From the NCBI GenBank assembly GCA_028286805.1, contig JAQBQW010000009.1, positions 1 to 33,267 of the forward strand: a DNA stretch of 33,267 nucleotides, given 5' to 3'. Position 1 is the stretch's first letter. Each line of letters begins with the position of its first letter. Origin of the DNA: Parcubacteria group bacterium (GTDB lineage Bacteria > Patescibacteriota > Minisyncoccia > Phycocordibacterales > Zambryskibacteraceae). The position numbers were made by a program, and so were the translations under genes. Under the pieces are notes generated by a model that saw only the letters and a list, made by a program, of their open reading frames with translations, ran no database searches and was not told the origin of the DNA. This document shows, in pieces, positions 1 through 33,267 of this stretch.

Positions 1-1
1 G

Positions 2-706
2 TATTCCCTTTCAAATGGAGAGCCGTACATCGTAGATGGAAACGGCATTTGCTTTACCTTCAAAGGGGAGGAAATAAAATCCCCTCTTCGAGGAATCTTC
101 AATCTATACAATCTTCTTGGAGCTGCCATGTGTGCAGATGCGTTCAATATTTCTCCACTTTGGATTAAAGATGGGATCGAAAAACTTTCTCTTATTAAAG
201 GAAGGGTGGAGTTCGTAAAACTACCTGCAGATCACGAACTTGCTTCGTTCCAAGGATTCGACATCGTTATCGATTATGCACACACCGCCGGTTCATTAAC
301 CGAATTGTATAAAACATTTGAGAACCAGCGCATCATCGCCGTTCTTGGGAACACTGGAGGTGGCAGAGACAAGTGGAAAAGACCCGAGATGGCGAAAGTG
401 GCAGATACCTTTGCAGATGAAATTATTTTAACCAACGAAGATCCGTATGACGAAGATCCGGATCAGATTATTAATGACATGCTTCCCGGATTCACCCTAC
501 ATACTCCTCATGTCATCATGGATCGCCGGGCTGCAATTGCAGAAGCAATTAGGAGAGCAAAGATTGGAGATGCAGTACTCATTACCGGAAAAGGAACAGA
601 TCCTTGTATTATGCTCGCCAATAACAAACGAATGGAGTGGAGTGATTATGAAGTAGCGAAGGAAGAATTGGAAAAGATACTGAAAGAAAAGAGCGCCTCG
701 GTGTAA
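2..706 (+). CDS. murE: Mur ligase family protein, MurE-like (C-terminal part; 5' end outside window)
   Basis: Frame stays open upstream of the listed ATG (128) to the window edge; motifs DYAHTAGSL, GNTGGGRDKWKRPEMA, ITGKGTDP typical of the MurE C-terminal domain. Confidence 0.8.
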   Translation, partial: YSLSNGEPYIVDGNGICFTFKGEEIKSPLRGIFNLYNLLGAAMCADAFNISPLWIKDGIEKLSLIKGRVEFVKLPADHELASFQGFDIVIDYAHTAGSLTELYKTFENQRIIAVLGNTGGGRDKWKRPEMAKVADTFADEIILTNEDPYDEDPDQIINDMLPGFTLHTPHVIMDRRAAIAEAIRRAKIGDAVLITGKGTDPCIMLANNKRMEWSDYEVAKEELEKILKEKSASV

Positions 707-718
707 TCCGAGACGCTC
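691..718 (-). terminator. Rho-independent terminator of the 737-1078 gene, overlapping the murE stop
   Basis: Minus strand: GAGCGtCTCGG-ATTACA-CCGAGgCGCTC followed by TTTTCTTTC. Confidence 0.75.
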
Positions 719-736
719 AGGGGTGACAAAGGCCTG

Positions 737-1078
737 TCAGACACTCACTGCAGGAAGACATATCTCCGCAAACGCCGCTCCGCCGTTACACTTCTGACGG
801 TAGAGCGCCCAATCGATCTGGGGGAGGAAATCCTCGGTGAGCAAACGCTCTGTGAGTTCAGGGCCGAGTTTGGAGATCATCCTTGCTTTTACTTCAGCAG
901 GGAGTTTCTCCTCATTCCGATCCATGTCGTCGCGACGAGTACCATGCGAACGGATGTTGATCCGCGCGACCGTATCCCAACTCATCGAAGTAAGGTCGAC
1001 CTCGATGTAGGGTCCGTTGGGGTGGTTGGTGCTCAGCACCCGCGACCAAGCTCTCCAATAGCTAGAATAATGGAACAT
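737..1078 (-). CDS. Hypothetical protein (113 aa)
   Basis: ORF with strong SD (AGGAGGA, about 6 nt before ATG) and own downstream terminator. Confidence 0.65.
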   Translation of the reverse strand: MFHYSSYWRAWSRVLSTNHPNGPYIEVDLTSMSWDTVARINIRSHGTRRDDMDRNEEKLPAEVKARMISKLGPELTERLLTEDFLPQIDWALYRQKCNGGAAFAEICLPAVSV

Positions 1079-1190
1079 GCACTCCTCCTGTAAGAGTCAG
1101 AATATGCTGAGGAATTACCGGTTGATATAATAGCATATTTAACTCACAAAGTCAATAATTATTTTATCGCTCTAGTGCTACCCTTTTTCT

Positions 1191-2099
1191 ATGCCCGAAC
1201 TGCCTGAAGTCCAAACCACCGTTAACGGATTAAACGCCACAGTTAAAGGACGCGTCATTACAGACGTCTGGACCGAATACAAGAGTGCGCACAAAATGCA
1301 CAAAGGAAGCATCAAGGAACCGGCTTTCTTCAAAGAATTCAAAAAGAAAATTGTCGGAGAGAAAATATTAAAGGCTGAACGAAGAGCAAAAAATATTTTG
1401 ATTCATCTTTCTGGTGACCACACCATTCTCATCCACATGAAGATGACCGGACATCTCATGTACGGAACATACGAATTTAACAAAAAATGGACTCCAACGG
1501 AGAAAGGTCCGCTGCAAGATCCATACAACAAACATATCCGTCTTTTGTTTACCCTCGATAACGGAAAGCATCTTGCCTTCGCAGACATGCGAAAGTTCGC
1601 AAAGGTTACCGTTATCAATACAAAAGAATTGAATTCCTCCCCTCACCTCTCGCACATTGGTCCAGAACCGTTGGATACAACATTTGAATACAAAAATTTC
1701 AAAGCCAGGCTTGAAACAAAACCTCGAGGAAAAATTAAAACTGTTCTAATGGACCAATCTGTTATTGCAGGCATCGGAAACATCTATTCAGATGAAATGC
1801 TCTGGCTTTCAAATGTGCACCCCCTCTCAACCGTTTCAAAGATTCCGGAAATAAACATGAAACAGATGTTTAAGGGCATGAAAGAAGTATTGAACAAAGG
1901 GATAGACTTCGGGGGAGACTCTACTTCGGACTATCGGAATATAAAAGGCGAAAGAGGAAAATTCCAATCTGCGCACAATGCATACCGCTTAACCAAATCG
2001 AAATGCAAGAAACGAGGATGCCCAGGCATTATTCACCGTATCGTGGTCGGCGGACGCTCTGCACATTTCTGCCCCGTACACCAAACGCTATTTAAGTAA
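1191..2099 (+). CDS. mutM: Formamidopyrimidine-DNA glycosylase
   Basis: N-terminal MPELPEVQT, catalytic-domain motifs, C-terminal zinc-finger-like CKKRGC-X16-CPVH. Confidence 0.95.
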   Translation: MPELPEVQTTVNGLNATVKGRVITDVWTEYKSAHKMHKGSIKEPAFFKEFKKKIVGEKILKAERRAKNILIHLSGDHTILIHMKMTGHLMYGTYEFNKKWTPTEKGPLQDPYNKHIRLLFTLDNGKHLAFADMRKFAKVTVINTKELNSSPHLSHIGPEPLDTTFEYKNFKARLETKPRGKIKTVLMDQSVIAGIGNIYSDEMLWLSNVHPLSTVSKIPEINMKQMFKGMKEVLNKGIDFGGDSTSDYRNIKGERGKFQSAHNAYRLTKSKCKKRGCPGIIHRIVVGGRSAHFCPVHQTLFK

Positions 2100-2555
2100 C
2101 TCAAATACGGCAATCCCTGTTGCCACGGAAACATTCAACGATTCTTTCTCCCCTTTCATTTCTATCTCAAGGATTCCATCGCATTTTTCGAGAGCTTCGG
2201 TATTTACTCCTTCCACTTCGTTTCCGAGAATCAAGGCAAACATTTCCGGAGACTTAAAATCTTTCAGATCTTTTGAATTTTCGTGCTGTTCCAAAGCAAG
2301 TATTTTAAAATTCTGGCTTTTCAGTTCCTTGATGACCGGAAGGATTTCTGCAGCATATTCCCATTCGATGCTTTCTTCTGCGCCCAAAGCTACTTTGGCA
2401 AAGTCTGGTCTTTTTCTTCCAAATCTGTCGAGGGGTGCTGGGGTGGTACCGATAAGGTATATCTTTGAAACTCCGAGACAATCTGCGGTACGGAAAATAG
2501 ACCCGGTGTTTTCCACTGATCTAATGTTATCGAGGATAAGGACGGCTGTTTTCAT
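2088..2555 (-). CDS. TrmH/SpoU-family RNA methyltransferase
   Basis: LDNIRSVENTGSIFRTADCLGVSKIYLIG, LILGNEVEGV, ESLNVSVATGIAVFELLK; start reassigned to MKTAVL at 2555. Confidence 0.9.
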   Translation of the reverse strand: MKTAVLILDNIRSVENTGSIFRTADCLGVSKIYLIGTTPAPLDRFGRKRPDFAKVALGAEESIEWEYAAEILPVIKELKSQNFKILALEQHENSKDLKDFKSPEMFALILGNEVEGVNTEALEKCDGILEIEMKGEKESLNVSVATGIAVFELLK

Positions 2556-2561
2556 ACATGA

Positions 2562-2568
2562 TAGAATA
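2562..2568. promoter_or_regulatory. Shared divergent -10 element for trmH-like (-) and DoxX-like (+) genes
   Basis: TAGAATA: TAGAAT on + is 6 nt from the ATG at 2574; TATTCT on - is 7 nt from the ATG at 2555. Confidence 0.55.
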
Positions 2569-2573
2569 CACGC

Positions 2574-2978
2574 ATGCTCAATCCATTTCCATCCCTTCTC
2601 GCTTATTCGATGCTTGCACCCTTTATCCTTCGCCTGGTATTGGCCTTTATCGTTATAGACCTCGGTATTCTTAAATTTAATAAGGAAAAACATCGCTGGA
2701 ACCAGACGTTGGCTGCATTACATTTAAATCCCGCAAATCTGGTTCGCCAGATTCTTGGAGGAGTTGAAGTTATCGGAGGGTTAATGCTCGTTTTCGGTGT
2801 CTATACACAAATTGCTGCGTTGGCCTTTGTTATCCTATTCGGAGCGGAATTTTATATCGAATGGAAAGACAAATCTATTTTGAAACGAGACTTAGTGTTT
2901 TATCTCTTAGTGATGGTGATCTCCCTTTCAATTCTTCTCACCGGTGCCGGAGCGTTTGCTTTCGATATCCCTCTTTAG
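2574..2978 (+). CDS. DoxX-like family membrane protein
   Basis: Multi-TM ORF with GILKF and GVEVIGGLMLVFGVYTQIAAL pattern. Confidence 0.75.
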   Translation: MLNPFPSLLAYSMLAPFILRLVLAFIVIDLGILKFNKEKHRWNQTLAALHLNPANLVRQILGGVEVIGGLMLVFGVYTQIAALAFVILFGAEFYIEWKDKSILKRDLVFYLLVMVISLSILLTGAGAFAFDIPL

Positions 2979-2984
2979 AATCTT

Positions 2985-3998
2985 CTAACTGAAGTCCTCT
3001 TTATAGATTTTTATTAGTGTGTGAAGTACGCTCACCGTTAATGGACCAATAATCACTCCTGAGGGACCAAGAAGAGAGACTCCTCCTAATACGGAAAAGA
3101 GCATAAGGATTGCAGGAAGTTCAATTCGTTTTCCAACGAGTACCGGACTGAGGAAGTTATCAATGGTCCCGACCAAAAGAGCTGCCCATGCGAGCAATCC
3201 CACCCCTTCTGCGGTATGGCCCGTGGCTAAGAGATACAAGATTGAAGGAACTGATACGAGAGCCGTACCAATCGAAGGGATCATCGAAGCAATGCCGGCA
3301 AGAAGTCCAAGGAGTGCCGCATTCGGAACACCAAACAAATGCAGGCCAACTCCGAGCAAGAGTCCCTGGACGAGAGCAACAAAGACGAACCCGAGCATGA
3401 CCCCATTAACAGATTTCCCGAGCATGGTGAAAATACGTTCATCATGAACGTCAGACAAGGGAGAGAGCTGGATAATGTATTTTTTCCAGCTGGCTCCGTC
3501 TTTCAAGAAATAAAAGAGCGAGAGAAGCATCAGCACGAATGCGAATAGTGATTGAAGCGTGGAAGCGAATATGACCGAAGCGGCACCCGCCACGAACGAT
3601 ACGATGTCCCCCACTTTGTTGCCAAAGTTAAGCGGAGGAATCTGGGGAAAAGCCGCTTCGACGCGCGCGTTGAACGAATCGATGTACGTGCTTTGAATAC
3701 CCGTCTCGAGAACATGTTTGTATACGGTGCTTGCTTCAGAGAATATTCGGGCCCCTATGAATGTCAGGGGAATACCGATAATCAACACAAACAAAATAAT
3801 GGTCAGGAGAGATGAAAGCCAAGAAGTCCTGCCGGTTATCTTTTCATTGAACCAGGTATAGATAGGCTGAAGAACAACTGCAAACGAGGCGCTGATAAAA
3901 ATAATGGGTAAATATTTAAAGAAGAACGCGAGAACGGTGAGTGAAACGGCTGCAAGAAGAATATAGAAGAACGTTCGGTCTCCAGTTTTAGTTTGCAT
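2985..3998 (-). CDS. AI-2E/PerM family transporter-like membrane protein
   Basis: Hydrophobic profile, PLSDVHDERIFTMLGKSVNGVMLGFVFVALVQGLLLGVGLHLFGVPNAALLGLLAGIASMIPSIGTALVSVP, DNFLSPVLVGKR. Confidence 0.88.
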   Translation of the reverse strand: MQTKTGDRTFFYILLAAVSLTVLAFFFKYLPIIFISASFAVVLQPIYTWFNEKITGRTSWLSSLLTIILFVLIIGIPLTFIGARIFSEASTVYKHVLETGIQSTYIDSFNARVEAAFPQIPPLNFGNKVGDIVSFVAGAASVIFASTLQSLFAFVLMLLSLFYFLKDGASWKKYIIQLSPLSDVHDERIFTMLGKSVNGVMLGFVFVALVQGLLLGVGLHLFGVPNAALLGLLAGIASMIPSIGTALVSVPSILYLLATGHTAEGVGLLAWAALLVGTIDNFLSPVLVGKRIELPAILMLFSVLGGVSLLGPSGVIIGPLTVSVLHTLIKIYKEDFS

Positions 3999-4140
3999 GG
4001 AGACAGTATAACAGAAAACTTTTTATGAAATTTAAGAAACTATGGACCTTGATTAATAATGAAAATCGTGGTATTACCATGTAGGATTTTCGAATCTATC
4101 GCTTCGTACATTCACAACTACACATAAAGGAAGGTATCAG

Positions 4141-5391
4141 ATGTATGATCCATTTGCAGAATTTAAGAAAAATGTTCTCTCGAATGGACTCGAGGTTCAT
4201 TCCGTATTCTGGGATCGTCCATGGATCAGAGTTGAAATTGTCGTTCATAGCGGTGCACGGGAAGATCCCGTAGCAATGCCAGGACTCGCCCACTTCGTGG
4301 AGCATGCCGTCAGGAAGAACATCCCCAACCGGGAATTCAACAAGGCAAATGAATTTTTCGAAGCCTGCGGCGGCGAAACTGGGTTTGGTACTACCAATTA
4401 TCTTTCGACACAATACGGGTTTGCTATTCCAGCAAATCCAGCCATATTCCGTGAAGCTCTCTCAATTTTTGGTTCGATGCTCCTCGGAGCTCGACTCGGA
4501 AAAGATGTGGAGCGTGAGCGAATGGTAATCCACAGAGAATTCAATACACGGTACAGCCATCTCGAAAAGCTGGAATGGGACATGGGAATTCGCAAGGCCT
4601 TGTTCAAAGGACATCGACTCGAGACATACAACAGACCGCTCGGTCGGCCCGAAGGTTTTCTTTCGACAACCCAAGATGATCTTCAGCGTTTCTACGACAC
4701 ACACTATGTGCCCGCGAACATCAGCGTGGTGATCGTGGGAGGTGTTCAAACTGAAGAAATGCTCGCCGAACTCGAGAAAAGTCCGTTCGGGATACAGAAG
4801 AGTGGCGTGAGAAATCCAATTTCACAACCATTCAAAAAGGTTCCGGTCGTTCTTGAACATTCGAAGGTTGTGAAGTTGTCTGAACACTCCAACTTCACCG
4901 TTGATCAGACGGAATATAAAGCAACCTGGGCTTTCCCGGCTGATTTTCCTCGACAAGCACGCAGAGTGTTTAACCAGATGTTGGATAATATACTGTGGGA
5001 GGAAGTTCGAGAAAAAAGAGGTCTCGCCTACAGTATCAATACCGCTTCCTCAGACTTTCAGGATATACTGGAATACGAGATCGTCGGACAAATCGTTCCC
5101 ACTGCCACATCCTATATCGATGAGCTCGTTCGAAAGTGTATTCGGATGGTTCCATCGAGACGCGATTTGTTTGTACGAAAACTCCGGTCAACTATCCAGA
5201 GATGTTCTATGCTCGATCTTTCTGGATCAGATCTGGCTGATAATGCGGCAGACGATTTACTCAGGCATCACCGAATCATTTCAATGCTGGAAGTGCGGGA
5301 TGCCCTAGAGAAAGTCACACATGAGCAGATAGAGGAAGCTGCAACGTTTCTCAGTTCTGATCGGCAATACACCTTTATCCTTTCTCCCTGA
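4141..5391 (+). CDS. M16-family (insulinase/pitrilysin-like) zinc peptidase
   Basis: Inverted zinc motif HFVEH (HxxEH), downstream VIHREF glutamate, REKRGLAYSI in the C-terminal half; SD AAGGAAGG upstream. Confidence 0.88.
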   Translation: MYDPFAEFKKNVLSNGLEVHSVFWDRPWIRVEIVVHSGAREDPVAMPGLAHFVEHAVRKNIPNREFNKANEFFEACGGETGFGTTNYLSTQYGFAIPANPAIFREALSIFGSMLLGARLGKDVERERMVIHREFNTRYSHLEKLEWDMGIRKALFKGHRLETYNRPLGRPEGFLSTTQDDLQRFYDTHYVPANISVVIVGGVQTEEMLAELEKSPFGIQKSGVRNPISQPFKKVPVVLEHSKVVKLSEHSNFTVDQTEYKATWAFPADFPRQARRVFNQMLDNILWEEVREKRGLAYSINTASSDFQDILEYEIVGQIVPTATSYIDELVRKCIRMVPSRRDLFVRKLRSTIQRCSMLDLSGSDLADNAADDLLRHHRIISMLEVRDALEKVTHEQIEEAATFLSSDRQYTFILSP

Positions 5392-5396
5392 AATAC

Positions 5397-5430
5397 AGAC
5401 TGTTGGACCTAAAGTTCAATGGTCTTTTTA
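5397..5430 (+). terminator. Rho-independent terminator after the M16 peptidase gene
   Basis: AGACTGTTG-GACCTAAAGTT-CAATGGTCT (9 bp with two G-U) followed by TTTTTA. Confidence 0.6.
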
Positions 5431-5434
5431 GTTG

Positions 5435-5507
5435 TGCGCCCGGTAGGAATCGAACCTACGACCATCTCCTTAAAAGGGAGCTGCTCTACCGACTGAGCTA
5501 CGGGCGC
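5435..5507 (-). tRNA. tRNA-Lys (anticodon UUU)
   Basis: 73-nt cloverleaf: acceptor GCGCCCG/CGGGCGC, D stem GCTC/GAGC, anticodon loop CTTTTAA, T arm GTAGG-TTCGATT-CCTAC; CCA not encoded; 27-43 is a G-A mismatch. Confidence 0.95.
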
Positions 5508-5567
5508 AATGGAGGAAAATATACCCCATTCTGGGGAATTTGTCGAAACATTACCATACTATTCTGC

Positions 5568-5573
5568 TATACT
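5568..5573 (+). promoter_or_regulatory. -10 element (TATACT) of leaderless promoter
   Basis: TATACT-ATTTTC-ATG(5580), 6-nt spacing. Confidence 0.5.
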
Positions 5574-5579
5574 ATTTTC

Positions 5580-5984
5580 ATGCAATACAAACCAACATGG
5601 CATGAGAAGCACCTCGCTTCATCTACCTGGAGCCAGCGATTAGCAGACAAGATATCCAAGGTCATGGGATCTTGGGCATACATCACTCTCCAAACCGTTT
5701 TTGTTATCTTGTGGGTTGGCCTCAATATTCTTGGATATCTTCATCACTGGGATGCATATCCGTTTATTTTGTTGAACCTCATCTTCTCTCTCCAAGCAAC
5801 ATATGCTGCTCCTATTATTATGATGGCCCAGAACCGTGCGAGTGAACGTGATCGAGCCCAAGCAAATGACGACTACGAAACAAACCTTCAAGCCAAACAA
5901 GAAATTGAAGCTTTGCAGACACACCTTTCGAGACTCGAGGTGGAGAAATTGAATAGGATTATTGAACTTTTAGAAAAGAGATAG
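5580..5984 (+). CDS. DUF1003-family membrane protein
   Basis: WSQRLADKISKVMGSWAYITLQTVFVILWVGLN...YPFILLNLIFSLQATYAAPIIMMAQNR; start moved to 5580 because the longer ORF reads through the tRNA. Confidence 0.88.
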   Translation: MQYKPTWHEKHLASSTWSQRLADKISKVMGSWAYITLQTVFVILWVGLNILGYLHHWDAYPFILLNLIFSLQATYAAPIIMMAQNRASERDRAQANDDYETNLQAKQEIEALQTHLSRLEVEKLNRIIELLEKR

Positions 5985-6064
5985 GAAGATTGACTCCTTT
6001 CTATATCCTTGTATTGTTGTAAATAGATCCGCCCTATCATCCTCAAACCCTCCTGGAGGGCATA

Positions 6065-6529
6065 ATGGTACCCGTCATCCTTACAATCTGCTTGGATATC
6101 TTCGAAGAATTTTCCGGTACCAGAAACGACGATCCTGAACTTCTAGATGTTCTCCGTCAGCAGGAGCCATTCGTGGAAAAAAACACAAACTTTCAGGAGG
6201 TGCAGATGTGGAAAACACATCTTCTCCCTGCCCTGCTTCCTGCATCCACGATTTTCCGGGTTGTCACCGCATGCATGGTACCAAACGGAATCGAACCGAT
6301 ACATCGAGGAAAACGTCCGGCTGATTTCCAGATCGAGGATGTCGGGGAATACTACGAGTTTACCGGATACACGGTCATCAGACTCGTTCGTAACGAATCC
6401 AGTACGGATGATCCTGTTCTTCCTTCGGACTTCGGACCAGAGTGGAATCGCGGCTGGTATTGGCACGGCAACAACCCGCACTGGCAGACTCTTCCGTCCA
6501 GCAAAGCACGGACTGAAGGCGAAGGTTAG
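6065..6529 (+). CDS. Hypothetical protein (154 aa)
   Basis: ORF with SD GGAGGG before ATG and own terminator. Confidence 0.55.
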   Translation: MVPVILTICLDIFEEFSGTRNDDPELLDVLRQQEPFVEKNTNFQEVQMWKTHLLPALLPASTIFRVVTACMVPNGIEPIHRGKRPADFQIEDVGEYYEFTGYTVIRLVRNESSTDDPVLPSDFGPEWNRGWYWHGNNPHWQTLPSSKARTEGEG

Positions 6530-6553
6530 ATCCGAACATCTCGGGTCTTTTTT
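6528..6553 (+). terminator. Rho-independent terminator
   Basis: AGATCCGA-ACATC-TCGGGTCT followed by T run. Confidence 0.75.
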
Positions 6554-6980
6554 ATAACCTCAAAAGCAGCTTTTCAATCAGCGTTTCAATCTCTCCCTTC
6601 CCTCTTCGCGCTTCGTGATATCCCGCCACAAGATCCGCAGACATTTGTTCCAACTCTCCGGGTTTAAAATTTCTCAAAGATCCCTTGGCTTTTTTAAACG
6701 GATACTCTTTCATATCCGCTTCTTCTGCAGTTGCAGTCCTGCTTGCGAGCAATAACGTTTTAAAGAGCCACACCACTTTAAAAAAGATTTCTTCTGCCGC
6801 CATGTCGGATGCTAAGGCTTTTTGATACAGCACCCAGGCATCTTTTTTATTTCGCGCTGCGATGGTGTCTGTAAAAGCAAAAATATTAAAAGGATTTCCA
6901 GCTATTGCAGCCGAAACAGTTTCTTCTTCCTCTACTTGAGGAACTTCTTCTCCGAATAGATTTGTATCGTAGTCTGTCAT
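6552..6980 (-). CDS. Small protein resembling the C-terminal (domain III) region of DNA polymerase III delta (HolA), lacking the AAA+ part
   Basis: NPFNIFAFTDTIAARNKKDAWVLYQKALASDMAAEEIFFKVVWLFKTLLLA...YPFKKAKGSLRNFKPGELEQMSADLVAGYHEARRGKGEIETLIEKLLLRL; ATGA overlap with polA. Confidence 0.6.
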   Translation of the reverse strand: MTDYDTNLFGEEVPQVEEEETVSAAIAGNPFNIFAFTDTIAARNKKDAWVLYQKALASDMAAEEIFFKVVWLFKTLLLASRTATAEEADMKEYPFKKAKGSLRNFKPGELEQMSADLVAGYHEARRGKGEIETLIEKLLLRL

Positions 6981-9364
6981 TTCATTACTCCCCAGCTTTT
7001 ACCGATAGCACCCTCTGCAATAATAGGCACGCCTAAAGTTTGGTCTTCGGGAATCACTTCCTCCATGATTCTCTTGAATTCTATCAATGCCTCGTCTGCC
7101 AATCCGTCTTTCAATTCGTACACGATTTCATCATGGACGTTTAATACGGGAACGACATCTTTTTCCCAACCTTTCTCTTTGATGAAATCATCGATGCGGA
7201 TCATGGACAGCTTCACAATATCCGCTTCGGTTCCCTGAATTGGAGCGTTGATGGCCATGCGTTCTGCGGATGCGCGGATAAACGGCAATGGAGATTTGAA
7301 TCCGGAGAAATATCTTTTTCTGCCGAACATTGTTTCCGTGTATCCCTTTCTTTCCGCATCTGCTTTTACCTGGTCCAAATACGCGGCAAGTTCAGAGAAG
7401 GTTTCAAAGTAGTTGTTGTAAAACTCCTGGGCTTCGGCGCGATCTGTTCCGAGATTTGTTTTCAAAGCGTTCACTCCCATGCCAAACAATACGCCGAAGT
7501 TAATGACTTTGGCTTTTCGCCTCATTTCTTTGTCTACCTCTTTTGGATCCACCTTAAAGACTCTCGAGGCAACTCCTGTGTGTACATCTTCCCCTCTCTT
7601 AAAGATATCTATTAACTTTTTATCTTTGGAAAGAATGGCCGCAATGCGAAGTTCAATTTGAGAATAATCCAAAGAGAGGAGGCAGTATCCTTTTTCAGCA
7701 ATAAACGCGTGGCGAATGGCTTGGCCGAGTGAAGATTTAATTGGAATGTTCTGAAGATTGGGATCGATCGAAGCCATACGTCCGGTGGTGGTACCGGCTT
7801 GTTGAAAAGTGGAGTGGAGTCTTGAATTCGCATCCAGCTGTTTTGGAATGGAATCGATATAGGTCGAGAGAAGCTTGGCTAATTCTCTATATTCCATGAT
7901 GCATTGAATAATCGGATGCTTATCCTTCAGCTTTTCTAGTTCGGATTCTTTGGTGGAGAATCCCCCAGTGGCAGTTTTCTTCTGTCTCTTTTCTCCAAGG
8001 TTTAATTTAATAAAGAGGATATCTCCCAATTGTTTTGGAGAATTAATATTAAATTCTTCCCCTGCATGCTGCCAGATTTCCTTTTCAAGACGGGAAAGTT
8101 CTTTGTGGTAATTAACGGATAGTCTTTCGAGTTCCTTTGCGTCTATCTTTACCCCGTGTGCATTCATGCGGTCCACCACAGGTTTCAAAGGAAGTTCTAT
8201 ATCCTCGTATACGCTTCGTACTCCCCGTTTATCGAGTTCTATTTCCAATACTTTCTTGGCTTCGATCGGATCCTCTGTTTTGGTGAAGGCGAAGACGTCA
8301 TCCATGGTTGGATCCGCTATGTTTGAATCGATCACCCAGAGCATGAGGCACATATCCCTTTCCTCTTCAGACATCGGAACGATTTCTTTTTTCTCTGCCT
8401 TCACTTTCTTTTCTTTCGGTTCTTTTATGCCTGCTGCCTTATTATCTTCGTTTCGCAAAAGAATTTTAATTCTTTCCCCCATGGTTCTGAATTCGAGAGT
8501 TTTGAATAAACTTATTAACGTATCCTGATTCAAACATGTTCTCCAAGGATCCGGGAGTTTGAAATCTATTGGTGCGTCTCTGCGGATGGTGGCGAGGGTT
8601 TTGGAGAATAGGGCTTCTTCTTCGTTATCCAAGAGAAGGTCCCGGATTCTTTCGGTGATGCCAGCCTTCTTGTATTCGCCTTCTTTCTTTAGCGCTTTGT
8701 ATATCTGCTGAATGGTTCCAAAGGTTAAGATGAGAGACGTGGCTGTTTTTTCTCCGATGCCTTTGACGCCGATAATATTATCCGACGGATCTCCTCTTAA
8801 ACCTTTAAAATCCGGAAGAAGTTCCGGACCAAATCCAAAGCGGGATACTACCGCTTTTTCATCATACAAAATCGTATCGTTAATTCCCTTCTTCAAGGTG
8901 TATACCTGGACTTTTTTTTCGTCCACAAGCTGGAGCGTATCCATATCCCCGGATGCGATGACAATCTCGAGATCTTTATTCTTTTTTTCGAGTTCAACCA
9001 TGGTGCCGAGAATATCATCTGCTTCGAATCCCGGTTCGGAATAAATTGGAACGCCCCAAGCGGTGAACAATTCTTTAGATCGTTCGAGTTGGATTTCAAG
9101 ATTCTCGTCTAACTTCTTTCTGGTTCCCTTGTATTCTTCGTATACCAAATGTCTGTGAGTCTTTTGAGGGAGATCGAAACAAGCAACGATATATGTTGGA
9201 TTCAGTTCCTCGATAATTTTAATAAGCATGGTAGCCACACCGAACAATGCTCCTGTTGGTTCACCCGAAGAGGTGGCGAAATCCGGAAGGGCGTGATACG
9301 CACGATGAATGATGGCGTGCGCGTCCAAGAGAACCAGTCTTTGTTTGTTCGTTTTAGCTTTCAT
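6977..9364 (-). CDS. polA: DNA polymerase I (5' nuclease plus polymerase domains; 3'-5' exonuclease domain reduced)
   Basis: N-terminal 5'-nuclease motifs, motif A LSLDYSQIELR, motif B RRKAKVINFGVLFGMG, motif C VLNVHDEIVYE. Confidence 0.96.
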   Translation of the reverse strand: MKAKTNKQRLVLLDAHAIIHRAYHALPDFATSSGEPTGALFGVATMLIKIIEELNPTYIVACFDLPQKTHRHLVYEEYKGTRKKLDENLEIQLERSKELFTAWGVPIYSEPGFEADDILGTMVELEKKNKDLEIVIASGDMDTLQLVDEKKVQVYTLKKGINDTILYDEKAVVSRFGFGPELLPDFKGLRGDPSDNIIGVKGIGEKTATSLILTFGTIQQIYKALKKEGEYKKAGITERIRDLLLDNEEEALFSKTLATIRRDAPIDFKLPDPWRTCLNQDTLISLFKTLEFRTMGERIKILLRNEDNKAAGIKEPKEKKVKAEKKEIVPMSEEERDMCLMLWVIDSNIADPTMDDVFAFTKTEDPIEAKKVLEIELDKRGVRSVYEDIELPLKPVVDRMNAHGVKIDAKELERLSVNYHKELSRLEKEIWQHAGEEFNINSPKQLGDILFIKLNLGEKRQKKTATGGFSTKESELEKLKDKHPIIQCIMEYRELAKLLSTYIDSIPKQLDANSRLHSTFQQAGTTTGRMASIDPNLQNIPIKSSLGQAIRHAFIAEKGYCLLSLDYSQIELRIAAILSKDKKLIDIFKRGEDVHTGVASRVFKVDPKEVDKEMRRKAKVINFGVLFGMGVNALKTNLGTDRAEAQEFYNNYFETFSELAAYLDQVKADAERKGYTETMFGRKRYFSGFKSPLPFIRASAERMAINAPIQGTEADIVKLSMIRIDDFIKEKGWEKDVVPVLNVHDEIVYELKDGLADEALIEFKRIMEEVIPEDQTLGVPIIAEGAIGKSWGVMK

Positions 9365-9791
9365 AGATGGTGATGTTTCGTGTCTCGGGATCTACAAATT
9401 CAAAACTTATTTTCTTGCTGTATCCAGGCATGATTCCTTTCACCCGTTCCGGCCATTCGATAAGTATAAGGTTGGTTGGATCTGAAATGATCTCTTGCCA
9501 ACCAAGGGTAAGGAGTTCGGATTCTTTATCCAAACGATATGCGTCTATGTGTATTAAATGCTTGAATCCTTTGTATTCGATTGGATAGATCTTTTCAATA
9601 ACAAAGGTTGGGCTCTGCATAGTATCTGTGACTCCAAGCGTTTCTCCAACCGCTTGGGAAAAAGCTGTTTTTCCAGCTCCAAGGTCTCCATGCAGGGCCC
9701 AGATTGTTGCAGTTTCTCCTCTTTCAAGAGTTCGAACAAGCTCTTCGGCTATTTCTTTTGTCTCTTCGAGGGAATGGGAGATGCGTTGCAT
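9354..9791 (-). CDS. tsaE: tRNA threonylcarbamoyladenosine biosynthesis ATPase TsaE
   Basis: Walker A LHGDLGAGKTAF, SPTFVIEKIY, HIDAYRL, LILIEWPER. Confidence 0.95.
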   Translation of the reverse strand: MQRISHSLEETKEIAEELVRTLERGETATIWALHGDLGAGKTAFSQAVGETLGVTDTMQSPTFVIEKIYPIEYKGFKHLIHIDAYRLDKESELLTLGWQEIISDPTNLILIEWPERVKGIMPGYSKKISFEFVDPETRNITIYES

Positions 9792-9819
9792 AAAGGGTAT
9801 TTTAGCAGATTTTGGTATG

Positions 9820-9851
9820 AAAAAGGCGGAAAGGATTTTGTCCCTTCCGCC
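9820..9851 (-). terminator. Rho-independent terminator after the 9858-10220 gene
   Basis: Minus strand GGCGGAAGGG-ACAAAAT-CCTTTCCGCC followed by TTTTTC. Confidence 0.75.
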
Positions 9852-9857
9852 TGGTGA

Positions 9858-10220
9858 TCACTTCCCTTGGCATCCACCATTTGGATCAGTAGTAGTGAGG
9901 TAAGTGATAACCCACTCGTCGTATCGCGGACCGGTCGGCGAACCATTCCCCTTCGACACCCAGTAACTTACACTGGCGCTACCGAGCGGAGTATTGTTCG
10001 AGATTCGGTATCCGTCTGCTTCGAGGGTTACATTCCCCGAGCCAAAACGATCGAGTTCGATGTGTACTTTCTCGCCGTAAGCTAGGCGCGAAGCGAGCAC
10101 ATCGCCATTTCCGTCGACGATACGCATCCAGGAACCAATACACTGATTGGACACGTTGACTTGCTGCGGTGCCTCGCATGCGCCCGCTGCAAACAGAAGA
10201 ATGAAAAGAATCTTACGCAT
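9858..10220 (-). CDS. Hypothetical secreted/lipoprotein-like protein
   Basis: MRKILFILLFAAGAC signal/possible weak lipobox; SD GGAGGT before this ATG (start moved from 10259). Confidence 0.6.
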   Translation of the reverse strand: MRKILFILLFAAGACEAPQQVNVSNQCIGSWMRIVDGNGDVLASRLAYGEKVHIELDRFGSGNVTLEADGYRISNNTPLGSASVSYWVSKGNGSPTGPRYDEWVITYLTTTDPNGGCQGK

Positions 10221-10320
10221 AGAAACCTCCAAAGTGAGCGCGTGGGTGACTTTTAACATTATGTCACAATATTTATATTAATCAAGTCCTTTGTTTTTAG
10301 CCATATATATACGTATAGAG

Positions 10321-10326
10321 TAGAAT
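10321..10326 (+). promoter_or_regulatory. -10 element (TAGAAT) of leaderless promoter for the pilB-like gene
   Basis: TAGAAT-ATACGC-ATG(10333). Confidence 0.55.
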
Positions 10327-10332
10327 ATACGC

Positions 10333-12012
10333 ATGATTCAATTCGATGAAGATCGTTCAGATGCAAATTTAAAGATGCTTCGCGAACGCGAAGAAGAAGA
10401 ACTTGCTTCCACCCTCTCGAGCAAGTACGGCGTACCGTATATCGATCTCTCCGCTCATCCAATAAACATAGACGCTCTTCGCGTCATCAAAGAAGCGGAT
10501 GCCCGGGCTGCTGAAGTTGCGGTTTTTAATATTACCGATAAAAATCTGGATGTTGCCGTTCTCTCCCCCACCAGTACCAAAGTAACTGAAGTGGTAAACG
10601 GCTTTAAAGACAGAGGCTACCTGCCCGAAGTCTTCATCGCTTCGCACGCAAGCCTCAATAAAGTCTGGGACAGGTATAAAGATCTTTCGTATTCTTCCGA
10701 AACGAAATCCGGTGCCCTCGATATTTCAAACGAAGAAGTGGCCGAGATGTCTCTCAAGGTAACCACCCTGGCAGATCTGAAAGCTCAGATCGAAGAAGTG
10801 CTGAGCATGAAGAAAGCATACCGAATTTCAAAAATACTGGAAATCATTTTGGCCGGCGCCATCGCTCTCAAAGCTTCGGATGTTCACCTCGAACCCGCTG
10901 ATACGGATGTCCGCATTCGTTACAGATTGGACGGCGTGTTAACCGACGTTCTCCATTTTGATAAAGAAACATTCGAACTGCTGCTTTCCCGCGTGAAACT
11001 CATTTCAAATCTGAAATTAAACATTAAAGGAAAGGCTCAGGATGGCCGTTTCTCTATTCGTCTTGCGGATCAGGAGATTGAAGTTCGTACCTCGCTCTTG
11101 CCGGGACCGAATGACGAATCGGTCGTGCTTCGAGTCCTTACTCCGGAATCCATCTCGGCTCCTCTCGAAAGTTTGGGTATTCACCCCCGATTGCTTTCTA
11201 TCTTGCTGAAAGAAATTGCAAAACCAAACGGATTGATCCTCACCACTGGTCCCACAGGTTCGGGAAAAACCACCACCCTGTACGCATTCTTGAAAAAGAT
11301 CTACACCCCGGATATTAAAGTGATCACCATCGAAAATCCGATCGAATACCATCTTAGTGGAATCGTGCAGACCCAGACGGATCAAGATGGAGATTATTCT
11401 TTTGCCGAAGGACTCCGAAGCGCGCTCAGGCAAGACCCGGATGTCATCATGGTGGGAGAAATCCGAGACAACGAAACTGCGGAGGTTGCGGTGAACGCCG
11501 CCCTTACCGGACACCTTGTGCTTTCCACCCTTCACACAAACAATGCAGCGGGTTCGTTCCCTCGTCTTTTGGATCTCGGGGTAAACCCGAAAGTTATTTC
11601 TTCAGCATTGAATGTTTCGATCGCCCAGCGCCTCGTTCGCGTATTGTGTCCAATCTGCAGAAAAGAAGTTCCTCTTTCGGCCGAACAGAAAGCGCTGGTG
11701 GATAAAGCGCTGGCAAAAGTAACGGACCAAACATATCTCGAAGGCGTGCAGCGTGAACACATGTTTGAACCTGTTGGCTGCGACAAATGCCATGACGGTT
11801 TCAAAGGACGCATCGGAGTATTCGAAGCAATTCTTGTTGATGAACATATCGAACAGGCGGTCATTAATAACCCTTCAGAACGAGATATCAATACCGCATC
11901 TCGTACGCAGAATCTTTTGAAACTCGAGGAAGATGGAATTTTAAAAGTTCTCAATGGTACCACTTCTCTTTCGGAACTGTCTCGTGTCTTGGATCTTTCG
12001 GCGATTGAATAA
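10333..12012 (+). CDS. pilB: GspE/PulE/PilB-family secretion/pilus assembly ATPase
   Basis: Walker A TGPTGSGKTTTLYAFL, Asp box DPDVIMVGEIRDNETAE, tetracysteine CPIC...CDKC. Confidence 0.93.
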   Translation: MIQFDEDRSDANLKMLREREEEELASTLSSKYGVPYIDLSAHPINIDALRVIKEADARAAEVAVFNITDKNLDVAVLSPTSTKVTEVVNGFKDRGYLPEVFIASHASLNKVWDRYKDLSYSSETKSGALDISNEEVAEMSLKVTTLADLKAQIEEVLSMKKAYRISKILEIILAGAIALKASDVHLEPADTDVRIRYRLDGVLTDVLHFDKETFELLLSRVKLISNLKLNIKGKAQDGRFSIRLADQEIEVRTSLLPGPNDESVVLRVLTPESISAPLESLGIHPRLLSILLKEIAKPNGLILTTGPTGSGKTTTLYAFLKKIYTPDIKVITIENPIEYHLSGIVQTQTDQDGDYSFAEGLRSALRQDPDVIMVGEIRDNETAEVAVNAALTGHLVLSTLHTNNAAGSFPRLLDLGVNPKVISSALNVSIAQRLVRVLCPICRKEVPLSAEQKALVDKALAKVTDQTYLEGVQREHMFEPVGCDKCHDGFKGRIGVFEAILVDEHIEQAVINNPSERDINTASRTQNLLKLEEDGILKVLNGTTSLSELSRVLDLSAIE

Positions 12013-12014
12013 AA

Positions 12015-13085
12015 TTACAATCCCGTTCTTGAACCTTGTGTCTGACCGATAATCCCCCTGACAACTTCCACAATCTCTTTGGCTTTAGCAATTGGTTGTC
12101 CAGGAAGAACAATGCTTCCCATTCCACCGGCCGTAGCATTTTGGATAATGACAGACCCAATTCCAAAAAGTCTTGCCACAACTCCCTGATTCAACACAAC
12201 GTCTTGAATAGTGTGATACGGAACGTGTTTTTCTGTACTGCCAATCACTTTGCTTCTTATAACGATCATATCTTTTTCAAAAGAGAAGAAATAATTCTTC
12301 ATCCACACGAGTTCGTATGAAATCAATAATACATAAACGATCACAAACCAAAACAAGAATGCCGCTAAACTACTTGCATGCAAAAAAACAGCCATAAACA
12401 CAGTTGCGACAAGCGCATACAGGAGTGACGAAATAAAAACAGAAAAACGAAACATTGGATCGAATGGGTACATGCTCGAAGAGATTTCCCGAGAAAGATG
12501 TACGGAAGGTGTTACTGGGCTGCTGGGCATAGATTCAGTTTGAACATGCGCTGAGGATGTTGGACCATTAGTTATTTTTCCAAGCAGTGTGTTTTTGATT
12601 CTTTCCGCAACATCTTTATTTACTCCATCGATATGGGCTTCGATGCCGGACATAAATGTAGCGCTCGCAATATGTACGTCATAGATACCGAGAATTCGAT
12701 CTAAGATATCCTGATCCACATATACGTCTTGAATCTTTCCATATTGCACATGAATTTCTGTGGGAGCAAACACCCCTTTCTTAATGGTAATAAACTGCTC
12801 CCCTGCGTCGTAATAGTATCTTTTTATATACGCTCGGATATACAAAGCGTAGCCGATGACAATAAGAAGATAAAAGCCGACCGCATCAATAATAAATTTT
12901 CCGAGACTACTCCATTCTAATTGATGCGTTGCTCCATTGCTTGTTAGCGACCAAAACAAGGTGGTTCCAAATATTGAAGCTACAAAAGTAAGGAACAGGG
13001 CTCGAAACAATACTGGAATAAATTTTTTAGTAAACTTCTTTGAACTGAGTGGATTCTGTTGCTGAAAAACTGATGAAGATTCCAT
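12015..13085 (-). CDS. PH (bPH2/YdbS-like) domain membrane protein
   Basis: Two similar TM plus PH-like modules: FITIKKGVF...QYGKIQDVYVDQDILDRILGIYDVHI and MIVIRSKVIGSTEKHVPYHTIQDVVLNQGVVARLFGIGSVII. Confidence 0.82.
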   Translation of the reverse strand: MESSSVFQQQNPLSSKKFTKKFIPVLFRALFLTFVASIFGTTLFWSLTSNGATHQLEWSSLGKFIIDAVGFYLLIVIGYALYIRAYIKRYYYDAGEQFITIKKGVFAPTEIHVQYGKIQDVYVDQDILDRILGIYDVHIASATFMSGIEAHIDGVNKDVAERIKNTLLGKITNGPTSSAHVQTESMPSSPVTPSVHLSREISSSMYPFDPMFRFSVFISSLLYALVATVFMAVFLHASSLAAFLFWFVIVYVLLISYELVWMKNYFFSFEKDMIVIRSKVIGSTEKHVPYHTIQDVVLNQGVVARLFGIGSVIIQNATAGGMGSIVLPGQPIAKAKEIVEVVRGIIGQTQGSRTGL

Positions 13086-13162
13086 ATATATGCTTAAATT
13101 GTTAGTGATCTAGTTATAGCATAAGAAACACATTTGCATACCTGTAAAAGGAGTGTCCTACG

Positions 13163-13192
13163 AAAAAGAGCCCTTGTTCAGGGCTCTTTTTT
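13163..13192. terminator. Bidirectional Rho-independent terminator hairpin
   Basis: AAAAAGAGCCC-TTGTTCA-GGGCTCTTTTTT. Confidence 0.75.
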
Positions 13193-13202
13193 CATGGATA
13201 AT
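13174..13202 (+). promoter_or_regulatory. Candidate promoter for the 6S-like RNA
   Basis: TTGTTC - 17 nt - GATAAT; the -35 lies in the loop of the preceding hairpin. Confidence 0.4.
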
Positions 13203-13208
13203 GAAGGG

Positions 13209-13395
13209 GAGATCAAGCCTCCAAGGCATAAATCTCCAAGCAACACTTTTAACGGGAGGCTAAAAGTTAAACGAGACTTTCTAGGATAGCCACAGCATGC
13301 ACGACGCAAACCAAAACGTCCTCAAAGAAACGCTATAAGTGCCTTGCGGCGGTTGTTGCTTAGAGATTTATGATTTGGAGAACGTTTTGGATAAA
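13209..13395 (+). ncRNA. ssrS: Probable 6S RNA
   Basis: Long closing helix 13219-13245 / 13354-13380 (24 of 27 Watson-Crick plus one G-U), large central bubble, 3' arm GCCUUGCGGCGG-UUGUUGCUUAGAGAUU resembling E. coli 6S GCCUGCGGCGGCAUCUCGGAGAUU; about 190 nt. Ends approximate. Confidence 0.65.
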
Positions 13396-13454
13396 AAATG
13401 CCCCGGGTGGGGAGGTTCCTATCACTGCTAATACCTTAGCATACAATACTTTTT

Positions 13455-14477
13455 ATGTCAAGTGATTTTAATGAAGAAAAGAAGGAGGGCTTTGATGCTG
13501 CCCTGTCTGATTCAGAGCTTCGTCCTTCACGTTGGGAAGATTATATCGGCCAGGAGTCTATAAAAAATAACCTGGACATCCTTTTACGCGCTGCGACCGA
13601 ACGAGGGACACATCCAGAACATATTTTGTTCTACGGTCCACCAGGATTGGGCAAGACCACCCTCGCCCACCTCATTGCAAAGACAAGCGGCAGACAAATG
13701 AAGATTACCTCGGGCCCTGCCATTGAAAAAGTGGGAGACCTTGCTTCCATCCTGACCAATCTTTCCCCAGGAGACATTTTGTTTATCGATGAAATCCACC
13801 GTTTAAACAAAACTATTGAAGAAGTGCTATATCCAGCAATGGAATCCGGCATGCTTGATATTATTATCGGCAAAGGTCCGAGCGCACGAACCATTCAGTT
13901 AGAACTTCCCCCTTTCACCCTCCTCGCTGCCACCACCCGTGTAGCCATGATCTCCTCCCCTCTCCGTTCGCGTTTCTCCGGCGGCGTATATCGCTTGGAA
14001 TTTTATTCGGACGAAGAAATTCAGAAGATTGTAAACAGATCTGCAAAGATTCTGGGAATGAAAACGGACGGCAGTGCCGAACGAGAGATTTCTAAACGTG
14101 CACGTTCAACTCCCAGAACTGCGAACTACTTTTTGAAGCGCGCCAGAGACTACGCCCAGGTGCACAAGAAAGAATTGAATGAAGAAGTGGTGATAGAAGC
14201 ACTGAAGATGCTCGGTATAGATAATGAAGGTCTTTCTCCTTCGGACAGAAAGATACTGGAGGTAATGGCGGAAAAGTTTAACGGAGGTCCGGTTGGACTG
14301 GGAACCATTGCCGCGGCCCTTTCAGAAGAAGAAGCAACTATTGAAGAATTTAATGAGCCATACTTAATACAAAAAGGATTTATTGAACGCACTCCACGAG
14401 GAAGATGCTTAACACAGAAAGCGTATGAGCATCTGGGAATTGCTGTTCCGAAGAATTTGCAGGATAGGTTGTTATAA
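13455..14477 (+). CDS. ruvB: Holliday junction branch migration helicase RuvB
   Basis: LRPSRWEDYIGQE, LFYGPPGLGKTTLAHLIA, LFIDEIHRLNK, RSTPRTANYFLKRARDYA. Confidence 0.97.
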   Translation: MSSDFNEEKKEGFDAALSDSELRPSRWEDYIGQESIKNNLDILLRAATERGTHPEHILFYGPPGLGKTTLAHLIAKTSGRQMKITSGPAIEKVGDLASILTNLSPGDILFIDEIHRLNKTIEEVLYPAMESGMLDIIIGKGPSARTIQLELPPFTLLAATTRVAMISSPLRSRFSGGVYRLEFYSDEEIQKIVNRSAKILGMKTDGSAEREISKRARSTPRTANYFLKRARDYAQVHKKELNEEVVIEALKMLGIDNEGLSPSDRKILEVMAEKFNGGPVGLGTIAAALSEEEATIEEFNEPYLIQKGFIERTPRGRCLTQKAYEHLGIAVPKNLQDRLL

Positions 14478-14506
14478 AAAAGACCGGCCGAGATACGGAC
14501 GATCGG
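14478..14506 (-). terminator. Rho-independent terminator of the 14511-14747 gene
   Basis: Minus strand ACCGATCG...CGGCCGGT followed by CTTTTTTATAA. Confidence 0.6.
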
Positions 14507-14510
14507 TGAT

Positions 14511-14747
14511 CTACACAAGACGCCAGCGTTTGGTGATGTAGGAAAACGCACCCAAGCTGATCCCCAGGATCACAAATCCGGTCATCAGAATGAACAGTGG
14601 AGAATCGTTGGGGTACCGATTCCTCAACCCACAAAGAGCGAGAAACCCCTCGATGACACTGTAAACGCCGATGAGTGCTGTGATAGCCACAAACATCATA
14701 CTCACAAACCCTACTGAAAAACGCACATTCTTTTTCGGCTTCGCCAT
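14511..14747 (-). CDS. Hypothetical two-TM membrane protein
   Basis: MAKPKKNVRFSVGF... preceded by SD AGAGGAGGA; start moved from 14792. Confidence 0.6.
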   Translation of the reverse strand: MAKPKKNVRFSVGFVSMMFVAITALIGVYSVIEGFLALCGLRNRYPNDSPLFILMTGFVILGISLGAFSYITKRWRLV

Positions 14748-14841
14748 GACACATCCTCCTCTGGGGGTGGTACAACCAAAACAACGATACATAATTAATG
14801 GTGTATTGTCTATACTGCTCGACTGTTACTTTCTTAAACTG

Positions 14842-14847
14842 TAAAAT
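14842..14847 (+). promoter_or_regulatory. -10 element (TAAAAT) of leaderless promoter for yebC
   Basis: TAAAAT-ACCCTC-ATG(14854). Confidence 0.5.
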
Positions 14848-14853
14848 ACCCTC

Positions 14854-15390
14854 ATGTCCGGACACAACAAATGGTCTAAAATCAAAAGACAGAAAGGCGC
14901 CACAGACGCCGCTAAGTCTAAGGTCTTTTCCAAGATGGCTCTTTTGATTTCCACCGCATCCAGAGATGCCAAAGGAGATGTTACTTCTCCTTCTCTCCGC
15001 GCTGCCATCGAAAAAGCACGCGAATTCAATATGCCCGCAGACAACATCGAACGCGCTGTTAAAAAAGGTGCGGGAGAAACTGGAGCTGCCATGGAAGCTA
15101 TCACATACGAATCATACGGCCCCGGCGGAACCGCTCTTATGATCAACGCCCTGACAGGCAGCAGGAACAAAGCTGCGCAAGAAGTAAAATTTATTTTATC
15201 CAAGCACGGTTTCGAACTCGCAGCGCAAGGATCTGCCGCGTGGGCATTTACCAGAAACACCACTGATAATTCTTGGGAACCAACCATGACTGTCCCCCTT
15301 TCGGACGAAGATTCCGAGGCTCTCATGAAAATGATCGAAGAACTCGAAGACAATGACGAAGTTCAAGACGTATACACCAATGCAGAATAA
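14854..15390 (+). CDS. yebC: YebC/PmpR-family regulator, compact form
   Basis: MSGHNKWSKIKRQKGATDAAKSKVFSKM, NMPADNIERAVKKG, YESYGPGGTALMI, DEDSEALMKMIEELEDNDEVQDVYTN. Confidence 0.93.
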   Translation: MSGHNKWSKIKRQKGATDAAKSKVFSKMALLISTASRDAKGDVTSPSLRAAIEKAREFNMPADNIERAVKKGAGETGAAMEAITYESYGPGGTALMINALTGSRNKAAQEVKFILSKHGFELAAQGSAAWAFTRNTTDNSWEPTMTVPLSDEDSEALMKMIEELEDNDEVQDVYTNAE

Positions 15391-15883
15391 TTCCCGAGTA
15401 CTGGGAATCGATCCAGGATTCGATCGGGTTGGAGTGGCAGTTATGGAAGGATCTTCTTCAAAACAAACTCTGCTGTTTTCCGAATGTATTCAAACATCGG
15501 CAAAAGATCTGCACGAAAAAAGATTGGAAACTGTTGGGAAACGAATCAGAGAGGTTATCAAAGAATGGGAACCGACTTCTCTCAGCATCGAAAAACTTTT
15601 CTTTGGACAAAACACCACGAGCGCCATCAAAGTGGCCGAGGCGAGAGGTGTCATTCTGTACGAAGCCGCATGTGCCGGGCTCGAAGTACACGAATACACT
15701 CCGCAGGAAATAAAAATTGCCGTGACCGGATACGGCAAGGCAGCCAAGAACGAAGTGGAAACCATGACCCTCCGTTTGCTCAATCTAAAAACCAAGCCGA
15801 AGCATGACGACGAGGTAGACGCCATCGCAGTTGGGGTCACTCACCTCGCCTCCTCGACATACAAAAAGAAGATATCCCCATAA
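15380..15883 (+). CDS. ruvC: Holliday junction resolvase RuvC
   Basis: RVLGIDPGFDRVGVAV, SIEKLFFGQNTTSAIKVAEARGV, PQEIKIAVTGYGKAAK, HDDEVDAIAVG; overlaps yebC by 11 nt. Confidence 0.95.
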   Translation: MQNNSRVLGIDPGFDRVGVAVMEGSSSKQTLLFSECIQTSAKDLHEKRLETVGKRIREVIKEWEPTSLSIEKLFFGQNTTSAIKVAEARGVILYEAACAGLEVHEYTPQEIKIAVTGYGKAAKNEVETMTLRLLNLKTKPKHDDEVDAIAVGVTHLASSTYKKKISP

Positions 15884-15984
15884 AGACCGTTTGCAAAAGA
15901 AAAGGGCATCTGTTACAACTATGAAATCAAAAAACGCCGGCCCTTTTATTACAGGCATTTTTTGAATAAATAATCCCACAAAAC

Positions 15985-16200
15985 ATGCCAGACGATGACG
16001 ATCAAAAACCTATAGCGGACGACCTCTTGGACCCAGATGCGGAACTCGACGGCGGAGTCCTTAGTGCGGACCACATGATCGAGAAGGAGCTCGCAGGAAC
16101 AACTTCAACCAAATTGAACCTCGACGAGGTAGACGACAGCGATGTTGTCGATATCGATGACGAAGAGGAGGAGACTCCTGATTCAGACGACGATATGTAA
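15985..16200 (+). CDS. Small highly acidic hypothetical protein (71 aa)
   Basis: ORF MPDDDDQKPIADDLLDPD...DEEEETPDSDDDM immediately upstream of a strong terminator. Confidence 0.6.
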   Translation: MPDDDDQKPIADDLLDPDAELDGGVLSADHMIEKELAGTTSTKLNLDEVDDSDVVDIDDEEEETPDSDDDM

Positions 16201-16238
16201 TTAAACAAAAACCCCGGAATTCCGGGGTTTTTGTTTAA
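16201..16238. terminator. Bidirectional terminator (38-bp perfect palindrome) between convergent genes
   Basis: TTAAACAAAAACCCCGGAA|TTCCGGGGTTTTTGTTTAA. Confidence 0.9.
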
Positions 16239-17419
16239 AGTATTTCGATTTTAATAAATCTGCGTTTACCGACCTTGAGAGTAATCGGATCCTCGATAGA
16301 GATATCGATAGAATCTATCTTTTCATCCGTTTCCGCATTCTTCACCGCTCCCTCTTCAACCAGTCTGCGGAGTTCTGTTTTTGATTCAACGGTCCCCTGT
16401 TCCAAAAGAATGCCTGAAAGCGCAGAGCCTCGTGCAACACTCACCGTTTCAATATCTTCAGGAATTCCTCTCTTGGAAAAAGTTTCAATGAAATTCTTTT
16501 CCGCCGCTTCCGCCGCTTCTTCTCCATGGTACATTCGCACAATCTCACGCGCTAATTTCATCTTGGCATCTTTCGGATGAAGGGCTCCGGATTCAAGATT
16601 GTTTGAAATTTCTTTCACTTCTTCGATTGGCAGTCTGGTGCAGAGTTCAAAGTATGTGAGAACCTGGGAATCGAGCATGCTCATGACCTTTCCATACATA
16701 TCTGAGGGTTCCGCATTCAAGGTAATGGTATTGCCCCAGCTCGAACTCATCTTTCTTCCGTCCAATCCTTCGATAAGCGGAGACATGATAATTCCCTGCG
16801 GTTCCTGTCCGTATTTTTCTTGGAGAGCCCGGCCAGCCAATAGATTGAATCGTTGATCCGTTCCCCCGAGTTCGACATCTGCCTTGATCGCAACGCTGTC
16901 ATATCCTTGCATGAGTGGGTATAAGACTTCGCGGAGCGAGACACGTTTACCCGCTTCTAATCTTTTGGCAATATTTTCACGAGCGATAAAATCCGCAACG
17001 GAGAAACGGTCTGCTTGTTCTCCCAATTCTCTGTACGTAAGAGATTCGAGCCATTCGCTGTTTTTATGAAGTTCGGCTTTAGAGAGATCGATGATCTTCC
17101 CCACCTGTTCAAAATACGTTTTCTGGTTTTCTTCGATTATTTCTTTGGTGAGCATTGGGCGTTCTGAATCTTTGTCTGAGGTATCTCCGATGAGACCGGT
17201 GAAATCTCCGACGATAAGAACGGCGATATGTCCGAGTTTTTGAAAGTCCCTCAATTTAAGAAGAGTGACCGCGCGTCCAATATGCAGATCGGGTGAGGTG
17301 GGATCTATACCGAGTTTAATGCGAAGAGGTTTGCCTGAAAGAAGTTTTTCTTCCAGTTTTTCTTTGCCGATGATCTCCGCTACACCGCGAGTCATGACTT
17401 CCTTTAGGTCTGTTTCCAT
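16235..17419 (-). CDS. tyrS: Tyrosyl-tRNA synthetase
   Basis: LGIDPTSPDLHIGRAV, GGTDQRFNLLAGR, GRKMSSSWGN, C-terminal S4-like domain. Confidence 0.94.
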   Translation of the reverse strand: METDLKEVMTRGVAEIIGKEKLEEKLLSGKPLRIKLGIDPTSPDLHIGRAVTLLKLRDFQKLGHIAVLIVGDFTGLIGDTSDKDSERPMLTKEIIEENQKTYFEQVGKIIDLSKAELHKNSEWLESLTYRELGEQADRFSVADFIARENIAKRLEAGKRVSLREVLYPLMQGYDSVAIKADVELGGTDQRFNLLAGRALQEKYGQEPQGIIMSPLIEGLDGRKMSSSWGNTITLNAEPSDMYGKVMSMLDSQVLTYFELCTRLPIEEVKEISNNLESGALHPKDAKMKLAREIVRMYHGEEAAEAAEKNFIETFSKRGIPEDIETVSVARGSALSGILLEQGTVESKTELRRLVEEGAVKNAETDEKIDSIDISIEDPITLKVGKRRFIKIEIL

Positions 17420-17494
17420 GAGACTAATCTACCACGGTCTCCGTGTTCCTGAAAGTAAGAGGCATACACTGCGTCGTATACATGAACAGTGTGT

Positions 17495-17500
17495 TAAAAT
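17495..17500 (+). promoter_or_regulatory. -10 element (TAAAAT) of leaderless promoter for the PBP gene
   Basis: TAAAAT-AACCCC-GTG(17507). Confidence 0.5.
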
Positions 17501-17506
17501 AACCCC

Positions 17507-19720
17507 GTGAAAGAACGCCGCAAGGATAATAGGCTTAGAAACAAGCTATTTATAGTCCTCACAATCCTCCTCGTCCTGACGGGAGGCGTTTTCCTATGGA
17601 TCGCTTCGTTTAGAATTCCGGATCTTTCAGACCTCTCCGAACGCAAGGTTCTCCAATCCACCAAGATCTATGACAGAACCGGCAATGTCCTTCTCTATGA
17701 CATGGCTCAGAATGTCCGAAGAACGATCATTCCTTTTGACCAAATATCTCCGAATGTTAAGAAAGCTACGCTTGCTATCGAAGACCACGACTTTTATACC
17801 CATGGAGGTATAAACATCACCTCTCTCGTTCGTGCAGTGCTTGTGGACCTGACCACCTTCTCTTTTAACCAAGGAGGTTCAACCATCACCCAGCAAGTGG
17901 TGAAAAACACAATCCTCACCGGAGACAAAACTCCGACCAGAAAATTAAAAGAAATGCTTCTCGCTATCAAATTAGACAAAGCTCTTCCTAAAGACGAGAT
18001 CCTCAACCTCTATCTGAATGAAATCCCTTATGGGGGAAGCATTTACGGAGTGGAGGAAGCGGCACAGAGTTTCTTTGGCAAACCTGCATTGAACCTCACA
18101 CTTCCCGAATCTGCATACCTCGCAGCTATGCAAAATGCTCCAACCTTCTATTCTCCGTATGGAAACCACATAGACGCTCTCGAAGCACGAAAGAATCTGG
18201 TGTTCAAAGAAATGCTTTCCAACAAGCTGATCACCCAAGAGGAATACGATGTCGGTATTGCAGAGAAAGTAACCTTTAAACCAAAGACATCCACCTCTGG
18301 TATTCGCGCTCCTCACTTTGTTTTCTTTGTCATTGATTACTTGGCTAAAAAATACGGTGAAGATCTTCTCCAGACCGGAGGTTTGAAGATCACCACCACC
18401 ATTGATGCGGACATCCAAGCTAAAGCCGAAGAATTGGGCAAACAGTATGGAGTGACCAACCTTCAAAAGTTCCACGCAGACAACAATGCCATTGTGGTCA
18501 TCGATCCAAAGAGCGGAGACATCCTCGCCATGACGGGATCCAAAGATTATTTTGATAAAACCATCAACGGAAACTTCAACGTTGCCACTGCGCACCGCCA
18601 GCCTGGATCCACATTCAAACCCTTCGTCTATTCAACTCTCTTCAACAAAGGATATACTCCGAACACCATTCTATTCGATGCAGCCACTCAGTTTTCTGCC
18701 AACTGTGCATCGAACAATTTCACTTCGGATAACGGATGCTACTCCCCCGTGGACTACGACGGCACCTATCGCGGTCCCATGACCATACGCAATGCTCTGG
18801 CACAATCAATCAACGTTCCGGCTGTTAAAGCGCTATATCTTGCGGGTATGCAGGCTTCCATCGACACAGCCGCTTCAATGGGTCTTACGGGCCTCGGTAG
18901 CCCTTCTCAATACGGTCTCTCCCTCGTTCTTGGAGGAGGTGAGGTCACCCCTTTGGATATGACATCCGCCTATTCCGTTTTTGCGAATGACGGAATGCGA
19001 AACCCATACAATGCCGTTCTTAAAATCCAGGAAGAAAGTGGAAAGGTAATCGAACAATACACTCCAAACCCAACCCGCGTTCTTCCAGAAGAATCTGCAC
19101 GAAAGATTTCAAGCATTCTTTCAGACAACGCGGCGAGAACCCCAGCATATGGATCAAATTCGGTGTTGTATGTTCCAACTCAAGACGTGGCGGTTAAAAC
19201 AGGAACCACAAACGATTACAAAGACGCCTGGATCATGGGATACACTCCGAACATTACCGTTGGTATGTGGGTTGGAAACAACGAAAACACCCCGATGGAT
19301 AAAAAAGTGGCGGGATACATCGTTGCTCCAATGTGGAGAGACATGATGAACTATATTCTTCCAAAATTCCCTGTCGAATCTTTCACTCCTCCCCTTCCTG
19401 ATGATCCAACGCTTAAACCAGTACTTCGAAACGATCTTGCTGGTGAAGCATATACCGGAGGTATTCATAACATTCTGCATTTCGTAAACAAAAACGATCC
19501 GACCGGACCGGCTCCTTCTAATCCTACAAGCGATCCCCAATACACAAACTGGGAATACGGTGTTCAGGCTTGGCTTGCAGCGAATCCTCTTTCACTCAAC
19601 CTCCTCCAGCCTCAAACTCAGATGACCCCCGTTATTCAAAATGGAATTGTCGTTCCAACTTCTGATCCAAATATATTCCAGACTGTTACTTATCCTGCCG
19701 GTACCGCTCCTGCTCAGTAG
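17507..19720 (+). CDS. Class A penicillin-binding protein (transglycosylase/transpeptidase)
   Basis: AIEDHDFYTHGGI, GGSTITQQVVKN, RQPGSTFKPFVY, VKTGTTNDYKDAWIMGYTPN; GTG start. Confidence 0.95.
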   Translation: MKERRKDNRLRNKLFIVLTILLVLTGGVFLWIASFRIPDLSDLSERKVLQSTKIYDRTGNVLLYDMAQNVRRTIIPFDQISPNVKKATLAIEDHDFYTHGGINITSLVRAVLVDLTTFSFNQGGSTITQQVVKNTILTGDKTPTRKLKEMLLAIKLDKALPKDEILNLYLNEIPYGGSIYGVEEAAQSFFGKPALNLTLPESAYLAAMQNAPTFYSPYGNHIDALEARKNLVFKEMLSNKLITQEEYDVGIAEKVTFKPKTSTSGIRAPHFVFFVIDYLAKKYGEDLLQTGGLKITTTIDADIQAKAEELGKQYGVTNLQKFHADNNAIVVIDPKSGDILAMTGSKDYFDKTINGNFNVATAHRQPGSTFKPFVYSTLFNKGYTPNTILFDAATQFSANCASNNFTSDNGCYSPVDYDGTYRGPMTIRNALAQSINVPAVKALYLAGMQASIDTAASMGLTGLGSPSQYGLSLVLGGGEVTPLDMTSAYSVFANDGMRNPYNAVLKIQEESGKVIEQYTPNPTRVLPEESARKISSILSDNAARTPAYGSNSVLYVPTQDVAVKTGTTNDYKDAWIMGYTPNITVGMWVGNNENTPMDKKVAGYIVAPMWRDMMNYILPKFPVESFTPPLPDDPTLKPVLRNDLAGEAYTGGIHNILHFVNKNDPTGPAPSNPTSDPQYTNWEYGVQAWLAANPLSLNLLQPQTQMTPVIQNGIVVPTSDPNIFQTVTYPAGTAPAQ

Positions 19721-19722
19721 GC

Positions 19723-19986
19723 CTACTTGTAGAAGATTTTATTTATATTCTGCCCCGTTCTTTCCTGTATCTCGGTTAAAATCTTCTGTTCCTTTAATTT
19801 AATTTCATTCTTTTTTGCCGGAGAAGAAATGTCTAAGGTAAGAACATTTTCTTTTATTGAAACTTCTTCTACAGACAAAGTGATTTTAGTCGCTCTTAAT
19901 ACCGCTTCCACAATCGTTTCTTTAGCTAACGTATCTTTGCCTAAGGATTTAAGAAATCGCCCAAGGAGTGATGAGAGATCTTTCAT
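19723..19986 (-). CDS. Small DUF721/DciA-like protein (87 aa)
   Basis: C-terminal ENVLTLDISSPAKKNEIKLKEQKILTEIQERTGQNINKIFYK resembles the DciA/DUF721 fold pattern; in the dnaN-dnaA cluster. Confidence 0.5.
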   Translation of the reverse strand: MKDLSSLLGRFLKSLGKDTLAKETIVEAVLRATKITLSVEEVSIKENVLTLDISSPAKKNEIKLKEQKILTEIQERTGQNINKIFYK

Positions 19987-20486
19987 AAAGACATAATTTC
20001 GAGAATCTTGGCTGCGGTTGTTTCCGGGTTGTTGTGTGAGTTATCAATTTTGTATTCATGAGGAAGCGTTGTTCTCTCTTTCAAATCTTTATTCCACTTC
20101 ACCGCTCTTTCCCAATCTTTAAATCCACTATCCCTCTCTCCAAGAACTCTCTGTTTTAACTCTTCGTCTGAATCAATGGTTAACGAGACAATAATATAAT
20201 TAATACCCTCTAACACGCTTGGAATTCTTTGGACTTTCTCATCCTCAAGGTCTTCAACAAGAATATTCTTGTATCCATTTTCAATATATTTATGGAGCGC
20301 TTGTACTAAAATTTCAAAAGACATTTCTTCTTCCTTGAAGGTAGCGTCGCTCCAGTCTCTTTTGAGATGCCATTGTCTGATCCAACCTAGGTTTATTAAA
20401 GGAGACTGTAATTTCTCTTGGAGAATTTTTGCGACAGTGCTTTTTCCGCTCCCTGGTGCCCCAGAAATTACAATAATGTCTTTCAT
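19983..20486 (-). CDS. AAA/P-loop nucleoside or nucleotide kinase-like protein
   Basis: IIVISGAPGSGKSTVAKIL Walker A; short kinase-like fold; ATGA overlap with the downstream gene. Confidence 0.8.
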   Translation of the reverse strand: MKDIIVISGAPGSGKSTVAKILQEKLQSPLINLGWIRQWHLKRDWSDATFKEEEMSFEILVQALHKYIENGYKNILVEDLEDEKVQRIPSVLEGINYIIVSLTIDSDEELKQRVLGERDSGFKDWERAVKWNKDLKERTTLPHEYKIDNSHNNPETTAAKILEIMSL

Positions 20487-20487
20487 A

Positions 20488-21591
20488 TTAAGATCTGTTC
20501 ATAGGCATCACAAGATACATAAATGTCTTATCTCCAACCCCGTCAATTACAATAGGCCGTGCTTGTCCTGCAAACTTCACATCTACACTGTCCGCAGGAA
20601 TAGATTGGAAGCAATCCGTAAAGTATTTGTGGTTCACATTTATTTCAAGCTCCTCCCCTTCAATAGCAGCTTGTATGGCATATGTATTCTGTCCGATGTT
20701 TGAATTCTTGGTTTCAATCTCAAACTTTTTCTTTAGAGGCGAGACGGTGAGGTGAAGTTGGTTGAAGGTGTCAGAGAAGATAAGAGAGGTTTTGAGAGAA
20801 GTAACCAAATCCTGTTTCAAGACAACAACCTTTGAAGTGGTTTCTTTAGGGATAATCTGTCGGTAGTCTGGAAATACTCCGTCGATGATTCTTGAAACAA
20901 GATATATTCCTCCTCCTGTTAACGCAATCTGGTTATCATGAATAGAAATAGAGATATCATCATCCACCGAATCAAAGATTCGGATTATCTCCCCTGCGTT
21001 CTTTTGCGGAATCAAAATGTATTTGAAATGCGGAATCTTTTTAACTTTAATTTTCTTTTCTGCAAGACGGAAAGAGTCTGTGGCAGCAAAGACCAGATTC
21101 TCGCCCTCATAGTTAATAAATATCGAAGATAGCTCAGGCTTCATACTTCCAACTGCCGCAGCGTAGTGAACCGATTTGAGGCCATTCACGAGATCTTTTG
21201 CAGGAAGAGAGAAACCTTCGTCATCAGCAATTGTTGGAACGATGGGAAAATCTTCAAGATTAAGAGTTTTAATAGATGTCTCGGTATTGGATGTAACCAC
21301 TTTCAATACCTGATCCACCAATTCAAGGGTAATACTTTTTTCTTTCGAGAGGGAGTTTAAAAATGAACTGAGGATTTGAGCAGGAACAACCACTTGTCCG
21401 GGTTCAATTACTTTAGCTGGAACAGTTGTTGAAATACCGAGATCGAGATTTGTTGCTCTAATGGTTAACGTATTATCTTTTGCTTCAAGAAATAATCCAG
21501 CAAGAACGGGAAGGGTTGGATTCTTTCCAGCAATCTTCTCTGCCTTGCTCACAGATTCTGATAACCTCTCCTTAATGCATTCTATTTTCAT
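20488..21591 (-). CDS. dnaN: DNA polymerase III beta sliding clamp
   Basis: MKIECIKERLSESVSKAEKIAGKNPTLPVLAGLFLEA, ATDSFRLAEKK, C-terminal YLVMPMNRS. Confidence 0.96.
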   Translation of the reverse strand: MKIECIKERLSESVSKAEKIAGKNPTLPVLAGLFLEAKDNTLTIRATNLDLGISTTVPAKVIEPGQVVVPAQILSSFLNSLSKEKSITLELVDQVLKVVTSNTETSIKTLNLEDFPIVPTIADDEGFSLPAKDLVNGLKSVHYAAAVGSMKPELSSIFINYEGENLVFAATDSFRLAEKKIKVKKIPHFKYILIPQKNAGEIIRIFDSVDDDISISIHDNQIALTGGGIYLVSRIIDGVFPDYRQIIPKETTSKVVVLKQDLVTSLKTSLIFSDTFNQLHLTVSPLKKKFEIETKNSNIGQNTYAIQAAIEGEELEINVNHKYFTDCFQSIPADSVDVKFAGQARPIVIDGVGDKTFMYLVMPMNRS

Positions 21592-21812
21592 ATATAAATA
21601 CTTGTTAATACTATTAGGGGTGTGAATAAGTGGATAACCAATCGAGCCTTAATTTTCAACGTTTATTTACCCTATTATAAAACTCTGGTGGGGATAAAGA
21701 AAGGAGCTGTCTGATAACTTTCTAGCCCCGTCCCCAGAAACGAACCAAAAGATCTTCCTCTACCCTGTCCTGTACCCTTATCTATACACAGCTATCCCCA
21801 GGGTTTTACACA
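21592..21812. other. Candidate oriC / DnaA-box region between dnaA and dnaN
   Basis: TGTGAATAA (21621-21629; RC TTATTCACA), AGTGGATAA (21629-21637; RC TTATCCACT), CTATACACA (21782-21790), TTTTACACA (21804-21812), AT-rich segment between. Confidence 0.6.
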
Positions 21813-23170
21813 GTTAAGAGGTTTCTGATCTGGCCTATCTCGTCTGAAAGAACAGTGTTGGTCTTCAAATCCTCCTTCACCTTCTCACAGGAGTGGATGA
21901 CGGTAGTGTGGTCTCGGCCTCCGAGTTTCTGTCCAATAGTAGGATATGAGATATTAAAATCTTCTCGAAGAAGATACATGATGACCTGACGAGGTTTAAT
22001 GATTTCCTTCCTTCTCGTTTTCTCGTAGATGCTCCCCTCCTCAACGTCATAGAAGTCAGAAACTATCTTCACTAAATCTTTAATAGCCACCGTTCGTTTT
22101 GGTTTGGCATTGTTCTTCACGAAGTTTCGGACATCAGTAATATTAATTTCCCTCCCTTTTAATTGTGCGTGCATGAAGAGAGTATTCACCACTCCTTCGA
22201 GATCTCTAATATTTCCACTAACGGAGTGTGCAAGATAGTCCACCGTCTCTTTTGGAAGCACTAATCCTTGCTGCTTAGCTTTTGAGGTGATGATGGCCAC
22301 GCGAGACTCTTCATCCGGAGCGGGAATATCGATAATCATACCGGCGGAGAAGCGTCCTTTGAGGCGGTCTTCCAATCCGTGAATGAAATGAGGATGTTTA
22401 TCCGAAGAAAAGATAACCTGCTTGTTGTTATCATAGAGTGTATTGAAGAGATGGAACAATTCTTCTTGGAACTTTTGTTTATCAGAGAAGAACTGAACGT
22501 CATCCATGATGAGAAGATCGTATTTTCGGTATTTCTCCTTAAAGGTGGTCATCTTCTGGGTCTGGAGAGCGTTCATGCAGTCCTGGCCGAATTTCTCTGA
22601 GGTCATATAGAAAACTTTTTTGGAAGGATTGGCAGTTTTGATGTGGTTTCCAATAGCTTGGATAAGGTGTGTTTTGCCGTGGCCGGTGGAACCGTAGATG
22701 AAAAGAGGGTTATAGACCACTCCAGGGTTCTTTATAACCGCTTGGGCAGCCGCATGAGCCAGTTCATTGAATGATCCGATGACAAACGAATCAAAGGTGT
22801 ATCGAGGATTCAAGTTATCATCCTTGTTCACTTGAACTTCGGGAAGAGGAAGCTCTCTCATGCCAAAATCCATATGTGGACGCTCATCCTTTCTTTTAGA
22901 CTCTTCTTTGTTCACCACATATTCAATGGAATGAATCCCCGGATTCTTTTCATGAAGAATTTTCAGGATGGTGGTGTGGTATTTCTGAAGCAGCCATTCC
23001 TTGGCAAATGCATTTGGAACCGAGAGAACAATCACTCCCCCGTCTTCTTTCACAATGTGCGTGTCTTTGAACCAGGTCGTAAAATTTGCAGGAGATATTG
23101 AGAGCTCGATTTCAGTGAGGACGCTTTGCCAGAGTTGTTTGTAATCGATCATGAGCTTTTGGTACCTCAT
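21806..23170 (-). CDS. dnaA: Chromosomal replication initiator DnaA (true start may be 23152, MIDYKQ)
   Basis: NPLFIYGSTGHGKTHLIQAIGN, LLIMDDVQFF, GGRDHTTVIHSCEKV. Confidence 0.97.
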   Translation of the reverse strand: MRYQKLMIDYKQLWQSVLTEIELSISPANFTTWFKDTHIVKEDGGVIVLSVPNAFAKEWLLQKYHTTILKILHEKNPGIHSIEYVVNKEESKRKDERPHMDFGMRELPLPEVQVNKDDNLNPRYTFDSFVIGSFNELAHAAAQAVIKNPGVVYNPLFIYGSTGHGKTHLIQAIGNHIKTANPSKKVFYMTSEKFGQDCMNALQTQKMTTFKEKYRKYDLLIMDDVQFFSDKQKFQEELFHLFNTLYDNNKQVIFSSDKHPHFIHGLEDRLKGRFSAGMIIDIPAPDEESRVAIITSKAKQQGLVLPKETVDYLAHSVSGNIRDLEGVVNTLFMHAQLKGREINITDVRNFVKNNAKPKRTVAIKDLVKIVSDFYDVEEGSIYEKTRRKEIIKPRQVIMYLLREDFNISYPTIGQKLGGRDHTTVIHSCEKVKEDLKTNTVLSDEIGQIRNLLTV

Positions 23171-23249
23171 AGTATATCTTTGACGGCCAAAAGGAAAAAC
23201 TTGTTAAAGAGGAGAAATGTGTTTATAATGTGTTCACAACTTAAAAAAC

Positions 23250-23384
23250 ATGTCTACGACATACCAACCAAAGAAACGCAAGCGATCCCGTGCCCATGGA
23301 TTCAGAAAGCGAGCAAAGACTACCGGAGGCCAGCGAGTGGTTAAGGCCCGACGCCGAAAAGGTCGTTCTAAGCTTACCGTCTAA
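23250..23384 (+). CDS. rpmH: 50S ribosomal protein L34 (44 aa; below the ORF-track cutoff)
   Basis: Translation [44 protein letters not shown]. Confidence 0.97.
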
Positions 23385-23698
23385 TGCTTCCCAAGGATAA
23401 AAGGTTGCCTCGAGAGCTCTTTACCGAGCTTTTAGAGCGTTCCAAATACGCCAATTCCCTTCATTTCTCCCTCAGATACGTGCTTGGTTCGTCTACAAGG
23501 GTGGGGGTCTCTGTTTCAAAGAAGATCTCGAAGAAAGCGGTGGTGAGGAACAGAACCCGCCGCCGGGTCTACTTTGCCGTTCAATCTTTGGATTTACCCA
23601 GCGGACTTCTGTTGTTTGTGGCTAAAAAGGGAGCCGAAACCCTTAAAGGCGAGGTTTTGCATAAGGAATTACAGAATTTATTGGGTTCGGTTCGTTAA
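23384..23698 (+). CDS. rnpA: Ribonuclease P protein component
   Basis: RVGVSVSKKISKKAVVRNRTRRRVYFAV; TAATG overlap with rpmH. Confidence 0.95.
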   Translation: MLPKDKRLPRELFTELLERSKYANSLHFSLRYVLGSSTRVGVSVSKKISKKAVVRNRTRRRVYFAVQSLDLPSGLLLFVAKKGAETLKGEVLHKELQNLLGSVR

Positions 23699-23704
23699 AA
23701 ATGA

Positions 23705-23710
23705 TACAAT
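23705..23710 (+). promoter_or_regulatory. -10 element (TACAAT) of leaderless promoter for yidC
   Basis: TACAAT-CTGAAT-ATG(23717). Confidence 0.55.
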
Positions 23711-23716
23711 CTGAAT

Positions 23717-24457
23717 ATGTCTGCTCTCTACCACGCTATTATTGTTAATCCCCTCTACAACGGTCTTATTGGCCTTTTCGCCATAGCTCCCTGGATTGAT
23801 GCCGGTATTGCGGTAGTGATTCTCACCATTCTGGTCCGCCTCATCCTCTACCCTCTTTCGCGAAAGGCTGTGCTTACCCAGGTTCGCATGCAGGAAATTG
23901 CTCCCGAACTAGCAAAGCTTAAAGAAAAATACAAAGACAGCGAAGAACAGGCCCGAAAGACCCTTGAATTGTATAAAGAAAAGAGCGTCAATCCTTTTTC
24001 AGGAGTGCTTGTGCTCTTGATCCAGCTCCCTATCATCTTCGCTCTCTACAGAATCTTCCTTCAAGCCGGGTTTCCTCAGGTGAATACCGCGCTTCTCTAT
24101 TCATTTGTTCATGTTCCTGAACATATCAGCATTATGTTTCTCGGATTGTTTGATATTACACAGAAAAGTTGGATCCTTGCTCTCCTTGCAGCAGCTTCAA
24201 CCTATTTCCAGCTTAAAATTGCTACGGCCCGCGCTCTTCCGCCTAAATCTGAAAAAGGAAACTTTGCGGATGATCTTTCCCGAAGCATGCAGACACAGAT
24301 GAAATACTTTTTCCCTATCCTTGTTTTTTTTATTGCGTATAAAATCTCTGGAGTGATTGCTCTCTACTGGTTGACTTCAAATCTTTTCACCATCGGCCAA
24401 GAAATCGTTGTTCGAAAAAATCTAAAGAAAGAAGGAATTATTCCTGCCCAAGCTTAA
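23717..24457 (+). CDS. yidC: Membrane protein insertase YidC/Oxa1
   Basis: LYPLSRKAVLTQVRMQEIAPELAKLKEKYKDSEEQARKTLELYKEKSVNPFSGVLVLLIQLPIIFALYRIF. Confidence 0.95.
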   Translation: MSALYHAIIVNPLYNGLIGLFAIAPWIDAGIAVVILTILVRLILYPLSRKAVLTQVRMQEIAPELAKLKEKYKDSEEQARKTLELYKEKSVNPFSGVLVLLIQLPIIFALYRIFLQAGFPQVNTALLYSFVHVPEHISIMFLGLFDITQKSWILALLAAASTYFQLKIATARALPPKSEKGNFADDLSRSMQTQMKYFFPILVFFIAYKISGVIALYWLTSNLFTIGQEIVVRKNLKKEGIIPAQA

Positions 24458-25655
24458 GGGCCCAAAGAGTGAGGTCGTTTTTGTTTGTGAATATTAAGTA
24501 GTCTTCGTCTGGAGTGAGGATGGGATTCATAACGTCGATATCAGTGTTGAAGTCTTTCTTTGGGTCTACGAGAATATCTGTAAAAGTGGTATCGGTGTTG
24601 TATCTCCAAATACGATCGACGAATCGAGTTTTTCCTTGGTACCAATTGTCTGGTTGATCTGATCCGACTCCACCCGTTGGTACCCCGCAGAACAACATGA
24701 TTTTATTCTTAATTCCCCATACGCATTTATCCACCAATGTTGCTGGAGTGAGATTTGTAATACTTTTATCCGTATTTTGAACACTGAAAGCGGCTGCTCC
24801 GTTGTTGTATGAATATGCGAGTCTCAACCCGTCTGTTCGGGGAGTAATCATTAATGCATTTAACGGTCCAAGGATTTTTGTTAGTGAGCCGCCTTTAGAA
24901 GGAAGTGTGTATGCAAATCCAGCTGCGCTTGAACTTGGTTTTGTGATTAAGAGTGCAGTCGAGCTTCCAACCGATAGCAGTCTCCAATCGGTGAAGTCTG
25001 AATTAAACAATGTTGTTAATTTTGAACCATCGAATGCGGAAGCAGAGATTGCTCCCGAATCTTTAAATGTGTAGAGGAGAGTATTGTTTTGAGCTGCCAG
25101 TTCACTTATTTGTCCTCGAATCGGTGTTGATGTGATTGTATACAAAGTGTCTGTGCTCGAAGCTTTCGGAGGTACAAGAGTGAGAGAGAGATTGTCTATA
25201 GTATCCGAATCGTTCTGTAGAGATCTGAATACAACAGCGTTTGCATCATTTCTAAATACAGCTTCATATATTTTTGGAAGGGTATCATTTGTAATTTGTG
25301 TTTTAACTAGAGTTGCAGGATCGACGTCGAATATATGACCAGTGGCTCGGTCTACATATCGAATGGTTGTTACGCCCTGTTTTATAAAGCCTATTGCTCC
25401 AGCAATAGGAGTGTCTGTAATACGGAAAAATCGTGCAATAGGTTTGCCTAGGTCATTCAAGCCTGTGGTTCCAGTGGTACCGTCTGGATTTACTGAAACA
25501 GTTACGTTCCCCTCTCCGGGTTGGCCAAATGGAGATACGACAGGTCCTGTTGATGCAGGAACTGTGCCAGAGTATCTTAGAAAGAAATACCAACCCCCTG
25601 CTCCGAGAAGGATCAAAAGAATAACTATTATCAGAGCGATTATTTTCTTGTTCAT
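24438..25655 (-). CDS. Membrane-anchored, extracytoplasmic beta-propeller-like protein (T4SS-like locus)
   Basis: N-terminal single TM (KKIIALIIVILLILLGAGGWYFFLRY) then repeated beta-rich segments; overlaps yidC 3' end by 20 bp. Confidence 0.65.
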   Translation of the reverse strand: MNKKIIALIIVILLILLGAGGWYFFLRYSGTVPASTGPVVSPFGQPGEGNVTVSVNPDGTTGTTGLNDLGKPIARFFRITDTPIAGAIGFIKQGVTTIRYVDRATGHIFDVDPATLVKTQITNDTLPKIYEAVFRNDANAVVFRSLQNDSDTIDNLSLTLVPPKASSTDTLYTITSTPIRGQISELAAQNNTLLYTFKDSGAISASAFDGSKLTTLFNSDFTDWRLLSVGSSTALLITKPSSSAAGFAYTLPSKGGSLTKILGPLNALMITPRTDGLRLAYSYNNGAAAFSVQNTDKSITNLTPATLVDKCVWGIKNKIMLFCGVPTGGVGSDQPDNWYQGKTRFVDRIWRYNTDTTFTDILVDPKKDFNTDIDVMNPILTPDEDYLIFTNKNDLTLWALKLGQE

Positions 25656-25656
25656 A

Positions 25657-26679
25657 TTATAAGTTTATATGTACGTGTTCTGCCGTTGCGTGATCTACAA
25701 CTTTAATCTTGCTTCTGATTTCTGTGACAAAGGCGTCAATACCGTCGGCTTGAATACCCAATTGTTTCCAATTGCCTCGAATATAGGATTCCAAAGAATT
25801 TCCAAAGAATACCCTTCTTGTTTCGTCTTTTACTTCCCACTGGAAACTTGGGCCGACATTATGATTAATATCTACAAAGAAACGCACAACATTTGCAGGA
25901 TTGGTAGCGTCGCTTCTTAATGCAACGTCCACACATTTTCCAGCTTCTGGACCTGGTTTGTGACAGGAATCTTCATGATTAGCAACTGGAGGGAACATTT
26001 CAGTTACTTGCCAGGTTAGACCATCAGTTTTTAACTGAGCGTCCAGATTTTTCAATTTTATTGATAGAAAAGGATCAACTACACAAGGTCCAGCTCCTGC
26101 ACAACCTGCTCCGTCAGGACTTTTTTGATCTGCAGGTAGTTTCTGATTGATCGTGCTAGGAAGTTTTACACAACGGCTACATCCGCTTGCTGGGTTATTT
26201 CCATGTGCCTGATCTATTGTTGGATCGTTTGGATCCCCTGTTGGATTTTCAACGTCTCCAAGCCCATTACCAAGCGCCGCACCACCCGCTTCTCCTGGAA
26301 TTGTTAGATTAAACTCCACCAATTTCGGATTCACCGTATACAAAATAATCCATGCACTAAAAGCCATTAAAAGGCCGATTAAAGCATTCTGGATGTCATC
26401 CTTCGAACTTTCTTTTCCACTAAATGCGTCTGTAGACATGTATTTGATCCCGGCAAAGATGAGTTTTAACACTGCAAGCACCCCCGCAAGTCCAATAAGA
26501 AGCTTATACATACCAGGAATGTAACTAACAATACTAGCTTTACCGCTCGCATCACTCACAATTGGAATTGGAGCGAGTAAACAATATCCATCTGCCCCAG
26601 GGTTACATTCAGCAGAGACGGGAATAACAGGAGAGAAAGAGAGGAATGCAACGATGAGGATAAGGAAAAGTTTTTTCAT
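25657..26679 (-). CDS. VirB2-like pilin domain fused to M15-peptidase-like C-terminal domain
   Basis: Signal peptide, two-TM pilin-like core (YKLLIGLAGVLAVLKLIFAGIKYMSTD...IQNALIGLLMAFSAWIILYTVNPKLVEF), then Cys-rich linker and CHKPGPEAGKCVDVALR...TAEHVHINL. Confidence 0.65.
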   Translation of the reverse strand: MKKLFLILIVAFLSFSPVIPVSAECNPGADGYCLLAPIPIVSDASGKASIVSYIPGMYKLLIGLAGVLAVLKLIFAGIKYMSTDAFSGKESSKDDIQNALIGLLMAFSAWIILYTVNPKLVEFNLTIPGEAGGAALGNGLGDVENPTGDPNDPTIDQAHGNNPASGCSRCVKLPSTINQKLPADQKSPDGAGCAGAGPCVVDPFLSIKLKNLDAQLKTDGLTWQVTEMFPPVANHEDSCHKPGPEAGKCVDVALRSDATNPANVVRFFVDINHNVGPSFQWEVKDETRRVFFGNSLESYIRGNWKQLGIQADGIDAFVTEIRSKIKVVDHATAEHVHINL

Positions 26680-26681
26680 GG

Positions 26682-27659
26682 TTAATTCTTATTGCCAAAT
26701 TGTACACTAAAAGTTTTTTGCGCACTTTGGGTGATGTCTATTGAATTCCGAGCCTCGAGCAAAACTAACGAGGTTCCCGAAGCCCCCTCTGGGATTCTGT
26801 ACGTCACATCGCTTCCAGGTTTTGAATCTGATCCGCTGGCCCAAGAATACACAATCTGTTCAGCTGTGCGGTTGAGAGCGCCAAAGAATAGCGGAATACC
26901 AACAAACGAGAACTCTTTGTTTGTTGTGACGAATGCATCCCCCACTTCCCTATTAAAAGATATTCCATACAGAGGACTCTTTTCGTACACAAGCAAACTA
27001 GGACTAATTGAAGTTTGAGTTAAAGATGCTGAAGCAACCGTAGTGTCTCTGTCTGTTAGAATCTCCACTTTTACGGTTCGCGGCTGCCTAAGAAGAGAGC
27101 CTGTAAAGGAGAAAGAGCTTCTTCCTGTACCAGACACTTGTCCCATAACCTCTCCATCTAAATACCATTTGTATATAAGGGTTGAGGCACTTTTACCTAC
27201 GTGAGGTATTGCAAGAAGCGTGAGAGTGGTTTGGTGTGTCCAAAGTGTTTTACCTTTATAGAAAGGTGGAGTGTACCCACTGCCCTGCCATAACAGGTCT
27301 ACTGATCCAGATGAAACAGTGAATGTTTTTGTGAAATCTCCTTGGTTAGACTTAATGCTCACTCCAATCGTTGTTTCTCCCGTGGAAGGAGCGGTAAGAG
27401 TGAAAGAAGTTAGACCAAGACCGCTCTTCGCACCTATCTTATTCAAACTCCATGTAATGGTGGCGGTTCCAAGGTCTATGGTAGAAGACTGGAGACGAGC
27501 TGTTACCGTATCTCCCGGGGCTGGATATTGAGGGGTCAGATTCAAAATAATTCCAGAAGCCAAAATATCTTCTGTTCCATCTATACTGGGAACTTGAGCG
27601 TGAATAAGAACAGGACTGAAGAGAATACCCACAAGAAGAGCAAAAGATGTAAACTTCAT
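26682..27659 (-). CDS. Secreted Ig/PKD-like hypothetical protein (T4SS-like locus)
   Basis: Signal peptide MKFTSFALLVGILFSPVLIHAQ; beta-rich segments. Confidence 0.6.
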   Translation of the reverse strand: MKFTSFALLVGILFSPVLIHAQVPSIDGTEDILASGIILNLTPQYPAPGDTVTARLQSSTIDLGTATITWSLNKIGAKSGLGLTSFTLTAPSTGETTIGVSIKSNQGDFTKTFTVSSGSVDLLWQGSGYTPPFYKGKTLWTHQTTLTLLAIPHVGKSASTLIYKWYLDGEVMGQVSGTGRSSFSFTGSLLRQPRTVKVEILTDRDTTVASASLTQTSISPSLLVYEKSPLYGISFNREVGDAFVTTNKEFSFVGIPLFFGALNRTAEQIVYSWASGSDSKPGSDVTYRIPEGASGTSLVLLEARNSIDITQSAQKTFSVQFGNKN

Positions 27660-27665
27660 TCTTTT

Positions 27666-27671
27666 ATTATA
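27666..27671 (-). promoter_or_regulatory. -10 element (TATAAT) of leaderless promoter
   Basis: Minus strand TATAAT-AAAAGA-ATG(27659). Confidence 0.6.
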
Positions 27672-27687
27672 TACGCTTTTGGATATT

Positions 27688-28080
27688 TTAAGCAGCCTTC
27701 TGCTGGTCGTTTGAAGATCGGGAGTCTAATCGACCAGGTTTTCTTTCTTCTTGAACGTTTTTCGAATCGCTTTCTCCCAGTTTATCTTTTTTGTCCATCA
27801 TATACATAAAAACTCCATCTGCGCACCATAATGGAAGTGCATCAAGCACAGGTATTTGTTCAATAAGAAATGCACCGAGCATACTCCCCACTTTCTTTCC
27901 ATCCATTTTCACCCCTCGCATTCTGAGATAAAAAGGCAAGGTCATACCGACTCCAATATCAATAAATCTGTTTGCAGCAACGCCAATAACAAAGATATCA
28001 AGTGCAAATTGTACAAGATCAATCATTGCCAAGGCTCCAATAGTGAGCCCCCATTCCATATTAGACATCTTGCTTCCCAT
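27688..28080 (-). CDS. Small membrane protein of T4SS-like locus
   Basis: ORF with several hydrophobic segments and charged C-terminal tail, between virB4-like and secreted protein genes. Confidence 0.6.
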   Translation of the reverse strand: MGSKMSNMEWGLTIGALAMIDLVQFALDIFVIGVAANRFIDIGVGMTLPFYLRMRGVKMDGKKVGSMLGAFLIEQIPVLDALPLWCADGVFMYMMDKKDKLGESDSKNVQEERKPGRLDSRSSNDQQKAA

Positions 28081-28084
28081 GTCT

Positions 28085-29947
28085 CTAGTTTACCTTATTT
28101 GGGAGAGTTTCTATCGGAACCGTTTCGGTTGCAGGTGATCTATCCTCCTCTGCAATCTGTCGTGCTTTCTTCTGGGCTAACACTTGAGACGGATCCGAGG
28201 TAATAATCTGGTCTTCCGTATACGAAGCAATGACTTTGATGGCAACGTGTTTTAGTCCTGCAAAGAAGATTCCCTCCCCCACGTCTGATTCGAGTAACAA
28301 ATATTTCTCTTCATCTGTCAGATTAAATGTTTCTTTCAGTTTATCAATCGTGGTCGGAGATTGTTTCAACAATATTTGAATCGAAGAGTTGGTGATGATC
28401 GGCAAACCGTATGGACTCTTTAAGAAGTCATCCACGTCCTGGGTGATGGTTGCCACTCCAAGGAAATACTTCCTTCCTCGCTTCACGAGACCCATAAGGA
28501 ACGATGCCGTATCGTCTGATTTCATCATCCACCAAGCTTCATCGATAACAAGCAATCTCTTCTTTAATTCTTTTCGAATGGCGTTCCAGATGTAATGCGT
28601 AATGATATACATGGCAATCGGTTTCAATTCGTCTTCCATATCTCGGAGAGAGAACACAACGAATTTTCGATTGATATCCACGTTTGTTGGGCGGTTAATG
28701 AATCCTGCCCAGGTTCCTTTGGTGTATTTGGTTAATCTCTGGGCGAGAGACTCCCCTCCTTCCATACCGGAGAGCACCAATTCGAAATCAGACATGAGTG
28801 GAGGTTCGATGGTGCTGAAGTCTGAATCGGCAGTAATGTCTTTCAAGGCATATGTTTCGGTGATGGCGCGATCGATTATGGCGTCTTCCTCTGCGGTAAG
28901 GCCTCCCATCATCAGTCTGAAGAGACCGACGAGGTTGATGATGTTCGATCTCAAGATGTTTCCGGTGCTTTCATCCGGTCCTGGTAAAGGAAGATCAAAT
29001 GGATTGATGTGGTGTTCGGAGTTAAGAGAAATCTTGAAATGCCTTCCCCCCACCGCTTCCGCCATGTATTCGTATTCGTTTTCTGGGTCCATACAGATGA
29101 CTTCTGCATCGAACATGAGAGTACGAAGAATTTCCAGTTTGGTCATATAGGATTTACCCGAACCAGATTTCGCAAAGATAATCGAGTTGTAGTTTTCAAG
29201 GCTGAAACGGTCGAACAAAACGAGTGATGAGTTGTGTCTGTTAATTCCGTACAGGATCCCCTTGTCTGAAGTGAGGTCGAAGGATGTGAACGGGAACAAA
29301 GATGAAAGGGGTGAAGAATTTAATTTTGAGTGGACATTCAGAAGATCATTTCCAAGTGGAAGCGTGCTTTGGAATCCTTGTTCCTGCTGGAAGAGAGCGG
29401 GTTTTACATATACAAGCTTGGCATCAAGAATGGATTTGATCTCTGTCTCTACTTTATCCAATTCCGCTTCTGAATCCGCATAGATAGTGATATAGAGTCC
29501 TACATCAAAGAGTTTCTCCTGCGCCTGCTGCAATTGGTCTCGAAGATTTTCCAAATCTTGGTATGCAACATCGAGCATTGGGTCTCGAACCAACCCCTTC
29601 TCTTCCCTGGTATGGATCTGGCTTTGCACTTCCGCTACCTTCTTTTGAAATTGTCTCAGAACCTTGGATGTTTCAATTGGATGAACGAAGATTGAAACGT
29701 CGAATACCTTGTCCATGTTAATGATTGGAGAGAACCATGATTCGGAAAGGAATCGAGGGTATGAGATGACAAAGAAAGATCGCAGGATCTTTTCTCCAAG
29801 GTTTAATTCTTTTGGAGATACCTTGAGTGCACTCGGTGCAATGATGTCTTTCAGTTCAAGCACACCTGCTTCAAAGATTTCCTGGGGCAAAATAGAAGCA
29901 ATCTCTGCTTTCTTTTCTTTTTTAAATAATGAATCGAATATTCCCAT
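28085..29947 (-). CDS. virB4: VirB4/TraC-family T4SS ATPase
   Basis: Walker A SIIFAKSGSGKSYMTKLEILR, MDPENEYEYMAEAVGG, INPFDLP, Walker B RLLVIDEAWWMM, ATITQDVDDFL. Confidence 0.93.
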   Translation of the reverse strand: MGIFDSLFKKEKKAEIASILPQEIFEAGVLELKDIIAPSALKVSPKELNLGEKILRSFFVISYPRFLSESWFSPIINMDKVFDVSIFVHPIETSKVLRQFQKKVAEVQSQIHTREEKGLVRDPMLDVAYQDLENLRDQLQQAQEKLFDVGLYITIYADSEAELDKVETEIKSILDAKLVYVKPALFQQEQGFQSTLPLGNDLLNVHSKLNSSPLSSLFPFTSFDLTSDKGILYGINRHNSSLVLFDRFSLENYNSIIFAKSGSGKSYMTKLEILRTLMFDAEVICMDPENEYEYMAEAVGGRHFKISLNSEHHINPFDLPLPGPDESTGNILRSNIINLVGLFRLMMGGLTAEEDAIIDRAITETYALKDITADSDFSTIEPPLMSDFELVLSGMEGGESLAQRLTKYTKGTWAGFINRPTNVDINRKFVVFSLRDMEDELKPIAMYIITHYIWNAIRKELKKRLLVIDEAWWMMKSDDTASFLMGLVKRGRKYFLGVATITQDVDDFLKSPYGLPIITNSSIQILLKQSPTTIDKLKETFNLTDEEKYLLLESDVGEGIFFAGLKHVAIKVIASYTEDQIITSDPSQVLAQKKARQIAEEDRSPATETVPIETLPNKVN

Positions 29948-29956
29948 GGTTGTGTA

Positions 29957-30595
29957 TTATGCGGTTTTGATAGGCTTCTCTGATTCCCCGGGGTTGAATC
30001 CCTTGTAGAAGAGTTCGATCACCTCTTCTGTGCCCAATCTGGCAACTCTGATGCCTGTACGGACCAATCCTTGCTCCACCACAGCCGTTCTCTCTTCAAG
30101 CTGGGTTCTGTTTTCTTCAAAACTTGCTTGGCTCTGAGCAGCTTTTTCTTTATTTGTTTTTGAACCGAAGAGAGAACCGATACCGCTTACTTTCTCTGGG
30201 CTAATGGATGAAGGAGTGTATGGGATGACCACAAAGAAGTTTTTGGTCATAATGTTCGTGCTTTCGGTGAACTTCTTGATGAATTCTATGTACTCTCTGG
30301 TTTGAATCTTCATTAAACTGTTTGCTTGATTCTTTTCTTGTTCCTCAAGAAGCGCGATGTATGGACGGATGTCCAGCTTACGAGATTGGATGGTGATTTC
30401 AATTGAAAAGTCTAAAGAGTTCAGAAAATCCTGGAATTGGAAGATGATGGCATTCTTCTCGTCTTCGGATTTGAGAGAAAAGTTTAACGAAGATGCGAGA
30501 AGTATAGATCTCATCCCCCCATCCTTCAAAATGAGGACACCGTCACGAACTTCTTTGATTGGGACGAACTGTTGAGTGGAATTAGTGCTAGCCAT
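29957..30595 (-). CDS. VirB4 N-terminal/TraC-like stand-alone protein
   Basis: VPIKEVRDGVLILKDGGMRSILLASSLNFSLKSEDEKNAIIFQFQDFLNSLDFSIEITIQSRKLDIRPYI; start moved to MASTNST at 30595. Confidence 0.75.
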   Translation of the reverse strand: MASTNSTQQFVPIKEVRDGVLILKDGGMRSILLASSLNFSLKSEDEKNAIIFQFQDFLNSLDFSIEITIQSRKLDIRPYIALLEEQEKNQANSLMKIQTREYIEFIKKFTESTNIMTKNFFVVIPYTPSSISPEKVSGIGSLFGSKTNKEKAAQSQASFEENRTQLEERTAVVEQGLVRTGIRVARLGTEEVIELFYKGFNPGESEKPIKTA

Positions 30596-30601
30596 GAATG
30601 T

Positions 30602-30607
30602 ATTATA
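30602..30607 (-). promoter_or_regulatory. -10 element (TATAAT) of leaderless promoter
   Basis: Minus strand TATAAT-ACATTC-ATG(30595). Confidence 0.6.
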
Positions 30608-31046
30608 TCTTAAATCTTTCGTCCGGAGATTGTTTCTGAGGGATTTCTTGTTGTTCCGTACTTGTATCGAGTGCAACTGCCAAATCTTTTAGTTTGGATT
30701 CAGAGAGTTTTGGTACATATATCTGGTTTGCTTGCATGGGAGTTGCTTCTCTCGCTTCGGGTTTTCTTTCTTCTTTCTTCCAGACATACAATTTGCTGCC
30801 AAATGAATAGTGCAAGAAGCTTTCAACGGTATCCGTGAAAGAACGCTCGTTTACTCTATAGAAGGCCAAGGCCCCGCCAAAGACAAGAACTGGTACCGCA
30901 AGGAGGATGGCAATGAATCGAGGGAGGAAGACAAGCAGTATAACCACCACTCCAATTGAACCTGCAATATAAAGGAACTGTTTGAAGGTTAAAGGTCCAA
31001 ATATCTTATCTTCGACTTCAATAAATTGAGGGACTTGGAAACGCAT
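30603..31046 (-). CDS. PrgI-family (VirB3-like) T4SS inner-membrane protein
   Basis: MRFQVPQFIEVEDKIFGPLTFKQFLYIAGSIGVVVILL... tandem TM near N-terminus. Confidence 0.88.
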   Translation of the reverse strand: MRFQVPQFIEVEDKIFGPLTFKQFLYIAGSIGVVVILLVFLPRFIAILLAVPVLVFGGALAFYRVNERSFTDTVESFLHYSFGSKLYVWKKEERKPEAREATPMQANQIYVPKLSESKLKDLAVALDTSTEQQEIPQKQSPDERFKI

Positions 31047-31052
31047 GCGTTT

Positions 31053-31058
31053 ATTATA
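31053..31058 (-). promoter_or_regulatory. -10 element (TATAAT) of leaderless promoter for the PrgI-like gene
   Basis: Minus strand TATAAT-AAACGC-ATG(31046). Confidence 0.6.
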
Positions 31059-31080
31059 CCCTATCCTTTCTTTCTACTCC

Positions 31081-31773
31081 CTACTGAATTGGTTCTCTAT
31101 ATGGATCTTGCCCAGCTTGATATGAAGTTGGTGTTGAAACCGATATTGTTCCAGACATTTTTTCTTCGATGATGCTTTTTGGTGCCACAGGAACTATTGG
31201 AGGAGTTACAGGAGTAACGGTTTGAGGAGTGGTGTGTGCGGTGAATTCCACTTTCAGTTCTGCAGGGGTAACTGGGAGTGCTGTAGGAGTAACTATTTGA
31301 GGAATGGGTGTAACGGGTTCAACTTCTGGTTGTGGAGGAGTATCGTGTACCACTTCCCCGGGTTCGATCATGGGGAGAATGACAGGAGGGAGCTCAACTT
31401 CCTTGGAAGTGACAGGAGCTATAACGGGCGCCTCTATTGTTATAACTTTTTCGGGAACCGTTTGTGTAATAAGAAATTCTGCAGGAATTTTAGAAAATAT
31501 TTCGGCTTGGAGGTCTAAACTCAACTTTGAATATGTATCGAGAGGTTTTTTAGTTATTTCGGCAATAGTACGAATCGCGTCTACAAGGTTTTGCAGACCG
31601 AGCATTGCGTAAAGGATCTGGCTATCAGCTTCTTCCGCTTCTACTTCAGATAATCCGACCTCTTTGAGTCTAAGTGAAACAAATTCACTTGTATCATTAG
31701 ACATAATTAAATCCTGGATCTCTTCCGGAAGCTTTTTGTATGCCGCTTTCTTTTGTTCTTTAGTAAAGATCAT
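31081..31773 (-). CDS. Hypothetical protein with Pro/Val/Thr-rich disordered region (T4SS-like locus)
   Basis: Folded N-terminal about 100 aa then PVTPIPQIVTPTALPVTPAEL...TPQTVTPVTPPIVPVAP low complexity. Confidence 0.65.
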   Translation of the reverse strand: MIFTKEQKKAAYKKLPEEIQDLIMSNDTSEFVSLRLKEVGLSEVEAEEADSQILYAMLGLQNLVDAIRTIAEITKKPLDTYSKLSLDLQAEIFSKIPAEFLITQTVPEKVITIEAPVIAPVTSKEVELPPVILPMIEPGEVVHDTPPQPEVEPVTPIPQIVTPTALPVTPAELKVEFTAHTTPQTVTPVTPPIVPVAPKSIIEEKMSGTISVSTPTSYQAGQDPYREPIQ

Positions 31774-31777
31774 TTTA

Positions 31778-33267
31778 TTATGAGAAGTCTGCTATTCCAG
31801 CAGGACTTGCAAGATATGTTAACACGCTTGGATTTACAATAGCGTGTGCTGAAGGAGCTTCAAGTGCGGCACGAAGAGTGGTGATATCTGCAGGTTCCAT
31901 TTCGAGCGCCATTTTCTTAAGAATATTAGGTTTTAGGGCAGATAATACATCTGGATGGAGAAGAATCGATGCTCCCACTAATGGTAAACCATTTGTATCT
32001 ACAAAGTCTCCTGTTGTACTCATGAGTCCTGCGATGTCTTTTGCGCTCAGTCGTTTATTGATCATGTCACGTACAAGCGTAGGATTCGCAAGATGACCAT
32101 TTGCTGAAGTATCGAGCGCTCTAATCAAAGGAGCTTTTCTTCGATCTCCGATATTCTTCTTTTGATTTTTTGTAAACTTATTGTTCTTCATAATCGCATC
32201 AACTTGTGAAGGTTTGAGTTGAGAGACGAAGTCTTCTCGATTCAAATGGTCTGATTTGACCATTGCCAATTCAGGATCGGAAAGACCTTTGATTGCTTTC
32301 GCAACCCCTGGGTCCATAACAGGAGTACCACCCGCTGTCCGTATCGCTTCCATTCTATCCATTTCTGTATTAATAGATCCAAATCTTTTACCCTTAAGCA
32401 TGTCTTTCTCCCCTTCTGAGAATTTATCGCTCTTATTAATTGCTTCAAGTTGCTGCACGCTAATATTATTAGCAAACGCTTGAGTATCGAGAAGTGCCCT
32501 GTTGCCGTCCACAATGGCTTCGATTTCCTTATCGCTCATACGGTTGATGCTCTTCTCCATAGCATCAATTTGAGCTTGGGTTGCACCTGGCTTAATACCG
32601 TTTCTGATAGCTGCCGCATCTTCAGCCCTGCGTAATTCTTCATTATCTGCTTTTTTCTTTGCAGCAATTCGTTTCTCATCTGCTTCTTTATTTTCTTTAT
32701 ATCCAGTTGTTCCCCCTTTGCCTACACCTGCAACTCCTGCTGCAGGACCTCCAATAGGAACTGATTTCCAATTAACGTCATCTGCTCCTACGAATCTACC
32801 AACGGCTGTCCTACCCAAAGTTCCTTCAATCGCATCCCCCACGGCTGCAGTTGGAACAGAGGCGTTACGTACATCAAATGTACCACTGCGAGCTTTTCTA
32901 GCAGCATATAAGGCAAGGCGAGCGCCGGCTCCGGGCAATCCCACCTTGGTTCTCGCAGCTTCTTGTAGTGTTGCATTATTCGCTATAATTTCACCTGGTT
33001 TACCAATAAATTTCCTTCCCATTCCCCCAAGTGCTGTGCCAAATAATAATCCGCCAGCTGCACCGGTTGCTGCAGAGGTAAGTTTGCCGATACCATTACC
33101 TGTTCTGTTGGAGATAGATTTAGCGATAATCAGAGAAAATACCAAGAAACAAATAACAATGGCTAGGCTGAGGAGGGTCTCTCCAGATCCAGCTGCGTAT
33201 GAAAGTTTTCCATCTGCTTCAACAATGGTCCCAGTTAAAGCGTTGGCAAGCGGTAACCTATTGTTGA
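31778..33267 (-). CDS. VirB6/TrbL-like T4SS membrane protein with long repeat-bearing C-terminal tail (partial; N-terminus outside window)
   Basis: Frame is open past the listed start (33145) to the window edge: NNRLPLANALTGTIVEADGKLSYAAGSGETLLSLAIVICFLVFSLIIAKSISNRTG...; TM segment then Gly/Ala-rich region, then soluble tail. Confidence 0.6.
   Translation of the reverse strand, partial: NNRLPLANALTGTIVEADGKLSYAAGSGETLLSLAIVICFLVFSLIIAKSISNRTGNGIGKLTSAATGAAGGLLFGTALGGMGRKFIGKPGEIIANNATLQEAARTKVGLPGAGARLALYAARKARSGTFDVRNASVPTAAVGDAIEGTLGRTAVGRFVGADDVNWKSVPIGGPAAGVAGVGKGGTTGYKENKEADEKRIAAKKKADNEELRRAEDAAAIRNGIKPGATQAQIDAMEKSINRMSDKEIEAIVDGNRALLDTQAFANNISVQQLEAINKSDKFSEGEKDMLKGKRFGSINTEMDRMEAIRTAGGTPVMDPGVAKAIKGLSDPELAMVKSDHLNREDFVSQLKPSQVDAIMKNNKFTKNQKKNIGDRRKAPLIRALDTSANGHLANPTLVRDMINKRLSAKDIAGLMSTTGDFVDTNGLPLVGASILLHPDVLSALKPNILKKMALEMEPADITTLRAALEAPSAHAIVNPSVLTYLASPAGIADFS

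Follow-up and report, generated by a model that had tools for sequence, protein, structure and literature searches.

The window (the whole 33,267-nucleotide stretch analysed) encodes a type IV secretion system (T4SS) pilin joined, in one protein, to a C-terminal domain whose predicted fold is that of the Hedgehog/DD-peptidase (LAS) superfamily, within a T4SS operon of a 577 kb genome assembled in 32 contigs (Table 1). The gene probably specifies a specialised pilin of the chromosomal, oriC-proximal T4SS of a Patescibacterium (Paceibacteria/Parcubacteria lineage), in which a LAS-fold, zinc-dependent, peptidoglycan-cleaving domain replaces VirB1. The architecture is new and built of known parts; a literature search of open-licence papers found no earlier report of a pilin-hedgehog-fold fusion. 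The fusion recurs in dozens of genomes, and across 49 sequences its candidate catalytic positions vary little or not at all, indicating that it exceeds chance; a coincidental H/D/H arrangement was ruled out by this conservation across the family.

Hydropathy analysis places hydrophobic segments of the protein at about residues 1-24 (signal-peptide-like), 58-78 and 99-117, supplying the N-terminal signal and the two hydrophobic helices expected of the T4SS_pilin family, and the expected operon with VirB4 and PrgI is also present. The T4SS_pilin model PF18895 scores 26.5 bits, 0.1 bit below its cut-off of 26.6, the TrbC/VirB2 model PF04956 matches weakly (0.031), and the NCBIfam model of a Mycoplasma ICE pilin-like protein gives a sub-threshold match. 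Among the 11 family relatives scanned with PF18895, 8 score over the cut-off, L063 equals the score of the window protein, and L072 and L068 fall under it. These results bear out the originally described pattern of a signal peptide followed by a two-TM VirB2/TrbC-like pilin region. The further elements it had described are all located in the 340-residue reading frame: the Cys-rich linker (C167, C170, C193, C199), the H-x10-D spacing (CHKPGPEAGKCVDV, H240-x10-D251) and the terminal EHVHI (E334, H335, H337).

Table 1. Features of the fusion gene and its operon in the window, by position and strand.
Feature	Position	Strand	Basis
Pilin-hedgehog-fold fusion gene	25657..26679	(-)	340 aa, one unbroken ORF, ATG start
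Signal-peptide-like N-terminus, residues 1-24	26608..26679	(-)	Hydropathy
Two-helix T4SS pilin region, residues 54-115	26335..26520	(-)	PF18895 E 7e-6; hydropathy
Low-complexity Gly/Pro linker from pilin region to C-terminal domain, residues ~116-154	26218..26334	(-)	Sequence
Cys-rich segment and predicted hedgehog/DD-peptidase-fold domain, residues 155-340	25660..26217	(-)	AlphaFold, PDB fold matches, family profile
E227, equivalent of ShhN E127, 49/49	25999..26001	(-)	HMMER alignment
H235, equivalent of ShhN H135, 49/49	25975..25977	(-)	HMMER alignment
H240, equivalent of ShhN zinc ligand H141, 46/49	25960..25962	(-)	HMMER alignment
D251, equivalent of ShhN zinc ligand D148, 49/49	25927..25929	(-)	HMMER alignment
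E282, equivalent of ShhN catalytic E177 (YE), 49/49	25834..25836	(-)	HMMER alignment
H335-V-H337, equivalent of ShhN H181-x-H183	25669..25677	(-)	By motif, beyond the HMMER-aligned stretch
VirB4/TraG-like ATPase, same operon	28085..29947	(-)	PF19044 E 1.1e-26; synteny
PrgI (VirB3-like) protein	30603..31046	(-)	PF12666 E 2.7e-10; synteny
Conserved protein preceding VirB4 in the operon, without Pfam assignment	29957..30676	(-)	Synteny
Small membrane protein adjoining VirB4	27688..28080	(-)	Synteny
Conserved protein of the operon directly upstream of the fusion, with signal peptide and probable Ig-like repeats, no Pfam assignment	26682..27659	(-)	
Conserved single-TM operon protein, immediately downstream of the fusion, no Pfam assignment	24438..25655	(-)	
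Large protein truncated at the window edge; VirB6-like judging by position alone	31778..33265	(-)	

With the window proteins as queries, the same operon order recurs in many relatives: the VirB6-position protein, PrgI, an unassigned protein and VirB4, followed by another unassigned protein, the slot pilin, a further unassigned protein, and then what we take, by eye from their sequences, to be YidC, RnpA and DnaA. The two proteins directly flanking the fusion accompany the slot wherever it is conserved. For Patescibacteria, a report that makes no mention of hedgehog or M15 domains describes VirB2-like pilins and a location of T4SS genes near dnaA (PMC12102498). The pilins of that report share with the window protein the position in a VirB4/PrgI operon near dnaA and, together with T4SS_pilin PF18895, the signal peptide and two-helix hairpin. 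Ordinary T4SS pilins, however, measure approximately 90-190 residues and lack an enzyme-fold tail, whereas the window protein reaches 340 residues with one. The same genome also has an array of about six short pilin genes at a distance from the VirB4 operon (L141, G000:C26:8000-20000), so the long fusion is probably a minor or specialised subunit. If it is incorporated into the pilus, it is more likely to be a minor component of the base or tip than the main pilus protein. At L136:825-5771, a 1649-residue protein carries a pilin-like two-helix segment at its end.

AlphaFold, run without templates, modeled residues 155-340 of the window protein with a pLDDT of 84.5 and a pTM of 0.79, and the compact relative L078:7995-8375 with values of 86.8 and 0.82. 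In Foldseek searches with this compact relative, hedgehog N-domains occupy the first 35 places among the PDB matches (probability 0.99-1.00, TM-score up to 0.63, E-values from 1e-3), ahead of the VanY-like LdcB (M15). The window domain retrieves hedgehogs and MepA (M74) as leading matches with TM-scores of 0.3-0.5, modest values that are expected from its insertions; at best, the fold searches reach E-values near 1e-3 to 1e-2. On these models, the C-terminal domain belongs to the LAS superfamily, with hedgehog N-domains, and not VanX/VanY, as its nearest solved relatives. Profile searches of the PDB give a similar ranking in two cases: the 49-sequence family profile (A5) matches Sonic hedgehog with an E-value of 1.9e-4, its best hits all being hedgehogs, and the 13-sequence profile A2 matches it at 0.0026. 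Because the 26-row profile A4 does not find hedgehog, the sequence link must be regarded as alignment-dependent, whereas the fold result is independent of that choice. The window protein alone has no match among PDB sequences.

Model libraries return little for this domain. Pfam, NCBIfam and PHROGs hold no model for it; Pfam HH_signal (PF01085) does not match the window protein and reaches one relative at an E-value of 0.17, below the cut-off; the Pfam and NCBIfam M15 models do not match the window protein either. The M15 motif HxxGxAxD is replaced by CHKPGPEAGKCVD in the window protein and by CHxxGTCVD in relatives. A plain M15 identity was rejected on the missing model match and the missing motif. 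The original prediction of an M15-like peptidase thus holds for a fused domain of the superfamily that contains M15, with conserved candidate metal-binding and catalytic residues, but not for the M15 family itself, and the comparison it proposed, of the AlphaFold fold with M15 structures, places hedgehogs first and MepA or LdcB next.

M15 enzymes (VanX, VanY, LdcB) and M74 (MepA), the source of the next-best fold matches after hedgehogs, share with the window domain the superfamily and the zinc-ligand order H...D...H; the window domain differs in having H-x10-D in place of HxxGxAxD and no Trp before the last His. With ShhN and the bacterial hedgehogs (bacHh) it shares the predicted fold and the EHHDEHH motif, including equivalents of E127, H135 and E177, E127 being the one residue of the ShhN calcium site that was compared. 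Unlike these proteins, the window domain is attached to a T4SS pilin, its family has added conserved Cys residues (CHxxGTC, CxxC) and a longer segment before HxH, and the window protein has neither an HH_signal match over the cut-off nor a C-terminal autoprocessing domain. Earlier work had noted only about a dozen bacterial hedgehogs, all highly conserved and without a known function (PMC6027127); the present family adds a large, diverse set of bacterial hedgehog-fold relatives.

Conservation follows the hedgehog catalytic motif EHHDEHH (motif and ShhN numbering from PMC4102407). In the HMMER alignment, ShhN E127, H135, H141 and D148 face the E, H, H and D of the family, and E177 faces the family YE. 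The window protein retains all seven motif residues, with H240, D251 and H337 as the putative zinc ligands H, D, H of the LAS superfamily. Mean column identity of the 49-sequence alignment is only 21%, and a core of VTExxPPTxxHxxxCHxxGTCVD ... YE ... HF[HS]V is conserved. The usual spacing is H-x6-D (CHxxGTCVD), the H-x10-D of the window protein reflecting a 4-residue insertion. Five sequences (L012, L019, L021, L056 and L065), each truncated, duplicate or degenerate, were left out of the alignment, so the tally describes intact members. Conservation of the H/D/H ligands among homologues, which had been proposed as a check, holds for the first His (46/49) and the Asp (49/49); the last His is Ser in 23/49 members.

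At the HxH position, 16/49 members have HxH, 23/49 HxS and 10/49 xxH, and the second His of EHHDEHH is Gln in 3/49. Two members from the genus of the window itself, L012 and L019, have lost most of the catalytic motif, which suggests recent loss of activity. With Ser as the last zinc ligand in nearly half of the members and these degenerate copies, catalysis is not a family-wide requirement. To judge from their residues, members with HxS, with Gln for the second His or with a degenerate motif are probably restricted to binding, and many family members may be non-catalytic. In animal hedgehog, the zinc-site cleft is used for binding. By analogy, the domain could be a non-catalytic pseudopeptidase whose ligand, at the contact site of the pilus or T4SS, is peptidoglycan or a molecule on the host surface. 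The frequency of HxS makes such a role a serious rival in many members, and the Gln substitutions, the degenerate copies, and the exchange of the domain for an M15-like one or its absence in the same slot are consistent with it. The invariance of E, H, D and E in 49/49 sequences, however, goes beyond the needs of simple binding, and the window member keeps the complete motif, leaving the pseudopeptidase a possible but less probable explanation.

Alternatively, the protein could be an ordinary M15 D-Ala-D-Ala or L,D-peptidase serving the wall of its own cell, unrelated to secretion, with an acquired pilin-like anchor. The superfamily relation to VanY/LdcB is compatible with such an origin, the two-helix hairpin could act as a simple anchor, and some relatives have one TM and lack the pilin hairpin (L054/L078, L055/L077). 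Against these stand the location of the gene inside the T4SS operon in window-like genomes, the PF18895 match of the pilin part, a separate VanY-type enzyme already encoded in the same genome, and the domain's lack of an M15 model match, making own-wall maintenance very unlikely.

In the favored interpretation, a wall-processing T4SS pilin, the signal peptide and two-helix hairpin would be embedded in the membrane, leaving the C-terminus on the outside. VirB2-like pilins adopt a hairpin topology, and this topology together with the many conserved Cys residues points to an extracytoplasmic C-terminus, where the Cys residues would form disulfides. H240, D251 and H337 would coordinate the zinc, E282 would act as the general base and H235 as a substrate clamp, and the domain would bind and cleave peptide cross-links or stem peptides of peptidoglycan where the T4SS crosses or contacts a wall; peptidoglycan is the presumed target because it is the usual substrate of the superfamily. 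No SLT or CHAP (VirB1-type) domain was found in the window protein or its genome, so the fusion pilin could supply the VirB1 function, replacing a separate VirB1. The proposed role, local wall processing, resembles that of VirB1, the SLT/CHAP wall hydrolase of T4SS, although the folds are unrelated and the window domain, unlike VirB1, is fused to a pilin; a wall-opening role is plausible. Against this reading count the separate VanY-type enzyme of the genome, the loss of the last zinc ligand in many relatives, and slot pilins that lack any peptidase domain (L137, L138, L140). T4SS genes are essential for life on the host in one cultivated Patescibacterium, and VirB1 is missing from most genomes that encode these pilins (PMC12102498). 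To the question of how the machine meets a wall, a pilin with its own wall-peptidase-like domain would provide a direct, testable answer.

The slot pilin carries different domains in different relatives: a hedgehog-type domain in seven (L062, L069, L072, L073, L074, L081, L082), another domain with the pattern ITGGTE..H..HxPGxxVDL..E..HWH in six (L127-L132), and no recognisable peptidase domain in five (L133, L135, L137, L138, L140). The second domain is M15-like, PF13539 matching L129 with an E-value of 0.0026, below its cut-off. M15-like domains ending in HWH or HWD occur on slot pilins of related genomes at L127-L132 and L142-L166. Across 294 genomes of the order, the hedgehog-type profile matches 28, the M15-like profile 68 (only some of these being inspected for a pilin part), and either profile 95, about a third. 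Both match in a single genome (G086), versus 6.5 expected by chance (hypergeometric P = 0.004, kinship ignored), and the two domains appear to alternate in a single slot. The exception, L051:1468-2532, is a 355-residue pilin fusion matching both profiles and a possible evolutionary bridge. Direct homology of the two domains is weakly supported, profile-profile comparison giving probabilities of 18% and 9%; their kinship is argued from the shared residue order, the shared slot and this one bridging protein. A more far-reaching version is speculative and rather unlikely: the T4SS pilus of an episymbiont, or its base, would be equipped with a zinc peptidase of hedgehog type, interchangeable with an M15-like enzyme, and would cut the host-cell wall with it at the contact site. 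If true, it would mean a pilin that bears an enzyme, and a testable cellular role outside animals for a protein of hedgehog fold.

The initial scan of genome contigs with the single protein found no relative, and plasmids and phages gave no matches to the domain. The search among relatives gave matches in 21/147 genomes, one of which (L022) is a clear false match on inspection, and the profile search gave matches in 29/297 genomes of the order and 11/384 across the phylum. Relatives are named in public records as Zambryskibacteria, Kaiserbacteria, Wolfebacteria, Yonathbacteria, Moranbacteria and Doudnabacteria. Almost every intact member carries the domain on the same two-helix pilin, with a few having only one TM or another N-terminus. 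At L054/L078 and L055/L077, a pilin fusion is directly followed by a stand-alone, one-TM copy of the same domain (HLHVY). At L058:1387-2349, the domain is carried by a non-pilin membrane protein, with NHYNGFSVD and without the usual Cys pair.
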